DNA from: Alphaproteobacteria bacterium | GTDB taxonomy: Bacteria > Pseudomonadota > Alphaproteobacteria > Micropepsales > Micropepsaceae | Length of the DNA stretch: 64,000 nucleotides | Direction of reading: 5' to 3' | Assembly: GCA_947474645.1 (NCBI GenBank) | Contig: CANJJD010000004.1 | Location: forward strand, 62,001-126,000 | In this document: in pieces, positions 1-64,000 of the stretch | Layout of the letters: the number at the start of each line of letters is the position of its first letter | Numbering within the stretch: the stretch's first letter is position 1 | Notes under the pieces: model-generated | Seen by the model: the letters and a program-made list of their open reading frames with translations, nothing else | Told to the model about the DNA's origin: nothing | Database searches by the model: none | Made by a program: the position numbers and the translations under genes

Positions 1-183
1 GGCATCAAGGCCGAACCCTTCCATGCTTACATGTGGTACGCGCTGGCCGCCGACATGGGCAACATGCCCAATGCCAACGCTCATCGTGACTCTCTGTGGC
101 GCCGCATGACACCGGCCGCGCAGAACCAGGCCCGCCAGTTGGCCATCGCCTGCAAGCGCGCCAACTATCGCAACTGCCGCTAA
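1..183 (+). CDS. Sel1-repeat protein, C-terminal fragment
   Basis: The window opens inside this gene; frame 1 is open from base 1 to a TAA at 181-183, giving the last 60 residues. The segment AYMWYALAADMGN is the classic helix-turn-helix signature of a Sel1 (TPR-like) repeat, in which a Trp-Tyr-Ala helix is followed by a small-residue turn. Such proteins are usually periplasmic or envelope-associated scaffolds. The C-terminus holds two cysteines (ACKRANYRNC), which could form a disulfide if the protein is exported. A strong hairpin terminator follows 22 bases after the stop. Total length and specific partner cannot be judged from this end. Confidence 0.75.
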   Translation, partial: GIKAEPFHAYMWYALAADMGNMPNANAHRDSLWRRMTPAAQNQARQLAIACKRANYRNCR

Positions 184-204
184 AAGCAGTCAGCGCAAAC
201 AAAC

Positions 205-236
205 AAAAGCGGCCCGGTTTCCCGGGCCGCTTTTTT
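205..236 (+). terminator. Rho-independent terminator after the Sel1 gene
   Basis: A perfect 9-bp stem, GCGGCCCGG with CCGGGCCGC, closes a TTTC loop, preceded by AAAA and followed by six T. It sits between the plus-strand Sel1 gene and the end of the convergent small membrane-protein gene, so it could serve both strands. Confidence 0.85.
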
Positions 237-256
237 GTTGCCTGATCGGCAGCCGC

Positions 257-406
257 CTAGTGCAGCATGCCCAGCAGGTACAGGATCAGGATGATGATCA
301 GGATGGTGCCGACGGCGCCGCCGCCGCCCACCGCGCCATAACGGCTGAAGCCGAAGCCGCCGCCGGCCAGGAGCAGAACCAGAAGGATGATGAGCAAAAG
401 GGACAT
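257..406 (-). CDS. small hydrophobic membrane protein (DUF3309-like), 49 aa
   Basis: This gene is missing from the ORF track because it is only 49 codons. It begins MSLLLIILLVLLLAGGG and has two hydrophobic segments (about residues 2-14 and 33-47) joined by a glycine-rich loop, the layout of DUF3309-type mini membrane proteins common in alphaproteobacteria. A good ribosome site, GAGGTAA, lies at the right distance before ATG. Upstream there is an EcfG-like promoter (GGAAC-N16-CATT), so a general-stress role is inferred. No catalytic residues are visible and the function is unknown. Confidence 0.7.
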   Translation of the reverse strand: MSLLLIILLVLLLAGGGFGFSRYGAVGGGGAVGTILIIILILYLLGMLH

Positions 407-432
407 GAAATTACCTCGCTATATTGGGAGAT

Positions 433-457
433 AATGTTGTCGGCGGTCTAAAGTTCC
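433..457 (-). promoter_or_regulatory. candidate EcfG-type promoter of the small membrane protein
   Basis: On the minus strand GGAAC is followed by exactly 16 bases and CATT, one mismatch from the EcfG consensus GGAAC-N16/17-CGTT. The start codon is 26 bases downstream. The lectin-like gene ends at 458, so the site is intergenic. It is weaker than the two perfect sites in this window. Confidence 0.35.
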
Positions 458-1105
458 CTACTTGCCGAACTCGACCAGGTATCCCGCCGCACCCTCCTGC
501 GGCTCGCCATTGCCCAGCGAGGTGCTGAACAGGCGGCGGCGATAGGAAAAGATGGTGACGCAGCAGACCTTTTTCACGTCCCACATGCCGCCATGCTGGA
601 AGGCGCTGAAATTCCACGTGGCGAAATGGCCCCCCTCGACATGGCCGCTTTCAAAACCAGTCCAGAACAGGGTGCCCTTGCCGCCATCGGCAGCGGCTTC
701 CGGCCCTGTCACCCAGCGCCATTCCCCGCGCGCGGTCTGGCGCCCGCCCAGGAAGGTGGTGTCGGTGTCGCCGCCATTGGGAAACACCTTGGCCATGATG
801 AAATCGAACTCGGCCTTGTCCACGATGGTGGCCAGATAGCCGTTCTGGCCCTCATAGACATACTTCGACGCTGCGGCGCGCGCCGCCGCCCAGGTGATGT
901 TCGGGGCCACCACATATTTGTAGGCATGGCCGGTGGGCGCCTTGACCACTTCGCTGCTTTCCAGGGCGGGGAAGGTTTCCTGGCCCGGGTCAGGGGCGCT
1001 TTCAAACAGCAGCCGCCAGGTGACCGCCACCACCAGCACCGCCGCGGCGCCCCACAGGCCCCAGACGATGCCGCGCATGATTTGCGGTGTAAGACGAAAC
1101 GCCAT
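458..1105 (-). CDS. membrane-anchored C-type-lectin-like domain protein
   Basis: The 215-residue product has one N-terminal transmembrane helix (about residues 10-32) and then a C-type-lectin-like domain. The domain starts GHAYKYVV, contains the helix TWAAARAAA, the segment GYLATIVDKAEFDFI and the core WRWVTGPEA, and ends with GAAGYLVEFGK, all in CTLD order. Such domains bind glycans or protein ligands; here it would face the periplasm. I chose the second ATG (1105) because the GGGG ribosome site is better spaced there than for the upstream ATG at 1111. It lies downstream of the CorA-like gene with a 68-base gap. The ligand is unknown. Confidence 0.7.
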   Translation of the reverse strand: MAFRLTPQIMRGIVWGLWGAAAVLVVAVTWRLLFESAPDPGQETFPALESSEVVKAPTGHAYKYVVAPNITWAAARAAASKYVYEGQNGYLATIVDKAEFDFIMAKVFPNGGDTDTTFLGGRQTARGEWRWVTGPEAAADGGKGTLFWTGFESGHVEGGHFATWNFSAFQHGGMWDVKKVCCVTIFSYRRRLFSTSLGNGEPQEGAAGYLVEFGK

Positions 1106-1173
1106 GACCATCCCCTGCCCCGGCGGGGATCATAATGAGGACCGCGCGGAAATCTACGGTTGCAGGCGTACCG

Positions 1174-2157
1174 TTATGGCAGGATGCGAAAGCGACGCAA
1201 CAACCCCCAGCCGGACAGCACCAAAAGAAAGCAGAATCCCACCGCCGCCCAGAAGCCCTCGGGACTTTGCGCCCAGGGGATGCCTCCCACATTCATGCCG
1301 AAGGCCCCCACCACAAAGGTCGCCGGCAGCAGCAGGGTGGAGATCACGGTCAAGGCTGACAGCGCCCGGTTGCTGCGGTCGGCCAGGCGGCTGCCGATCT
1401 CTTCGTACAAAAGCCGGGACCGTTCCGACAGGGCGGCGGCATCGCGCTCGAAATCTTCGGCTTCCTGCAACAAGAGGGGCAACTGCTCCAGCAAGGGCCC
1501 GCCCTGGACGACATAGCGGGCCGACATGGCGCGGTGGATCGCCCCGCGCAGGGCGGAGAATTCGCGGGCATAGCGCGACAGTTCGCGGCGAAGCGGCCCC
1601 AGCACATCGCGCCCGATATGATCGCGGTCGGCCAGCACCTCGTCCTCGATCCGGCCAAGCTCGCTGCCCAGCGCCACCAACCGCTGCTCCACCAGGCCGA
1701 CAAATTCCTCCTGCAGCCGCACCAGCGCCATCACCGGCGCCGCCAGGGTGCCGCCGCCAGCCACGGCCTGGCGCACATGCTCCACCCCGCGCATGGCATG
1801 CAGGCGCGTGGTCACCAGATGGCCGGCATCGAACCAGAAGGCCAGCCGTCCTGTCCCCAGGGAATGGTCGGCAAAGTCGCGCTCGATGTCGGGCAGCACG
1901 CCATAGGCGCCGGTGGCGGTGAGATGAAACTGGATGCGCTCCTCGCGCGGCGCCAGCAGCAGCCCTCGCGCCGGGGCGGGCAGAAGATCGAGACCCTCGA
2001 TGAAACGCTTGGCGCGATGATCGGCCAGGCTCAGATGCAGCCAGATCCAGTCACGCGGCTGATCCAGATGCGCCGCCAGGCTTTCATCGCTGACGCGGCT
2101 CGCCCGGCCCTCATGGAACAGGAAGCCGAAGACCAAACCCGCGCAGCGCTCCAGCAT
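1174..2157 (-). CDS. CorA/ZntB-family metal ion transporter
   Basis: The 327-residue protein has the CorA layout: a long cytoplasmic alpha/beta and coiled-coil domain, then two C-terminal transmembrane helices. The signature between the helices reads GMNVGGIPW, the GMN tripeptide followed by VGG as in ZntB-like zinc transporters rather than the magnesium-type form. The second helix is FWAAVGFCFLLVLSGWGLL. Family members work as inner-membrane pentamers moving divalent cations. The gene follows the SDR gene by 42 bases on the same strand and may be co-transcribed. Substrate (zinc versus magnesium) is inferred from the motif only. Confidence 0.85.
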   Translation of the reverse strand: MLERCAGLVFGFLFHEGRASRVSDESLAAHLDQPRDWIWLHLSLADHRAKRFIEGLDLLPAPARGLLLAPREERIQFHLTATGAYGVLPDIERDFADHSLGTGRLAFWFDAGHLVTTRLHAMRGVEHVRQAVAGGGTLAAPVMALVRLQEEFVGLVEQRLVALGSELGRIEDEVLADRDHIGRDVLGPLRRELSRYAREFSALRGAIHRAMSARYVVQGGPLLEQLPLLLQEAEDFERDAAALSERSRLLYEEIGSRLADRSNRALSALTVISTLLLPATFVVGAFGMNVGGIPWAQSPEGFWAAVGFCFLLVLSGWGLLRRFRILP

Positions 2158-2199
2158 ATGAAGCTGGTACAGCGACGGTATGACGGTTTTGTTACAGCG

Positions 2200-2970
2200 T
2201 CAGACGTGCTGGCCGCCATTGATCATCAGCTCGGCGCCGGTGACATAGGAGGACTGGTCCGTACACAGATAATAGATCGCCTTGGCCACTTCCGCCGGCT
2301 GGCCCAGGCGGCGCAAGGGAATGGTCTCCACGATCTTCTCGGTGCCGGGCGACAGGATGGCGGTGTCGATCTCGCCCGGGGCAATGGCGTTGACGCGCAC
2401 GCCCCAGGGGCCGAAGTCGGCCGCCATTTCCCGCGTCAGCGCCGCCGCCGCCGCCTTGGAGATGGAATAGGCCGCGCCCGCGAAGGGATGCACCCGGCTG
2501 CCGGCGATGGAGGTGACATTGACGATCGAGCCCTTGGCCGCGGCCAGTTCGGCCTTCAGCCCCTGGGCCAGCCAGATGGTGGAGAAGAGATTGACCTCGA
2601 ACACCTGGCGCCACAGGTCCTGGGAAGACTCCAGGCTGCCCAGCCGCTCGCCCTTGGGGCCCTTGGGCGAGATGGCGGCATTGTTGACCAGGGCATGCAG
2701 CTTGCCGTCGGCCCCATTGCCTGTGTGAAGGCGGCTGCGCATTTCCTCGGCGGCGCGCATGGTGTCCTTGGGGTCGGATAGGTCCACCTGGATGTGATCC
2801 TCCGGCCCCGCCGCCCAGGGGCAATTTTCCGGAAAGGCGTGGCGCGAACAGGTGATGACCCGCCAACCGGCGCTGGAGAAGCGCTTCACAGTGGCATGGC
2901 CGATGCCGCGCGAGGCCCCGGTCAGGATCAAGGTGCGCTTTTCGTCATCTGCTTGGTTGGGCTCTGCCAT
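2200..2970 (-). CDS. short-chain dehydrogenase/reductase (SDR)
   Basis: A 256-residue classical SDR. The cofactor motif TGASRGIG lies near residues 18-25, the structural NNAA motif follows about residue 96, and the catalytic Ser-Tyr-Lys set appears as VTSIAG and YSISK. The C-terminal GAELMINGGQHV resembles the family's usual GxxxxVDGG end. The substrate cannot be told from sequence. It is divergent from the CPA2 antiporter gene (55 bases between starts) and is followed by the CorA-like transporter. Confidence 0.88.
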   Translation of the reverse strand: MAEPNQADDEKRTLILTGASRGIGHATVKRFSSAGWRVITCSRHAFPENCPWAAGPEDHIQVDLSDPKDTMRAAEEMRSRLHTGNGADGKLHALVNNAAISPKGPKGERLGSLESSQDLWRQVFEVNLFSTIWLAQGLKAELAAAKGSIVNVTSIAGSRVHPFAGAAYSISKAAAAALTREMAADFGPWGVRVNAIAPGEIDTAILSPGTEKIVETIPLRRLGQPAEVAKAIYYLCTDQSSYVTGAELMINGGQHV

Positions 2971-3025
2971 GGCCCCAGCCTATCATTCCGCTTGATCCCT
3001 GTTCCACCCTGTTAGAAACAAGGTC

Positions 3026-4252
3026 ATGCACGAACAACAGTCCCTGTCCGCCCTTGCCCTGCTCCTGGCCGCCGCCGTGGGTTGCGGGTTGTTGATGAAC
3101 CGGCTTCGTATGCCCGCCGCCGCCGGCTTCATCCTGGTGGGCATGGTGCTGGGCCCCACCGGCATCGGCCTGATCCAGACCGATGACAGCATCGAGACCC
3201 TGGCCGAGCTGGGGGTGCTGATGCTGCTGTTCATCATCGGCATGGAGATGCGGCTGGCGGCTTTCGCCAAATCCCTGCCCCTGGCCCTGGGGGTCACCGC
3301 CGTGACCTGCGCCATCATTCCCATCTCGGTGGCGCTGTTCACCTATGCGGTGGATGGCGAAGTGGTGGGCGGGGTGGTGATCGGCTTCATGCTGTCCATT
3401 TCCTCCACCGCCGTGGCGATGAAGATGATCGAGGACAGCGAGGAAAAGGACACGCCGGCAGGACGGCTGGCGGTGGCAATCCTGGTGGCCCAGGACCTGG
3501 CGGTGGTGCCGCTGTTGCTGATCACCAACACGCTGGGCGGGGAGCTGACCAAAGGCGCGCTGATCGGCGTGGGCACCAAGCTGGCGCTGGCCTTCGCGCT
3601 CTTGGCCGCTTTCATCCATGTGCTGAACAAGATCAAAAGCTTCCGCTTTCCGGCGTCCGAATATCTGCTCAAGAATTTCGACGTCGGCACCCTGGGCGTG
3701 CTGGGCATCTGCTTTGCCGCCGCTGCGGCTTCCGGCCTTCTGGGATTGTCGCCGGCGCTGGGCGCCTTCCTGGGCGGGCTGGCGGTCGGCCATTCCACCT
3801 TGCGCCGCGGCGCGCTGACCATGGCGCAGCCGGTGCAGAGCATCCTGCTGTTCGTCTTCTTCCTGTCGGTGGGCCTGTTGATCGACCTGCATTACCTGGT
3901 CAGCCAGGTCTGGGTGATCGCCGCAGCCCTGGTGGTGGTGACCGGCGGCAAGACGGTGCTGAATTTCATCCTGCTGACTTTGGCGGGCAAGAACTTCGAC
4001 ACTGCCTTTGCCGCCTCGCTGTTCCTGTCGCCGGTGGGAGAATTTTCCTTCGTCATTGCCGCGGCAGGCCTGGCGGCGCACGCCCTCAGCCCCAGCGGCC
4101 ACAAGCTGGCGATCGCGGTGATCGCCATGTCGCTGCTGGTAAGCCCGATCTTCTTCTTGCTGGCGCGCTTCGCCCACCGGCTGGCGATGAAGCATCTGGG
4201 CCGCGCCGCCGCCCCCCAGCCGGTCTATTTTTCCGCCGGCGCCGACATCTAG
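3026..4252 (+). CDS. CPA2-family cation:proton antiporter (Kef-like), no RCK domain
   Basis: The 408-residue protein is almost entirely hydrophobic with about 12 transmembrane segments. Features typical of Kef/CPA2 exchangers are visible: MPAAAGFILVGMVLGP near residue 30, the helix SISSTAVAMKMIED, the AQDLAVVPLL motif with the ion-binding Asp, and SPVGEFSFVIA late in the protein. It would exchange potassium or sodium for protons across the inner membrane. The C-terminal NAD-binding RCK/TrkA domain found in KefB and KefC is absent; the protein stops shortly after the last helix, so gating must differ. Confidence 0.88.
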   Translation: MHEQQSLSALALLLAAAVGCGLLMNRLRMPAAAGFILVGMVLGPTGIGLIQTDDSIETLAELGVLMLLFIIGMEMRLAAFAKSLPLALGVTAVTCAIIPISVALFTYAVDGEVVGGVVIGFMLSISSTAVAMKMIEDSEEKDTPAGRLAVAILVAQDLAVVPLLLITNTLGGELTKGALIGVGTKLALAFALLAAFIHVLNKIKSFRFPASEYLLKNFDVGTLGVLGICFAAAAASGLLGLSPALGAFLGGLAVGHSTLRRGALTMAQPVQSILLFVFFLSVGLLIDLHYLVSQVWVIAAALVVVTGGKTVLNFILLTLAGKNFDTAFAASLFLSPVGEFSFVIAAAGLAAHALSPSGHKLAIAVIAMSLLVSPIFFLLARFAHRLAMKHLGRAAAPQPVYFSAGADI

Positions 4253-4303
4253 GCGGCCAGCCCGTCCGGGTCCTGGTGAATGATCAGGCCTGGGCCTTGC
4301 TGT

Positions 4304-4927
4304 TCACGGAAACAGTCTTTCGGTACGCCAACCCGCGCCGTCGCGGACATAGACCAAACGGTCATGCAATCGAAAAGGCCGGTCGCGCCAGAACTCGATG
4401 CGCGAGGGGGTCAGCCGCCAGCCGGTCCAGTGCGGCGGACGCGGCACCTTGGTCAGCGCAAACTTCAGCGCGTATTCGGCAATGGATTTCTCGAACACAA
4501 ATCGCCCTTCCATGGGCCGCGACTGGGGCGAGGCCCAGGCGCCGATCTGGCTGTCCTTGGCCCGGCTGGCGAAATAGGCGTCGGCCTCGGCGTCCGAAAC
4601 CTGCGCCACCGTGCCTTGCACCCGCACCGCCTTGCGCAGGGTCTTCCAGTGAAAATTGATGGCGGCGCGGGCGTTGGCCGCCAGCTCGCCGCCCTTGATG
4701 CTTTGGGAATTGGAATAGAACACAAAGCCGCCCGCATCGGCGCCCTTCAGCAGCACCATGCGCACATTGGGAACGCCATCGCCGTCGGCCGTGGCCAGCG
4801 CCATGGCGTTGGGATCGTTGGGCTCGGAGGCCTCGGCCTCCTTCATCCATTCCTGGAACAGGGCGAACGGGTCCGGACCGGCGGCAATGCCGCCATCGTC
4901 CAGTGGTCCGCCTGTCTCCATCGTCAT
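4304..4927 (-). CDS. pdxH: pyridoxamine 5'-phosphate oxidase
   Basis: This FMN enzyme makes pyridoxal 5'-phosphate from PNP or PMP. The 207-residue product has the family blocks: [59 protein letters not shown], and the C-terminal [15 protein letters not shown] plus WRTERLFP. The track ORF extends to 5041, but that would run into the divergent Sel1 gene; the ATG at 4927 has a ribosome site (AGGAC) and gives the normal family length. PLP made here would serve the PLP enzymes BioA, BioF and the DegT aminotransferase in this window. Confidence 0.95.
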
Positions 4928-4976
4928 GCGCGCCGTCCTAGCAGTTTCATCTTGGGCAGGGTAGCCTTGGGCCCGC

Positions 4977-5636
4977 ATGTCCCCAATACACAAGATTTTT
5001 CCGCATCTTGCCGCCGCGCTGGCGCTTTGCCTCGCCGCCACACCAGCCTCGGCCGCCCATTCCGGCGCCGAGCTGGCGGCGATTTTCGATACCGGCGTCG
5101 CCGCCTATGACGCGGGCGATTACGACAAAGCCTTCAGGATCTGGTGGGACCTGCGCTTCGAGGATCTCGCCGCCATGCGCAACCTGGGCATGATGCTGCG
5201 CAAGGGCCAGGGCACGCCCAAGGACGTGGACAAGGCCGCAGAGGTTTACCTGCGCGCCGCCAAGGCGGGCCTGCCCACCGCCCAGGCCGACCTGGCCGAC
5301 ATGTACCTGAAGGGCGAGTTGGGGCCGCCGGATTTGCGGCACGCCTTGCCGCTGCTGGAAGCCGCCGCCGCGGCCAATCATCCGGTGGCGCAATTCCAGT
5401 TGGGCCAGTTCTATGAGACCGGCGCGCCGCCCCTGGTGCCGCAGGATCTGGAAACCGCCCGCCAGCTTTATGCCGCCGCCGCCAGCCATGGCATGAAGGA
5501 TGCCGCCGCCCGCGCCGCCTTCCTGGGGCCGCCTGCGCCAAAACCTTCGGCGCCTGCGCAAACACCATTGGCATCCGCAACGCCTGCGCCGGAGCCGCAG
5601 GCGACTGCGCCCGCAACGCCCGCGCCGGCGCCCTAA
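4977..5636 (+). CDS. secreted Sel1/TPR-repeat protein
   Basis: A 219-residue protein with a Sec signal peptide (hydrophobic core [15 protein letters not shown], cleavage near residue 26). Three or four Sel1-type repeats follow, for example [25 protein letters not shown] and [14 protein letters not shown]. The last 40 residues are a low-complexity Ala/Pro tail. Sel1 proteins are protein-interaction scaffolds, often in the envelope; no enzymatic motif is present. It is divergent from pdxH (49 bases between starts), and its stop overlaps the stop of the convergent histidine kinase by 4 bases. Confidence 0.8.
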
Positions 5637-7555
5637 AGCGACGCCAGCGCGCGCTTCAAGTCATGCTCACTGAACGGCTTGTTGAGGCGGGGCGTCTTGA
5701 CCTGGATGCCGCCCGGCAATTCCGCATAGCCGGTGGCCAGGATCACCTTCACATGCGGCCAATCGCGGGCGATGGCGTCCATCAACTGGGTGCCGCTCAT
5801 CTTGGGCATGGATTGGTCGGTGATCACCAGGTCGAAATCCTGCCCGGCCAGCAATTCCAGCGCCTCGGCGCCCGATCCCGCCTCCACCGCTTCGTGTCCA
5901 AGATCTTCCAGCATGGCGACGGTGTTGAACAGCACCAGCATGTCGTCATCCACTGCCAGCACCTTGAGCTTGCGGGTGTCGCGCGGCTCCGGCGCTGCGC
6001 CCGGGTCGGATTTGGGCGCGGCATCGGCCACGGCCGCGGGCAGCCAGATTTCCGCGATGGTGCCCTCGCCCGGCTTGCTGAAGATGGCCAGGCGCCCGCC
6101 CATCTGGGCGGCCATGCCATGCACCATGGAAAGCCCCAGGCCCGTGCCCTTGCCGACGCCCTTGGTGGTGAAGAAGGGTTCCGTGGCGCAGGCCAGCGTG
6201 TCTTCATCCATGCCCTCGCCGCTGTCGGTGACCGACAGGCAGACATATTTTCCCGGCGCCAGCCCGCTGCGCAGGTCCACTTTTTCCTCGCGCGCCGCGA
6301 TAGTGATGCGCCCGCCGCCTTTCATGGCGTCGCGGGCATTGACGCAAAGATTGAGCAGCGCCAGCTCCAACTGGTTGTCGTCGGCCACCACCTTGCCCAG
6401 CGCCAGTGGGAACTCGGTGTGGATTTCCACATCCTTGCCCAGGGTGCGCTCCAGCAGGTCGGCCATGCCGCGCACCAGCGCCGCCGCGTCCAGGGGGTGC
6501 ACATCCATGTCCTGCCGGCGCGCGAAAGCCAGCATGCGTTGGGTCAGGACCGCGCCCCGCCGGGCGCCCTGCAGGGCGTTGTCCAGCAGGCGCAATTGGG
6601 CGGGATCGTCCGGCAGCCGCTTGCGCAGCAGTTCCAGGCTGCCCAGCACCGCCATCAACAAATTATTGAAGTCGTGCGCCACCCCGCCGGTCAACTGGCC
6701 CACCGCTTCCATCTTCTGGGACTGGAACAGCGCCTCGCGGGCCTGATCCAGCGTTTCCTGCGCCGCTTTGCGCTCGGTGACGTCGCGGGTGATCTTGGCG
6801 AAGCCCAGCAGCTTGCCCTGGTCGTCGCGGATGGGATCGATGATGACGTGCGACCAGAAGCGGCTGCCGTCCTTGCGCACCCGCCAGCCTTCGGCTTCGA
6901 ACTTGCCTTCATGGGTCGCGGTTTCCAGCGCGCGCTGGGGCTTTCCCGCGCCGCGATCCTCCGGTGTGTAAAATCGGGAGAAATGCTGGCCGATGATCTC
7001 TTCCGGGCTATAGCCCTTGATGCGCGCCGCGCCGGGATTCCAGTTGGTGACGATCCCTTCGGGGCTGAGCATGTAGATGGCATAGTCGGTCACACCCTGG
7101 ATCAGCAGGCGGAATTGCTGCTCGCTGTGGCGCAACGCCTCCTCCGAGGCGCGGCGTTCGGTCAGGTCGCGGGTCACCTTGGCGAAGCCGGTCAGCGTTC
7201 CCGACGAATCGCGAATGGGATCGATGACGACATGCGCCCAGAAGCGGCTGCCATCCTTGCGCAAGCGCCAGCCTTCGGCCTCGAACTTGCCTTCGCGGGC
7301 CGAGGTTTCCAGGGCGCGGGCCGGCAGGCCCGAGGCGCGGTCTTCCTCGGTGTAGAAGCGCGAGAAATGCTGGCCGATGATCTCTTCGGGCTTGTAGCCC
7401 TTGAAGCGTTCCGCCCCGGCGTTCCAGCTCGACACGATGCCGCTGGGATCGAGCATGTAGACGGCATAGTCGGTGATCGCCTCGACCAGGATGCGATAGC
7501 GGGCGCTTTCTTCGGCCGTATAGGCGCGATCTACGGCCAATTGCTTGTTCTTCAT
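5633..7555 (-). CDS. hybrid histidine kinase: PAS-PAS-HisKA-HATPase-REC
   Basis: The 640-residue product has two PAS domains (about 21-135 and 148-262), a HisKA domain with the phospho-acceptor His in GGVAHDFNN (about residue 294), an HATPase domain (NARDAMKGGG, DSGEGM, GKGTGLGLS), and a C-terminal receiver with Asp in LVITDQSMP. No transmembrane segment is seen, so it is a cytoplasmic sensor. The PAS copies are near-duplicates. The track's TTG start at 7615 lies upstream of a perfect EcfG promoter, so I use the ATG at 7555. The histidine box is HDFNN type, not the HWE type common among stress-response kinases. Its signal and partner are unknown. Confidence 0.92.
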   Translation of the reverse strand: MKNKQLAVDRAYTAEESARYRILVEAITDYAVYMLDPSGIVSSWNAGAERFKGYKPEEIIGQHFSRFYTEEDRASGLPARALETSAREGKFEAEGWRLRKDGSRFWAHVVIDPIRDSSGTLTGFAKVTRDLTERRASEEALRHSEQQFRLLIQGVTDYAIYMLSPEGIVTNWNPGAARIKGYSPEEIIGQHFSRFYTPEDRGAGKPQRALETATHEGKFEAEGWRVRKDGSRFWSHVIIDPIRDDQGKLLGFAKITRDVTERKAAQETLDQAREALFQSQKMEAVGQLTGGVAHDFNNLLMAVLGSLELLRKRLPDDPAQLRLLDNALQGARRGAVLTQRMLAFARRQDMDVHPLDAAALVRGMADLLERTLGKDVEIHTEFPLALGKVVADDNQLELALLNLCVNARDAMKGGGRITIAAREEKVDLRSGLAPGKYVCLSVTDSGEGMDEDTLACATEPFFTTKGVGKGTGLGLSMVHGMAAQMGGRLAIFSKPGEGTIAEIWLPAAVADAAPKSDPGAAPEPRDTRKLKVLAVDDDMLVLFNTVAMLEDLGHEAVEAGSGAEALELLAGQDFDLVITDQSMPKMSGTQLMDAIARDWPHVKVILATGYAELPGGIQVKTPRLNKPFSEHDLKRALASL

Positions 7556-7576
7556 GATAATCTTGCCCAACAAGAC

Positions 7577-7603
7577 GGAACGCGGGGCGGCGTAAAAAGT
7601 TCC
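7577..7603 (-). promoter_or_regulatory. perfect EcfG promoter of the histidine kinase, palindromic
   Basis: Read on the minus strand the sequence is GGAAC-N16-CGTT, an exact match to the EcfG general-stress consensus, with the kinase ATG 23 bases downstream. Because CGTT is followed by CC, the plus strand reads GGAAC-N16-AGTT, a near-match pointing toward the DnaJ-family gene. One element may therefore fire both ways. Confidence 0.7.
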
Positions 7604-7657
7604 ATAAGCTGTCAAGGTCTTGATATAGTGATATAAACGGCCCAGTTAAAGGACGGC

Positions 7658-8596
7658 ATGAAAGACCCTTATGAAGTCCTTGGCGTAACCAAGAGCGCCA
7701 GCGAGGCCGAGATCAAGAAGGCGTTTCGCGGCCTGGCCAAGAAGCATCATCCCGACAAGCATGCGGGTGACGCCGCCGCGCAGAAGCGCTTCCAGGAAAT
7801 CTCCGGCGCCTATGACATTCTGGGCGACAAGCAGAAGCGCGCCCAGTTCGACTCCGGCGTCATCGGCGCCGACGGCAATCCCAAGGGCTTTGATCCGCGC
7901 GCCGGAGGCGGCTTCCGCCAGGGCAATCCGTTCGGCGGCGGCGCACCGGGCGGCGGCCCCGGCGGTTTTCATTTCAGCTTCGACGACAACCCGGGCGGCC
8001 CGGCGGGCTTTGAGGATATCTTCGCCGACCTGATGGGCGGTGGCCGGCGCGGACGCGGCCAACCGCGCGCCGCCAGGGGCGAGGATTTCGCCGCCGCTGT
8101 GACGGTCAGCTTCGATGAATCCGCTTCCGGCGGCACCCGCCGGGTGGTGCTGCAGAATGGCGAACAGATTGACGTCAAAATTCCCGCAGGCGTGAAGGAC
8201 GGCCAGACCATCCGGGTCAAGGGCCGGGGCGGCGCCGGCCGCGGCGGCACGCCCAATGGCGACATCCTGCTGACCGTTTCGGTGGCGGCGCATCCCTGGA
8301 TGACGCGCGATGGAAACGACATCCGCATGGACCTGCCGGTGACCCTGAAAGAAGCGGCACTGGGCGGCAAGGTGCCGGTGCCGACCCTGACCGGCACGGT
8401 GTCGCTGAGCGTGCCGCCCAATTCCAACACCGGCACGGTGCTGCGGCTGAAGGGCAAGGGCATCGCCGCCAAGGATGCGCCGGGCGATCTGTATGTCCGG
8501 CTGGTCGTCTCGCTGCCCGATAAGCCCGACGAGTCCCTCAAGGCCTTCCTGGAGGGCTGGGGGCACGATTATGACCCCCGCGCAAAGCTGCGATAA
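7658..8596 (+). CDS. DnaJ/CbpA-type J-domain co-chaperone
   Basis: The 312-residue protein has an N-terminal J domain (residues 3-68) with the essential HPD motif in KKHHPDKHAG, a Gly/Phe-rich linker (GGGFRQGNPFGGG and following), and the two beta-sandwich substrate-binding domains of class II J proteins (PAGVKDGQTIRVKG, MDLPVTLKEAALGG, LRLKGKGI). The Cys-rich zinc-finger of true DnaJ is missing, so CbpA-like is the right class. It would stimulate DnaK ATPase in the cytoplasm. It is divergent from the stress-promoter-driven kinase, and the shared region could put it under EcfG as well. Confidence 0.9.
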   Translation: MKDPYEVLGVTKSASEAEIKKAFRGLAKKHHPDKHAGDAAAQKRFQEISGAYDILGDKQKRAQFDSGVIGADGNPKGFDPRAGGGFRQGNPFGGGAPGGGPGGFHFSFDDNPGGPAGFEDIFADLMGGGRRGRGQPRAARGEDFAAAVTVSFDESASGGTRRVVLQNGEQIDVKIPAGVKDGQTIRVKGRGGAGRGGTPNGDILLTVSVAAHPWMTRDGNDIRMDLPVTLKEAALGGKVPVPTLTGTVSLSVPPNSNTGTVLRLKGKGIAAKDAPGDLYVRLVVSLPDKPDESLKAFLEGWGHDYDPRAKLR

Positions 8597-8700
8597 GTAT
8601 TTGATATATTTATGCTTTTAACGCACAGAAAATCCCGTTTGGCGGCTGGCCTATTCAGGGTAAATGACTAGGCTTCACGCCGAACAGCGGGGATACCGGC

Positions 8701-9528
8701 ATGCCATTTCCAGGCCTGATGAAAGGCAAGCGCGGCCTTGTCATGGGCGTGGCCAACCAGCACTCCATCGCCTGGGGCATTGCCCAGGCGCTGCATGAAG
8801 CCGGTGCCGAGCTCGCTTTCTCCTACCAGGGCGACCTGTTCCGCAAGCGCGTGGTGCCGCTGGTGGAGCCGTTAAAGCCGGCGGCGCTGATCGATTGCGA
8901 CGTCAGCAAGCCGGAGTCCATTGACGCCGCCTTCGCCGAACTGGCCAAGGTGTGGGACAGCATAGACTTCATCGTTCATGCCATCGCCTTCTCCGACAAG
9001 GAGCAGCTCAAGGGCCGTTATGTGGATACCACGGCGGACAATTTCCGCATGACCATGGACATTAGCTGCTATTCCTTCACCGCGGTGGCCCAGCGCGCCG
9101 AGAAGATGATGACCAATGGCGGCAGCATGGTGACGCTGACGTACCTCGGCGCGGAACGGAACATGCCGCACTACAATGTGATGGGCGTGGCCAAGGCGGC
9201 ACTGGAAGCATCCGTGCGCTACATGGCCGAAGACCTGGGCAAGAAGAATATCCGGGTCAATTCCATTTCGGCCGGCCCGATCAAGACTTTGGCCTTCGCC
9301 GGCATCGCCGACAGCCGCTATATCCTGAAGTGGAACGAATACAACTCGCCCCTGCGCCGCACCGTGACGCAAGGCGAAGTGGGCAATGCGGCGCTCTACC
9401 TGCTGTCGGACATGGGCAGCGCCGTCACCGGCGAAAACCTGCATGTCGATGCCGGCTATCATGTCGTGGGCATGAAGGCCGAGGACGCGCCCGACATCTC
9501 CGTGCCGCAAAAGTCGGATGACGCTTAG
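8701..9528 (+). CDS. fabI: enoyl-[acyl-carrier-protein] reductase (NADH)
   Basis: FabI performs the last reductive step of each fatty-acid elongation cycle. The 275-residue protein starts with the FabI form of the nucleotide-binding loop, GVANQHSIAWGIAQAL, and carries the two catalytic tyrosines and lysine in LTYLGAERNMPHYNVMGVAK (Tyr, then Tyr-x6-Lys). The region IKTLAFAGI matches the substrate-binding loop contacted by triclosan-type inhibitors. It overlaps the next gene by 11 bases, so the fabI - phosphatase pair is translationally coupled; aroC follows. Confidence 0.96.
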   Translation: MPFPGLMKGKRGLVMGVANQHSIAWGIAQALHEAGAELAFSYQGDLFRKRVVPLVEPLKPAALIDCDVSKPESIDAAFAELAKVWDSIDFIVHAIAFSDKEQLKGRYVDTTADNFRMTMDISCYSFTAVAQRAEKMMTNGGSMVTLTYLGAERNMPHYNVMGVAKAALEASVRYMAEDLGKKNIRVNSISAGPIKTLAFAGIADSRYILKWNEYNSPLRRTVTQGEVGNAALYLLSDMGSAVTGENLHVDAGYHVVGMKAEDAPDISVPQKSDDA

Positions 9529-10123
9529 CCTCAAGCCCGGGCTGACGCTGTATTTCGCGCGCCACGGCCAGACCAGGGCCAATGTGGAAAAGCGTTTCTC
9601 CGGCGAGCGCGACACGCCGCTCACCGATCTGGGCCTGACGCAGGCCGCACAAGTCGGCCATATCCTCAAACGCGAATTGGGAGCGGCGGAGGGTTACCGG
9701 TTCATCTCTTCGCCCCTGACACGCGCCGTCGCCACCATGACCATCGCCCGCCGGGAAATGGGCCTCACCCCTGGGGGCTTTGCCACCGACAACCGGCTGA
9801 AGGAAATCAACCTGGGCGTCTGGGACCAGCTCACCGACGTTGAAGCGCGCGCCCAGAGCCCGATCCTGTTCGAGAAGCGCGGCAACGACAAATGGCATGT
9901 GCGGGTACCGGGCGGGGAGAATTACGCCGAAGTCGCCGCCCGGGTCAGCGACTGGGTGCGGGAGCTGAAGACCGACACGGTGGCCGTCAGCCATGGCGCC
10001 ACCACCCGTATCTTAAGGGGGTTGCTGGCGGGGCTGGACTGGCGGGCCATGAGCGCCCTGGACGAGCCGCAGGGCGTGGTTTTCCGGGTATCAGGCTCGA
10101 CAGTGACGCGGCTGGACCCCTAG
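9518..10123 (+). CDS. histidine phosphatase family protein (phosphoglycerate-mutase-like)
   Basis: The 201-residue protein begins with the phosphohistidine motif YFARHGQT (about residues 12-19). The second core arginine is in [12 protein letters not shown], the acidic residue in [10 protein letters not shown], and the second catalytic histidine in [10 protein letters not shown]. These define the histidine phosphatase superfamily, which covers phosphoglycerate mutases and many broad phosphatases. The specific substrate is not evident. Its ATG lies inside the last codons of fabI, and aroC starts 29 bases after its stop; the trio is a recurrent alphaproteobacterial gene order. Confidence 0.88.
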
Positions 10124-10152
10124 CCCCAAATCGCGGTATTCCGGCACCCGTC

Positions 10153-11253
10153 ATGTCGCACAACACCTTTGGCCACCTCTTCCGCGTCACCACTTTTGGC
10201 GAAAGCCATGGGCCGGCGATCGGCTGCGTGGTGGATGGCTGCCCGCCGGGCATCGAGCTGACCGAGGCCGATTTCACCTACTGGATGGACAAGCGCCGTC
10301 CGGGCACCTCCAAGTTTGTCACCCAGCGCCAGGAGCCGGACACGGTGAAAATCCTGTCGGGTGTGTTCCAGGACGAGCGCATGGCGGCCCAAGTCACCAC
10401 CGGCACGCCCATCGGGCTCTTGATCGAGAATGTGGACCAGCGCTCCAAGGATTATGCCGACATCCGCGACAAGTACCGCCCCGGTCATGCTGACTTCACC
10501 TATGAAGCCAAGTATGGCGTGCGCGACTATCGCGGCGGCGGCCGCCAGAGCGCGCGCGAGACCGCGACCCGCGTGGCGGCGGGCGCCATCGCGCGCAAGA
10601 TATTGGACAAGCTTTACGGCAAGGTAACGATCCGCGGCGCCCTGGTTCAGATGGGCACGCAGAAGATCGCCCGCGCCAACTGGTCCTGGGATGCGGTGAA
10701 CCAGAACCCCTTCTTCTGCCCGGACGCCAAGGCGGCGCCCCAATGGGAAGAATACCTCGAAGGCATCCGCAAGAACGGTTCATCGGTAGGCGCCATCATC
10801 GAAGTGGTGGCCGAAGGCATTCCCGCGGGCCTCGGCGCGCCGGTCTATGCCAAGCTGGACAATGAATTGGCCAGCGCGCTGATGAGCATCAACGCCGTCA
10901 AGGGCGTGGAGATCGGCGATGGCTTCGCCACCGCCGCCCTGACCGGCGAGGAAAATGCCGACGAGATGCGCATGGGCAGTGACGGCAAGCCGGTGTTCCT
11001 GGCCAACCATGCCGGCGGCATCCTGGGCGGCATCTCCACCGGCCAGCCCATCGTGGCGCGTTTCGCGGTCAAGCCGACCTCGTCCATTCTCAGCCCGCGC
11101 AAGACCATCGAGAAATCGGGCGCGGAGACGGAAATCCTCACCAAGGGCCGCCATGATCCGTGCGTCGGCATCCGCGCCGTGCCGGTGGGTGAAGCCATGA
11201 TGGCCTGCGTGCTGGCAGACCAGGCGCTAAGGCATCGCGCTCAAAACGGCTAG
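10153..11253 (+). CDS. aroC: chorismate synthase
   Basis: AroC makes chorismate from EPSP with reduced FMN, ending the shikimate pathway. The 366-residue protein contains the family signatures [14 protein letters not shown] near the start, the central block [20 protein letters not shown], and the C-terminal [17 protein letters not shown]. The track ORF extends upstream to 9892 through the phosphatase gene; the ATG at 10153 gives [20 protein letters not shown], the normal AroC beginning. The stop overlaps the stop of the convergent quinoprotein gene by 4 bases. Confidence 0.97.
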
Positions 11254-13202
11254 TTCGGCGGCCAGGGTCCCGGCCCCTGCTTGCGTGCAGGATAGGGCGC
11301 GATGATGTCCACCGGCTTTTCGCCGTCCTTGGGCAGCGCAAAGGCAATCAGCACTTGGCGATAGACGGAATTCTCCCGCGGTGAGGGACGGTGCGCGTTG
11401 CCCGGCCCGCCCGCGGCGATCACCACATATTGGCGGCCATCCTTGCCCATATAGGTCATCGGCCCGGCATCGGATGACGCGGGCATTTTCATCTCCCACA
11501 GCTTGCGGCCCGTGCGCGTGTCATGGGCGTAGAAATGATCGTCGGACGGCGCTGCGAAGACGACGCCGCCGCGCGTCGCCAGGGTCGGGCCGATGCTGGC
11601 CGCGCCCATGTCCTTGGCGCCCACGCCATACTCGCTTTCCAGCGAACCCAGCGGCACGCGCCAGGCGATGGTGCCCGATCCCAGATTGACGGCGACCAGT
11701 TCGCCCTGCAGGCCGCCATTGCAACTGCGGCCGCCCTTGTCGTGGAAACGGACATTGCCGACATTGGAATGCACGCCGCCATTGCCCGGCGTGCCGTTGC
11801 TGGTCGGCGTGACCGTGACCATGGTCGGCATATTGTCGACATTGGCGAAGGCAAGCTCGCGCTCCGGATCGATGGAGACCCCGCCCCAGTCCATGCCGCC
11901 GATGGCGCCGATGCTGTTAAGGGCCCACACACCGCCGCCCTTGGGCACCGAGAAGGGCCCGACATCTTCCAGCTTGCGCTCATCGAACAGCGCCTTGCAT
12001 TCCTCATTGGCGCGCGCGGAAAGCTGGCTGAGATGGTCGCGCTTTACCGTCGCGGGGATCAGCGGCGGCGGCGCGATGGTGAAGGGCTGGGTGGGCGAAG
12101 ATTTTTCGCCCGGGATCTGGCTCTGCGCCACCGGCCGCTCTTCCCAGGGATGGATCGGCTTGCCGGTTGCCGCGTCCAGGATCCAGATCATGGCCTGCTT
12201 GGTGGCCTGCACCACCACCTTCACGCGCTTGCCGTCCTTGGTGACGGTCAGCGGCGCAGGCGCGGCGTTGGTGTCCAGGTCGAAGATGCCATGATGCTGT
12301 TGCTGGTGGCGCCACTTGACCTTGCCCGTGGCCGCGTCGATCGCGACGGTGGAGCCGGAGCCGGCATTGTCGCCTGGCCGCCAGATGCCGACATAGTCGG
12401 GACTGGGCGAATCCGTGGGGACATAGACGGTACCGCTGGCTTCATCCAGGGCCAGGTGACCCCAGCCCCCCATGCTCACGACCTTGTCGGTATCCGGACC
12501 CCAACTGTCGCCGCCCGGTTCGTCCTTGCCGGGGATGACGCGCGCCGTCCACACCAGCTTGCCGGTGCGCAAATCGTTGGCATGGGGATCGGCGGGCTGG
12601 GCCGGCGGCGGCAGAAAGCCGGTGGCGCCGGTGGTGATGATCAGGTTCTTGTAGATGATGGGCGGCGAATTGGTCTGCACGCCGCCATTGATCTTGCCGC
12701 CTTCCGCCGGATTGGGCAGGCCGAGCTCCAGACCCGTGGCGGGCCAGTCCGAAACCAATTGGCCGGTCTTGAGGTCGAAGCCGAACGCCTTGTGACCCCA
12801 CAGCGCCACCAGCCTGGGCTTCATTTTGCCGTCGCCGGCCCAATAGGCATAGCTGCGGCGGTTGAAGCCGGCGCCCACCGTGACCGGCGGCTTGGCGCGC
12901 CACACCTGTTTGCCCGTTTCCGGCTCCAGCGCGATGGTATCGCCGGTCTGGCTGTCCGTCAGATAAAGCAGCCCGTCGATCAGCAGCGGCCTGGTTTCCC
13001 AGGTGCGGCCGAACTTGCCGCTGTCCCAGACCCAGACGGGCTTCAGGCCGGCGACATTGGCCGGGGTGATCTGGCTCAGCGGCGAAAAGTTCTGCCGCGC
13101 GCTGCTTCCGCCCCAGTCCGTCCATTCCGAGACCTGCCCCTGCGCGCCGCCCGCGACGGCGGCCAGCGCCACGATCCCGATTGCCAGTTTGCGATTTTTC
13201 AT
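11250..13202 (-). CDS. PQQ-dependent membrane/periplasmic dehydrogenase (quinoprotein)
   Basis: A protein of about 650 residues with a Sec signal (ends AVAGGAQGQ) and an eight-bladed quinoprotein propeller. Blade repeats such as [39 protein letters not shown] and [15 protein letters not shown] follow the AxDxxTGxxxW pattern of PQQ enzymes. It begins [30 protein letters not shown], as in glucose/alcohol quinoproteins. No CxxCH haem site and no N-terminal membrane domain are present, so electrons must go to a separate acceptor. A second ATG (13202) is better spaced from the GGGGGA ribosome site than the first (13208). The sugar or alcohol oxidised is not determinable. Confidence 0.85.
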
Positions 13203-13357
13203 GGACATCCCCCGGCGTTATTTTCGCGCAATGGGCTTATGCGCCCATCTTGGGAAGATTGTTCTATTTTCCGATCTGAACGGCAAGCCCGGCAGGGCGA
13301 TGGACTTAAGGGCCCGCCGATGGTGTCATGGCCCCTTCGTTGCTCGAGGGGATGATC

Positions 13358-14611
13358 ATGAAGCGCTATTTTCCGGCCCTGATCGCCGGCGCCATGATCC
13401 TGGGCGTGCTGGCCGGGTTTTTGATCAATACCCACCTGCCGCCCGAAGACGCCAAGGCGGCGGCCGCGGGCCTGTCCATCATCACCGATGTCTTCCTGCG
13501 CCTGATCAAGATGATCATCGCACCTTTGGTCTTCTCCACCCTGGTGGTGGGCATCGCCCATATGGAGGATTCCGCCGCCATCGGCCGGGTCGGCATCAAG
13601 ACCATCGGCTGGTTCCTGCTGGCCTCGCTGATCTCGCTCACATTGGGCCTGATCATGGTGCAGTTGCTGGCGCCGGGCGCGGGCCTGGCGCTGCCACCAC
13701 CGGCCGCCACGTCCGGTGTGGCCACCGCCGGCTTCTCGCTGAAGGAGTTCATCACCCATCTGGTGCCGGCCTCGATCTTCGACGCCATGGCCCGCAACGA
13801 GATCCTGCAGATCGTGGTGTTCTCGGTGTTCGTCGGCTCGGCGGTGGCGGCGCTGGACGGCAAGGCGCCGATGATCCTGACCGCCTGCGAGCAGGCGGCG
13901 GCGGTGATGCTGAAGATCACCTCCTATGTGATGCTGCTGGCCCCCTTGGTGGTGTTCGCGGCGCTGGCTTCCACCGTGGCCACGTCGGGCCTGGGCATCG
14001 TTGTGGTCTATGCCAAGTTCGTGGGCGGCTTTTACCTGTCGCTGCTGCTGCTGTGCTGCATCCTGATCGGTTTTGCCGCGCTGGCGGTGGGGCGGCGCAC
14101 CGGCGCCCTGCTGCGCAACATCCGCGAGCCCTGGCTGCTGGCTTTTTCCACCGCCACATCCGAGGCCGCCTATCCGGGCCTGTTGGCCGGCCTGCCCCGC
14201 TTCGGCGTGCCGCGCAAGATTGTCAGCTTCGTCCTGCCGCTGGGTTATTCCTTCAACCTGGACGGCTCGATGATCTATTGCACCTTCGCCACGCTGTTCA
14301 TCGCCCAGGCCTATGGCATTGATCTGAGCCTGGGCCAGCAGATCACCATGCTGGCGCTGTTGATGATCACTTCCAAGGGCATCGCCGGGGTGCCGCGCGC
14401 CTCGCTGGTGGTGATCGCCGCCACCTTGCCGGTGTTTCACCTGCCCGAAGCGGGCCTGCTCTTGATCCTGGGCGTGGACCATCTGCTGGACATGGGGCGC
14501 AGCGCCACCAATGTGGTGGGCAATTCGGTGGCGGCGGTGATCGTCAGCAAGTGGGAAAAACAGCTTGAAGAGGGCGAACCCGTCTCCCCCGGTTTGCCTC
14601 AGGTCGGCTGA
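13358..14611 (+). CDS. dicarboxylate/amino acid:cation symporter (DctA/GltP family)
   Basis: The 417-residue membrane protein shows the DAACS fold: early helices with LIKMIIAPLVFSTLVVGIAHM, re-entrant hairpin 1 (FSTATSEAAYPGLL, where SSxT is more usual), the helix LGYSFNLDGSMIYCTFATLFIAQ with the substrate-binding NMDGT-like segment, hairpin 2 (SKGIAGVPRASLVV), and DHLLDMGRSATNVVGN at the end. It would import C4-dicarboxylates or acidic amino acids with sodium or protons. I selected the third in-frame ATG (13358) because GAGGGG lies six bases before it. Its 3' end overlaps the convergent C13 peptidase gene by 13 bases. Confidence 0.9.
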   Translation: MKRYFPALIAGAMILGVLAGFLINTHLPPEDAKAAAAGLSIITDVFLRLIKMIIAPLVFSTLVVGIAHMEDSAAIGRVGIKTIGWFLLASLISLTLGLIMVQLLAPGAGLALPPPAATSGVATAGFSLKEFITHLVPASIFDAMARNEILQIVVFSVFVGSAVAALDGKAPMILTACEQAAAVMLKITSYVMLLAPLVVFAALASTVATSGLGIVVVYAKFVGGFYLSLLLLCCILIGFAALAVGRRTGALLRNIREPWLLAFSTATSEAAYPGLLAGLPRFGVPRKIVSFVLPLGYSFNLDGSMIYCTFATLFIAQAYGIDLSLGQQITMLALLMITSKGIAGVPRASLVVIAATLPVFHLPEAGLLLILGVDHLLDMGRSATNVVGNSVAAVIVSKWEKQLEEGEPVSPGLPQVG

Positions 14612-15438
14612 TTGCCGTTCTGTGCCGGCGGCCCATTGAACGGGTTCGGCTCCGGCAAGTCGCGCCAGCGCAAGGTAAAGGTCACGGCGGAACCGACACT
14701 GACCTGCGGCTCCGACGGGGGCGTTGCCTTCATTTGCTGTTCGCGCACCGCCACGCATTGCTGCACACCAGCGCCCAAGCCGGGAAAATCGCCGGCGATC
14801 TGCATCGCCCGCAGGAAACAGTCGTCGAAGAAGGTGTAGTGGTCCAGCTCGCCGCAGCCGAAACTGGTGCGGTCGGTGCGCGAGGCGGTCATGATGATGC
14901 GGTTCTCGCCCTGCAGCGGCGTCACGAACTGGCCTGAATAGCAGGCCGACATCACGATCACGGACGGGCGCTTGCCGCAGGCGCCATTGATCATGTCGCG
15001 CAACTGCTCCGGCCCCAGCACGCCATCGCCCATGATGATGCCGGTGGGCACGCCATGGGAGGTGAAATAGATCAGGCAACCGGCCTTGGCCTTGCCCGCG
15101 GCTTCGTGCATGGCGGCGGCGATTTCGGGAATGGTGGTGTGCTGGGTGCCCTCGTCATAATCAACCGAGAACTGCACCATGTTGGCCTTGGCAAAGCCGA
15201 TCTTGGCGAAGGCCGCCGCCAAATCGCGGCGGGCATTGTTGAACACCTTGGACGGCGCGCCGGAATGGGCCCGGTAGTCGCCCGCCACCAGCACCACCGC
15301 CCAATCCTTGAAACTGGTAAGGTCGGATTCGGGCGCCGCGGCCGCCTTGGCCGGCGGCGGTTCTTGCAGCAGCCACAGCCCTGCCCCGCCCAGCGCCAAC
15401 GCCAGCACAGCACCCAGCGCGATTAGAGTTTTCCTCAA
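14599..15438 (-). CDS. membrane-anchored C13-family (legumain-like) cysteine peptidase
   Basis: The 279-residue protein has an N-terminal signal anchor (LIALGAVLALALGGAGLWLL) and then a caspase-like fold domain. The catalytic His sits in CLIYFTSHG and the catalytic Cys in VIVMSACYSGQF, the H-G and AC-S-G pair of peptidase family C13. The sequence WAVVLVAGDYRAHSG at the domain start matches beta-1 of that clan. Family C13 includes plant legumain and GPI-transamidase Gpi8; bacterial members are little studied. The C-terminal 50 residues are Pro/Asn-rich. The gene overlaps the preceding methyltransferase by 4 bases and is probably co-transcribed with it. Confidence 0.8.
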   Translation of the reverse strand: MRKTLIALGAVLALALGGAGLWLLQEPPPAKAAAAPESDLTSFKDWAVVLVAGDYRAHSGAPSKVFNNARRDLAAAFAKIGFAKANMVQFSVDYDEGTQHTTIPEIAAAMHEAAGKAKAGCLIYFTSHGVPTGIIMGDGVLGPEQLRDMINGACGKRPSVIVMSACYSGQFVTPLQGENRIIMTASRTDRTSFGCGELDHYTFFDDCFLRAMQIAGDFPGLGAGVQQCVAVREQQMKATPPSEPQVSVGSAVTFTLRWRDLPEPNPFNGPPAQNGNQPT

Positions 15439-16499
15439 GTCCCGGCCCGCTTAAAGCTTCCGACCAACTCAATATGCGACGACCAGAGGAATTGGTCTAT
15501 CGGGCTGACGGGCCCAGGCCGGTAGCCCCCGGCCGCCAGCAGGGCGGCATCCCGGGCAAAAGTGGCGGCATCGCAGGAGACATAGGCGATCACCGGAACC
15601 CTGGATTTGGCCAGGGCGCGCACTTGCGCCTCGGCGCCGGCGCGGGGCGGGTCCAGCACCACGGCGTCATACGGGTTCAGTTCCACCACCGTCAGGGGCA
15701 GCTTGAAGAGGTCGCGCCGTTCGGTGGTGATCGGCTTGAGGCCCGTGGCGCCCCGGACGGCCGCGGCCAGCGCCTCCAGCGCGGCGGCGTCCTGCTCCAC
15801 GGCATGAACGCGCGCCTTTTTCGCCAGCGGCAGGGCGAAAGTGCCCAGCCCCGCGAACAGGTCGCAGACGGTCTTGGCCTTGCCGGTGATTTTCAAAACC
15901 TGCGCCTGCAGCGCCGCCTCGCCTTGCGCGGTGGATTGCAGGAAGGGGCCCGGCGGCAACATCACGGACACGCCGCCAAGGGTGACGCGGGGTACCGCCG
16001 TTTCAAACACCCTCTCGCCCGCCATTGTCAGGCGGGCGATGCCCAGATCGGCCAAATTCGTGGACAGCGCGGCGGCAAGCGCCGGCGGCAAGCTGCTGCG
16101 CCAGCGCAAGGCGCAGTCGAATCCAGTGTCGCTCTCGGTGACATGCAGCTCCGCCATCTCGCCGACGCCGAACAGCGGCTCCAGCTTCTGGCGCAATCCC
16201 GCCACCAGCGCGAACAGGCCTGGGGTCAGTACATCGCAGTGATGCATGTCGATGACGGTATGGGACTTGGCGGCGTGAAAACCGATATGCAGGCCGTCGG
16301 CCAGGCTCTTGATCTTGAAGGCGGCGCGGCGGCGCGAGCGGGGCGGCACGATCACCGGCGCCAGAACCTCGGCGGTGACCCCGGCCTTCATCAGGGCATT
16401 CTGCACAGCGGCGCGCTTGGCCGCGGCGTAGTCGGCCGGGCCTAAATCCTGCAGCGCACAGCCGCCGCAGCTTCCGAAATGACGGCAGGTTTGATTCAG
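15435..16499 (-). CDS. class I SAM-dependent 23S rRNA/tRNA (uracil-5-)methyltransferase, probable CTG start
   Basis: TrmA/RlmD-type enzymes methylate uridine C5 in RNA. The SAM site is [15 protein letters not shown], the Asp-Pro-Pro motif is [12 protein letters not shown], and the catalytic Cys is in [12 protein letters not shown]. The track start (GTG, 16406) omits the Fe-S motif. Reading the same frame upstream gives [18 protein letters not shown], the expected Cys-x5-Cys-x2-Cys ligands, back to a CTG at 16497-16499 that overlaps the dxs stop as CTGA. No ATG, GTG or TTG occurs in frame between 16406 and an upstream stop. The 354-residue product still lacks the usual N-terminal TRAM domain. 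Confidence 0.85.
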
Positions 16500-18433
16500 G
16501 CCAGTTTCCCGGCAGCCAGATGGCTGACTTCGCTGCCCCGTCCCAGCGCCAGCAAGGCCGTGCGCAGGATGCCGTCGGCATCCAGGCCCGCCTGGGCATA
16601 CATCTTCTCAGGGCTGTCATGGTCCTGGAACACGTCGGGCAAGGTCATGGGACGGATCTTGAGGCCTTTGTCGAGCAACCCGTCATGCGCCAGGAAGTGC
16701 ATGACATGGGCGCCGAAGCCGCCCGAAGAGCCTTCCTCGATGGTGATGAGCACTTCGTGCTCCTTGGCCAGGCGGCGGATCAGGTCGGTGTCCAGCGGCT
16801 TGGCGAAGCGAGCATCGGCGATGGTGGCCGACAGGCCGTAGCCGCCCATGCGCTCGGAGGCCAGCAGCACCTGGGTCATGCGGGTGCCGAAATTCAGGAT
16901 GGCGATGTTGCTGCCCTGCTTGATGATGCGGCCCTTGCCGATTTCCAGCGGAATGCCTTCGGCGGGACGGGCCACGCCCGTACCCTCGCCGCGCGGATAG
17001 CGGATGGCGCTGGGCCGGTCGTCAATCTGGGCGGCGGTGGCCACCATGTGGGTCAGCTCGGCCTCGTCGGACGGGGCCATCAGGACGAAATTGGGCAGCG
17101 CCGCCAGATAGGCGATGTCGAAGGAGCCGGCATGGGTGCAGCCGTCCTGGCCCACCAGGCCCGCGCGGTCCATGGCAAAGCGCACCGGCAGCGACTGGAT
17201 CGCCACGTCATGCACCACCTGGTCATAGGCGCGCTGCAGGAAGGTGGAATAGATGGCGCAGAAGGGCTTCATGCCTTCGGTGGCCAGGCCCGCCGCGAAG
17301 GTCACGCCATGCTGTTCGGCGATGCCGACATCAAACGTGCGTTCCGGAAAGGCTTTCTCGAACAGATCGACGCCGGTGCCCGAGGGCATGGCGGCGGTGA
17401 TGGCGACGATGCGGCTGTCCTTCTTGGCTTCCGCGATCAGGGCCTCGCCGAACACCTTCTGATAGGCGGGTGACTTGGGGGTGGACTTGGCCTGCTCGCC
17501 GGTCAGCACCGTGAACTTGGCGACGGCATGATACTTGTCGGGCGCGGCTTCGGCGGGGGCATAGCCGTGACCCTTCTTGGTCACCACATGCACCAGCACC
17601 GGGCCCTTCATGGTGTCGCGCACATTCTCCAGCACCGGCACCAGGTGATCCAGGTTATGGCCGTCGATCGGGCCGACATAGAAGAAGCCCATTTCCTCGA
17701 ACAGCGTGCCGCCCATCGCCATACCGCGGGCATATTCCTCGGTGCGGCGCGCCACATTGAACAGCGCGCGCGGCAACAGCTTGCGCGCCCAGCGCTTGGC
17801 CAGGTTGCGGATGCCGGTATAGGGACGCGACGACACCAGCCGCGCCAGGTAGGCGCTCATCGCGCCGACCGGCGGGGCGATGGACATGTCGTTGTCGTTG
17901 AGGATGACGATCAGCCGGTTCTTGTTGGCGCCGGCATTGTTCATGGCTTCATAGGCCATGCCCGCGCTCATCGAGCCGTCGCCGATCACCGCGATCACAT
18001 TGTTGTCGCCGCCCTTGAGGTCGCGCGCCACCGCCATGCCCACGCCCGCAGAGATGGAGGTGGAGCTGTGCGCCGCGCCGAAGGGGTCATATTCGCTTTC
18101 GCTGCGCTTGGTGAAGCCGGACAGCCCGCCGCCCTGGCGCAGGGTGCGCATGCGCGCGCGCCGGCCGGTGAGGATCTTGTGGGGATAGGCTTGGTGGCCG
18201 ACGTCCCAGATGACGCGGTCCTTGGGCGTTTCAAACACGTAATGCAGCGCCGTGGTCAGCTCGACCACGCCCAGTCCCGCACCAAAGTGACCGCCGGTGA
18301 CCGACACGATGTCGATCAGGTCGGTGCGCAGCTCATCGGCGAACTGGCGCAGTTGCGACTTGTCCAGCTTGCGCAGGTCTTCGGGCAGGTCCACCTGGTC
18401 CAGCAGCGGGGTCTTGGTATTGGGAATGTTCAT
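16496..18433 (-). CDS. dxs: 1-deoxy-D-xylulose-5-phosphate synthase
   Basis: DXS condenses pyruvate and glyceraldehyde 3-phosphate with thiamine diphosphate, the first step of the MEP isoprenoid pathway. The 645-residue protein has [23 protein letters not shown], the ThDP/Mg motif [20 protein letters not shown], and the transketolase-like Pyr domain with [15 protein letters not shown]. The track start at 18481 would overlap xseB; the ATG at 18433 gives [21 protein letters not shown], a normal DXS start, four bases after the xseB stop. Its stop codon overlaps the probable CTG start of the RNA methyltransferase. The xseB-dxs pair is a widespread operon. Confidence 0.97.
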
Positions 18434-18437
18434 CGCG

Positions 18438-18755
18438 TTACGCCGTTTCCATGCTCTCGCCGACCTGCGGTCCGCCCGCACCCAGCACGATTTTTTCCAG
18501 ACGGCTCTCGGCCGATTTCAACTTTGTCTCGCAATGGGCCTTCAGCGCCTGTCCGCGTTCGTACAAGGCGATGGAATCCTCAAGATCCACCTCGCCCTGC
18601 TCCAGCCGGGAGACAATGGCTTCCAGCTCCTTGAGCGCACCTTCGAAGCTCAGCTCCTCGATGGCTTTGTCGGTCTTGGCGGGGGGAATGGCGAAGGCTC
18701 CAGCTATGCTTTTAGTCTCGGAAACAACCGAAACTGCAGCGCACCATAATCGCAA
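18438..18755 (-). CDS. xseB: exodeoxyribonuclease VII small subunit
   Basis: The core from about residue 32, [37 protein letters not shown] with the following coiled-coil, is typical XseB. With XseA it degrades single-stranded DNA. The start is uncertain: the only in-frame conventional start is a TTG at 18755, which adds roughly 30 residues before the conserved core and sits inside a perfect inverted repeat. No in-frame ATG or GTG exists downstream before the core. It lies 4 bases before dxs and 102 bases after sppA on the same strand, with a plausible promoter upstream. Confidence 0.88.
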
Positions 18756-18763
18756 TTATGGTG
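18742..18763. repeat. perfect 9-bp inverted repeat over the xseB start
   Basis: CACCATAAT and ATTATGGTG flank CGCA. The candidate TTG start of xseB lies at the loop/arm junction. In RNA this would fold as a hairpin and could hide the start; as DNA it could bind a dimeric repressor. There is no T-run, so it is not a terminator. Confidence 0.5.
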
Positions 18764-18797
18764 ACGCCAAGCCAGCTCCGTGCCCCCGCACCGTGCA

Positions 18798-18825
18798 ACT
18801 ATAATTCAAGAAATCCCGGCAGCAA
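18798..18825 (-). promoter_or_regulatory. candidate sigma-70 promoter of xseB-dxs
   Basis: On the minus strand TTGCTG, a 16-base spacer and TATAGT form a reasonable -35/-10 pair. Predicted transcription start is near 18791, about 35 bases before the xseB TTG and just upstream of the inverted repeat. Confidence 0.4.
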
Positions 18826-18857
18826 GCAGTTTCCTTGCCGCCACTGTGCGGTTGGTG

Positions 18858-20639
18858 TCACGGCCGTGGCAGATGCGTCGCCCGAAGCTGCAAGGAGGTT
18901 CCGGGACCGCCCTGGGGCAGGCTGGAAACCTCGCCCAGGACAGCCTGCAGCGCCGGCAGGTTGAGCAGCGATTCGATCCGCCCGAAAAGGGTCAGGCTGG
19001 CCTCCAGGCCGTCCGAAAGCACCCCCAGCCGGGCCAAAAGCCCGGTGCGGCGGGGATAGACCTTGAAGGTCATGCTGTCCGCGGGAACTTTGCCCAGGAT
19101 GGCCGCCTGGTCTGCCGCGGTCCAGAAGCCGCCCAGCAGGTCCACCAGCCCCTGCGCCTTGGCATCCGTGCCGGACCAGACCCGGCCGCGCGCGGCCTCG
19201 CGCACCTTGGCCAGCGGCAGCTTGCGGCCGGCCGCCACCTTGGCGGTGAAGTCGTCATAGATCACATCGGCCTGGTGATTGAGGTTGGCCCATTGCTCCT
19301 CGGTGAAGGGCTGGAGCGGCGAGTCCATCAGCGTGTTCTTGCCCACCGCCACCGTCTCGGCATTGGCGCCCACCAGCTTCAGCGTCTCGCCGAAACTGAC
19401 CTTGCCGGTCAGCACCCCGATGGAGCCGGTGATGGTGCCGGGCTCGGCGACGATCTTGTTGGCGCTGAGCGAAATGTAATAGCCGCCCGAAGCGGCCACC
19501 CCGCCCATGGAAACCACCACCGGCTTGCCGGCCTTCTGCGCCACCTTCACGGCATGCAGGATCTGGTCGCTGGCCGTGACCGAGCCGCCGGGCGAATCCA
19601 CCCGCAGCACAATGGCCTTGATGTCCTTGTCGCGCGCGGCCTGGCCGATGGCCGCCGACAGGTCGTCGCTGGCGATGCCCGACGAGGTGTTGAACAGCGA
19701 ATTCTTGGCGGTGCCGTCACGGATTTCGCCCGCCGCCTGGACGATGGCGATATTGGCGGTGCCGAAACGCTCCACCGCGTTCTTCACATAATCGGTGAAC
19801 TTGACCGACTTGGCGCCGGCTCCGGCGCGGGTGGTGGCCGCGGCGCGCGCCTCATCCTCATAGCCGATGCGATCCACCAGCTTGCGGGACCGCGCGTCTT
19901 CGGCGAATTGGGGGCTGGCCTCCAGCGCGGCGATCACTTCGCTGCGGGAAATACGGCGGTTGGCCGCCATCTGGCCCACGGCGCCGTCATAGACCGAGTT
20001 CATCAACTGGGTAAGCTGCTCGCGGTCCGCCGGCGACATCTGCTTTTCCATCATCATGTCGGCGGCGCTTTTGTATTCAGAGCGCTTGGCGATCTGTGGC
20101 ACCGCCTTGATCTTGTCCAGGGTGCCACGCAGGAAGATTTCGCCGCCGCCCGCGCCCGACACCGAGAAGGGGCTCTTGGGCATCACCCAGATTTCCGTGG
20201 CGGCGCTGGCGGCGAGGTAATCGCCAAGGCCGGCGCCGAAAAAGGCCGATGCCTGGGCGATGACGAATTTGCCCTTGGCCTTGAAGCGGTGAATGGCGGC
20301 CCCAACCTCCTGGGCTTCGGCGGTGGACAGCGCTCCATTGCCCAGCTTGAGCACCATGCCCTTGACGCGGGCATCGCGGCCCGCCGCATCCAGCCCCAGC
20401 ACCACATCCATCACCGTCGCGCGGCTGGGGGTAAAGATGCTGCCCGGCGCGGCGGCACTGTCGTCAATCGGCTCGCGCAGATCCAGCGCCAGCACCATGT
20501 TGCCGGGCTGCCCGTCGCCGCGCGCCAGGGAAATCACCAGCAGCAGGGCGACCAGCAACACAATGACGACCGCCGCCTTGGCGAACATGTTCACCACCGA
20601 CATCAGGATGGCGCGCAACCAGGTAAGAAAACGGATCAT
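18858..20639 (-). CDS. sppA: signal peptide peptidase SppA, 67K type
   Basis: The 593-residue protein has one N-terminal transmembrane segment (AAVVIVLLVALLLVISLA) and two tandem SppA domains. The catalytic lysine is in the N-domain (KRSEYKSAADMM) and the serine nucleophile in the C-domain (GGVAASGGYYISL), the split Ser/Lys dyad of the long form. VLRVDSPGGSVTASDQI precedes the serine. It degrades cleaved signal peptides at the periplasmic face. The ATG at 20639, after AAGGAA, replaces the track start at 20705. The next gene, xseB, is 102 bases downstream with its own likely promoter. Confidence 0.93.
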   Translation of the reverse strand: MIRFLTWLRAILMSVVNMFAKAAVVIVLLVALLLVISLARGDGQPGNMVLALDLREPIDDSAAAPGSIFTPSRATVMDVVLGLDAAGRDARVKGMVLKLGNGALSTAEAQEVGAAIHRFKAKGKFVIAQASAFFGAGLGDYLAASAATEIWVMPKSPFSVSGAGGGEIFLRGTLDKIKAVPQIAKRSEYKSAADMMMEKQMSPADREQLTQLMNSVYDGAVGQMAANRRISRSEVIAALEASPQFAEDARSRKLVDRIGYEDEARAAATTRAGAGAKSVKFTDYVKNAVERFGTANIAIVQAAGEIRDGTAKNSLFNTSSGIASDDLSAAIGQAARDKDIKAIVLRVDSPGGSVTASDQILHAVKVAQKAGKPVVVSMGGVAASGGYYISLSANKIVAEPGTITGSIGVLTGKVSFGETLKLVGANAETVAVGKNTLMDSPLQPFTEEQWANLNHQADVIYDDFTAKVAAGRKLPLAKVREAARGRVWSGTDAKAQGLVDLLGGFWTAADQAAILGKVPADSMTFKVYPRRTGLLARLGVLSDGLEASLTLFGRIESLLNLPALQAVLGEVSSLPQGGPGTSLQLRATHLPRP

Positions 20640-20686
20640 GAAAATTCCTTCAGGGGCAGAATAGTGCAGCGCCGCGACAATCTCAC

Positions 20687-20720
20687 GAAAAAGCCCGGCC
20701 CCCAACAGGGGACCGGGCTT
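20687..20720 (-). terminator. Rho-independent terminator of the CsbD gene
   Basis: On the minus strand AAGCCCGG pairs with CCGGGCTT, with an inner CCCC/GGGG extension and one bulge, followed by a T-run. It starts 20 bases after the csbD-like stop and insulates sppA. Confidence 0.75.
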
Positions 20721-20740
20721 ATCGCATTTTAGCGAAAAGG

Positions 20741-20920
20741 TTAGTTGATGGCGTCGCGAACAGCGTCCTTCATGCCGCCCACCGCATTCTGCACCTTGCC
20801 GGCAGCCTTGTCGGCAGCGCCTTCGGCCTTGAGCTTGGCGTCGCCGGTGATCTTGCCGGCGGCTTCCTTGATGGCGCCCTTGGCCTGGTTGGCCGAGCCT
20901 TCAATACGATCCTTGTCCAT
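20741..20920 (-). CDS. CsbD family stress protein, 59 aa
   Basis: The product MDKDRIEGSANQAKGAIKE... has the CsbD hallmarks: a short Lys/Ala-rich sequence with repeated KxxG/AxGK units (IKEAAGKITGD, ADKAAGKVQNA) forming a helical bundle. CsbD proteins are among the most strongly stress-induced small proteins in many bacteria, of unknown molecular function. The track merges it into a long ORF reaching 21433; the ATG at 20920 follows GGAGACAGG and gives the family length. A perfect EcfG promoter lies 49 bases upstream, and a terminator follows, so it is a single-gene unit. Confidence 0.93.
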   Translation of the reverse strand: MDKDRIEGSANQAKGAIKEAAGKITGDAKLKAEGAADKAAGKVQNAVGGMKDAVRDAIN

Positions 20921-20969
20921 TACCTGTCTCCAATATGGGGGTTTTGCGTGGGGAATACGCTGGTAGGAT

Positions 20970-20994
20970 AACGGGCTGGCCGCGCCCGAGTTCC
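20970..20994 (-). promoter_or_regulatory. perfect EcfG promoter of the CsbD gene
   Basis: The minus strand reads GGAAC, 16 bases, CGTT, an exact match to the alphaproteobacterial general-stress consensus. The location, before a CsbD-family gene, is what the regulon would predict. Confidence 0.8.
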
Positions 20995-21055
20995 CGTAAC
21001 CTTTTGGGGCGATCCGGCGAACGAATACCTGCGTATAGAGAATACGGAGACCAAA

Positions 21056-21514
21056 ATGCAGCGACGCACATTCCTGGCCGCCCTGATGGGCACTGCCGCC
21101 GTTGGCGCAAGCCCTGCCCTCGGCTACGAAATCACCAAAAGCGACGCGGAGTGGAAGAAGCAGCTTTCCCCCGCCGCCTATACCGTCTTGCGCCATGAAG
21201 GCACCGAGCCGCCTTTCACATCGCCGCTGAACAGCGAGCATCGCAAGGGCATTTTCGCCTGCGCCGGTTGCGCGCTGGAGCTTTATTCCTCGGACACCAA
21301 GTTCGAGAGCGGCACCGGCTGGCCCAGCTTCTGGAAACCGCTGGACAAGGCGGTCGAGGAAAAGACCGACACCAGCCTGGGCATGCGCCGCACCGCGGTG
21401 AACTGCCGACGCTGCGGCGGCCATCTGGGCCATGTCTTCGACGACGGCCCCAAGCCGACGGGGTTAAGGTATTGCATGAATGGCGTGGCGATGACGTTCA
21501 GGGCGAAGGCCTAA
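21056..21514 (+). CDS. msrB: exported peptide-methionine (R)-S-oxide reductase
   Basis: MsrB reduces the R epimer of methionine sulfoxide. The 152-residue protein has the zinc cysteines (CAGCALELY and CRRCGGHLGHVFDDGP), the conserved GTGWPSFW, and the catalytic Cys in LRYCMNGVAM (usually RYCINSAS). The N-terminus MQRRTFLAALMGTAAVGASPALG is a signal peptide with twin arginines, so the enzyme is probably periplasmic and Tat-exported. It is divergent from the CsbD gene. An exported MsrA is encoded 2.1 kb away, so the window supplies both stereospecific activities to the periplasm. Confidence 0.92.
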   Translation: MQRRTFLAALMGTAAVGASPALGYEITKSDAEWKKQLSPAAYTVLRHEGTEPPFTSPLNSEHRKGIFACAGCALELYSSDTKFESGTGWPSFWKPLDKAVEEKTDTSLGMRRTAVNCRRCGGHLGHVFDDGPKPTGLRYCMNGVAMTFRAKA

Positions 21515-21572
21515 CCGGCCTTGTCCCGCCTCGCGACGCGCTTGGTCGCGCGCCGCTGCGGCGTTCGGGCGG

Positions 21573-21597
21573 GCAAAAGGTCCACCGGACCTTTTGC
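21573..21597. repeat. perfect 11-bp inverted repeat downstream of msrB
   Basis: GCAAAAGGTCC and GGACCTTTTGC flank ACC. The repeat lies 59 bases after the msrB stop and before a proper terminator. There is no T-run on either side, so it may be a dispersed palindromic element rather than a terminator. Confidence 0.6.
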
Positions 21598-21620
21598 TAT
21601 TTCGCCCTCACCCTAGAAAC

Positions 21621-21651
21621 AAAAAAGGCCGGTCTCGCGACCGGCCTTTTT
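21621..21651. terminator. bidirectional terminator between msrB and the IalB genes
   Basis: GGCCGGTC and GACCGGCC close a TCGC loop, with six A before and five T after, so the hairpin can stop transcription from both the plus-strand msrB and the minus-strand IalB cluster. Confidence 0.85.
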
Positions 21652-21669
21652 CTTGCTCAATATTCAATC

Positions 21670-22281
21670 TTACGGCGTAGCCGCGGGAGCCGCCGGCGCG
21701 GCAGCTTCTGCGCCGGGCTGAGACACCGACTTGGCCTTGGCGCGGGCCTTGGCGACCATGTCGTCATGGGCGGCGGTAAAGCCCTTGAGCGAGAAATTCA
21801 AGCCATAGGCCTTGCCATTGTCGGCGGCGATGTTGACCTTCGCGGCGGGGCCGGAGCGGGCCAGCGACTCGATCAGCGCATTGTCCACCGCCATCTCGAC
21901 ATAGCAGCCGCTGCGGTCGCAGCGGCGATATTTGAGGACCGGCGAGGTGTAGTTGTCGGTCTGGAGCGTCAGGCCCTTGGGAATGGAGATTTCCAGCGGC
22001 ACGCTGATCTGCAGCGCATGGCGGTTCAGGCTGGGGACAAAGGCAAAGGACAGCGATACCACGCGCTGTTGGGTCCGCTGGTCGTCCAGCTCCTGGAACA
22101 TGTCGCAGGGGCTGGGGCTGTTCACCGGAAAGCAGCGCACGAACCAGTCCTGAACCCGGTTCACATCCGGCTTGCCGGGGACGGGAGCGGCGGGGGCCGC
22201 GGGCGCGGCTTCCTGCGCCCCGGCCGCTGCGCAATTGAGCATCAGGCCGGCAACGGCGACCAACAGGATATGCTTTTTCAT
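21670..22281 (-). CDS. invasion-associated locus B (IalB) family protein 1
   Basis: A 203-residue secreted protein with a Sec signal (LLVAVAGLMLNCAAAGA) and an Ala/Pro-rich linker before the IalB domain. The domain has RVQDWFVRCFPVNSPSPCDMFQEL, a VPLEISIPKGLTLQ strand, RRCDRSGCYVEMAVD and SLKGFTAAHDDM, with two Cys pairs likely forming disulfides in the periplasm. IalB was named in Bartonella for a role in red-cell invasion, but the family is widespread in free-living alphaproteobacteria and its activity is unknown. It is closely similar to the adjacent gene, from which it is separated by 11 bases. Confidence 0.85.
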   Translation of the reverse strand: MKKHILLVAVAGLMLNCAAAGAQEAAPAAPAAPVPGKPDVNRVQDWFVRCFPVNSPSPCDMFQELDDQRTQQRVVSLSFAFVPSLNRHALQISVPLEISIPKGLTLQTDNYTSPVLKYRRCDRSGCYVEMAVDNALIESLARSGPAAKVNIAADNGKAYGLNFSLKGFTAAHDDMVAKARAKAKSVSQPGAEAAAPAAPAATP

Positions 22282-22292
22282 CGAAACCTCGA

Positions 22293-22883
22293 TCAGGGAT
22301 TGGCGGCGGGCGCAGCCGGCGAGGCCGGCGCCTTGGCCTTGGCGCGAGCCTGGCTCACCATGTCGTCATGGGCGGCGGCAAAGCCCTTGAGCGAAAAGTT
22401 GACCGTATAGGGCTTGCCGTTGTCGCCAACGATATTGACCTTGCCGGTATCTCCGCCGGAACGCGCCATGGATTCGATCATCCCGTTGTCCACCGCCATT
22501 TCGACGTAACAGCCATTGGTGTCGCAGCGGCGGTATTTGAGGGACGGCGTGGTGTAGGTGCCGGTCTGCAGCTTCACGCCCTTGGGAATCGAAATTTCCA
22601 GCGGCACCGCGACCACCAAAGCGTGACGGTTCAGGCTGGGATAGAAGGCGATCGACAGCGAGATCACCCGCTGGCCGGTGCGCTGGTTGGCCAGTTCCTG
22701 GTACATGTCGCAGGGACTGGCGCTGGTCACCGGAAAGCAGCGCACTAACCAGTCCTGCATGGTTTTGACGTCAGGTTTGCCTTGGGCAGCAGGCGCGGCC
22801 GGCGGCGCGGCCGCCGGCGCCTGCGCCAGTGCGGCGCCGGTCATCAATCCCAGGAAGGCGCCCGCAAGGACGGTCTTCATCAT
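22293..22883 (-). CDS. IalB family protein 2
   Basis: The 196-residue product repeats the architecture of its neighbour nearly block for block: signal peptide ending ALAQ, Ala/Pro linker, TMQDWLVRCFPVTSASPCDMYQEL, VPLEISIPKGVKLQTG, RRCDTNGCYVEMAVD and SLKGFAAAHDDM. The two are recent tandem duplicates. The start overlaps the stop of the upstream third copy by 4 bases (ATGA), showing translational coupling. A periplasmic location is inferred from the signal; no function is assigned. Confidence 0.85.
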   Translation of the reverse strand: MMKTVLAGAFLGLMTGAALAQAPAAAPPAAPAAQGKPDVKTMQDWLVRCFPVTSASPCDMYQELANQRTGQRVISLSIAFYPSLNRHALVVAVPLEISIPKGVKLQTGTYTTPSLKYRRCDTNGCYVEMAVDNGMIESMARSGGDTGKVNIVGDNGKPYTVNFSLKGFAAAHDDMVSQARAKAKAPASPAAPAANP

Positions 22884-23446
22884 GAGAAGAGTCTCCAGAA
22901 CCAGGTCTTGCGGCGGGAGTCCTGCGAGCGCCAGGCGCCATAGGAGGTGCCGTAGCCCTTGAAGGACAACTGATAGGAAACCGGCTTGCCGTCCAGGCCG
23001 GCGAACATCACCGCCACATCGTCGGCGCTCTTCAGGCTTTTGGAGAGCGGATCATCGAACGCGGTCTGGGCGATGCAGCCCACCGTGTTGCAGGTGCGGT
23101 ACGGAATGACCTTCACCGGATCCTTGCCGATGCGCAGGCCCATGCCCGCTTCCAGCGACACGCCATAGGGCACGATGAAGCCCATGATCTGCTTGCCATC
23201 CTTGTCGGTGGTGATGGTGGCGCGGGCGATCGGCGTCGGCTGCGGCTGCGAGCGGTCCATGATGTCGGTGCTGATTTCGCAGGCGCCTTCCTTGGTTTCG
23301 GCGGCGGGGCAGGCCACGCGCCAGTCGTCATAGGTGGCGACCTGGGCGGCGTGAGTGTTGTAGGTGGACACACCGCGTACCATCCAGCCCAGCAAGAGGC
23401 CGACCAGCAGCGCGACACCGCCCACAATCAGACGTTCAGTTTTCAT
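22880..23446 (-). CDS. IalB-like protein 3, membrane-anchored, divergent
   Basis: The 188-residue protein starts with an uncleaved-looking anchor (LIVGGVALLVGLLLGWMV) and has a more diverged IalB domain: DDWRVACPAAETKEGACEIS, VPYGVSLEAGMGLRIG, YRTCNTVGCIAQTAFDD and LSFKGYGTSYGAW. The cysteine positions and strand order agree with the two neighbours. The track start at 23515 is replaced by the ATG at 23446, which is followed by the anchor. It is the first gene of a three-gene IalB operon. A small 8-bp inverted repeat (GGTTTTGC/GCAAAACC) lies upstream at 23472-23489. Confidence 0.75.
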   Translation of the reverse strand: MKTERLIVGGVALLVGLLLGWMVRGVSTYNTHAAQVATYDDWRVACPAAETKEGACEISTDIMDRSQPQPTPIARATITTDKDGKQIMGFIVPYGVSLEAGMGLRIGKDPVKVIPYRTCNTVGCIAQTAFDDPLSKSLKSADDVAVMFAGLDGKPVSYQLSFKGYGTSYGAWRSQDSRRKTWFWRLFS

Positions 23447-23618
23447 GGGTCCGTTTCGCTTTAATTTCTTCGGTTTTGCCCGCAAAACCACACGCTTGCG
23501 GCATGGGGGCGTCAAACCGGGGCACGAACTACCAGATCAGAACGCCAAAGGGAACGCCCCCGCCCCGCCCTCGCGGACTTTTACCGCCGATTGGTGAATG
23601 TGACGGCGCGTTAATACC

Positions 23619-24317
23619 CTATTTCTGCGCCAGCAAAACCGGCTTTTCCCGGTAAGAATCGGGCCAGACCTGCTTGAGGGCGGCGATCTTGGGCAGGTCG
23701 TTGACCCGGATATAGGCCTCGCCGGGGTTCAGGAACAAATAGTCCTGGTGATAGGCCTCAGCAGGATAAAAGGCCTTCAACGGCTCTACCTTGGTGGCGA
23801 TGGGGGCGGCAAAGACATGCGCCGCATCCAGCTGGGCAATATAGGCGCGGGCGGTCGCTTCCTGCGCCGGAGTGACGGCGAAGATTTCCGAACGATACTG
23901 GGTGCCCGTGTCCGGACCCTGGCGGTTCAGTTCGGTGGGATCGTGCGCCACAGAGAAATAAATGCGCAGCAACTGGCCGAAGGTCACCTTGCGGGGATCG
24001 TAGGTGATCTCGACTACTTCGGCATGGCCAGTGGTGCCATTGGAGACCTGGTCATAGTTGGCGGTCTGCTTGGTGCCGCCGGCATAGCCCGACACCACCT
24101 TGCTCACGCCGTTGACGTGGGCGAACACGCCTTGCTGGCCCCAGAAGCAGCCCCCAGCCAGCACCGCGACCTCGGTCGAGCCGGTGGAGGCCGTATCGGA
24201 AACCGGGGCGGGAATCACCTTGTTCAGCTCACCGGCATAGGTGCGCGACATCAGGGTGGGCAGGAACACGGCGGCCGCCGCCGCGGCCATCACCAGATAA
24301 AGCGGTTTGATCGTCAT
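23619..24317 (-). CDS. msrA: exported peptide-methionine (S)-S-oxide reductase
   Basis: MsrA reduces the S epimer of methionine sulfoxide. The catalytic Cys is in the invariant AGGCFWGQQGVF (about residue 57). Further family blocks are SGYAGG, TGHAEVVEITYDP, YFSVAHDPTELNRQGPDTGTQYRS and YPAEAYHQDYL. The 232-residue protein is longer than cytoplasmic MsrA because of an N-terminal signal peptide (LVMAAAAAAVFLPTLMSRTYA). It therefore acts in the periplasm, as does the MsrB at 21056. The two genes are on opposite strands with the IalB cluster between them. Confidence 0.93.
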   Translation of the reverse strand: MTIKPLYLVMAAAAAAVFLPTLMSRTYAGELNKVIPAPVSDTASTGSTEVAVLAGGCFWGQQGVFAHVNGVSKVVSGYAGGTKQTANYDQVSNGTTGHAEVVEITYDPRKVTFGQLLRIYFSVAHDPTELNRQGPDTGTQYRSEIFAVTPAQEATARAYIAQLDAAHVFAAPIATKVEPLKAFYPAEAYHQDYLFLNPGEAYIRVNDLPKIAALKQVWPDSYREKPVLLAQK

Positions 24318-24379
24318 GGGCTTTCCTCAAAGCTTATACGCCAGGTAGTTCGCGCAGGATCACCGGATGGTTACGCGAA

Positions 24380-25630
24380 TTACTTTATACCAAACTTTTG
24401 GCCCGCCGCCGCGATGGCATCATACACCAGATCGAGTTCCGCCGCCGTGACCCCGTAAGGCGGCATGACATAGATGGTATTGCCCAGAGGCCGCAGCAAC
24501 ACCCCCCGTTCCAGGAAAAAAGCCATGAGCCTGGGCCCGATTCCCGACAGGTAGCCGGGATCGGGAACCGTCAGTTCCAGGGCGGCGATGGTGCCCAGGC
24601 GCCGGACATTGGTGAAACGGGAATCGGCACGGAACCGGGCCAGGCGCTCCTCCTGCATGTCCGCCAGGCCCGCGATGCGCTCCAGCACCGGCTCGTCCTG
24701 CCAGATCTCCAGATTGGCGCGGGCGGCGGCGCAGGCGATGGGATTGGCGGTGAAGGAGCTGGAATGAAAGAAGGTGCGGCTGCGGTCTTGCGAATAATGC
24801 GCCTGGAAAATCTCCGGCGTGCACAGGGTGACCGCCAGAGGCAGGCTTCCGCCGGTCAGGCCCTTGGACAAGCACATGATGTCGGGCGCGACACCGGCCT
24901 GCTTGCAGGCGAACAGGGTGCCGGTGCGGCCGAAGCCGGTCATCACTTCATCGGCGATCAACAGCGTGCCATTGCGCCGGCAGATGACGGCCAGGGCGCG
25001 CAGCACCTCCGGCGAATAGATCAGCATGCCGCCGGAGCCCAGGATCAGGGGCTCGACGATCAGGGCGGCGGCGTCTTTGGCCGCCACCTTCAGCATGTCC
25101 AGCGTTTCCTGTTCACGGCCGGCTGCGGGAAACGGCAGGCGCACCACGTCGAACAGAAACGGCGCATAGGCGTCGGTGAACACCCCGCGCGCACCCGGCG
25201 ACATGGTGCCCACCGTGTCGCCATGATAGGCGTGCTCCAGCGCGATGATTTTGGTGCGCGGCTTGCCGCCATTTTTCCAGAAGCCCAGCGCCATTTTCAG
25301 CGCCACCTCCACCGCCGTGGAGCCGCTGTCGGAATAAAACACATGGCTCAGTCCCAGCGGCGCGATGGCGATCAGTTCGCGCGCCACATCCTCCGCCGGC
25401 TGATGGGTGAGGTTGGCAAAGATCACCTGGTCCAGTTGATCGGCCTGCGCCTTAATCGCCGCCACGATCTTCGGGTGGCGATGGCCATGGGTGATCACCC
25501 ACCAGGAAGAGATGGCATCGAGCAATCTTCCTTTGTCGGTTTCCAACCAGACGCCCTCGCCCCGTGACACCAGCGGAAAATCCGGGGTCAGGGCATGCTG
25601 GGTGAAAGGGTGCCAGACAGGGGAGCTCAC
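24380..25630 (-). CDS. bioA: adenosylmethionine-8-amino-7-oxononanoate aminotransferase
   Basis: BioA converts KAPA to DAPA with SAM as amino donor and PLP as cofactor. The 416-residue protein starts VWHPFTQHALTPDFPLV, has SSWWVITHGHRHP, the phosphate-binding SDSGSTAVEVALKMAL, DEVMTGFGRTGTLFAC with the PLP Asp, and the Schiff-base lysine in LSKGLTGGSLPL. The trio W-x-P-F-T-Q is the BioA signature. It overlaps bioD by 4 bases (25627-25630), completing a coupled bioF-bioD-bioA run. No bioB or bioC is in the window. Confidence 0.95.
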   Translation of the reverse strand: MSSPVWHPFTQHALTPDFPLVSRGEGVWLETDKGRLLDAISSWWVITHGHRHPKIVAAIKAQADQLDQVIFANLTHQPAEDVARELIAIAPLGLSHVFYSDSGSTAVEVALKMALGFWKNGGKPRTKIIALEHAYHGDTVGTMSPGARGVFTDAYAPFLFDVVRLPFPAAGREQETLDMLKVAAKDAAALIVEPLILGSGGMLIYSPEVLRALAVICRRNGTLLIADEVMTGFGRTGTLFACKQAGVAPDIMCLSKGLTGGSLPLAVTLCTPEIFQAHYSQDRSRTFFHSSSFTANPIACAAARANLEIWQDEPVLERIAGLADMQEERLARFRADSRFTNVRRLGTIAALELTVPDPGYLSGIGPRLMAFFLERGVLLRPLGNTIYVMPPYGVTAAELDLVYDAIAAAGQKFGIK

Positions 25631-26226
25631 GCGAAATCCGCCCGGTTGAAGGCCTTGCCGAACGCGCCCGCCAGCGTTGCGCGGGTCAAAGGTTCGATTA
25701 TCGGCAAGCGGCCCAGCCGTTTGACCTTGCCCATTTCAACGATGATCTTTTCGCTCTGATCATTGGCCTCGCCGATGAAGGCCACGCCATGCAAGGGAAT
25801 GCCGCGGCGGCGGACGGCCTCGATGGACAGCAAGCTATGGTTGATGGTGCCCAGCTTTGTACGGGCGCACAGGATCAGGGGCAACTTCCAGCGCGCGAAC
25901 ACATCAATGAAAAGAGTTTGGGGGGTCAGCGGCACCATCAATCCCCCAGCGCCTTCGATCACCAGCGGTCCTTCGGGCGGATTGAGCGTATCGGGTTCAA
26001 TCGCGATCTCCTCCTCCGCGGCCGCCTGGTGCGGCGAGGCGGGAAGCTGAAGCGTATAGGCTTCGGGCGCGATCTCCACACCGGCCAACTCTTTCACCAC
26101 GGCGCTGTCGCCCGGCAGCCCGGCCTGCACCGGCTTCCAGTAGCGTGCACCCAGCATCCCGCACAGCCCGGCACAGAACACGGTCTTGCCGATATTGGTG
26201 TCGGTGCCACTGACGACAAACCTCAT
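25627..26226 (-). CDS. bioD: dethiobiotin synthetase
   Basis: BioD closes the ureido ring of dethiobiotin from DAPA, CO2 and ATP. The 199-residue protein has the P-loop VSGTDTNIGKTVFCAGL at the start, WKPVQAG, the metal-binding EGAGGLMVPL and a short C-terminal nucleotide-specificity segment. It is slightly shorter than the roughly 225-residue enterobacterial enzyme but all motifs are present. Its start overlaps bioF by 4 bases and its stop overlaps bioA by 4 bases. Confidence 0.94.
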   Translation of the reverse strand: MRFVVSGTDTNIGKTVFCAGLCGMLGARYWKPVQAGLPGDSAVVKELAGVEIAPEAYTLQLPASPHQAAAEEEIAIEPDTLNPPEGPLVIEGAGGLMVPLTPQTLFIDVFARWKLPLILCARTKLGTINHSLLSIEAVRRRGIPLHGVAFIGEANDQSEKIIVEMGKVKRLGRLPIIEPLTRATLAGAFGKAFNRADFA

Positions 26227-27347
26227 AAGCGCGCCATCTCGGCGGCGAGGTCGGCCAGCAGCCGGTCCACGTCATCCTGGGTGACATTCAAGGTCAGCGC
26301 CAGGCGCAGCCGCGCGGTGCCTTCCGGCACGGTGGGCGGACGGATGGCGCGGATGTCGTGGCCGCGAGCCTGCAAGGCATCCGCCAGCGCCACGGCGCGC
26401 GTATCCGCGCCCAGGATCACCGGCTGGATCTGCGTACCGGACGGCGTGATGCCAAGCTTGCGCAAACCGTCACCAGCATGACGCACCAGGGCGCCAAGTT
26501 GCGCCCGTTCCTGCTCAGCGCCGGCGCAGAGCTTCAAGGCCTCGCGCACCACGGCCGCCATCAGCGGCGACGGCGCGGTGGAATAGATGAAGGCGCGGCC
26601 CCGGTTAACCAGGAAATCGCGATAAAGCCGCGGCAGGCAGATCAGGGCGCCGGCCGCACCCAGCGCCTTGCCGCAGGTATGCAGCGAAATGATGTTGGGC
26701 GCGCCTTCATGGGGCGCGCTGAGGCCCCTGCCCTGGTCGCCATGCACGCCGGTGGCATGGGCTTCATCCAGCAGGAGCATCGCGTCGTGCCGCGCCGCCA
26801 ACGCCACAAGTTCGGCCAAGGGCGCTAGGTCGCCATCCATGGAGTACAGCGTCTCCACCGCGATCCAGACCCGGCCTTTCCCGCCGGCGGCGCGCCAACC
26901 CTTGATGATCGCATCCATGGCGTCCACGTCATTATGCGGCGCTTCGATGGCCTGGATGCGCGCCGGGTCGAGGCCATCGCGGAAGCTGCCATGAATCAGG
27001 GCGTCATAAACGATCAAGTCACCGGGCCGCGGCAAAGTGGCGGCCAGCGCGGCGTTGGCGGCAAAGCCGGTGGGAAAATACAGCGCCGTCTCGCTGCCGA
27101 AGAAGCTGGCGGCTTCCTCCTCCAGCGCTTCATGCTCGGGATGATTGCCACGCAAGAGGCGCGAGCCGCCCGCGCCCAGCGGCACGCCACGCGCCAGCGC
27201 CGCTGCCGCCGCATCGCGCAGGGCCGGGCTTTGCGCCAGTCCCAGAAAATCATTGGAGGTGAAATCGGCGCCCCGCGCCGGCGCCAGCGCACGCAGCCGC
27301 CCCTTGGCGGCCAGCGCGTCCAGCACGGTTTTATGCGGGTCTTCCAC
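26223..27347 (-). CDS. bioF: 8-amino-7-oxononanoate synthase
   Basis: BioF condenses pimeloyl-ACP/CoA with alanine to KAPA, using PLP. The protein has FTSNDFLGLAQSPALRDAA, GAGGSRLLRGNHPEHEALEEE, the stacking His and Asp in VETLYSMDGDLAPL and LLDEAHATGVHG, and the PLP lysine in HTCGKALGAAGAL. The track ORF runs into glnK; the likely start is a GTG at 27347 (MEDPHKTVLDALAAKG), 37 bases after the glnK stop, giving 374 residues. Its ribosome site is weak. An out-of-frame ATG just upstream should not be used. This gene begins the bioFDA run directly behind amtB-glnK. Confidence 0.92.
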   Translation of the reverse strand: MEDPHKTVLDALAAKGRLRALAPARGADFTSNDFLGLAQSPALRDAAAAALARGVPLGAGGSRLLRGNHPEHEALEEEAASFFGSETALYFPTGFAANAALAATLPRPGDLIVYDALIHGSFRDGLDPARIQAIEAPHNDVDAMDAIIKGWRAAGGKGRVWIAVETLYSMDGDLAPLAELVALAARHDAMLLLDEAHATGVHGDQGRGLSAPHEGAPNIISLHTCGKALGAAGALICLPRLYRDFLVNRGRAFIYSTAPSPLMAAVVREALKLCAGAEQERAQLGALVRHAGDGLRKLGITPSGTQIQPVILGADTRAVALADALQARGHDIRAIRPPTVPEGTARLRLALTLNVTQDDVDRLLADLAAEMARL

Positions 27348-27384
27348 GGGGCATGGATTCCACAGCCCCCCGCAAAGGGCAAGC

Positions 27385-27723
27385 TTAGAGCGCGTCGTCC
27401 CCGGTTTCGCCAGTCCGGACTCGCAGAGCAGCATCCAGATCGATGGTGAAAATCTTTCCGTCGCCGATCTTGCCCGTGCGCGCCGCCTTGGTGATGGCGC
27501 CGATGACATCCTCCACCCGGTCGTCGGGCAGCGCCACTTCCACCTTCAACTTGGGCATGAAGGAAATCGTGTATTCGGCGCCGCGGTAAATCTCGGTATG
27601 GCCCTTCTGACGGCCATAACCGCGCACTTCGGTCACCGTCATCCCGTTGATGCCGATCTCGGTAAGGCTTTGGCGCACGCTGTCCAGCCGGTGCGGCTGG
27701 ATGATGGCGACGACGAGTTTCAT
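27385..27723 (-). CDS. glnK: PII nitrogen regulatory protein
   Basis: A 112-residue PII protein. It begins MKLVVAIIQPHRLDSVRQSL, carries the T-loop with the uridylylation tyrosine at position 51 (EIYRGAEYTISF), then PKLKVEVALPDD and the C-terminal nucleotide-binding KIGDGKIFTIDLDAALRVRTGETGDDAL. PII senses 2-oxoglutarate, ATP and ADP; GlnK types plug the ammonium channel AmtB when nitrogen is plentiful. Location 11 bases after amtB on the same strand identifies it as the GlnK type. A sigma-54-type promoter precedes amtB. Confidence 0.95.
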   Translation of the reverse strand: MKLVVAIIQPHRLDSVRQSLTEIGINGMTVTEVRGYGRQKGHTEIYRGAEYTISFMPKLKVEVALPDDRVEDVIGAITKAARTGKIGDGKIFTIDLDAALRVRTGETGDDAL

Positions 27724-27734
27724 AATTTCAACTC

Positions 27735-28952
27735 CTACCGATTGATGTGATAGCCGGTTTCGCCATGGCTGGCGAAATCCAGGCCCTGGGTTTCATGCTC
27801 CAGATCCACGCGCAGCCCCACCAGCATATCGGCCAGCTTGGCGATCAGGAACGTGGCGATGGCGGAGAACAGCGCCACGGCCACGACGCCGATAGCCTGC
27901 ACGGTCAATTGTTGCACTGGCGCGTGGGTGAGATGCCCGGTGCCGCTGCCGATCAGCGCTACCAGTGGCAGCGACAGGGTGCCCAGCGCCCCGCCCACGC
28001 CGTGCACGCCCAGCACGTCCAGCGCATCGTCCACCGCCATCACGCGCTTGACCAGCCACACGCCCAGATAACAGACGCAACTGGCAGCGGCGCCCAGCAA
28101 CACCGCGCCCAGCGGTCCCGCTACGCCGGCGGCGGGTGTGATGGTCGCCAGCCCCGCGATGGTGCCGGTGACGGCGCCCACCAGGCTAGGCTTGCCGAAC
28201 TTGATCCATTCGATAGCCATCCACACCAGGGTGGCGCTGGCCGCCGACAGATGCGTCACCAGCATCGCCATGCCGGCATCGGCGCCGGAGGACACCGCGC
28301 TGCCGGCATTGAAGCCGAACCAGCCCACCCACAGCAGCGAGGCGCCCACCATCACCATCCAGGGCGCATGCGGCGGGCGGATGCCGTGGGGAAATTCGTG
28401 ACGCGGCCGGATCATCCAGGCGATCACCAGCGCCGAGACACCGGCAGTGACATGCACCACAATGCCGCCGGCGAAATCCATCACCCCCATCTTGGCCAGC
28501 CAGCCGCCGCCCCACACCCAGTGGGCGACCGGCGCATAGACGATCAGCATCCACAGCGCCGAGACCAGCAGCACGGCGGCGAAGCGGATGCGCTCGACAT
28601 AGGCGCCGATGATCAGCGCCGGGGTGATGACCGCGAAGGTCATCTGGAACATGACATAGACGCTTTCGGGAATATGGGTGCCGGGGCGCACCGTGTCGCG
28701 GCCCATGCCGTTCAGGAAGAAGGCGGCGCTGTCGCCCAGCCAGTCGCCGTCGCCGCTATAGGACAGCGAATAGCCAACGGCGAACCACAGCACCGAACAG
28801 ATCGCGGCGACGGCGGCGCATTGCACCAGCACCGACAGGATGTTCTTGGCCTGGACCAGCCCGCCGTAAAACAGCGCCAGCGCCGGCAAGGTCATCAGCA
28901 GAACCAGCGCCGTGGCGGTCAGCATCCAGGCGGTATCGGCGGCGTTTATCAC
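27735..28952 (-). CDS. amtB: ammonium transporter
   Basis: AmtB conducts ammonium/ammonia across the inner membrane. The 405-residue protein starts at a GTG (AADTAWMLTATALVLLMT, the normal Amt N-terminus without signal peptide) preceded by AGGAAA. Family marks include LALFYGGLVQAKN, FQMTFAVITPALI, the first pore histidine in DFAGGIVVHVTAGVSAL, and the second in DVLGVHGVGGALGTL. About 11 transmembrane helices are visible. It is followed by glnK and then bioFDA. Regulation by NtrC/sigma-54 is inferred from the -24/-12 element upstream. Confidence 0.96.
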   Translation of the reverse strand: MINAADTAWMLTATALVLLMTLPALALFYGGLVQAKNILSVLVQCAAVAAICSVLWFAVGYSLSYSGDGDWLGDSAAFFLNGMGRDTVRPGTHIPESVYVMFQMTFAVITPALIIGAYVERIRFAAVLLVSALWMLIVYAPVAHWVWGGGWLAKMGVMDFAGGIVVHVTAGVSALVIAWMIRPRHEFPHGIRPPHAPWMVMVGASLLWVGWFGFNAGSAVSSGADAGMAMLVTHLSAASATLVWMAIEWIKFGKPSLVGAVTGTIAGLATITPAAGVAGPLGAVLLGAAASCVCYLGVWLVKRVMAVDDALDVLGVHGVGGALGTLSLPLVALIGSGTGHLTHAPVQQLTVQAIGVVAVALFSAIATFLIAKLADMLVGLRVDLEHETQGLDFASHGETGYHINR

Positions 28953-28973
28953 GGTTTTCCTGCCCCTTTTTTA

Positions 28974-28989
28974 TGCAAATCCGTTGCCC
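28974..28989 (-). promoter_or_regulatory. sigma-54 (-24/-12) promoter of amtB-glnK
   Basis: The minus strand reads GGGCAAC-GGAT-TTGCA against the RpoN consensus TGGCACG-N4-TTGCA; the essential GG and GC are exactly 10 bases apart. Predicted start leaves a very short leader that still contains the AGGAAA ribosome site. Nitrogen control of amtB by this route is well established in proteobacteria. Confidence 0.65.
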
Positions 28990-29097
28990 GGATTTTGCCT
29001 GTTCTATGGGCAGATTGGCCAGATTTCGGCCTATCTGCAAGCGGGCGCCGGGGCCAAACTGAGGACAGGGCACAGGACCCATGATAAAGACCCCGGC

Positions 29098-30585
29098 ATG
29101 AAGGCCATCGCACACATTATCGCCGGAAAGGCCCTGCCCGGGTCCGGCGGCACGCCGGTGTTCAACCCTGCCACCGGCGAACAGACGGGTCAGGTGGCCA
29201 GCGGCGGCGGCGGCGAGATTGACGCCGCCGTGACGGCGGCGCGCGCGGCCTTTCCCGGCTGGGCCGCCACCCCGCCCGCCAAGCGCGCCAAGGTGATGTA
29301 CGAAATGCGCCGCCTGCTGGAGGCGAACAAGGACAAGCTGGCGCGCACCATCAGCGCTGAGCATGGCAAGACCCATACAGATGCGTTGGGCGAAGTGGCG
29401 CGCGGCCAGGAAGTGGTGGAGTTCGCCTGCGGCATTCCCCATCTGCTCAAAGGCAGCTTCAGCAAGAATGTCTCGGCCGGGGTGGATTGCTATGACGAGC
29501 GCCAGCCGCTGGGCGTGGTGGCCGGCATCACCCCGTTCAACTTTCCCGTCATGGTGCCCTTGTGGATGATGCCCATGGCGCTGGCCTGCGGCAACAGTTT
29601 CATCCTGAAGCCGTCGGAACGCGATCCGTCCGCCCCCAACCTGCTTTACGAATTGTGGCGCGAGGCGGGACTTCCCGACGGCGTGCTCAATGTCGTGCAT
29701 GGTGGCAAGGCGGCGGTGGACGCCATTCTCGATCATCCGGGCATCGCCGCGGTCAGCTTTGTCGGCTCCACCCCCATCGCCTCCCACGTTTACACGCGCG
29801 GTTGCGCGGCCGGAAAGCGGGTGCAGGCGCTGGGCGGGGCCAAGAACCATCTGGTGGTGATGCCCGATGCTGACCTGGACCAGGCGGCTGATGCCTTGAT
29901 GGGCGCCGGGTATGGTTCGGCCGGAGAACGCTGCATGGCGGTGGCGGTGGCGGTGCCGGTGGGCGAGAAAACCGCCGACGCGCTGATCGCCAAATTGAAG
30001 CCGCGCGTCGCCGCGCTGAAGATCGGCCCGGCCGGCGATGCCGCCGCCGAAATGGGGCCGCTGGTGACCGCCGCGCATCGCGACAAGGTCTCGTCTTATA
30101 TAGATGCCGGCCAAGCTGCGGGTGCGGACGTGGTGGTGGATGGGCGCGGACTGAAACTGCAGGGCTATGAAAAAGGCTTCTGGCTGGGCGGCACCTTGCT
30201 GGATCGGGTCACGCCGCTAATGAGCGTCTATACCGATGAGATTTTCGGACCTGTCCTGTCGGTGGTGCGCGCCGGGACCTATGAAGAGGCGGTGGGACTG
30301 ATCAATGCCAATCTCTTCGCCAACGGCACCGCGCTTTTCACCCGCGATGGCGACGCCGCCCGCGATTTCGCCGAGCGTATCCAGGTCGGCATGGTGGGCA
30401 TCAATGTCCCCATCCCGGTTCCGGTGGGCTATCATTCCTTCGGCGGCTGGAAATCCTCACTGTTCGGATCGCATGGCGTGTATGGCCCCGAAGGGGTACA
30501 TTTCTATACAAGGTTGAAGACCGTAACTTCGCGCTGGCCGGCCGGCCTCAAGTCCGGGGCGCAGTTCCACTTCACCGAACGTTGA
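29098..30585 (+). CDS. mmsA: CoA-acylating methylmalonate-semialdehyde dehydrogenase
   Basis: MmsA oxidises methylmalonate or malonate semialdehyde to propionyl- or acetyl-CoA in valine and inositol catabolism. The 495-residue protein contains the diagnostic ITPFNFPVMVPLWMMPMALACGNSFILKPSE region, the NAD-site SFVGSTPIASHVY, and the catalytic Cys in GSAGERCMAVAVAV. The C-terminal PVPVGYHSFGGWKSSLFG is also MmsA-type. The track start at 28912 lies in amtB; the ATG at 29098 gives the expected MKAIAHIIAGK. It is divergent from amtB with 145 bases between starts. Confidence 0.94.
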   Translation: MKAIAHIIAGKALPGSGGTPVFNPATGEQTGQVASGGGGEIDAAVTAARAAFPGWAATPPAKRAKVMYEMRRLLEANKDKLARTISAEHGKTHTDALGEVARGQEVVEFACGIPHLLKGSFSKNVSAGVDCYDERQPLGVVAGITPFNFPVMVPLWMMPMALACGNSFILKPSERDPSAPNLLYELWREAGLPDGVLNVVHGGKAAVDAILDHPGIAAVSFVGSTPIASHVYTRGCAAGKRVQALGGAKNHLVVMPDADLDQAADALMGAGYGSAGERCMAVAVAVPVGEKTADALIAKLKPRVAALKIGPAGDAAAEMGPLVTAAHRDKVSSYIDAGQAAGADVVVDGRGLKLQGYEKGFWLGGTLLDRVTPLMSVYTDEIFGPVLSVVRAGTYEEAVGLINANLFANGTALFTRDGDAARDFAERIQVGMVGINVPIPVPVGYHSFGGWKSSLFGSHGVYGPEGVHFYTRLKTVTSRWPAGLKSGAQFHFTER

Positions 30586-30619
30586 TGAACCGAAAGGCGC
30601 CGCGGGGCGTTTTGACATT

Positions 30620-30871
30620 ATGAAACCGATTCTCGCTCTTGCCGTCCTGATAGCCGCCACGCCTGCGATGGCGCAGCCCACCATCGTGTGCCCCTATGGC
30701 CAGACCTGCCCGAACGGCGCGGCGCGGGTGCCTTTTCCGGTGATCAATCCCGGCCAGGCCCTGAGCAACCTTTTGACCGCGCCGGTCCGGCAAAATCAGC
30801 CGCCGCCGCAGCAATCGCTTTACAGGGCGCCCATCGCGACGCCGCCGCCGGTGATGCCGCCTGGCCGGTAA
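30620..30871 (+). CDS. small secreted Pro-rich protein, unknown function
   Basis: An 83-residue product with a clear Sec signal peptide (MKPILALAVLIAATPAMAQ) and a short mature part. The mature protein has two cysteines close together (VCPYGQTCPNG), then a proline-rich tail (NQPPPQQSLYRAPIATPPPVMPPGR). No known domain is recognised. It follows mmsA by 34 bases on the same strand; the ribosome site is weak. The signal peptide and its intact frame are the main support that it is real. Confidence 0.55.
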   Translation: MKPILALAVLIAATPAMAQPTIVCPYGQTCPNGAARVPFPVINPGQALSNLLTAPVRQNQPPPQQSLYRAPIATPPPVMPPGR

Positions 30872-30974
30872 GCGTTTCGTAAAATCCGCCCTCGCCGCTT
30901 TGTGACGGTTGCCACATCCGCTAGTGTCCCGCCGCTCCAGCCGGAGCGGAGAATCTTTGCAGGACTTGGGTGAC

Positions 30975-32963
30975 ATGCGGGCGCTGACCAGACGTTTGAT
31001 GCTTTCCACCACCGCCGCCGGTGTGGCGCTGGCCGCCGCGCCGCTGCACGCGCAACCTGCGACACCACCTGATACCGATTGGCCGACCTATGGCGGCAAT
31101 CTCGCCTATTGGCGCTACAAGGCGCTGGACCAGATCAATGGCGCCAACTTCAACCAGCTTCAGGTCGCCTGGCAGTTCAAGACCGAGAACCTGGGCAGCC
31201 GTCCCGAATTCATCCTGCAATGCACGCCGCTCTTGATCAAAGGGCGGCTGTTCGCCACCGCCGGTTCGCGCCGCGACGTGATTTGCCTCGATCCCGCCAG
31301 CGGCGAGCTGCTCTGGATGTATCGCACCCCCGATGAAGGCCCGCGCGCCACCAACGCACCGCGCCAGTTGTCGGGCCGCGGCGTCGGCTATTGGAGCGAC
31401 GGCGATCAGGAACGCATTCTCTATGTCACCATCGGCTATCAGCTTATCTCGCTGGACGCCAAGACCGGCCTTCCCGATCCCAATTTCGGCACCAGGGGCA
31501 TCGTCGATCTGAAGCTCAACAACGACCAGGAACTGAACCTGGACAGTGCCGATATCGGCCTGCACAGCGCGCCCACCATCGCCAAGGGCGTGGTGATCAT
31601 CGGCGCCGCCCATACCGCCGGCAACACGCCGCGCGTGAAAAACAACGCCAAAGGTTATGTGCGCGGTTTCGACGTCAAGACCGGCAAGCGGCTATGGATA
31701 TTCCACACCATCCCCCTGAAGGGTGAGTTCGGCTATGACACATGGCTGAAGCCCGGCAGCGCGGAAGCGGCGGGCAATGCCGGCGACTGGGCGCAGATTT
31801 CCGCCGACGAGGAACTGGGCCTGGCCTATCTGGGCATCGAGCTGCCCACCGGCGACCAGATGGGCTTCTACCATCCCGGCAACAGCCTGTTCAGCGAAAG
31901 CATCGTGGCGGTGGACATCCTCACCGGCAAGCGCAAATGGCATTACCAGATGATCCATCATGGACTGTGGGACTATGACGTCGCGTGCGCCGCCATCCTG
32001 TGCGACATCCCCCACAACGGAAAAATCGTCAAGGCGCTGGCCCAGCCCACCAAGCAGAGCTTCCTCTATGTCCTGAACCGCGAGACCGGCGAGCCGATCT
32101 GGCCGATTCCGGAGAGGAAAGTGCCCAAGGGCGACGTGCCGGGCGAATGGTATTCCAAAACCCAGCCCATCCCCACCAAGCCGCCGGCGTTCGATCGCCA
32201 GGGCGTCACCACCGACGATTTCATCGACTGGACGCCGGAGCTGCGCCAGAAGGCGCTGGCGGTGGCCAGCCATTACAAGCTGGGGCCGATCTACACCGCG
32301 CCGATCATGGAAAATCCCAAAGGCCCGTTCGGAGTGATCAACCTGCCGGGCTATATCGGCGGCATCAACTGGCCGGGCGGCTCCTATGATCCGGAAACCC
32401 ACACCGTCTTCACCTATTCCCAGACCAACCCGCTGACCATCGGCGGCATCATTCCCAATCCCGAACACAAGATGGGCGCCTTCGATTATGTCCATGCCAA
32501 CCTGCCGCCGCAGAATGGCGTGAAGGTGGGCGACCTGACGGTGGACGGGCTGCCGCTGATCAAGCCGCCTTATGGCCGCATCACCGCCACCAACCTCGCC
32601 ACCGGCACCCAGAGCTGGCAGGTGGCCCATGGCGAGACGCCGGATTTCATCCGCGACCATCCGGCGCTGAAGGGCATCAAGATCCCGCGCACCGGCATGA
32701 TCGGCAAGGTCGGGACGCTGACCACCAAGAGCCTGGTGATCTGCGGCGATCCCCAGACTTATACCGACGAGACCGGACGCAAGGGGGCACGGCTTCGCGC
32801 CTATGACAAGACCAATGGCGAGGAGAAAGGCGCGGTGTTCCTGCCGGCCGAACAGTCAGGCTCGCCCATGACCTATATGTACAAAGGCAAGCAATATATC
32901 CTGCTGGCCATCGGCGGACGCGCCTTCACCAGCGAGTTCATCGCCTTCAAGCTGCCGGCGTAA
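30975..32963 (+). CDS. Tat-exported PQQ-dependent glucose dehydrogenase-like quinoprotein
   Basis: The 662-residue protein has a twin-arginine signal (MRALTRRLMLSTTAAGVALAAAPLHA) and an eight-blade PQQ propeller. It begins DWPTYGGNLAYWRYKALDQIN, with blades such as LDPASGELLWMYR, FDVKTGKRLWIFH, VDILTGKRKWHYQ and LNRETGEPIWPIP. HHGLWDYDVACAAILCD resembles the active-site blade of membrane glucose dehydrogenase, and YIGGINWPGGSYDPETH follows the usual order. There is no membrane domain or haem motif. I used the ATG at 30975 since it starts the Tat signal. Substrate is probably a sugar or polyol, but that is inference. Confidence 0.85.
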   Translation: MRALTRRLMLSTTAAGVALAAAPLHAQPATPPDTDWPTYGGNLAYWRYKALDQINGANFNQLQVAWQFKTENLGSRPEFILQCTPLLIKGRLFATAGSRRDVICLDPASGELLWMYRTPDEGPRATNAPRQLSGRGVGYWSDGDQERILYVTIGYQLISLDAKTGLPDPNFGTRGIVDLKLNNDQELNLDSADIGLHSAPTIAKGVVIIGAAHTAGNTPRVKNNAKGYVRGFDVKTGKRLWIFHTIPLKGEFGYDTWLKPGSAEAAGNAGDWAQISADEELGLAYLGIELPTGDQMGFYHPGNSLFSESIVAVDILTGKRKWHYQMIHHGLWDYDVACAAILCDIPHNGKIVKALAQPTKQSFLYVLNRETGEPIWPIPERKVPKGDVPGEWYSKTQPIPTKPPAFDRQGVTTDDFIDWTPELRQKALAVASHYKLGPIYTAPIMENPKGPFGVINLPGYIGGINWPGGSYDPETHTVFTYSQTNPLTIGGIIPNPEHKMGAFDYVHANLPPQNGVKVGDLTVDGLPLIKPPYGRITATNLATGTQSWQVAHGETPDFIRDHPALKGIKIPRTGMIGKVGTLTTKSLVICGDPQTYTDETGRKGARLRAYDKTNGEEKGAVFLPAEQSGSPMTYMYKGKQYILLAIGGRAFTSEFIAFKLPA

Positions 32964-33013
32964 GGCGCGGGTCCGCCGCGAGCCGAAACGAGCGGCCGGG
33001 CAGCGCCGCGCCG

Positions 33014-34357
33014 TTACTGGGCCGGTTCCAGCTTGAGCAGTTCGCCTGTCGCCGGCGTGGTTTCGGTGATGGAGGTGCCGCCGCTGTCGGTCACGACATA
33101 GATGGCGCCGTCCGATCCCATCCGCACATCGCGGATGCGTTGCCTGCGCTCGGTCAGCAGGGCTTCTTCCTCGACCACCTTGCCGTTCACCATCTTGAAG
33201 CGGGACAGCATGTGGCCGTTCAGCATGCCGACGAACACGCTGCCCGCCCAGGCCTTGGACTTGCCGGTGTAAAAGGCCAGCCCGCCGGGCGCGGTGGACG
33301 GCGACCAGTAATAGACCGGCTGCTCCATGCCCGCCTTGGCGACTTCGCCTTCGCCGATCGGCGCGCCGCGATAATCAATGCCATGGCTGATGAAGGGCCA
33401 GCCGTAATTGGCGCCCTTCTTGATCAGGTTGAGCTCGTCGCCGCCGCGCGGGCCGTGCTCGACTTCGTACAGGCCGCCATCAGGCGCGAAGGCCAGGCCT
33501 TCGGGACTGCGAAATCCGAGCGCCCAGATTTCCGGCAATGCCCCTGCCTTGCCGATGAAGGGATTGCCCGGCGCCGGCGCGCCGTCCTTGGTGATGCGGA
33601 TCACCTTGCCCAGATGGGTGTCGAGATATTGCGCCACCGGCCAGGGACGCGGCCCCGCATTGTCGCGGTCACCGAGACAGACATAGAGAAAACCATCCGG
33701 ACCGATGGCGATGCGGCCGCCTGTCTTGGTGCCCGCCGCCAATGTCTGGTCGTTCGGCGCGAAGGGCGAGGTCTTGAGCAGCACCTTGACGTTGCGGATG
33801 GTGCCGGCCGCTTCATCCAGCACGGCGCGCGCCACCGCGGTGTTGTAGACCGTCTTGTCCAGATATTCGAAGTAGGTGAAATAGATGGTGTGATTGGTGG
33901 CGAAAGCCGGATCCAGCACAACGTCCAGCAATCCGGTCATCGGGGTGGAGACGTGCAGACCGTCCAACCCCTTCAGCGGCGCGCCGACACCATCCTTGTC
34001 CACGATGCGAAATGCGCCGGGCAGCCGCTCAGTCACCAGCACCTTTCCGTTCGGCAACAGGGCGCTGGCCCAGGCGGCATGCAACTGGTTGGTCAGCACC
34101 GTCACCTTGAAATCGGTGGCATGGTGATAGGGGGCGCGGGTCTGCTGGGGAAATTGGCGCGTATCGGCCTTCTTTTCCGGCGCCCTTGCGTCAATCGGCT
34201 GGCCTTCGACGGCGCCATAGGTCGGCACCCGCGGCAGGCCGCCGGCATTATAGTCCGGCGCCGGACCCGGAGCGCGCGGCTGGGTCGGCGCTTGTGTCTG
34301 GGCGTACAAAGCGGCGGGCAGGCCGGCCAGGGCCAGCACAAGAACAAGGCGTTTCAT
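33014..34357 (-). CDS. soluble PQQ-dependent sugar dehydrogenase (GSDH family)
   Basis: The 447-residue protein has a Sec signal (LVLVLALAGLPAALYAQ) and the six-bladed sGDH/YliI-type fold. Marks are LHAAWASALLPNGKVLVTERLPG near the domain start, TGLLDVVLDPAFATNHTIYFTY, GGRIAIGPDGFLYVCLGDR, GFRSPEGLAFAPDGGLYEVEHGPRGGDELN and the final RIRDVRMGSDGAIYVVTD. The His in EHGPRGGDE and Arg in the preceding loop are typical PQQ/active-site residues. It is convergent with the larger quinoprotein gene. An N-terminal Pro-rich linker of about 50 residues is unusual. Substrate not determinable. Confidence 0.88.
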   Translation of the reverse strand: MKRLVLVLALAGLPAALYAQTQAPTQPRAPGPAPDYNAGGLPRVPTYGAVEGQPIDARAPEKKADTRQFPQQTRAPYHHATDFKVTVLTNQLHAAWASALLPNGKVLVTERLPGAFRIVDKDGVGAPLKGLDGLHVSTPMTGLLDVVLDPAFATNHTIYFTYFEYLDKTVYNTAVARAVLDEAAGTIRNVKVLLKTSPFAPNDQTLAAGTKTGGRIAIGPDGFLYVCLGDRDNAGPRPWPVAQYLDTHLGKVIRITKDGAPAPGNPFIGKAGALPEIWALGFRSPEGLAFAPDGGLYEVEHGPRGGDELNLIKKGANYGWPFISHGIDYRGAPIGEGEVAKAGMEQPVYYWSPSTAPGGLAFYTGKSKAWAGSVFVGMLNGHMLSRFKMVNGKVVEEEALLTERRQRIRDVRMGSDGAIYVVTDSGGTSITETTPATGELLKLEPAQ

Positions 34358-34473
34358 GAATTCTCCCCGATTTTTGCGGCATTAAAGCCGTGAGAGGTCC
34401 CACGAACAAGGGTAGCCGGAACCCAATCCGCCACGCGATGCTTTTATTGTTGGATAATGGACGGGATAAAAAA

Positions 34474-34728
34474 ATGAGATTTTCAATCGCCGCCGCCGCC
34501 CTGCTGGCCGCCACCGCCTTGAGCGCCTGCGTTGGGCCGGAAGGCAACCCCAACGGATCGCCCTATGCCGATGAGCCGGGCGGCACCCTGGCGGTCAGGC
34601 CGCAAGTGCTGGGCATGGTGAGCTACGATCCCTATGCCCCGGCCGCGCCCTTCGCCGACATGCAGGCGGGCCAGCCCGCGATCAATCCCGCGCCGGTCAC
34701 GCCGCTCAATCTCAGGCCGGTGCGTTAA
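34474..34728 (+). CDS. small lipoprotein, unknown function
   Basis: An 84-residue product with a lipoprotein signal: [19 protein letters not shown], lipobox LSAC with the modified Cys at residue 19. The mature part is short, rich in Pro, Ala and Asn, and shows no domain. The track start at 34390 adds a non-signal extension; the ATG at 34474 begins the signal. Its end overlaps the convergent LLM flavoprotein gene by 17 bases. Confidence 0.6.
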
Positions 34729-35683
34729 GACAGGCTCGGCTGAGGATCTCGAAGGATTTCAGCCGCGCGGCGGGATCGAAGATCTGCGCCGTGACGATGA
34801 TCTCGTCGGGGCGGTAGCGGGTGATGAAATCCGCCACGCCCTTTTTCACCGTCTGCGCACTTCCCACTACCGAATGGCGGAAGAAATTGTTGATCAAGGT
34901 CCGGCGTTGCGGGTCCAGGCTCTGTTCATAGTTGGCAATGGGCGGCGCCAGCGGTGCGTCATTGGCCTGTAGCGCAGTGGAAAACAGCAGCTGTGCTTCT
35001 TCATCCGTATCGGCGGCCACCACGGTCAGCGACAGCATCACCTGCGGCTTGTCCAATCGCGCCGAGGGCACAAAGCGCCCACGATAGGTGGCCAGCGCCA
35101 CCTCCAACGGGTTCGGCGCGAAATGCGAGGCGAAGGCAAACGGCAGACCAAGGCCTGCGGCAAGCTGCGCGCCGCCCGCGCTGGCGCCCAGCAGCCACAC
35201 CGGAACCGACGCGCCCTCGCCCGGTATGGCGCGAACTTTCTGGCCAGGCACGGCCGGCTGCAGGAAAAACAGCAGCTCCTCGACATCGCGGGGAAAATCG
35301 GCGCCGTCATTGGGCTGGCGGCGCAGCGCCTGCAGGGTGGCCGGATCATTGGCGATGCCGCGCCCCAAACCGAGATCAATGCGCCCCGGATGCAGCGCCG
35401 CCAGGGTGCCGAACTGCTCGGCCACCATCAGCGGCGCATGATTGGGCAGCATGATGCCGCCGGCGCCGACGCGGATGGTTTTGGTGTTGGCGGCGACATG
35501 GGCCATCACCACCGCGGTGGCGGCGCCCGCCACGGACGGCGTGTTATGATGCTCCACCAGCCAGTAGCGGTGATAGCCGAGCGCCTCGGCGCGCTGCGCC
35601 AGCGCCACGGTCTCGCGCAAGGCGGTGGCGGCGTCGCCGCCCTGGCGGATGGGCGTGAGGTCGAGAATGGAAATCGGCGTCAT
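34712..35683 (-). CDS. LLM-class flavin-dependent oxidoreductase
   Basis: A 323-residue luciferase-like monooxygenase family protein with a TIM barrel. It begins [13 protein letters not shown], followed by [23 protein letters not shown], the FMN-associated [25 protein letters not shown] and [13 protein letters not shown]. These match the subgroup resembling bacterial luciferase alpha-like (MsnO8-type) oxidoreductases. Substrate unknown. It lies 56 bases downstream of the deacylase on the same strand and might be the last gene of the D-amino-acid operon, but no functional link is visible. Confidence 0.88.
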
Positions 35684-35739
35684 GCCGGGAGCCTAGCCGA
35701 ATGCGCCGGGCGCAGATAGCGCGCCCGGCTCCCATCACA

Positions 35740-37377
35740 TCAGGGCGTGCCGGGCTTGTAGCCGGGCCCGCGCAGCACCCGCCCGGGTGTTGCGTTGGTG
35801 GGCTTGCTGTCGGCCACAACCGCCTTGCCGTTGACCAGCACCCAGGAGATGCCGGTGGGATACTGGTCCGGCTTGGCATAGGTGGCGGTGTCCTTGACCG
35901 TGTCGGGATTGAACACCACCACGTCCGCCTTCATGCCCTCGCGGATAAGCCCGCGGTCATGCAGGCTCAGCCGGTTGGCTGCCTGGGAGGACAGTTTGCG
36001 CACCGCTTCTTCCAGCGAAATTATGTGCCGTTCGCGCACCACGTCGGACAGGATGCGGGCGTGGCTGCCGAAGGAACGCGGATGCGGGATGCCGAACGAG
36101 GTGTGCACCCCGGCCGGCAGGGCGATGCCGTCCGAACCGATATCCACCCAGGGATACCTGAAGGACTCGGCCACCGCCTGTTCGCGGGCGGGATTGGGCG
36201 GGCCGATATGGAAGCCCTCGGCCTTCTGCTCGACCAGGAAATCCACCATCGCTTCTTCCGGCGAGATGCGGGTGCGATCGGCCACCTGCTGCATGGTGTA
36301 GCCGTCATACTTCAGGTTGGCGGAAGCGAAGTGATAGTCCTTGTACTGGCCGGGATTCTGCTGAAGCTCCTTGACCACGCGGGCGCGGTTGGCCGGGTCC
36401 TTCAGCCGCGCGGTGATGGCGGCGGCGTCACCGACCTGCGCCCATACCGGCAGCAACTGGCGCACATAGGTCCAGCCGATGGTGTAGGGATAGGCGTTGG
36501 CGGTGATGTCCACGCCTTCGGCGCGCGCTTTCTCAATCATCGGCGCGAAGTCGGGATTTCCGGCGATGGTGCCGCCGACATGCAAAATCTCCACCGGGAT
36601 ATGGGCGCCGCGCGCGATGGCGATGGTTTCCTCCAGGCCGGACAGGCCGGGACCGGGGCGCATATGCACTGTGTAGATGCCGCCATATTCGGCCGCGACC
36701 TTGGCCAGCTCGATCATCTGGGCGGTGTTGAAAAAGGAGTTTGGCAAGTAATAGAGGCCGGCGGAAAGGCCGGCTGCCCCCTGCTCCATGCCCTGGCGGA
36801 TCAGGGCCTTGATCCGGTCCATCTCGGCCGGTGTCGGCTGGCGATCCTCATACCCCATCGCCGAGGCGCGCACCTGGCCCGCACCGACATAGGATACGAC
36901 ATTGGGGCCGATGCCCTTCTTCTCCAGGTAATCGAAGAACCCGCCCAGGGTGGTCCAGGTCCGCTTGACCGGCGGCGCCAGCATCATGGGATCGTCCACC
37001 GCCGGGCCCAGCACCGGACCGGCCGACAGATGCTCGCCCATCAGTTCGGTGGTGATGCCTTGCGTCACCTTGGAAAGACCGCGGCCGTCAAAGGCCAGGC
37101 CGAATTCCGAATGGCTGTGCATGTCGATGAAGCCCGGCGCCACCACCTGGCCGGTGGCGTCGACGGTCTTCTTCGCCCTTACCGGAGCGCGGCCGACATA
37201 GACGATCTTGTCGCCGGTGATGGCGACATCGGCCTGCATGCGCGGGCCGCCGCTGCCGTCCACCACCTGGCCGTTCTTGATCAGAAGGTCTACCTCGCCC
37301 GCAGGCGCGGCAAAACTTGCCAGCACCGGAACGGAAGCGAACAAAAGCGTGGCGGCGAGAAATTTGCGTAAAATCAT
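35740..37377 (-). CDS. exported N-acyl-D-amino-acid deacylase (D-aminoacylase family amidohydrolase)
   Basis: The 545-residue protein has a Sec signal (LAATLLFASVPVLASFA) and a D-aminoacylase-type amidohydrolase domain. Metal ligands appear as HSH in VAPGFIDMHSHSE, a His in IYTVHMRPG, a His in VEILHVGG, and the catalytic Asp in VDIGSDGIAL. At the position of the metal-bridging Cys of Alcaligenes D-aminoacylase the sequence is GEHLSAGP, suggesting the Glu-bridged variant. It would hydrolyse N-acyl-D-amino acids in the periplasm. It is 12 bases after a cytochrome c gene and, further upstream, a DAO-like flavoprotein, a context supporting D-amino-acid release followed by oxidation. Confidence 0.85.
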   Translation of the reverse strand: MILRKFLAATLLFASVPVLASFAAPAGEVDLLIKNGQVVDGSGGPRMQADVAITGDKIVYVGRAPVRAKKTVDATGQVVAPGFIDMHSHSEFGLAFDGRGLSKVTQGITTELMGEHLSAGPVLGPAVDDPMMLAPPVKRTWTTLGGFFDYLEKKGIGPNVVSYVGAGQVRASAMGYEDRQPTPAEMDRIKALIRQGMEQGAAGLSAGLYYLPNSFFNTAQMIELAKVAAEYGGIYTVHMRPGPGLSGLEETIAIARGAHIPVEILHVGGTIAGNPDFAPMIEKARAEGVDITANAYPYTIGWTYVRQLLPVWAQVGDAAAITARLKDPANRARVVKELQQNPGQYKDYHFASANLKYDGYTMQQVADRTRISPEEAMVDFLVEQKAEGFHIGPPNPAREQAVAESFRYPWVDIGSDGIALPAGVHTSFGIPHPRSFGSHARILSDVVRERHIISLEEAVRKLSSQAANRLSLHDRGLIREGMKADVVVFNPDTVKDTATYAKPDQYPTGISWVLVNGKAVVADSKPTNATPGRVLRGPGYKPGTP

Positions 37378-37389
37378 GACAGTCCCCTG

Positions 37390-37818
37390 TTATCGCGCCT
37401 TGGCGCGTTTTTTTGGCGGCATGGAATCGAATGTGATGGCCTTCTGGTCGCTGGCGGAGGTGCCCAGTTCCTTTGTCCCCGCCGGAAAGCCGTTGCTCTT
37501 GAGAATGAAGGCAGTGATGTCGGCATTGACGGCCGGGCTGAGGGAGCCGGGACGGCCCAGCGGCATCGCCTGGCTGATATACTCCACCAGCACATCCAGG
37601 GTGGTGCCCGACCAATAGGGCACAAAGCGTCCCACCAGCGGCGGAATCTCGAAAGTGCCGGAAAGGTTCGCGCCATGGCAGCGGCCGCAATTCTGCTGGT
37701 AGGAGGTGGCGCCGCGCGCCGCCTGGTCTTCTGTGTAGGCGCCGTCCCACACGGAACGCGCCTGGGCGCCTTGCGCCGCCAGCAGAAAACCAACACCCAG
37801 AATGATTTTGCGCATCAT
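37390..37818 (-). CDS. small periplasmic c-type cytochrome
   Basis: A 142-residue monohaem cytochrome c. It has a Sec signal (ILGVGFLLAAQGAQA), the haem site CGRCHG (about residues 44-49) and a later methionine ligand candidate in ISQAMPLGRPGSL. Between them is the short helix pattern of class I cytochromes. It starts 8 bases after the DAO-like gene and ends 12 bases before the deacylase gene, so all three are almost certainly one transcript. The best guess is electron acceptor for the flavoprotein. Confidence 0.9.
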   Translation of the reverse strand: MMRKIILGVGFLLAAQGAQARSVWDGAYTEDQAARGATSYQQNCGRCHGANLSGTFEIPPLVGRFVPYWSGTTLDVLVEYISQAMPLGRPGSLSPAVNADITAFILKSNGFPAGTKELGTSASDQKAITFDSMPPKKRAKAR

Positions 37819-37826
37819 GTTGCCCT

Positions 37827-39077
37827 TTATGCCTGTTTCACGGAGAAGCGGGCGAACAGATCTTCGATCACCTTCACGGCGCGATCGGATTCGGCACGGT
37901 TCACGCTCTCATCGCTGTTGTTGTAGCCCTTGAGCTCGCCATTCTCGAGCGCGATCACCATGATGCCGTCGCTCTTGGACAGAATCTGCACATTGCGATA
38001 GGTCAGGCCGTAATTGACCTCGGGCTGCGGGATCAGCCAGCCGGTCTGGCCCCGCACCGGCACCATGGCCTTGTCCTTCCACCAGTCGCGCGCCGCCATG
38101 CCGGGGCAGTTGATCACCACCTTCTGCGGCAGGTGGCCCAGCTCGGACGGGGAATGGAAATTGCGCATCACGATCTTGCCGCCCGCCGCGAAGAACTGGT
38201 TGGTGAGCAGATGGCCATATTCGGTGAAGTTGAAGAACAGGTTGGTCGAGCGCGAGGCATACTTGACCGGAAACGGGTTGATGTCCGGCGTGAGCTGCTG
38301 GGGAAACGACGTAATATCCCGGATGCGGTCATTGTAGCGGGCGAAATCCTCGCCATGGGTGGGCGCTCCCGCCCAGGTCGGCGGCGGCAGCGGCATCACC
38401 GTGGCGTCCACCGGCTGCGGCGTGCCGCGCGGCGCATCGGTCAGGTAATAATGGTCGCTGAAGGCGACCGGGTTGCCGGCGATGCCGATATATTGGCGCA
38501 AGGTCTTCCAGGAGGAGCGCGCCATGATTTCCCAGGTCTGGCCGAAATTGGCCGGGGCTTCCGACGTCAGGGCGATGCGCGAATCCGGGGTCCAGGCGCC
38601 GTTGGCCCGCACCGAACGGGTGCGCGGCAACAGCTCGCGTGTATAGATGGTCACCTGGGCGCCGGCGCGCTGGGCGGTGATGGCCGAGGTCAGGCCGATG
38701 ATGCCGCAGCCGATGACCGCGATTTCCTTGGGACTGCGGGACATGGCCTTTTGCACCGCCATGTCGGCCGATCCCCAGGACAGCGACCAGCCCGAGCCGC
38801 CATGGCCGTAATTGTGCACCACCATGGCATCGCCGATCTGCTCCACGTCCAGGTTGGGACCTTTGGTGCGGAAGGGGCGCAGGCAAACTTTAAAGTCGAA
38901 AAAGCGGTCGGCACGGGCGCGGACCGGCGCCAGAACGGGCGGACGGTCCATCAGGGGGACGGTGGAAACCGGCTGGGGCGCCGCACCCGGCGCGGCACCA
39001 GGGGTGGCGGCGCAACCGCCCAGCCCCATGACCCCGCCCAGCGCGAGCGAATTCTTCAACAGATGCCGCCGGTCCAT
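37827..39077 (-). CDS. Tat-exported lipoprotein D-amino-acid oxidase-like flavoprotein, circularly permuted
   Basis: The 416-residue product starts with a Tat lipoprotein signal: MDRRHLLKNSLALGGVMGLGGC, lipobox Cys at 22. Residues 60-111 (CLRPFR, VVHNYGHGGSGWSLSWG) match the segment that ends eukaryotic D-amino-acid oxidase (VRPQIR, VIHNYGHGGYGLTIHWG). Only afterwards, at residues 123-128, comes the FAD Rossmann motif GCGIIG that starts DAO. The rest (VVINCPGMAARDW, VRGQTGWL) follows DAO order and ends near DAO residue 265. Export through Tat fits a folded FAD enzyme. With a cytochrome c gene 8 bases downstream it may act as a D-amino-acid dehydrogenase. The ATG at 39077 was chosen over the track start because it begins the signal. 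Confidence 0.85.
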   Translation of the reverse strand: MDRRHLLKNSLALGGVMGLGGCAATPGAAPGAAPQPVSTVPLMDRPPVLAPVRARADRFFDFKVCLRPFRTKGPNLDVEQIGDAMVVHNYGHGGSGWSLSWGSADMAVQKAMSRSPKEIAVIGCGIIGLTSAITAQRAGAQVTIYTRELLPRTRSVRANGAWTPDSRIALTSEAPANFGQTWEIMARSSWKTLRQYIGIAGNPVAFSDHYYLTDAPRGTPQPVDATVMPLPPPTWAGAPTHGEDFARYNDRIRDITSFPQQLTPDINPFPVKYASRSTNLFFNFTEYGHLLTNQFFAAGGKIVMRNFHSPSELGHLPQKVVINCPGMAARDWWKDKAMVPVRGQTGWLIPQPEVNYGLTYRNVQILSKSDGIMVIALENGELKGYNNSDESVNRAESDRAVKVIEDLFARFSVKQA

Positions 39078-39224
39078 CAACCCAACCCCGCACAACCCCG
39101 GCACTTTTATAGCAGGGAAAAACCGGCGCGTCCCGGCTCCAGGCGCGGCTTCTTCACGCGGCGGCGGTTGGCGGTGTGCACATTTGTCCGGCAAAAACAG
39201 CAGACCTGAGCTGCTGGAACAGCC

Positions 39225-39249
39225 GGAACGAATAGCGGCGCCCCCGGTT
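39225..39249 (+). promoter_or_regulatory. EcfG-like promoter of the second CsbD-like gene
   Basis: GGAAC, 16 bases, GGTT, one mismatch from the general-stress consensus. The predicted start leaves a short leader containing CCAGGAG before the ATG at 39279. Confidence 0.6.
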
Positions 39250-39278
39250 TTCACTCTGTAGAAACCAGGAGTTTTGCC

Positions 39279-39455
39279 ATGAGCGTTAAGGGACAGATCA
39301 AGGAAGCCGCCGGTTACGTCAAGGAAGAGGCGTATGAGCACGGCAAGTCCGCTGAAAGCCAGCAGAAGGCCCAGGAAGGCCGCAACCTGCGCAATGAAGG
39401 CCGGATCGAAGACGGCAAGGCGCCGAAGACCAGCGAGCCGGGCACCAGCCACTAA
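39279..39455 (+). CDS. small CsbD-like stress protein, 58 aa
   Basis: This gene is too short for the ORF track. It encodes MSVKGQIKEAAGYVKEEAYEHGKS..., a hydrophilic, helix-forming, Gln/Glu/Lys-rich protein. The N-terminal GQIKEAAGYVKEE resembles CsbD units; the C-terminal half (GRNLRNEGRIEDGKAPK) is less typical, so it may be a relative rather than a true CsbD. An AGGAG ribosome site precedes the ATG. EcfG-like promoter upstream and a strong terminator 22 bases downstream make it a stand-alone stress unit, parallel to the gene at 20741. Confidence 0.8.
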   Translation: MSVKGQIKEAAGYVKEEAYEHGKSAESQQKAQEGRNLRNEGRIEDGKAPKTSEPGTSH

Positions 39456-39476
39456 ATCTGTGGCGACTTGAAAGAG

Positions 39477-39513
39477 CCGCCCCTGGCGCAGCAATGCGCC
39501 GGGGCGGTTTTTT
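39477..39513 (+). terminator. Rho-independent terminator after the CsbD-like gene
   Basis: CCGCCCC pairs with GGGGCGG and the inner GGCGCA with TGCGCC, with one bulged T, followed by six T. It lies just before the convergent methyltransferase stop at 39521. Confidence 0.85.
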
Positions 39514-39520
39514 ATTTGCG

Positions 39521-40081
39521 CTAGCGCGGTACGGGCGCGGTGTAATTCCACACATGCGCGGGTGGGAAGTTGCGCCACACCGGCGTCTTGCTGAGATTCA
39601 TCCCGGAACCCGGCGGCACCGGCGGGCGCCAGCTATAGGAGAGTTGCACAAACCGGCCGCCATGCTCCTGACATTCCAGGGCGCGCCGCAGCAGCGACTG
39701 CCGATCGGCAAGCGGAAACTGCAGCAGCGGCAGTCCGGAGACGATGGCCGCAACGGGCGCGCCTTGGGGAAGAAAACGCTCGAAGTCCAGCGCATCGCCT
39801 TGATGGACCCGCACCGCCGGAAAGCGGCCGCGCAGCAGCCGGGCGAAAGACTCCGTCTGCTCGATCAGGATCAGCCGATGCGAGGCGATGCCCCGCTCCA
39901 ACAGCGCCTGGGTAACGACACCGGTCCCGGGACCCAGTTCGACCACCAGCCCATCTACGCCCGGATCAACCTGGCCGGCGATGATGCGCGAAAGCGTGGG
40001 ACTGGACGGAGTGGGCGCGGAAACGCCGCGCGGATTGCTGATCAGCCCCCGCAGAAACTCCCCATAGGCAACGGCGCTCAT
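39521..40081 (-). CDS. class I SAM-dependent methyltransferase (PmtA/phospholipid N-methyltransferase-like)
   Basis: The 186-residue protein has the SAM motif LVVELGPGTGVVTQALLERG, LILIEQTESFARLLRGRFP, and QGDALDFERFL, the arrangement of PmtA-like and rRNA-dimethylase-like small methyltransferases. The start of alphaproteobacterial Pmt proteins (FLRGLISNPRGVSAPTPSSPTLSR) is also recognisable. Such enzymes convert phosphatidylethanolamine to its methylated forms at the membrane; this function is inferred. The ATG at 40081 begins the recognised domain; the track start at 40288 lies inside the upstream dehydrogenase gene. Confidence 0.78.
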   Translation of the reverse strand: MSAVAYGEFLRGLISNPRGVSAPTPSSPTLSRIIAGQVDPGVDGLVVELGPGTGVVTQALLERGIASHRLILIEQTESFARLLRGRFPAVRVHQGDALDFERFLPQGAPVAAIVSGLPLLQFPLADRQSLLRRALECQEHGGRFVQLSYSWRPPVPPGSGMNLSKTPVWRNFPPAHVWNYTAPVPR

Positions 40082-40139
40082 CTCGGCCCCTGGCTGGTGA
40101 CCTTGGGTCAATGCAGAGCGGGCGCGAGAGTTCCCTTCT

Positions 40140-41192
40140 CTAGCGTCCCAACCGCGCACGCTGGGCGGAAAGCCGTTGCGCCCAGGAAGAATTGTCCAGC
40201 GCAGCGCGATTGACGATAGTTCCGGTGGGGACGCGGCCATCGCAATATTCCAGCACCGCCTGGATATCCAGCGCGCCCTGACGGGCAAAGCATTGATCGG
40301 TCCAGCACAAGGCGTGCGGCGTCAGGATGACGTTATCCAGCGCGAGGATGGGATCGCCGGGATCGGGCGGCTCCTGCTCCAGAACATCCAGGCCGGCGCC
40401 CGCAATACGGCGCTCCTGCAGCGCCTTGGTCAGCGCTTTCTGGTCCACCACCGGACCGCGCGCCGTATTGATCAGGTAGCTGGTGGGCTTCATCAGCGCC
40501 AGGCGCTCCGCACTGACGATATGCCTGGTTGTGTCGGTCAGGGGACAACTGACCGACAGCACGTCGGAGCGGCGAAACAGATCTTCAATGCCGACCAGCT
40601 CCACGCCGAGCTCCGCCATCCGTCCGGCGTCGGCGAACGGATCATGGGCGATCAGCTTCATGTCGAAGGCCTTGGCCAGGCGCAAAGCCTCGGCGCCGAT
40701 ATTGCCGACACCCAGCGAGCCGAAGGTGCGCCCCACCAGGCCCACGCCCATATGGGCGCCGCGCTGGGCAAACCCCGCCGCGCCCGCACGGGTCAATTTT
40801 TCCTTGATGGCCAGCTTTCCCGTCAGCGCCAGCATCAAGGTGATGATCGACACCGCCACCGGCCGGCGCACCGATTCCGGCGTGATCACCAGGGCAATGC
40901 CCGCATCGGTGCAGGCCTTCACGTCCACCGTGTCGTATCCCACCCCGAAGCGGGCGATGACGCCCAGGCGGCCGCTCCTGGGCACGCTGCTTTTATCGAA
41001 GCGATGGGCCAGAAGAATGAGTGCATCGACATCTTCCAACTGCCCGGCGCTGATCGGGCTCTCGGATTCCAGAAACACGGTTTCGACGCGGGGATCCTGC
41101 AGCAACGGCGCAAGATCGAAATCGCGGAAGGTCGCAGAACCGTCGGCATTGCGAAAATCCGCCGAAAGCGCGACACGAAATTTTTCTGCCAT
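40140..41192 (-). CDS. D-isomer-specific 2-hydroxyacid dehydrogenase
   Basis: The 350-residue protein has the two-domain fold of the family. The NAD site is GSLGVGNIGAEALRLAKAFDM. Catalytic residues are Arg in LINTARGPVVDQKAL, Glu in VLEQEPPDPGDP, and His in ILTPHALCWTD. The substrate is not determinable: phosphoglycerate, glyoxylate or other 2-keto acids are possible. It is divergent from an HpcH/HpaI aldolase gene (164 bases between starts), an arrangement seen where a 2-keto acid produced by the aldolase is reduced by the dehydrogenase. Confidence 0.9.
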   Translation of the reverse strand: MAEKFRVALSADFRNADGSATFRDFDLAPLLQDPRVETVFLESESPISAGQLEDVDALILLAHRFDKSSVPRSGRLGVIARFGVGYDTVDVKACTDAGIALVITPESVRRPVAVSIITLMLALTGKLAIKEKLTRAGAAGFAQRGAHMGVGLVGRTFGSLGVGNIGAEALRLAKAFDMKLIAHDPFADAGRMAELGVELVGIEDLFRRSDVLSVSCPLTDTTRHIVSAERLALMKPTSYLINTARGPVVDQKALTKALQERRIAGAGLDVLEQEPPDPGDPILALDNVILTPHALCWTDQCFARQGALDIQAVLEYCDGRVPTGTIVNRAALDNSSWAQRLSAQRARLGR

Positions 41193-41355
41193 TGGGTGCC
41201 CCTACCCTGCCTGTTGCCGGCGGCATGCTGCTGTGCGGCATCGGACACCATGTTGCCGAGTATGCCGAATTCGAGCAAGTATGAACGACGGCATCGTCCG
41301 GACATGGCTCGCAAACAGTTCAAATCAGAACGAGCCTTCAGGGTGGGGAATATCC

Positions 41356-42132
41356 ATGCGCGTAAACCAGGTGAAGTCTGACCTCGGTGCCGGCCGCCAC
41401 GTTTTCGGCACCATGGTGTTTGAGTTCTTTACACCCGGCATGCCGCAGATCGCCAAGGCGGCGGGCGCGGAATTCATCCTGTTCGACATGGAGCATTCCG
41501 GCGTCACCATCGAGACACTCAAGGGACAGATTGCGGCCTGCCGCGGCATCGGCCTGATCCCCATGGTCCGGGTGCCTGCCCTGCAATATCACTTCATCGC
41601 GCGCTGCCTGGACATGGGCGCCATAGGCATCATGGTGCCGATGGTCGAAAGCGCGGCACAGGCGCGCGAGATCGTTTCGGCAACCCGTTATCCCCCGCAT
41701 GGCCGGCGCGGCGCCGCCTTCGGCATGGCGCATGACGATTATGAAGGCGGCGCGGTGCCCGACAAGATGGCGGCGGCAAACGCCCGCACCTTGGTCATCG
41801 CCCTGGTGGAAACCGCCGACGGGATTGCCGCGGTGGACGACATCGCGGCGGTGGACGGCGTTGACGTTGTCTGGCTGGGCCATTTCGACCTGACCAATTT
41901 CATGGGCATCCCGGGCCAATTCGAACACCCCGACTATCTGCGGGCCGTGGACAAGATCGTTCAAGCCGCCGCAAATCACGGCAAGGTCGCAGGGATGATG
42001 GTCGCGGACGAAGGCTGGGCGCGCACCTATCTGGCGAAAGGTTTCCGCATCCTCGCCTATGGCATTGACCACCTTCTGCTTCAGCGCACCCTGGCCGATG
42101 GGCTGTCCCGCATCCGGGACATGACAAAATAG
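41356..42132 (+). CDS. HpcH/HpaI-family class II aldolase
   Basis: A 258-residue TIM-barrel aldolase of the HpcH/HpaI/GarL group. Key blocks are EFILFDMEHSGVTIETL near the start, PMVRVPALQYHFIARCLDMGAIGIMVPMVES with the metal-site motif, the Glu in VIALVETADGIAAVDDIAAV, and the Asp in VWLGHFDLTNFMG. It would cleave a 2-keto-3-deoxy acid into pyruvate and an aldehyde. The ATG at 41356 follows a GGTGGGGA ribosome site. The divergent 2-hydroxyacid dehydrogenase may act on a related keto acid. Exact substrate unknown. Confidence 0.9.
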   Translation: MRVNQVKSDLGAGRHVFGTMVFEFFTPGMPQIAKAAGAEFILFDMEHSGVTIETLKGQIAACRGIGLIPMVRVPALQYHFIARCLDMGAIGIMVPMVESAAQAREIVSATRYPPHGRRGAAFGMAHDDYEGGAVPDKMAAANARTLVIALVETADGIAAVDDIAAVDGVDVVWLGHFDLTNFMGIPGQFEHPDYLRAVDKIVQAAANHGKVAGMMVADEGWARTYLAKGFRILAYGIDHLLLQRTLADGLSRIRDMTK

Positions 42133-42199
42133 TCAGCTTCCGCGGTACTGGCACACGCTGGCAAACCCGGCGTAACCTTCCCGGCAAAGGGAGATCGCC

Positions 42200-42334
42200 A
42201 TGCCAACGCTGTTTCGCCGCCGCACCCTGATCGAGACCGGCAACGTCCACCACCAAGGTTTTCACATTCCTTACAATGCTCTTACGAACACTTTACCCCG
42301 CCTCAAGGCATTCCTGCTTAACGTTACATCATGA
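42200..42334 (+). CDS. possible small ORF of 44 codons, unknown
   Basis: In the 227-base gap before the transporter gene there is an ORF reading MPTLFRRRTLIETGN... and ending TGA at 42332-42334. Its support is a strong ribosome site (AAAGGGAGATCGCC) before ATG. The product is basic, has no signal peptide or known domain, and may be a leader peptide or chance. No other feature is visible in this gap. Confidence 0.25.
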   Translation: MPTLFRRRTLIETGNVHHQGFHIPYNALTNTLPRLKAFLLNVTS

Positions 42335-42359
42335 ATACGCGCAGCAGGACTAGGCTTTG

Positions 42360-43631
42360 ATGTTCGACCGAATTCTGGGATGGGTGGTGGAAGTCAAACC
42401 CGGCGAACGTCGCGCGCTATTCTGGTCCTTCGCCTATTTCTTTCTGATCCTCACCACCTACTATGTGCTGCGCCCGTTGCGCGACAATGCCGGTATTACC
42501 GGCGGCACTCGCGCGCTGCCCTGGCTAGTCACTGCTACCTTCGGCGTGATGCTGATCGCCGCCCCGATCTATGGCTGGCTGGTAGCGCGATTGCCCCGTC
42601 GCCGCCTGATCCCGCTGGTCTACCATTTCTTCGCTGCCAACATCCTGGGATTCTGGCTGCTGCTGACCCTCGGCATCGGCGGGACAATCGTGCCGCAAGT
42701 CTTCTTCGTCTGGCTTACCGTCTTTTCCATTTTTGCAGTGCCGGTTTTCTGGTCCTATCTGGCCGATCTCTATCACAGCGACCAGGGCAAACGGCTATAT
42801 GGCTTCATCGCGGCGGGCGGCTCGCTGGGCGCGCTGGCCGGCCCTACCATCACGCGGCTGCTGGTCGAGCCGCTGGGGCCGGTGAACCTGCTGCTGCTGC
42901 CAGTCCTGCTGATTGAACTGACGGTAATTTGTGCCCTGCGTCTGGGGCCCGCCGCGTCCGGCTTCAATAAGACTTCGCAGTCGCCGCCCGCCATTGGCGG
43001 CAGCGCCTTCGAAGGCTTCTCCGCCATCCTGAAATCACGGTATCTTGGCGGCATCGCCATGTGGGTTGTGCTGCTCTCGCTGGGCAACAGCATGCTGTAC
43101 ATGTCCCAGGCTGAAATAGTGAGCGCCGCCACGCAGGACGCGGTGGAGCGCACCCGCATCTTCGCCACCATTGAGCAATGGACCGGGCTTCTGCAGATCC
43201 TGCTTCAATTGGCGCTGACTGGCCGCCTGATTAAACATTTCGGCACTGGTATAGCCGCCGCTTTCCTGCCGGTGGTGTTCGCGATGGGCTACGGCGCAAT
43301 GTTCTTCGCGCCGGTGCTTGCGGTAGTCATGCCTTTCCAGGTGGCGCAGCGCACTGCCAACTTCGCAATCTCCAATCCTGCACGAGAAATTTTATTCACT
43401 GTTGCGGACCGCGAGGACAAATACAAAGCCAAGAATGTGGTCGACGGCGTGATGTTTCGCGGCGCCGACGTGCTATGGGCTTGGGTGTTCAACCTGTTGT
43501 CCAAGACACTGATGATGACCCTTCCGGCCATCGCCGCAGTGACCCTGCCCGCAATGCTGGGCTGGGCGGGCCTTAGCCTTCTGCTCGGCCGCATGCAGGA
43601 AAAACGCGCCCGTCTTCAGTCCAAAAGCTAA
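42360..43631 (+). CDS. ATP/ADP-translocase-like (TLC/NTT family) transporter
   Basis: The 423-residue membrane protein has about 12 helices and the N-terminal pattern of the TLC nucleotide-transporter family: ERRALFWSFAYFFLILTTYYVLRPLRDNAG. True obligate-intracellular NTTs exchange host ATP for ADP, but free-living bacteria carry divergent members of unknown substrate; this is one of those. The segment VADREDKYKAKNVVDGVMFRGADVLWAWVF is also typical. The ATG at 42360 overlaps the track's TTG start by one codon. It is followed 27 bases later by an aldo/keto reductase gene. Confidence 0.8.
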   Translation: MFDRILGWVVEVKPGERRALFWSFAYFFLILTTYYVLRPLRDNAGITGGTRALPWLVTATFGVMLIAAPIYGWLVARLPRRRLIPLVYHFFAANILGFWLLLTLGIGGTIVPQVFFVWLTVFSIFAVPVFWSYLADLYHSDQGKRLYGFIAAGGSLGALAGPTITRLLVEPLGPVNLLLLPVLLIELTVICALRLGPAASGFNKTSQSPPAIGGSAFEGFSAILKSRYLGGIAMWVVLLSLGNSMLYMSQAEIVSAATQDAVERTRIFATIEQWTGLLQILLQLALTGRLIKHFGTGIAAAFLPVVFAMGYGAMFFAPVLAVVMPFQVAQRTANFAISNPAREILFTVADREDKYKAKNVVDGVMFRGADVLWAWVFNLLSKTLMMTLPAIAAVTLPAMLGWAGLSLLLGRMQEKRARLQSKS

Positions 43632-43658
43632 TCTTCATCCCCCTAAGGAGACGCCCCA

Positions 43659-44576
43659 ATGTCCGACATGTCACGCCGTACCGTTCTTGCCGCCACTGCC
43701 GCTGCCGCCCTGGTGCCCCATGCCGCTCTGGCTCAGACCGCCGCTCCAATACTGAAACGCAAGGTGCCGCAAACCGGCTTCATGTTGCCTGTGGTCGGTA
43801 TCGGTACCTCGCAGGTATTTGAATTCGAGAACGATGCTGCCAAGTTGGATGAGCGCAAGCAGGTGGTGCGAAACCTGGTTGCCGGGGGCGGCAGCCTGAT
43901 CGACACCGGCGCCAGCTACGGCACTGCTGAAGCCAATGTCGGCATCGTGGTGGCGGAGACTAAGACGCGGCCCCAGCTATTCCTGGCAACAAAATTCTCC
44001 AGCCGCGACACCCGCGCTGAAGCCGAGGCCGAACTGAAGCAATCCCTGGTCCGGCTCAAGACCAACTATGTCGATCTGCAACAGGCCCACAACGTAAACG
44101 ACCCTAGTTTCTCCTGCGCCCAGATGAAGGAATGGAAGGCTGCCGGCTATTGCAGGCACTACGGCATTACGTCCAGCTTTGATGCCGCCTATGAGGCGCT
44201 GGCGCCTGTGATCCGGCGTGAGAAGCCGGAATTCTTCCAGATCAACTATTCGTTAGGAGATCGCGATGCCGAAAAAGTGCTGCTTCCGTTGGCACGGGAC
44301 AGCGGCTGTGCCGTCCTTACCAACCTGCCCTTTGGCCGCAACTCCATGTTCAAGCGGGTGGCGGGCAAGCCGATGCCAGACTTCGCGAAGGACATCAACT
44401 GCACCAGCTGGGCCCAGTTGTTCCTGAAATATAACCTTTCGCATCCGGCGGTGACCGCCGTTATCCCGGGCACCGACCTGCCCAAGTACATGCTGGACAA
44501 TCTTAATGCCGGGCGCGGCCCCATGCCAGATGCCGCCTTCCGGCGCCGCATTGAGGCTTGGTGGGAAACGGCGTGA
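43659..44576 (+). CDS. Tat-exported aldo/keto reductase
   Basis: The 305-residue protein has a twin-arginine signal (MSDMSRRTVLAATAAAALVPHAALAQ) and an AKR TIM barrel. The catalytic tetrad is visible: Asp and Tyr in LIDTGASYGTAE, Lys in FLATKFSS and His in DLQQAHNVND. NADPH-dependent AKRs are normally cytoplasmic; Tat export of a folded, cofactor-loaded form is a recurrent bacterial theme but the periplasmic substrate is not known. It follows the transporter gene by 27 bases and may be in the same transcript. Confidence 0.88.
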   Translation: MSDMSRRTVLAATAAAALVPHAALAQTAAPILKRKVPQTGFMLPVVGIGTSQVFEFENDAAKLDERKQVVRNLVAGGGSLIDTGASYGTAEANVGIVVAETKTRPQLFLATKFSSRDTRAEAEAELKQSLVRLKTNYVDLQQAHNVNDPSFSCAQMKEWKAAGYCRHYGITSSFDAAYEALAPVIRREKPEFFQINYSLGDRDAEKVLLPLARDSGCAVLTNLPFGRNSMFKRVAGKPMPDFAKDINCTSWAQLFLKYNLSHPAVTAVIPGTDLPKYMLDNLNAGRGPMPDAAFRRRIEAWWETA

Positions 44577-44607
44577 TCATTTAGCCATCGGCTCTTCCAG
44601 GGCCAGG

Positions 44608-45477
44608 CTAAATGTACGGGTTCCGTGGAAGGTCAACCACGCGCCAGCCATCATTCTTCATCTTCTTGCGCTGTTCATCACCGAGCGGAATATGCAACAG
44701 ACAGGCCATGAGCAACATGCTGTGATCGAGGCCCCATGCGCAGAGAGTATCGCGGATCGCTATTTTTCGCCGCATTGCGCGGCCCGCAGGGCTGTCCAGC
44801 GGAGCAAACTCCAAGCCCGGCACATAGGCATCGTTCAAGCCTTTGAAAGCCACCTGGGGAAGATTTAAGCCCAACGCAACTTTCGTCATCTCCCGCTCGC
44901 TGATGGAATAAACGTAATTGCCACTGTCCTCATATGTCTCAGCGGGGGCCTTGCTGCCCAGGAGGCGCATCAGAAGTCTCAACGGCGAGCGTTCGCGGTC
45001 GTTGGGTTCCGCCAGAATCACACCCCGCTTGGCGACCCGCAGCATTTCATAAAGCGCAATCGCCGGGCGCGGGAAGTGATGGTACGACTCCTTGCACACC
45101 ACATAATCGAACGACGAAGCCGCGAAGGAAAGCTGCTCAGCATTTTCCACCTGGTAATGCTCCAGGTGACCGTCTTGTTGCGCCTTCCGCAGCAAGGATT
45201 CATCCAGGTCGGTGGCCAGAACTTCACAGGCCCCGTGCGCCTTAAGGCGGATGGCATCCAGACCAAACCGCCCGTCCCCCACTGTCAGCCACTTCTCGCC
45301 GGTCACCCCCCCCAAGGAAGCCGCAACTTTATAGAGCCGCTCGGATCGCCAGGAATTGGCGGTCGAGAAATCAAACCAGGAGGCTGCAATCTTTTTCCGT
45401 TCGGGGTTGACCAGATCGTCGGCATAGCTCTGGGCGTGCCGGCAGTAAGATGCTTCAGAAAAGTCTGTCATTGCCAT
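44608..45477 (-). CDS. class I SAM-dependent methyltransferase, sugar/glycan context
   Basis: The 289-residue protein has a methyltransferase core: motif I EKWLTVGDGRFGLDAIRLK (variant of GxGxG), the acidic loop VLATDLDESLLRKAQ, and motif II-like AASSFDYVVCKESYHHFPRPAIALYEMLRVAKRGVILAEP. The C-terminal third is unassigned. It is convergent with the aldo/keto reductase gene and divergent from the glycan operon (258 bases between starts). The context suggests modification of a surface sugar, but this is inference. Confidence 0.78.
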   Translation of the reverse strand: MAMTDFSEASYCRHAQSYADDLVNPERKKIAASWFDFSTANSWRSERLYKVAASLGGVTGEKWLTVGDGRFGLDAIRLKAHGACEVLATDLDESLLRKAQQDGHLEHYQVENAEQLSFAASSFDYVVCKESYHHFPRPAIALYEMLRVAKRGVILAEPNDRERSPLRLLMRLLGSKAPAETYEDSGNYVYSISEREMTKVALGLNLPQVAFKGLNDAYVPGLEFAPLDSPAGRAMRRKIAIRDTLCAWGLDHSMLLMACLLHIPLGDEQRKKMKNDGWRVVDLPRNPYI

Positions 45478-45645
45478 TCTCGAAGGGGCTTGAAGCAGAC
45501 TATAGCCTGCAGGTGGCGTACGCGAGCCCCATCAGCCGACCGGGCCGGCCGCCGCGTCGCGCCCAGCCAGCCTCAGGATAGCCCTGGCTCAGCCCCCATA
45601 TCACGCCGGGTGGGTTACTGGGCCTGTACGTTGCGAAAGGCGGCA

Positions 45646-45674
45646 TTGGCCGAATGGAAGCGTTTGGGTACAAT
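45646..45674 (+). promoter_or_regulatory. candidate sigma-70 promoter of the glycan operon
   Basis: TTGGCC, a 17-base spacer and TACAAT form a good -35/-10 pair. The first gene starts 62 bases downstream. The rest of the 258-base gap shows no gene or strong hairpin. Confidence 0.5.
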
Positions 45675-45735
45675 ACCGCTTATCAAACTACGCGGGTTCA
45701 CAAGGAATGCTGCGCCAAGAGAAAGTTTCCTTTCG

Positions 45736-46653
45736 ATGTTCAGGATGATCAGACGATACGCCAAAGGCCTGAAAAGTCTCGGCGGCCTGAATGATCGTCT
45801 TGAAGCGCTGCAATTGGCCACGGGCCGCATCGAAGCGCGCCAAACCGCGAACGTTCCTGCCGGCGCCCTTGCTGAAGCAGAATTCAAAGTCTGGTCGCAA
45901 TGGGGCGAGGACGGGATCATCGAACATCTGTTGCGGCACATCCCGGTACCCCGACCAGTCTTCGTGGAATTCGGCGTCGAGAATTATCGCGAGGCAAATA
46001 CCCGATTCCTTTTGCGAAACCGGAATTGGTCGGGGTTGGTGATGGATGGCTCGCCCGAAAATATCGCATTCATCCGCAATGATCCGATTTCCTGGCGTCA
46101 TGACCTGAAGGCGGTGGCTGCCTTCATCACGCGCGAGAATATCAACCAGTTGATAACGGATGCGGGCATCGCGGGAGACATCGGCATTCTCTCCGTTGAC
46201 ATCGATGGCAACGATTATTTCGTTTGGGATGCGATCAGCAGCATCAGTCCACGCCTGGTCATCGCGGAATACAATGCGATATTTGGCCCCTCCGCGGCCG
46301 TCTCGGTGCCCTATGCAGCAGACTTTTGCCGCACCACCGCACATTATTCCAATCTGTACTGGGGATGTTCCCTGGCGGCGCTGCACCATCTTGCTGAGAA
46401 AAAGGGTTACATCCTGGTCGGCTGCAACAGCAACGGCAACAATGCCTTCTTCGTGCGGCGCGACATGGCCGACAAATTCGAGGCGAAGTCACCGGCAACA
46501 GCTTATTGCCCAGCCAAATTCCGTGAATCGCGCGATGCAACCGGCAACCTGACATTCTTGCCCAGCGATGATGCGCGCCGCTTGATTGCCCAAATGCCCT
46601 TGGTGGACGTCTCCAGCGGCGCCTTGCTAACCGTCGGTGATATCGGGACCTGA
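45736..46653 (+). CDS. FkbM-like methyltransferase-fold protein
   Basis: The 305-residue protein carries the block SQWGEDGIIEHLL, then PVFVEFGVENYREANTRFLLRNRNWSGLVMDGS, typical of FkbM-like proteins where the SAM-site glycines precede a short acidic loop. Further on, ILSVDIDGNDYFVWDAISSISPRLVIAEYNA resembles the rest of that fold. An N-terminal helical segment of about 45 residues precedes it. Such proteins usually methylate sugars or glycan-linked groups. The ATG at 45736 replaces the long track ORF. It is first in an operon; the next gene starts two bases after its stop. Confidence 0.7.
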   Translation: MFRMIRRYAKGLKSLGGLNDRLEALQLATGRIEARQTANVPAGALAEAEFKVWSQWGEDGIIEHLLRHIPVPRPVFVEFGVENYREANTRFLLRNRNWSGLVMDGSPENIAFIRNDPISWRHDLKAVAAFITRENINQLITDAGIAGDIGILSVDIDGNDYFVWDAISSISPRLVIAEYNAIFGPSAAVSVPYAADFCRTTAHYSNLYWGCSLAALHHLAEKKGYILVGCNSNGNNAFFVRRDMADKFEAKSPATAYCPAKFRESRDATGNLTFLPSDDARRLIAQMPLVDVSSGALLTVGDIGT

Positions 46654-46655
46654 GT

Positions 46656-47465
46656 ATGAGAGAGTTTCTACGAGATTGGGTTCCGCCTGGTCTCGTAAAA
46701 ATCGTGCGGTCCGTATGGCCCCACAACGCCCCACTGAAAGGCCCTTACGCAACTTGGGCCGAAGCATGCCGTCATAGCGATGGCTACGATTCCGCTGTAA
46801 TCCTTGAAGCGATAGATCGCGCGACCGAACGGGCGTTAACCGGCAATCAAGTCAGCCAAGATGGCGTAGTCCTCTCAGACGCACCATTTCCATTTCCGCT
46901 GGCGGCATGCTTGCTGCATTTGGCAGTGACAAAGAGGCGGAGTATCCACGTGATCGATTTCGGAGGCGGGCTGGGTTCGGTATGGCATCGCAGCCATGAT
47001 GTCCTCCACGCTGGAGTCGCAAGCTGGTCCGTGGTCGAACAGCCACATTTTGTTGCCAGGGGTCGCGAGAAATATCAGAAAGCACAGCTAGGCTTCTTTG
47101 AATCCATGGCCGAGGCAGCAGCAACGCATCCCCCCGATGCCATAATTTTTTCGAGCGTCCTTCAATACATCGAACGCCCCTTCGAGCTCCTGGCCGAAGC
47201 GGCGGCGTTGCAGCCGGCGGCTATCTTGATCGATCGAACGCCTTACGCACATTCCCACAAAGATGTGATCCTGGTGCAGGAGGTGCCTGCCAGTGTCTAC
47301 GCGGCAAGCTACCCTTTGTATATTTTTGGGGCTGGAAGTATAGAAGGCAGTCTTCAGCCGGACTATCGCCTTATCCTCAGCTTTGACGCCTCTGATGGCG
47401 CTTGGCCCTACCGCGGTGGCACGGCGCATTTCAGGGGTGAATACTACGTGCGGTCGGAAAAATGA
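46656..47465 (+). CDS. TIGR04325-family methyltransferase
   Basis: The 269-residue protein begins with the family opening FLRDWVPPGLVKIVRSV and KGPYATWAEACRHSDGYDSAVILEAI. The SAM region is HVIDFGGGLGSVWHRSHDVL, followed by WSVVEQPHFVARGREKYQ and DAIIFSSVLQYIERPFELL. This family is found in polysaccharide clusters and is presumed to methylate a sugar-linked intermediate. It overlaps the following cupin gene by 4 bases, indicating translational coupling. Confidence 0.85.
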   Translation: MREFLRDWVPPGLVKIVRSVWPHNAPLKGPYATWAEACRHSDGYDSAVILEAIDRATERALTGNQVSQDGVVLSDAPFPFPLAACLLHLAVTKRRSIHVIDFGGGLGSVWHRSHDVLHAGVASWSVVEQPHFVARGREKYQKAQLGFFESMAEAAATHPPDAIIFSSVLQYIERPFELLAEAAALQPAAILIDRTPYAHSHKDVILVQEVPASVYAASYPLYIFGAGSIEGSLQPDYRLILSFDASDGAWPYRGGTAHFRGEYYVRSEK

Positions 47466-47872
47466 GCTTCGAGGTTATTGAACGAAACGGCGTTCGCTAC
47501 GCCGAAGTGATCAGGGCAGACGCCCGCGTGGAGAAAACGCGATTCTTTTCCGATGCGGGGTCTTCCTTCCAGTTCGGTCTGCTCGCCAATACCGCTGGAT
47601 ACGTTGAGCCCGCGCACGACCATCACCCGATAGTGCGCCAGATAGCCGATCTGCAGCAAATGTTCGTCGTGCAGCGCGGAATAGTCGCCGTGGATTTTTT
47701 CAGCGACGCGGGCGAGCGGTTCGACGAAGTCGTCCTCCAGGTGGGCGATGCCATATGCCTGGTGCATGGCGCGCATTCTTTTCGTGTGATCGAAGATGCC
47801 CAGTGCGTGTCTGTCAAGCAGGGCCCCTTCATGGGGGACGAGATGGACAAAGTCAGCATCAATGCAAAATAG
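47462..47872 (+). CDS. cupin-fold protein
   Basis: The 136-residue protein shows the cupin beta-barrel pattern: GYVEPAHDHHPIVRQIADLQQMFVVQRGIVAVDFF with the first metal-binding histidines, then VLQVGDAICLVHGAHSFRVIEDAQCVSVKQGP for the second half. Single-domain cupins in glycan clusters are often epimerases or ketoisomerases of nucleotide sugars, or small regulators of the pathway; the exact activity cannot be told. It overlaps the neighbours by 4 bases upstream and 11 bases downstream. Confidence 0.75.
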   Translation: MSFEVIERNGVRYAEVIRADARVEKTRFFSDAGSSFQFGLLANTAGYVEPAHDHHPIVRQIADLQQMFVVQRGIVAVDFFSDAGERFDEVVLQVGDAICLVHGAHSFRVIEDAQCVSVKQGPFMGDEMDKVSINAK

Positions 47873-48983
47873 AATACCCGTCCACGAACCCAATATCGGT
47901 GAGGAAGAAGCGCAGGCGGTGCTGGCCGCAGTTCGCCGCGGTGAGATTTCAGGCTCCTTTGGCGATACCATTCCAACTTTCGAGAAGAATTTCGCAAGCT
48001 ATGTCGGTTGCGCACATGGCATAGCGGTCACCAGCGGCACGACCGCGCTGCATCTTGCCGTATCGGCTCTGGAACTGGAGCCCGGCGACGAAATCCTGGT
48101 CAGCGCTTCAAACAACATCGCCGGCGGGCTGGCCGTCTATCACAACAATCTTGTCACTGTACCCGTGGATTCCGAGCCGGTTACCTGGAACATGGATCCG
48201 GACGTGATTGAAAAGCTGATAACACCGCGCACGCGCGCAATCATGCCTGTTCATTTGTTCGGTCATCCGGTTGAAATGGACCGGGTCATGGATATTGCGC
48301 GCCGTCACAATTTGCCGGTGATCGAGGATTGCGCGGAATCGCATGGGGCGACCTGGCAGGGCAAGATGACCGGCAGCTTTGGCGACATGGCCTGCTTCAG
48401 TTTCTACGCCAACAAGATCATCACCACGGGCGAAGGCGGGATGATTGTCACAAACAATGACCGCCTGGCCGAAAGAATGCGCCTTCTGCGAAATCTGGCT
48501 TTTACCAAGCCGCGTTTCTACCATCAGGTTCCAGGCTACAATTTCCGCATGACCGGCTATCAGGCCGCGATGGGGCTGGCGCAGCTGGCCAAGATCGGCC
48601 GCATACTGGAAGACAAGCGCAGGGTAGCGCATACTTACAACCGCTTGCTCAGCGGCATTCCTGGCCTGCAGTTACCAGCCGAGATTCCCGGCGCCTACAA
48701 TGTATACTGGATGTACGCTCTCACGGTTGATGCGGCGAAGTTTGGCGTGAATCGCGACACGCTCGCCGAAATTCTCGCGGCGAAGGGCATCGACACGCGC
48801 ACGTTCTTTTGCCCCCTGAATCAGCAGCCATTTCTGCGCGAACAAGCGGGCTATCGTGACGTGCCCTGCCCGGTGGCGGACCGAATCTGGCAGGAGGGTC
48901 TATACCTGCCCTCGAGCGACACATTGGATGAAAAAACCATCGCGCAGATCGCTTCTGTTATCAGAGATGCCGCTGCGCCATGA
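47862..48983 (+). CDS. DegT/DnrJ/EryC1-family PLP aminotransferase
   Basis: A 373-residue sugar aminotransferase or dehydratase fold. It begins RIPVHEPNIGEEEAQAVLAAVRRGEISGSFG, has the substrate-contact VTSGTTALHLAV, the cofactor Asp in LPVIEDCAESHGATWQGK, and the PLP lysine in CFSFYANKIITTGEGGMIVTN. These define the DegT family, which transaminates keto-sugars such as those in UDP- or dTDP-linked precursors (to amino-sugars like perosamine or bacillosamine). The ATG at 47862 is 11 bases inside the cupin gene; the downstream glycosyltransferase overlaps its stop by 4 bases. Confidence 0.92.
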   Translation: MQNRIPVHEPNIGEEEAQAVLAAVRRGEISGSFGDTIPTFEKNFASYVGCAHGIAVTSGTTALHLAVSALELEPGDEILVSASNNIAGGLAVYHNNLVTVPVDSEPVTWNMDPDVIEKLITPRTRAIMPVHLFGHPVEMDRVMDIARRHNLPVIEDCAESHGATWQGKMTGSFGDMACFSFYANKIITTGEGGMIVTNNDRLAERMRLLRNLAFTKPRFYHQVPGYNFRMTGYQAAMGLAQLAKIGRILEDKRRVAHTYNRLLSGIPGLQLPAEIPGAYNVYWMYALTVDAAKFGVNRDTLAEILAAKGIDTRTFFCPLNQQPFLREQAGYRDVPCPVADRIWQEGLYLPSSDTLDEKTIAQIASVIRDAAAP

Positions 48984-50182
48984 AAATTGCCGTTTACATG
49001 TCGGGCTATCAGCCGGAAACGGGTGGCGGTCATACATTCGAGAGAGAAGTCTTCGAGGCCCTTCTGCGCCGGCACAACGAATATCGCCACACTTTTTCCG
49101 TCCTTTCGCGGTCATCGTCTGAAGCCGCGCTACATCAGCGCCTCGATGGTCTGCCGATCTCCAATCACACGGTTTCTGTCACCGCGGCGGAATGGCTGTT
49201 TCAGGGGGTTACCCGGGGCATGGCGCAGCGCCATCGCTTCGGCAGCCGGGCAAGCGGTCTGGACCGCGCCATGAAGCAGGCCGGTGCGGATCTGCTATGG
49301 TTCGTAGGCCAGCCGGCCAGTCCGCAATGGACCGATTACCCCTACATCACCACGATATGGGACGTGCAGCACCGCGTTACACCCTGGTTTCCGGAACTCA
49401 CTTCAAATGGGGAGTGGGAAAATCGGGAATGGGTGAATACCTCCGTCCTGCAACGCGCCACCGCGGTTATCATTGGTACCAAAACCGGTCAGGCGGAAGT
49501 TGAGCGCTATTATCAGGTACCGCCGGAACGGATTTTGAAACTGCCGCATCCGACCCCGCAGTTCGCTCTCAACGCCACGGGGTTGCCGCAGGACGAACTG
49601 CCGGCCTCACTCGAATTGAAAGAGCCGTATCTGCTTTACCCCGCGCAATTCTGGGCTCACAAAAATCACGCAAATATTCTTTTGGCGTTGGCTGAACTGC
49701 GTGACCGCCATGGGTATGCGCCGCAACTGGCGCTAGTCGGCGCCGACAAGGGCAATAAAAAACATATCGCCGCCATGGCTGAGCAGTTGCGGCTTGGCGA
49801 CCGTGTGCGCTTTTTGGGCTTCGTGCCGCAAAAGGATCTCATAACATTGTACCGGCGCGCAGCAATGCTGGTTTACCCATCCTGGTTCGGCCCGGAAAAT
49901 CTGCCCCCCTTGGAGGCATTTGCCCTGGGCTGTCCGGTGATAGCCAGCCGGATTCCCGGCGCGGAGGAGCAGCTTGGTGATGCCGCAATCTACTGTGATC
50001 CCTCAAGCCCATCCGACATCGCAGAGAAAATCGCAGATGTGCAGGCCAGCGCAGAATTGCGCGCAAGCCTGGTAACTGCCGGACATGCGCGCGCCAAAAG
50101 CTGGACGGCTGATGACTATGTCGGCGGCGTAATGGCTTTTGCCGATAAACTGGAGCCCGCACTGCGGAGCTGGGCACGCTGA
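48980..50182 (+). CDS. glycosyltransferase family 4-like
   Basis: The 400-residue protein has a GT-B fold. The C-terminal nucleotide-sugar domain contains PYLLYPAQFWAHKNHANILLAL, LGDRVRFLGFVPQKDLITLYRRAAMLVYPSWFGPENLPPLEAFALGCPVIASRIPGAEEQLGDAA, with the EAFALG GT4 motif (E-x7-E equivalent). The N-terminal domain starts IAVYMSGYQPETGGGHTFERE. It would add a sugar during synthesis of a surface polysaccharide or lipopolysaccharide. It is the last gene of the operon; tRNA-Phe follows 92 bases later on the other strand. Confidence 0.9.
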   Translation: MKIAVYMSGYQPETGGGHTFEREVFEALLRRHNEYRHTFSVLSRSSSEAALHQRLDGLPISNHTVSVTAAEWLFQGVTRGMAQRHRFGSRASGLDRAMKQAGADLLWFVGQPASPQWTDYPYITTIWDVQHRVTPWFPELTSNGEWENREWVNTSVLQRATAVIIGTKTGQAEVERYYQVPPERILKLPHPTPQFALNATGLPQDELPASLELKEPYLLYPAQFWAHKNHANILLALAELRDRHGYAPQLALVGADKGNKKHIAAMAEQLRLGDRVRFLGFVPQKDLITLYRRAAMLVYPSWFGPENLPPLEAFALGCPVIASRIPGAEEQLGDAAIYCDPSSPSDIAEKIADVQASAELRASLVTAGHARAKSWTADDYVGGVMAFADKLEPALRSWAR

Positions 50183-50274
50183 TCTGACGACTATCGGCCT
50201 TTTACAGCCATCGCAACGCTTTCCCGTCTTGGGAATGCACCCGGATTTCTATGGAATTCGAACGCGTTAGGGAA

Positions 50275-50350
<76 letters not shown>

Positions 50351-50406
50351 ACAGGGGTGGGACGGCTTATTAGGGGATGGTCCCCGCCCTGTCCAGCGCC
50401 AAGGAT

Positions 50407-50586
50407 TCAGTCCCCCTCGGGGTCATTTTCCGAAGGGTTTGAGGGTGTTGGGTCCACCGCGGGACCGGGGATGGCATAGCCGCCCTTGAACCACTGGTTC
50501 AGGTCCAGATCGGCGCAGCGCTTGGAACAGAAGGGCTTGAACGCGGCACCGGCGGGCTTGCCGCACAGGGGGCACTTAGCGGCCAT
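50407..50586 (-). CDS. yacG: zinc-finger protein YacG (DNA gyrase inhibitor family)
   Basis: A 59-residue protein too short for the ORF track. It has the four-Cys zinc ribbon CPLCGK...[13 protein letters not shown] typical of YacG. In E. coli YacG binds GyrB and inhibits gyrase. The acidic C-terminal tail (NDPEGD) is also normal. Its start lies 11 bases inside the end of maf, and the order infA - maf - yacG is conserved across alphaproteobacteria. Confidence 0.92.
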
Positions 50587-51148
50587 AGCCGCACCCGCCC
50601 AGCAAGGTCACGGTGAGCGACAGCGGCAGCCCCACCACATTGGAATAGGAGCCGGAGATTTCCTTGACCAGCATCTCGGCCCGGCCCTGGATGGCATAGC
50701 CGCCGGCCTTGCCCACGCCTTCGCGGGTCTGGACATAATCGGCGATCTCGGCATCGGTCAGCCGCCGCAGCGACACCCGCGTCAGCGACACGCGGGTGCG
50801 CAGTTTTCCGTCCGGCGTCACCAGCGCCACCGCGGTGATAACCTGGTGGCGGCGGCCCGACAGCGATGTCAGACAGGCGCGCACCTCTTGGTCATCCGCC
50901 GCCTTGGGCAGGATGCGCCGGCCCAACGCGACCACCGTATCGGCGGCCAAAATGAAGGCGGGCTTACCGGTCCATTCGCTCTGTGCCTTGCGCGCTTTCT
51001 CGGCCGCCAGGCGCAGGGCGTGAAGGCGTGGCTGTTCGCCCTTGAGCACGGATTCATCGATGGCGGCGGGACGGATTGCGTCGGGGACGATGCCGGCCTG
51101 CGCCAGCAATGCGGCGCGGCGCGGGCTCTCGCTGGCGAGAACCAGCAA
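50576..51148 (-). CDS. maf: Maf family nucleotide pyrophosphatase
   Basis: A 190-residue Maf protein. The signature [14 protein letters not shown] starts it (S-x-S-P-R-R), followed by [10 protein letters not shown], the catalytic Asp in [23 protein letters not shown] and GYAIQG. Maf enzymes hydrolyse non-canonical nucleoside triphosphates and may act in septum control. It starts with a TTG four bases after the infA stop, in a tightly packed operon. Confidence 0.93.
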
Positions 51149-51152
51149 GGTG

Positions 51153-51374
51153 TTAGCGGAAGCGGTAGGTGATGCGACCCTTGGTCAGGTCGTAGGGCGT
51201 CATCTCGATCATCACCTTGTCGCCGGTCAGCACGCGGATGCGGTTCTTGCGCATCTTGCCGGCGGTATGGGCGATGATGATGTGGTCATTGGCGATCAGC
51301 TTCACGCGGAAGGTCGCATTGGGCAGCAGCTCCTCGACGATGCCCTCGAACTCCAGCAATTCTTCTTTGGCCAA
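51153..51374 (-). CDS. infA: translation initiation factor IF-1
   Basis: The 73-residue protein [26 protein letters not shown]... has the OB-fold blocks [38 protein letters not shown], nearly universal in IF-1. It binds the ribosomal A site during initiation. It is preceded by an 80-base gap, which may hold its own promoter, and followed by maf. Confidence 0.99.
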
Positions 51375-51454
51375 TGGGTCCTCTTAAAGCCGTTTGCGAG
51401 GTGGGGAGATAGGGGGGAAAGCCCTGAAAGGCAAGCCTTTCCAAAGGTTTTTCC

Positions 51455-51889
51455 TCAGGTATCGGAGGCGGAAGGCTCCAAAAAACGCTGTTTCAGCCGC
51501 TCCATCAGCCCATCGCGCACCGCCCGGTACGCCGCCAGCCTTTGCTCGCGCGAACCTTCCACCGCCGTGGGGTCCATGGTGGGCCAGTATTCCACCAGGG
51601 TGGCGGCGGTGCGGGTCATCTCCATCGCCTTGTGCTGGGCCTCGGGCGACAGGGTGATGACCAGGTCGAAACTGCCGTCTTCCAGGTCCTCGAAGCGGCG
51701 CGGCCGGTGCTTGGCGATGGCCAGCCCAATCTCATCCATCGCCTCCACCGCCAGGGGATCGAGTTCGCCGGCCCGCACCCCCGCCGATTCGATATAGACG
51801 CTGCTGCGGGTCAGATGGCGCAGCATCGCCGCCGCCATGGGCGAACGCACCGCATTCATGGTGCAGGCAAACAGCACGGCCTGCGCCAT
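51455..51889 (-). CDS. low-molecular-weight phosphotyrosine/arsenate-reductase-like phosphatase
   Basis: The 144-residue protein has the CX5R phosphate loop of LMW-PTPs in VLFACTMNAVRSPMA (about residues 9-15) and the general-acid Asp in EYWPTMDPTAV. AGVRAGELDPLAVEAMDEIG and HRPRRFEDL complete the usual motif order. Members act as protein tyrosine phosphatases or arsenate reductases. Synteny with hisD/UPF0262 on one side and infA on the other is typical of alphaproteobacteria, where the protein's substrate is not established. Confidence 0.88.
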   Translation of the reverse strand: MAQAVLFACTMNAVRSPMAAAMLRHLTRSSVYIESAGVRAGELDPLAVEAMDEIGLAIAKHRPRRFEDLEDGSFDLVITLSPEAQHKAMEMTRTAATLVEYWPTMDPTAVEGSREQRLAAYRAVRDGLMERLKQRFLEPSASDT

Positions 51890-51892
51890 CGC

Positions 51893-52360
51893 TCAGCCCC
51901 GCATCTGCAGCACGCAGATCAGCGTGAACAGCCGCCGCGCCGTGCCGAAATCGGTCTCCACCTTCCCCGCCAGCCGCGCCTGCAATTCCTTGGCGCCTTC
52001 GTCGTGCAAGGTGCGGCGCGCCATGTCCAGGGATTCGATCTGGTAGGGCGGCGCGGTGCGGATCGCCTTGTAATAGCTGTCGCAAACCAGGAAATAATCC
52101 TTCACCGTCTTGCGCAACGGCATCAGCGACAAGGTCAGGCGCGCATGTTCGCTTCCATCCTCCAGGCGCAGGTCCAGGATCAACCGACTTTCCTCGACGC
52201 CCAAGGTCAGGTGATATGGCCCGCCCGGCGAGCCGTCCGGCTTGAACTGGTTGTCGTCCAGCAGGTCATAGATCGCGACTTCGCGTTCCTGTTCGATGGC
52301 GCGGCTGCGATTGACGACGCTGGCTTCGTCGAGGGTAATCGCGGACAGCCGGTATTCCAC
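51893..52360 (-). CDS. UPF0262 family protein
   Basis: A 155-residue protein restricted mainly to alphaproteobacteria. The opening MEYRLSAITLDEASVVNRSRAIEQEREVAIYDLLDDN, the middle PLRKTVKDYFLVCDSYYKAIRTAPPYQIE and SLDMARRTLHDEGAKEL are UPF0262 hallmarks. No catalytic motif is known. It begins with GTG two bases after hisD's stop and ends three bases before the phosphatase gene, so it is translated as part of this block. Confidence 0.93.
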   Translation of the reverse strand: MEYRLSAITLDEASVVNRSRAIEQEREVAIYDLLDDNQFKPDGSPGGPYHLTLGVEESRLILDLRLEDGSEHARLTLSLMPLRKTVKDYFLVCDSYYKAIRTAPPYQIESLDMARRTLHDEGAKELQARLAGKVETDFGTARRLFTLICVLQMRG

Positions 52361-52362
52361 CG

Positions 52363-53661
52363 TCAGTCCTTTTGCGTCAGGCGCGCGGAGATTGAGCGGG
52401 CATGGGCGTCCAGGCCCTCGGCTTGCGCCAAGGTCAGGGCGTCGGGACCGAGGAAAGCCATGCTCTTGGCATCCAGTCCCAGCAGGGTGGTGCGCTTGAG
52501 GAAATCCAGCACCGACAGGCCGGAGGAAAAGCGCGCCGTGCGTGAGGTGGGCAACACATGGTTGGGCCCGGCGATGTAATCGCCCATCGCCTCGGGCGTG
52601 TAGCGGCCCAGGAAGATGGCGCCGGCATGGCGCACCTTCTTCAACAGGCTTTCCGGATCGGCGGTGGCGATCTGAAGATGCTCGGGCGCAATGGCATCGG
52701 CCAGCGGCGCGGCATCGTCCAACACCTTCACCACGATGATGGCGCCATTGTCGGCCCAGCTTTTGGCGGCGATGTCCTTGCGCGGCAGGATGGCGATCTG
52801 GCGCTCGGCCGCCGCCGCCACCTTGTCGGCAAAGCCGGCGTCATCGGTGATCAGGATGCTCTGGGACGAAGGGTCGTGCTCGGCCTGGCTCAGCAGGTCG
52901 GCGGCAATCCATTCCGGATCGTTCTGGCCGTCGGCCACCACCAATATTTCCGACGGCCCGGCGATGGAGTCGATGCCCACCTGGCCGAACACTTCGCGCT
53001 TGGCGGCGGCGACATAGGCGTTGCCGGGGCCCACGATCTTGTCCACCGCCGTGATGGTCTCAGTGCCATAGGCCAGCGCCGCCACGGCCTGGGCGCCGCC
53101 GATGCGGTAGATGTCGGTGATCCCTGCCCGCTTGGCCGCTGCCAGCACCAGGGGATTGATGCTGCCGCCGCTGGCTGGAGTGACCATGACGATGCGCGCC
53201 ACCCCGGCGACCTTGGCGGGAACGGCATTCATCAGCACGGAGGACGGATAGGACGCCGTCCCTCCGGGCACATACAGGCCGACACTGTCCAGGCTGGTCC
53301 AGCGCCAGCCCAGCACCGCGCCGCTATCGTCAGTGAAGCGTTCATCTTTGGGTAGTTGGCGCTTGTGATAGCTTTCGATGCGGGTGGCGGCGGTCTCAAT
53401 GGCGGTCAACTGGTCCTTGTTGACCTTGGCCAGCCCCGCCTCGATCTCGGCGGCGGACAATTTCAGCGTCGCGGCCGTGACATTGGCGCGGTCGAACTTG
53501 TTGCTCAATTCCACCAGCGCCGCGTCGCCCCGCGCGCGCACATCGGCGATGATGCCGCGCACCGCGCCGGCGACATCGTCTTCTTCCTCGCGCTTGGCGA
53601 AGAGTAGTTTCTGGAAGTCGGCGGCGAAATTCTTGTCGCCTGCATTCAATCTACGGGCCAT
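52363..53661 (-). CDS. hisD: histidinol dehydrogenase
   Basis: HisD oxidises histidinol to histidine in two NAD-dependent steps, with zinc. The 432-residue protein has GLYVPGGTASYPSSVLMNAVPAKVAGV, the family block KIVGPGNAYVAAAKREVFGQVGIDSIAGPSEILVVAD, the zinc/catalytic region DLLSQAEHDPSSQSIL and AGAIFLGRYTPEAMGDYIAGPNHVLPTS. The track start at 53706 lies in the DUF2948 gene; the ATG at 53661 gives [12 protein letters not shown]. It overlaps the upstream DUF2948 gene by 11 bases. Confidence 0.97.
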   Translation of the reverse strand: MARRLNAGDKNFAADFQKLLFAKREEEDDVAGAVRGIIADVRARGDAALVELSNKFDRANVTAATLKLSAAEIEAGLAKVNKDQLTAIETAATRIESYHKRQLPKDERFTDDSGAVLGWRWTSLDSVGLYVPGGTASYPSSVLMNAVPAKVAGVARIVMVTPASGGSINPLVLAAAKRAGITDIYRIGGAQAVAALAYGTETITAVDKIVGPGNAYVAAAKREVFGQVGIDSIAGPSEILVVADGQNDPEWIAADLLSQAEHDPSSQSILITDDAGFADKVAAAAERQIAILPRKDIAAKSWADNGAIIVVKVLDDAAPLADAIAPEHLQIATADPESLLKKVRHAGAIFLGRYTPEAMGDYIAGPNHVLPTSRTARFSSGLSVLDFLKRTTLLGLDAKSMAFLGPDALTLAQAEGLDAHARSISARLTQKD

Positions 53662-54081
53662 TGCCGGCCTCATGGTCTGGGATGCCGCGCGCTGCCCAGG
53701 CGCCACTCATGTCGGCCAGTTCGGCGTCAATGCATTCCACCGTCAGGCGCAAACCACCCCCGCCGGCCAGCACGATCTCAATCACCCCGCCCGGGTCTTC
53801 GCCGCCATTCGGTGTAAAACTCACCGCCAGCACAGACACCACGGCTTCGCCGGCGCCCAGCTTGACCTGATTGGATTGCACCTTCAGCACGCCGTCGAAA
53901 TGCAGGCCGGCGCGCACCCGCGTCTTGCCGCCATCTTCCCAGGTCAGCCGGTTCACCACCGCCGCGAAGCGCCGCTTCTTCGGCAACCAGACGAAGTTCT
54001 TGAGCTTGACCACGGCGTCCTGCAGCCGGGCCGACAGGATCTGCAGGTCCTCGGCATCGGCGGCCGCCAGCTTGAGGCGGC

Positions 54082-54085
<4 letters not shown>
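53651..54085 (-). CDS. DUF2948 family protein
   Basis: A 144-residue alphaproteobacterial protein of unknown function. Family marks are [48 protein letters not shown] and [42 protein letters not shown]. It sits between murA (4-base overlap) and hisD (11-base overlap) as in many relatives, so it is translationally coupled to both. Confidence 0.92.
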
Positions 54086-55362
<1,277 letters not shown>

Positions 55363-55416
55363 GGCCTCGTTTGTAGCCGCCGGGCCAGCCCAAGGAAAGG
55401 CTGGCAAAAGGCAGGG

Positions 55417-55551
55417 CTAGGCTGAGTTTTTCGGGGGCTTAACCGGGGCGTCCGGGGGCGGCGCCGAGGGTTTGGGGGGCTTGGCGGCTTTGCGGCGCTT
55501 GAGGTTGTCCCGCAGCGCCTGGGCCAGCTTTTCGGGGGAGGATTTGGGCAT
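55417..55551 (-). CDS. small basic conserved protein upstream of murA, 44 aa
   Basis: MPKSSPEKLAQALRDNLKRRKAAKPPKPSAPPPD... starts with a helix containing the LAQALRDNLKRRKA pattern, seen in short alphaproteobacterial proteins next to murA, followed by a Pro/Lys-rich tail. It is too short for the track and the ribosome site is poor. Conservation of the first 22 residues is recalled rather than tested. Function unknown. Confidence 0.55.
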   Translation of the reverse strand: MPKSSPEKLAQALRDNLKRRKAAKPPKPSAPPPDAPVKPPKNSA

Positions 55552-55666
55552 GGTGGGAAACTGAAAAGTCGCGCTTTCCTTCGCGGAATCCTTACGTTAT
55601 AGCAGCGCTCCCTTGGCCAACGCTTGGTTAAGGGTTGGGGGCTAAGGTCCGCAAAATACCACGGTT

Positions 55667-55741
55667 GCCGTAGTAGCGTAGTGGTAGCGCAATCCCTTGG
55701 TAAGGGATAGGTCGTGAGTTCGATTCTCACCTACGGCACCA
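55667..55741 (+). tRNA. tRNA-Thr (GGT), CCA encoded
   Basis: Cloverleaf with acceptor GCCGTAG/CTACGGC, D-arm GCGTAGTGGTAGCGC, anticodon stem ATCCC/GGGAT with loop TTGGTAA (anticodon GGT), T-arm GTGAGTTCGATTCTCAC and an encoded CCA. A perfect terminator starts at the last base. Confidence 0.96.
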
Positions 55742-55780
55742 TTAAAAAAGCCCGCGTCTTCGGACGCGGGCTTTTTTAAT
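55741..55780. terminator. strong bidirectional terminator after tRNA-Thr
   Basis: An 18-bp perfect stem, ATTAAAAAAGCCCGCGTC with its complement, closes a TTCG tetraloop. A- and T-runs on the two sides let it work on both strands. Confidence 0.9.
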
Positions 55781-55911
55781 GGGGCCGTGCCAAGCCCGCC
55801 GCGCGACAGCGCCTTGAGGCGGGCGCGGCAGTCGAAAACGTAAAGCGCCCATCTCCTCTTGCCCCTTCCTCATTCCGCTCTAATCTCCCCGGCAAACAGG
55901 GAGACAACACA

Positions 55912-56778
55912 ATGTTCCGCACTTTCGCCTTGGGCCTGATCGGCCTGTTCGCCGCCGCCGCTGTTCCGGCGCAGGCGGCCAACGAGTATCTGACGCCCTA
56001 CCCGGCGCATCACGTCATCGCCAACATCTATTATGTCGGCAGCAAGGGCCAGGCGAACTATCTGATCACCACGCCAAAGGGCAACATCCTGGTCAATTCG
56101 GGGCTCGAGGGTAACGTGCCCATGATCAAGGACAGCATCGCCAAGCTGGGCTTCAAGTATAGCGACACCAAGCTGCTGCTGATCAGCCATGCGCATTTCG
56201 ACCATGACGCCGGCAGCGCCCAAGTGGTGAAGGACACCGGCGCCAAGTATGAAGTGATGGACGCCGACGTGCCGACCGTGGAGTCCGGCGGCACCAAGGA
56301 TTTCCAGTACAACAACGTCAAGGAATATCTCTATCCGGCGGTGAAGGTTTCCCGCGCGCTGAAGGACGGCGACACGGTCAGCCTGGGCGGCGTGACCCTG
56401 ACGGCACACAAGACGCCCGGCCACACCCGCGGCTGCACCACCTGGACCATGAAGGTGCAGGACGGGGGCAAGACCCTGGACGTGGCCATCGTCGGCAGCC
56501 CCAACGTCAATCCCGGCTATGTGCTGGTGGGCAACAAGGATTATCCCGGAATCGTCCAGGACTATGAGCAGACGTTCAAAGTGCTGAAGGCGCTGCCGGT
56601 GGATGTGTTCCTGGGCGCGCATGGCGATTACTACGGCATGGACGCCAAGGTGACGAAGCTAAAGGCCGGCGGCACCAATCCCTTCATCGATCCCGCCGGC
56701 TATCGTGCCTACATCACCAACCGCGAAGCGGCCTATCGCAAGGAGCTGGCGCGCCAGCAGGCGGCGGCCAAGCCCTGA
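55912..56778 (+). CDS. subclass B3 metallo-beta-lactamase
   Basis: The 288-residue protein has a Sec signal (LIGLFAAAAVPAQA) and the B3 metallo-beta-lactamase fold. Zinc ligands are visible as HAHFDHDAG (H-x-H-x-D-H), PGHTRGC (His) and FLGAHGDYYG (His). The B3 opening TPYPAHHVIANIYYVGSKGQANYLITTPKGNILVNSG is typical; YVGS is a B3 marker. Such enzymes hydrolyse beta-lactams, including carbapenems, in the periplasm; environmental versions may have other roles. No regulatory gene (AmpR-type) is adjacent. It is convergent with an MFS gene four bases away. Confidence 0.9.
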   Translation: MFRTFALGLIGLFAAAAVPAQAANEYLTPYPAHHVIANIYYVGSKGQANYLITTPKGNILVNSGLEGNVPMIKDSIAKLGFKYSDTKLLLISHAHFDHDAGSAQVVKDTGAKYEVMDADVPTVESGGTKDFQYNNVKEYLYPAVKVSRALKDGDTVSLGGVTLTAHKTPGHTRGCTTWTMKVQDGGKTLDVAIVGSPNVNPGYVLVGNKDYPGIVQDYEQTFKVLKALPVDVFLGAHGDYYGMDAKVTKLKAGGTNPFIDPAGYRAYITNREAAYRKELARQQAAAKP

Positions 56779-56782
56779 TCGC

Positions 56783-58066
56783 TCAGCGTGGCGGCTCGAA
56801 CTTGCGGGCGGAGCGCAGGCTCGCCGCGACCACCGCCGACACCAGCGGGCCACAGCCCAGCAGCATGATTCCCAGCGCGTAATTGCCGGTGGAATTCTTC
56901 ACCCAGCCCACCATGTAGGGTCCGAAGAAGCTGCCGATATTGGACAGGGCGTTGATCGCCGCCAGCCCCGCGGCGGCGGCGGCCCCGCTCAGCATCGCCG
57001 ACGGCACCGCCCAGAACACCGACACATAACAGAACACGCCGGTCAGCCCGATGGTCAGCGCCACCATGATGGCCAGGGGGTCGGTGAGCACGGCGCAGGA
57101 CATCAGCGCCACGCCCGAAATGGCGGCGGGAATGGCGGCATGCCAGTTGCGCTCCATGGTGCGGTCCGAATGGGTGGCCCAGGCCATCATCACCACCGAC
57201 ACCACGACAAAGGGAATGGCATTGACCAGCGGCGCCATGCTGTTGGAGACGCCCAGGGCATGGATCATCTGGGGCAGGAACAGGATCAGGCCGTAAGCGG
57301 CGCCATTGATGCCGGCGCCGGCCAAACCGGCCAGCCACACCACCCGGCTGGACAGCGCCGACCTGACGCTGAAGGTCTGGATCTGGTCGCGCCGCTCCTG
57401 CTCGCGCGCCAGTTGCGCCACCAGCCATTCTTTTTCCGCCGGCGGCAGCCAGCGCGCCTCGGCCGGCCCGTTTGGCAGCGCCAGCCAAAACACCACGCCC
57501 AGCCCGATGGTGGGCAAGGCCTGCAGCACGAACAGCCATTGCCATCCGGCAAATCCCCACCAGCCGTCCATCAGCAGGATGGGACCGGAGATCAAAGATC
57601 CCAGCACGATGGAGAATGGCGTGGAGAGGCCGAGCAGGGTCAGCATCCGCGCGCGGTACTTGCCGGGAAACCACAGGGTCATCAGATATAGCAGACCGGG
57701 CAGAAGCCCCGCCTCCCCGATGCCGAGCAGGAAGCGCACGGCATAAAATTGCATCGAAGTCGTGACCCAGGCCGTCATCGCCGAGGCCGTGCCCCACACC
57801 ACCATCAGGATGGGCAGCCAGGTCGCGCCACCCAGCCGCGCCAGCACCAGGTTGGACGGCACGGCGCAGGCGACATAGCCGATAAAGAATAGTCCCGCCG
57901 CCAGGCCATATTGCTCGGCATTCAGGCCCAGCGACGCGTTCATGGTCAGGGCCGCGAAGCCCACATTTACCCGGTCGATATAGGCGGCGAAATAGGCGGC
58001 GAAGAGCAGCGGCAGGATGCGCCAGGCGACGGTCCGCACCGCGGCCTTTTCAAGCGTCTCTACCAT
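56783..58066 (-). CDS. MFS transporter, anion:cation symporter (ACS) type
   Basis: A 427-residue protein of about 12 helices. ACS marks are RILPLLFAAYFAAYIDRVNVGFAAL near the start, YGLAAGLFFIGYVACAVPSNL, and RFLLGIGEAGLLPGLLYLMTLWFPGKYRARM between helices 3 and 5. The family imports hexuronates, tartrate, phthalate and other organic anions with protons. Which substrate is unknown. It is divergent from the hydroxypyruvate-isomerase-like gene, a pairing that would fit uptake and metabolism of a sugar acid, but the latter is exported, so no simple pathway follows. Confidence 0.9.
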   Translation of the reverse strand: MVETLEKAAVRTVAWRILPLLFAAYFAAYIDRVNVGFAALTMNASLGLNAEQYGLAAGLFFIGYVACAVPSNLVLARLGGATWLPILMVVWGTASAMTAWVTTSMQFYAVRFLLGIGEAGLLPGLLYLMTLWFPGKYRARMLTLLGLSTPFSIVLGSLISGPILLMDGWWGFAGWQWLFVLQALPTIGLGVVFWLALPNGPAEARWLPPAEKEWLVAQLAREQERRDQIQTFSVRSALSSRVVWLAGLAGAGINGAAYGLILFLPQMIHALGVSNSMAPLVNAIPFVVVSVVMMAWATHSDRTMERNWHAAIPAAISGVALMSCAVLTDPLAIMVALTIGLTGVFCYVSVFWAVPSAMLSGAAAAAGLAAINALSNIGSFFGPYMVGWVKNSTGNYALGIMLLGCGPLVSAVVAASLRSARKFEPPR

Positions 58067-58177
58067 GACGTGCCCCCTGTTTGCGCCAGCTTAGGGCGCG
58101 GGAGCCGTCGCCTGCAACCAGCCACACTTTACTCAGGCGCGATGCGCTGGCACCGTTGGCGCCACGGGAGATAAAGA

Positions 58178-59059
58178 ATGAAAAACATCCTGTCGGCCGT
58201 GAGCGGGCCCAGCCGCCGGCTTGTGCTGGGCGCCGCCGCGAGCATTGGCGCTACGCCGGCGCTGGGCAGGACAGTGTCCGACGGCTTGGCGGGCTATGCC
58301 GTCAACCTGGATACCTGGTTCAAACAGGTGCCGTTTGAGCAGCGTTTTGCCCTGGCCAGGAAGCTGGGCTTCACCTCCATCGAATATTGGTCGGTGGATC
58401 GCAGCAACACCGGCGGCAAGGCCGAGGCTTGGCGCCGCCTCGCGGACGATAACGGGCTCGCCCTCATCCAGTTCGCCCCGGCCTGGCCCAACTTCGCCGA
58501 TCCGGCCAAGATTCCCGAATTGCTCAAAGTCACGGAACAGGCGATTGCCGACGCGAAAGTCTTGAACTGCACCCAGTTCACCGTCACCGGCCATTCCCTG
58601 GTGGAAGGCATGAGCCGCGAAGCGCAACTGGCCGGCTATACCGCCGGGCTGATGCGCATGGCGCCGATGCTGGAAGCCGCCGGTGTCACCGCCCTGGTCG
58701 AGCCCTTCAACCGCGTCAATCACCTGAACCATCTGATCAACGGCTCGCAGCCGGCGCTGCCGATGATGCGCATCGTGAATTCGCCGCGGGTGAAGCTGTT
58801 GTGGGACTTCTATCACATGCAGTTGGAAGAGGGCGACCTGATCCAGAAGTTCAACGCCGGCGCCGACCAGGTGGCGCATGTGCAGATCGGCGATGTCCCC
58901 GGCCGCCACCAGCCCGGCACGGGCGAGATCCATCACGTCAACCTGCTGCGCGCGGTGCGCGCCGCAGGTTACAAGGGCAAGATCGGGCTGGAGTTCATGC
59001 CGCTGGACCAGGACGATGCCAAAGCGGTGCGCGACATGCTGGCGCTCAACCTGGCCTGA
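58178..59059 (+). CDS. Tat-exported hydroxypyruvate-isomerase-like TIM-barrel protein
   Basis: The 293-residue protein has a signal with twin arginines (SGPSRRLVLGAAASIGATPALG) and a xylose-isomerase-like TIM barrel similar to Hyi. Family blocks are GFTSIEYWSVDRSNTG, FTVTGHSLVEGMSREAQ, VTALVEPFNRVNHLNHLINGSQP, VKLLWDFYHMQLEEGDLI, VAHVQIGDVPGRHQPGTGEI and YKGKIGLEFMPLD. The metal-binding Glu, Asp, His and Glu positions are present. Hydroxypyruvate isomerase normally works in the cytoplasm; this copy is predicted periplasmic. Its substrate is unknown. Confidence 0.85.
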   Translation: MKNILSAVSGPSRRLVLGAAASIGATPALGRTVSDGLAGYAVNLDTWFKQVPFEQRFALARKLGFTSIEYWSVDRSNTGGKAEAWRRLADDNGLALIQFAPAWPNFADPAKIPELLKVTEQAIADAKVLNCTQFTVTGHSLVEGMSREAQLAGYTAGLMRMAPMLEAAGVTALVEPFNRVNHLNHLINGSQPALPMMRIVNSPRVKLLWDFYHMQLEEGDLIQKFNAGADQVAHVQIGDVPGRHQPGTGEIHHVNLLRAVRAAGYKGKIGLEFMPLDQDDAKAVRDMLALNLA

Positions 59060-59065
59060 GAAAGC

Positions 59066-59512
59066 TTAGTCCGGCCGCACGGTCAGGTGGGCGCCGCTGA
59101 CGCGGGTTACCAGGATCTTGCTGCCCGATGCCAGCGTTGCGCCGCCTTCCAGCTCCGCCGCCCATTCCTTGCCGTCCACAAACACCCGTCCCTTGCCGTC
59201 GGCAAAGTCGCCGGCCGCCACGCCGTCAGCGCCGGCCAGGCGCGCGCGGGTGTCGTTGATGTCACCGCCGCCCAGCACCGTGGCGTGGGGAAACATGCGC
59301 CGCCCCGCCAGGGTGGTGAGGATGGTCAAGCCGGCAAAGATCATCATCTGGGTGGTGGTGTCCAAAGGCACTGCCACCACCAGCGCCGCCGTCAGCACCG
59401 CCGATCCCGCCGGCCAGAGCAGCCAGCCCGAACCGGTGGCGACTTCCACCGCCAGCAGCACGGCGGCGGCCGCCATCCACAGCGCGAAAGGATGCGCCAG
59501 CAACCACTGCAT
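59066..59512 (-). CDS. NfeD family membrane protein
   Basis: A 148-residue short-form NfeD. It has three or four N-terminal helices (LWMAAAAVLLAVEVATGSGWLLWPAGSAVLTAALVVAV and TQMMIFAGLTILTTLAG) and a C-terminal OB-fold (RARLAGADGVAAGDFADGKGRVFVDGKEWAAEL). NfeD partners SPFH/stomatin proteins in membrane microdomains and may anchor their protease or lipid functions. It starts two bases after the SPFH gene's stop, the expected operon. Confidence 0.93.
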   Translation of the reverse strand: MQWLLAHPFALWMAAAAVLLAVEVATGSGWLLWPAGSAVLTAALVVAVPLDTTTQMMIFAGLTILTTLAGRRMFPHATVLGGGDINDTRARLAGADGVAAGDFADGKGRVFVDGKEWAAELEGGATLASGSKILVTRVSGAHLTVRPD

Positions 59513-59514
59513 GG

Positions 59515-60480
59515 TCAGCCTCCCACCCGGGGCACGGACGGACGCGGGGGCTGAGGCGTGGTAGCGGGGCGCGGTCCCTCGGCGATCACGCTCTTGACCA
59601 GTTCGCCGATGCCCGCGATCGAGCCGGTGATGCCCGCCATGTCAGCGGGAATGATCACAGTCTTCTGCTGCGGGCTGCGCGCCAGTTCGGCAAAGGCTTC
59701 GATATATTTCTGGGCGACAAAGTAATTGATGGCGTTGACGTCGCCCTTGGCGATCGCCTCCGACACGGCCGCTGTAGCCTTGGCTTCGGCATCGGCGGAA
59801 CGCTCGCGCGCCTCGGCGTCGCGGAAGGCTGCTTCCTTGCGGCCTTCGGCTTCCAGGATCGCCGCCTGCTTGGCGCCTTCGGCGCGGGTGATCGCGGCCT
59901 GGCGATCGCCATCGGCCTCGGTGATCACGGCGCGGCGTTCGCGTTCGGCTTTCATCTGGCGGGCCATGGCGTTGGTGATGTCGGGCGGCGGCACCAGGTC
60001 CTTGATCTCGATGCGGGTCACCTTCACGCCCCAGGGATTGGTGGCGTGGTCGATGGTCGAGAGCAGCCGGGTGTTGATCTGGTCGCGCTGGGACAGCACT
60101 TCGTCCAGGTCCATCGAGCCCACCACGGTGCGCAAGTTGGTCTGGCAAAGCTGGGTGATGGCGAAATTCAGGTTGTCCACCCGGTAGGCGGCCTGGGAGG
60201 CATCCATCACCTGGATGAAGACGATCGCATCCACCCGCACCGAGACATTGTCCTTGGTGATGACGTCCTGCTGGGGCACGTCCAGCACCTGCTCCATCAT
60301 GTTGACCTTGCGGCCGATGCCTTCGACGAAGGGCGTGAGGAAGGCGATGCCGGGCGACAAGGTGCGGGTGTAGCGCCCGAAGCGTTCGACGGTGAATTCG
60401 CGCCCCTGGGGCACGATCTTGATGGCCTGGATCAGGATAATGGCGGCCAGGACAACCAGAACGGCGGCGACAATGGACAT
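59515..60480 (-). CDS. SPFH/stomatin-like protein (slipin)
   Basis: A 321-residue protein with an N-terminal hydrophobic anchor (IVAAVLVVLAAIILIQAI) and the SPFH domain: VPQGREFTVERFGRYTRTLSPGIAFLTPF, MEQVLDVPQQDVITKDNVSVRVDAIVFIQV, NLRTVVGSMDLDEVLSQRDQIN and WGVKVTRIEIKDLVPPPDI. A long charged coiled-coil with Ala/Glu repeats follows and drives oligomer rings. The Pro-rich C-terminus is unstructured. The ATG at 60480 replaces a track start far upstream. NfeD follows in the same operon. Confidence 0.94.
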   Translation of the reverse strand: MSIVAAVLVVLAAIILIQAIKIVPQGREFTVERFGRYTRTLSPGIAFLTPFVEGIGRKVNMMEQVLDVPQQDVITKDNVSVRVDAIVFIQVMDASQAAYRVDNLNFAITQLCQTNLRTVVGSMDLDEVLSQRDQINTRLLSTIDHATNPWGVKVTRIEIKDLVPPPDITNAMARQMKAERERRAVITEADGDRQAAITRAEGAKQAAILEAEGRKEAAFRDAEARERSADAEAKATAAVSEAIAKGDVNAINYFVAQKYIEAFAELARSPQQKTVIIPADMAGITGSIAGIGELVKSVIAEGPRPATTPQPPRPSVPRVGG

Positions 60481-60551
60481 CGGTTTCCTCGGCCCTTTTT
60501 GACGGACAAGCCTATCCCGCCGGGCCCCTGGCTGCCAGAGGCGCGGGAAAG

Positions 60552-61415
60552 CTAGAGGCTGCGGGCCGAAAACGTGTCGCAGACCTCGACCCGCCCGCCG
60601 TCCAGGCCGCGCTGAAACCAGCGCACCCGCTGGGCGCTGGAGCCATGGGTGAAGGAATCGGGCACGACATAGCCCTGGCCTTCCTTCTGCAGCGTATCGT
60701 CGCCCACACCGGACGCCGCCGCGATCGCGCCTTCCACATCGCCGCTCTCGATCACGCGGAATTGCTGGTTGGCATGAAACGCCCAAAAGCCCGCGTAACA
60801 ATCCGCCTGCAATTCGGTGCGCACGGACTCGCTTTCGGCGCCCGATTGCGGGCCATAGGAACCCATGCCGCGCCGGTCCATCACCCCCATCAGGTTCTGG
60901 ATGTGATGACCATATTCATGGGCGATGACATAGGCGCGGGCGAACTTGCCCGGCGCGCCGAAGCGCTGGCTGAGCTCGTCGAAGAAACTCAGGTCGAGAT
61001 AAATGTGTTGGTCGCCGGGGCAATAGAAAGGCCCGGCGGAGGATTGGCCGGTGCCGCAGCCGGTCGGCGTGGCGTAATCGTAAGGCGTGAAGACGGCGGG
61101 AGTGAAGCGAACGCCCTGCGCCGCCAGCAGCGGCGACCAGACATCTTCCGCCGAGCCGATGACACGCCGGGCAAAGTCGCAATCGGCATTGTCGGCGCAA
61201 CTGCCGGCGTCCCGCCGGATTTGCCGCTCGGGCGCCGGACCGGCGCCATTCAGAAGCAGGGTCGGGTCCACCCCGAAGAACAGCGAGATCAAGATGACGA
61301 CAAGACCCAGTCCGCCGCCGAACACCATGCGCGGACCAAAGCTGCCGCCACCGCCATAGCCCTCGCCGCGGCGGTCATCCACATTCTCGGAAGGTCGAAG
61401 GTCGTCGAGGCGCAT
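60552..61415 (-). CDS. neutral zinc metallopeptidase (YpfJ family)
   Basis: A 287-residue protein: a Gly-rich cytoplasmic N-terminus (DDRRGEGYGGGGSFG), one transmembrane helix (VFGGGLGLVVILISLFFGV), and a periplasmic metallopeptidase domain. The zinc motif is VIAHEYGHHIQNLMG (HEXXH). The third ligand region is RTELQADCYAGFWA, and FTHGSSAQRVRWFQRG ends the domain, as in YpfJ. The substrate is unknown. It lies 71 bases upstream of the SPFH/NfeD pair on the same strand; a membrane-protein quality-control link is possible but not shown. Confidence 0.92.
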   Translation of the reverse strand: MRLDDLRPSENVDDRRGEGYGGGGSFGPRMVFGGGLGLVVILISLFFGVDPTLLLNGAGPAPERQIRRDAGSCADNADCDFARRVIGSAEDVWSPLLAAQGVRFTPAVFTPYDYATPTGCGTGQSSAGPFYCPGDQHIYLDLSFFDELSQRFGAPGKFARAYVIAHEYGHHIQNLMGVMDRRGMGSYGPQSGAESESVRTELQADCYAGFWAFHANQQFRVIESGDVEGAIAAASGVGDDTLQKEGQGYVVPDSFTHGSSAQRVRWFQRGLDGGRVEVCDTFSARSL

Positions 61416-61445
61416 TCAAAAATCCCTTGCCGGCCCCAAAAAGCA

Positions 61446-61482
61446 AAAAGTGCCCCCGCGCATAAACGCGGGGGCACCCTTT
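61446..61482 (-). terminator. Rho-independent terminator of the secreted aldolase-like gene
   Basis: On the minus strand GTGCCCCCGCG and CGCGGGGGCAC pair across a six-base loop, followed by TTTTT. It lies 10-45 bases after the stop of the aldolase-like gene and before the metallopeptidase gene. Confidence 0.85.
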
Positions 61483-61491
61483 TGGTTCAGA

Positions 61492-62502
61492 TCAGTACGG
61501 GTCGGTGCGCTTGGTGAAGGCGCGGCCCTTGTCGGCAGCGGGGGAATCGCCGCCGGTGCAGATCATCGTGCCGTCCTTGATCTGTTCGATCACATTGTCT
61601 TCGTTGCAGGCATTGAGGAACTTGATGTTCGCCGCCTTGGTGGCGTCCAGGATGCGCTTGCGCACCGCCACCATGTTGGGCGCCATGTCGCCGCGGCCGC
61701 CCGAGGTGGCCGGATTGCCCACCAGGAAGAAGCCGTGATCGCCCGGACCCCATTCGGCGAAGGAGATGCCCGGCACCCGCACGGACGATTCCACATTGGC
61801 GTCGGAGCGGGGATTTTCGATCTTCAGGCCCAAGAGGATCTCGCCGTCGGGATTGAGCGGCCAGACATCGGCGCGCTGCAGATATTCCTGGGGCGTGATG
61901 CCCCAGATTTTGGAGGCAAAGGACTGGCTCCCATTGCCACGGAAACCCTGGTTGACGCCGGGCACGACCGCCGCAAAGGGATAACGCGAGGCCTCGACCA
62001 TGATCTTGGCCGCTTCGGGGCTTTCGGCATTGCACAGCAGGATGCCGTGCACACCGGCCGCCAGCGCCTGCTGGACCATCCAGGAATTGGCGCGCATCGC
62101 ATCGGCGGTACCCTGGATCGGCAGGGTGACGATCACCGGCACGGTGGCATGGCCGGTGCGGGTGCCGACTTCCTTCAGGCCGCGCATGAATTCGCGCAGT
62201 TCCTTAAAGTCCAGCGCGCCATGCTCCATTTCATAGGTGATATAGTCGGCCTTGGTGGTGGCCATTCGCTTGCCGTCTTCATAGCCGCCGGCTTCGAGCT
62301 GGGCGTAATAGACGGGCTGGCCCTTCAGCCACATGTCGATGACGCGGTTGATATGCTTGCCCGTGCGGGTCGGGCGGCTGGGCATGGCCGGGAAGGTGCC
62401 CGGCGCGAAGGCCGGCCCATTGGGCTGCACCTGGGCACTGACCGGCGTATAGGCCAGGGCCGCAACGGCCAGTCCGGCCAGCAAAAGCTTCTTCGTCTTC
62501 AT
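61492..62502 (-). CDS. secreted HpcH/HpaI aldolase-like protein
   Basis: The 336-residue protein has a Sec signal (LLLAGLAVAALAYTPVSAQ) and an HpcH/HpaI barrel. Recognisable parts are KADYITYEMEHGALDFKELREFMRGL, GTADAMRANSWMVQQALAAGVHGILLCNAESPEAAKIMVEASRYP and LLGLKIENPRSDANVESSVRVPG with the metal Glu. The C-terminal region (CNEDNVIEQIKDGTMICTGGDSPAADKGRAF) departs from cytoplasmic HpaI. The track start at 62538 is replaced by the ATG at 62502, which follows GGGGAGACGATCC. A cytoplasmic aldolase of the same family is at 41356. The periplasmic substrate is unknown. Confidence 0.85.
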   Translation of the reverse strand: MKTKKLLLAGLAVAALAYTPVSAQVQPNGPAFAPGTFPAMPSRPTRTGKHINRVIDMWLKGQPVYYAQLEAGGYEDGKRMATTKADYITYEMEHGALDFKELREFMRGLKEVGTRTGHATVPVIVTLPIQGTADAMRANSWMVQQALAAGVHGILLCNAESPEAAKIMVEASRYPFAAVVPGVNQGFRGNGSQSFASKIWGITPQEYLQRADVWPLNPDGEILLGLKIENPRSDANVESSVRVPGISFAEWGPGDHGFFLVGNPATSGGRGDMAPNMVAVRKRILDATKAANIKFLNACNEDNVIEQIKDGTMICTGGDSPAADKGRAFTKRTDPY

Positions 62503-62544
62503 GGATCGTCTCCCCTTGTTATGAACTTTGGGCGGCATCCCACC

Positions 62545-62562
62545 ACAAGTCCGGCGACTTGT
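62545..62562. promoter_or_regulatory. palindrome in the aldolase/esterase intergenic region
   Basis: ACAAGTC and GACTTGT flank CGGC, a perfect 7-bp inverted repeat in the 118-base divergent region. It could be an operator for a dimeric regulator controlling both genes. No T-run follows. Confidence 0.35.
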
Positions 62563-62620
62563 CTGCCCGGAAAAAGCGCGATTTTACGGGGGGTGGGGGC
62601 GCCCTATTGTAAGGTGTGGC

Positions 62621-64000
62621 ATGCGATTCGAGGCAAAAGCCATGCGGCGGCTTGGAGCGGGATGTCTGGTATTGGGCCTGGCGGCCTCTGCCGCCATGGC
62701 GCAAGGCACCCCTGAGCTTTTCGCACCTGCTCCCAAAACCCCGGCATCGTCCGCCCCGGTGGATGCCCGCACCGTGCCGGTGGTGCGCACCACCCTGAGC
62801 GACGCGCCCGTGCCGCTTCCCCGGCCCGAAATCCGCAGCACCCTGGCGGAAACGCCTGCGCCGCCGGCGTCGCCGCAAATGCCGCCCGCTCCGCTGCCCC
62901 GGCTGCCCCGGCCGCAATATCAGACGCCGCCCATAACCTTTGAAGGCGGCGTCACCGCGCAGTTCGACATTGCCTATGCCGCGGTGTCGGGCTTTCGCCC
63001 CCTGACCCTGGACCTTTACACCCCGCGCGCCCAAGCCTTGCCCGCGCCGATGGTGGTGTTCGTGCATGGCGGAAACTGGAACAGCGGCGACTCCCGCACG
63101 GATCGCGCCTTCGCCGACTTTCCCCGCACCCTGGCCGCGTTGGCGGCCCAAGGTTATGTCGTGGCCAGCATCAACTACCGCCTGGCGCAGGAGGCGCGCT
63201 TTCCCGCCGCGCTCCAGGATGTCAAATCCGCCATCCGCTGGATGCGCAGCCATGCCGCCAGCTTCGGCGCCGATCCCACCCGGCTTGCGGTATGGGGCAC
63301 AGCGTCCGGCGGGCAACTGGCGGCGATGGCGGGCGTCACCTGCGGCGCGGCGCGCTTTGCACCGGAAGGCGAGTTAACCCGCGAAGCGCCCAGCGATTGC
63401 GCCGAAGCGGTGATCGACTGGTACGGTCCCACCGATCTTGCCGCCCTGGCTGGCGACAATGGCCAGCCCGCGGCGCAAGGCTTCGTCCCCGCATCCGCCG
63501 CGTCCAGCCCGGAGGGACGCTATCTGGGCTGCGAGCCCGCCGCCTGCGAACCCGGCGTGACACGGCTGGCTTCGCCCTTGTCCTTTGTCTCGGAGAACGC
63601 GCCGCCCTTCCTGATCCAGCACGGCGCGGCCGATACCGAGGTCTCCCCCAAGCAGGCGCAGAAACTTTATGACGCGCTGAAGCAAAAGGGCGTGCCGGCC
63701 CAGCTCGTGCTGTATCCCGATGCCGGCCACCAGTTCTGGAACAAGAACGGGCCGGACGCCGCTACAGCGAACAAGGCCCTGGCCCAGGTCACTTTATTCC
63801 TGGCCACGACTTTTCCGGCCAAGGCCAAACCGCAAATCCGGCGTACCGCCGCGCTGGGTATCGTGCCAGGCGCCGCCGTGACGCCGCCCGCCGCCAGGCC
63901 CAGCCAGATTCCGGCCCAGGCGATCCCGTCTCAGATGTTCGCCGAGGACCAGCCGACCGGGAAGGTGTCTCGGGTTCCGGTGCCGGTGGTGACGCGTCTT
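62621..64000 (+). CDS. exported alpha/beta-hydrolase (esterase) with altered nucleophile motif, 3' end missing
   Basis: This reading frame stays open to the end of the window (460 codons), so it is absent from the track. MRFEAKAMRRLGAGCLVLGLAASAAMAQ is a signal peptide; a Pro-rich stretch of about 80 residues follows. The hydrolase domain has the oxyanion motif VVFVHGGNW, INYRLAQEARFPAALQDVKSAIRW, the acid in QHGAADTEVSP and the His in YPDAGHQFW. The expected G-x-S-x-G reads VWGTASGGQL: the serine is one position later than in WGESAGG relatives. The start at 62621 follows AAGGTG. The C-terminal Pro-rich extension continues past 64000. Confidence 0.82.
   Translation, partial: MRFEAKAMRRLGAGCLVLGLAASAAMAQGTPELFAPAPKTPASSAPVDARTVPVVRTTLSDAPVPLPRPEIRSTLAETPAPPASPQMPPAPLPRLPRPQYQTPPITFEGGVTAQFDIAYAAVSGFRPLTLDLYTPRAQALPAPMVVFVHGGNWNSGDSRTDRAFADFPRTLAALAAQGYVVASINYRLAQEARFPAALQDVKSAIRWMRSHAASFGADPTRLAVWGTASGGQLAAMAGVTCGAARFAPEGELTREAPSDCAEAVIDWYGPTDLAALAGDNGQPAAQGFVPASAASSPEGRYLGCEPAACEPGVTRLASPLSFVSENAPPFLIQHGAADTEVSPKQAQKLYDALKQKGVPAQLVLYPDAGHQFWNKNGPDAATANKALAQVTLFLATTFPAKAKPQIRRTAALGIVPGAAVTPPAARPSQIPAQAIPSQMFAEDQPTGKVSRVPVPVVTRL

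Follow-up and report, generated by a model that had tools for sequence, protein, structure and literature searches.

The window, by which we mean the whole 64,000-nucleotide stretch of DNA analysed here, contains on its minus strand a gene whose product is related to D-amino-acid oxidase (DAO), followed by genes for a cytochrome c and an amidohydrolase. The features of the locus are listed below.

37827..39077, minus strand: permuted DAO gene, 416 amino acids (ATG at 39077, stop codon TAA at 37827-37829)
39012..39077, minus strand: Tat signal and lipobox, residues 1-22 (RRHLL ... LGGC22)
38748..38900, minus strand: moved DAO C-terminal segment, residues 60-110, with R67 and HNYGHGGSG (7ct4 321-371; Pfam DAO 306-352)
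38727..38747, minus strand: new linker between the old C- and N-ends, residues 111-117
37848..38726, minus strand: canonical N-terminal and middle part, residues 118-410, with the FAD Rossmann motif GCGIIG and the substrate domain (Pfam DAO 2-298)
37390..37818, minus strand: exported c-type cytochrome with one CGRCH haem motif (Pfam Cytochrome_CBB3, 4e-10)
35740..37377, minus strand: exported D-aminoacylase-like amidohydrolase (Pfam Amidohydro_3)

Upstream of the permuted enzyme lies a PmtA-like gene (phospholipid N-methyltransferase; window 39521-40180, minus strand), whose match is below the curated cut-off.

Re-reading of the open reading frame placed CLRPFR at residues 65-70, VVHNYGHGGSGWSLSWG at 86-102 and GCGIIG at 123-128, exactly where the first-pass annotation had positioned these motifs. 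That annotation had proposed that the DAO fold is rearranged here into the order C-segment, N-segment, middle, with the chain ending near DAO residue 265 and a short linker bridging the joined ends. In the native chain, residues 119-409 matched positions 2-298 of the 353-position Pfam DAO profile and nothing followed, so that the protein ends before the canonical C-segment. Scanning of the N-terminal part alone revealed the missing portion, with residues 62-109 corresponding to profile positions 306-352 (20.4 bits). The DAO-profile homology thus extends over the full length of the protein, in two stretches natively and in one after rotation: when residues 115-416 were joined in silico to residues 45-114, the chain gave a single Pfam DAO stretch (2-351 of 353), scoring 69.5 bits as compared with 60.8 bits for the native chain. 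The separately matched HMM segments were three, in the order C, N, middle.

Comparisons with canonical enzymes gave the same picture. The native protein aligned with Rasamsonia DAO (7ct4) in pieces that were out of order, residues 116-345 on 23-239 and residues 60-110 on 321-371, and the moved part by itself matched canonical DAO structures (33.8 bits for the latter alignment). The cleanest case was the relative L064, whose native sequence matched DASPO in two non-colinear stretches (76-328 to 8-266, 62.1 bits; 24-68 to 284-331, 20.0 bits) and whose rotated sequence matched it in a single colinear stretch (14-330, 83.4 bits). The native L064 alignment stops at DASPO residue 266, and the chain of the permuted protein ends at about DAO residue 265. 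We also aligned all circular rotations of the window protein's mature chain globally to five canonical enzymes, with shuffled and canonical sequences as controls. The score was highest, at 148, for rotation at residue 108, as against 94 for the native order, a median of 94 and no more than 18 for shuffled sequences. All of the 27 relatives scanned peaked at the same junction, which lies between HxYGH and GxGxxG; for the canonical enzymes the peak fell at their own natural termini. The resemblance of the moved part to DAO is therefore not a matter of chance. Total phmmer scores of rotated and native chains do not discriminate, because separate domains are summed, and an hmmsearch best-domain rotation scan was uninformative for the same cause; the single-stretch and global-alignment tests were used instead.

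The canonical order, with the FAD motif first and the arginine and HNYGHGG last, was found neither in the window protein nor in any aligned relative. A second copy of the moved segment at the C-terminus, which the first-pass annotation had named as incompatible with its proposal, was searched for in every relative and not found. Judged from its sequence, the window protein is a natural circular permutation of the DAO/DASPO fold. The proposed order, chain end and linker (residues 111-117) were all borne out by these analyses and by the conservation of the order in a monophyletic family, described below.

The C-N-middle order was kept in all 34 permuted proteins that we aligned, which are about 25-89% identical and span Alphaproteobacteria, another class of Pseudomonadota and one actinomycete. 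Conservation was full-length in native order in L001-L012, same-order full-length relatives occurred in Alphaproteobacteria MAGs, and the four copies in the window's own genome aligned natively over their full length; an unrotated Pfam scan placed the C-part ahead of the N-part in the three paralogues. These paralogues (L016, L017 and L018) are 64-69% identical, lie in the same 2.6 Mb genome and have no lipobox; one has a cytochrome neighbour and another a divergent deacylase, and they may act on different substrates. Clear matches were present in 15 of 299 sampled Pseudomonadota genomes, one of which (G210) is outside Alphaproteobacteria, and relatives were present in 15 of 385 sampled Alphaproteobacteria genomes. 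Permuted relatives were also found on plasmid-collection records of Kozakia, Niveispirillum, Rhizobium, Bradyrhizobium, Mesorhizobium and the actinomycete Nonomuraea; viral contigs yielded only three. On Mesorhizobium onobrychidis pOM4, the permuted enzyme is encoded by two overlapping open reading frames (L102:3968-5031) with the break just inside the FAD motif, which points to a frameshift in this copy or to an error in sequencing. A 1.9 Mb Alphaproteobacteria genome encodes, on the minus strand (L096; G419:C93:12979-13713), a highly divergent homologue that is also permuted and carries a Sec-type signal, HNYGHGGSGWTLGPGS; this suggests that the permuted family is broader than our sample.

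Every complete protein examined had one HxYGH motif, and a search of all loci for a tandem or double-motif intermediate found none. From HxYGH to GxGxxG, the exported members measured had a spacing of exactly 35 residues, and L063 and L064 one of 39. In a tree built on rotated sequences, in which the canonical set consisted of five sequences (pig DAO, human DASPO and three bacterial canonical enzymes), the permuted proteins formed one clade with a bootstrap of 100, so that a single origin is likely with respect to these five. The rearrangement would go back to a single ancestor, in which about 7 residues came to link the canonical N- and C-termini and the chain opened anew in a loop, the one that runs from the last helix of the middle part to the strand bearing the carboxylate arginine. 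When the 299 Pseudomonadota genomes were queried with a canonical Streptomyces DAO, permuted members were retrieved in ten and no canonical HNYGHGG enzyme in any. Candidates in four genomes (G054, G261, G190 and G291) were rejected as canonical DAO; they are ThiO/DadA-like proteins without the HNYGHGG motif. A canonical DAO is present on a Vibrio plasmid, and colinear matches also occur on Burkholderia plasmids.

Structure prediction was in keeping with a retained fold. An initial AF2 model based on 12 close relatives was poor (pLDDT 49), and a second one, of residues 45-416 with 15 sequences, reached moderate confidence (pLDDT 68, pTM 0.71). The top 32 Foldseek matches of the second model were all DAO or DASPO, the best being human DASPO (TM 0.60), and residues 84-112 of the moved part were modelled as the expected strand and helix. 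The permuted chain probably still folds as DAO does, and its moved segment would then occupy the canonical position. Mapping of pig DAO numbering through the rotated alignment showed which catalytic elements persist. The GxGxxG glycines (G123, G125 and G128 in the window protein), the carboxylate-binding arginine (pig R283, R67 here) and the positions of pig H307, G310, G313 and G315 were each invariant in 34 of 34 permuted proteins. A carboxylate substrate is likely for the permuted enzyme.

The N-terminus of the window protein combines DRRHLLK, a hydrophobic stretch and LGGC22, that is, a Tat signal with a lipobox; the earlier claim that such a signal is fused to the moved part was upheld, and the protein is a predicted Tat-exported lipoprotein. 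The twin arginines and lipobox are common to most exported relatives, and the lipobox cysteine was lost in one subclade (L008-L012 and the three paralogues). Five relatives (L064, L065, L067, L068 and L071) have no signal sequence and are nevertheless permuted, which indicates that the permutation is not tied to Tat fusion or export.

The cytochrome c gene begins 8 nt after the stop codon of the permuted gene and the deacylase gene 12 nt after that of the cytochrome, in an apparent operon. Both downstream products start with a signal sequence by reading, and among PDB entries the deacylase matched 3gip, an N-acyl-D-glutamate deacylase (1e-56), and 1rjp, a D-aminoacylase (6e-55). Within the clade bounded by the window and Kozakia proteins, a cytochrome gene directly follows the permuted gene at 12 of 17 loci (the window, L001-L009, L050 and Kozakia) and is absent from the remainder (L010-L012, L048 and L049). 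The deacylase comes next after the cytochrome in L001-L004, L006 and L007; in L008 and L048 it is divergent. In Kozakia baliensis, the enzyme is 49% identical and the cytochrome, 41% identical, lies 5 nt downstream; this cluster also carries peptidases and a canonical-order enzyme of the DAO superfamily.

The apparent association with a cytochrome c and a D-aminoacylase-like deacylase favours a dehydrogenase over an oxidase. We propose that the permuted enzyme would be exported by the Tat pathway and then lipid-anchored at the outer face of the inner membrane, where it would oxidise D-amino acids, or related D-compounds, that the neighbouring deacylase may release outside the cytoplasm. Electrons would pass to the neighbouring cytochrome c, a putative acceptor suggested by gene adjacency, and the enzyme would be a D-amino acid dehydrogenase and not an H2O2-forming oxidase. 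To this explanation as a whole, a permuted DAO/DASPO-fold enzyme acting as an exported, lipid-anchored, cytochrome c-reducing D-amino acid dehydrogenase, we assign a probability of roughly 0.7.

The cytochrome neighbour is lacking at five loci of the clade and beside more distant exported relatives, which counts against this explanation. Tyr228 of pig DAO was kept in 11 of the 34 permuted proteins; the position is Gln, Glu, Asn or Ser in the window's branch (Gln in the window protein), where the active-site lid, residues 216-228, is gapped or missing. These losses make activity on D-amino acids uncertain in this branch and suggest an altered or wider substrate pocket. Together with the invariant R283, they would suit recruitment of the permuted fold to another substrate, such as an N-substituted D-amino acid, a D-peptide end, a 2-hydroxy acid or an amine, and rhizobial cytoplasmic relatives do adjoin a berberine-bridge-type FAD enzyme and a thiamine pyrophosphate (TPP) enzyme. 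The D-aminoacylase-like deacylase in the same operon argues against such recruitment, as does the full retention of the carboxylate arginine, and we regard it as rather unlikely. On the two rhizobial plasmids concerned (L067:4485-8711 and L068:3372-7699), the signal-less permuted enzyme lies between an FAD-binding oxidoreductase, of the berberine-bridge type in L067, and the thiamine pyrophosphate enzyme in identical gene order; the cluster looks like an undescribed small pathway.

Alternatively, the protein might be a true periplasmic oxidase that transfers electrons from its substrate to O2, yielding H2O2, with the cytochrome serving another process. The nearest solved relatives are all oxidases, and more distant exported relatives have no cytochrome neighbour. 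The recurrence of the cytochrome gene directly next to the permuted gene at most loci of the window-Kozakia clade speaks against this idea, which we consider improbable. A domain-swapped dimer, in which the moved segment would complete a partner's active site and not its own, is very improbable, since a linker of about 7 residues suits closure within one chain and the AF2 model places the expected strand and helix in the moved part. We found nothing in favour of an assembly or annotation artefact, or of an unrelated oxidoreductase to which a C-terminal piece of DAO has been fused, and conservation refutes this reading: order and spacing are identical across genomes, plasmids and MAGs of independent origin. 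Outside the moved part, moreover, the protein is DAO as well, with precisely that part missing.

Our searches of an open-access library turned up no publication on a permuted DAO, and a study on the mining of new DAOs does not mention permutation (PMC9844085). Natural permutations conserved in so well-studied a flavoenzyme are unusual, and because this one extends through a whole family, it allows folding and catalysis in a fold of pharmacological importance to be examined as a clean natural experiment. Proteins labelled merely 'FAD-dependent oxidoreductase' gain an identity through it, and it suggests that canonical-order searches miss most DAO-type enzymes of Pseudomonadota. Should the cytochrome coupling hold, there would be a respiratory route for D-amino acids separate from DadA. 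A broader scenario, which we put forward tentatively and at somewhat less than even odds, is that the DAO/DASPO fold of Pseudomonadota is mainly permuted and of single origin, that its exported branch consists of D-amino acid dehydrogenases that are lipid-anchored and coupled to cytochrome c, and that the move of the C-segment freed the buried Rossmann N-terminus for an export signal and lipid anchor.

Among known systems, human DASPO (6rkf), pig DAO (1an9) and Rasamsonia DAO (7ct4) have all Pfam DAO segments in common with the window protein, including the FAD motif, the carboxylate arginine and the HNYGHGG strand-helix, and DAO/DASPO proteins headed both the sequence and the fold searches. 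Unlike these enzymes, the window protein has the C-N-middle order and a Tat signal with lipobox, and its branch has neither the lid nor Tyr228. The nearest canonical-order bacterial enzymes, from Nocardia (L099), Streptomyces (L100) and Vibrio (L101), are 27-32% identical to rotated L064 and differ from the window protein in their canonical order and absence of a signal sequence. DadA and ThiO likewise belong to the Pfam DAO superfamily, but they have the canonical order and no HNYGHGG motif, a similarity at the superfamily level only. DadA passes electrons to the respiratory chain. Tolerance of circular permutation by an FAD protein, including a 3-1-2 order, has a precedent in the artificially permuted flavoprotein LucY (PMC4408115), although that permutation was engineered in the laboratory and in a fold different from that of DAO.
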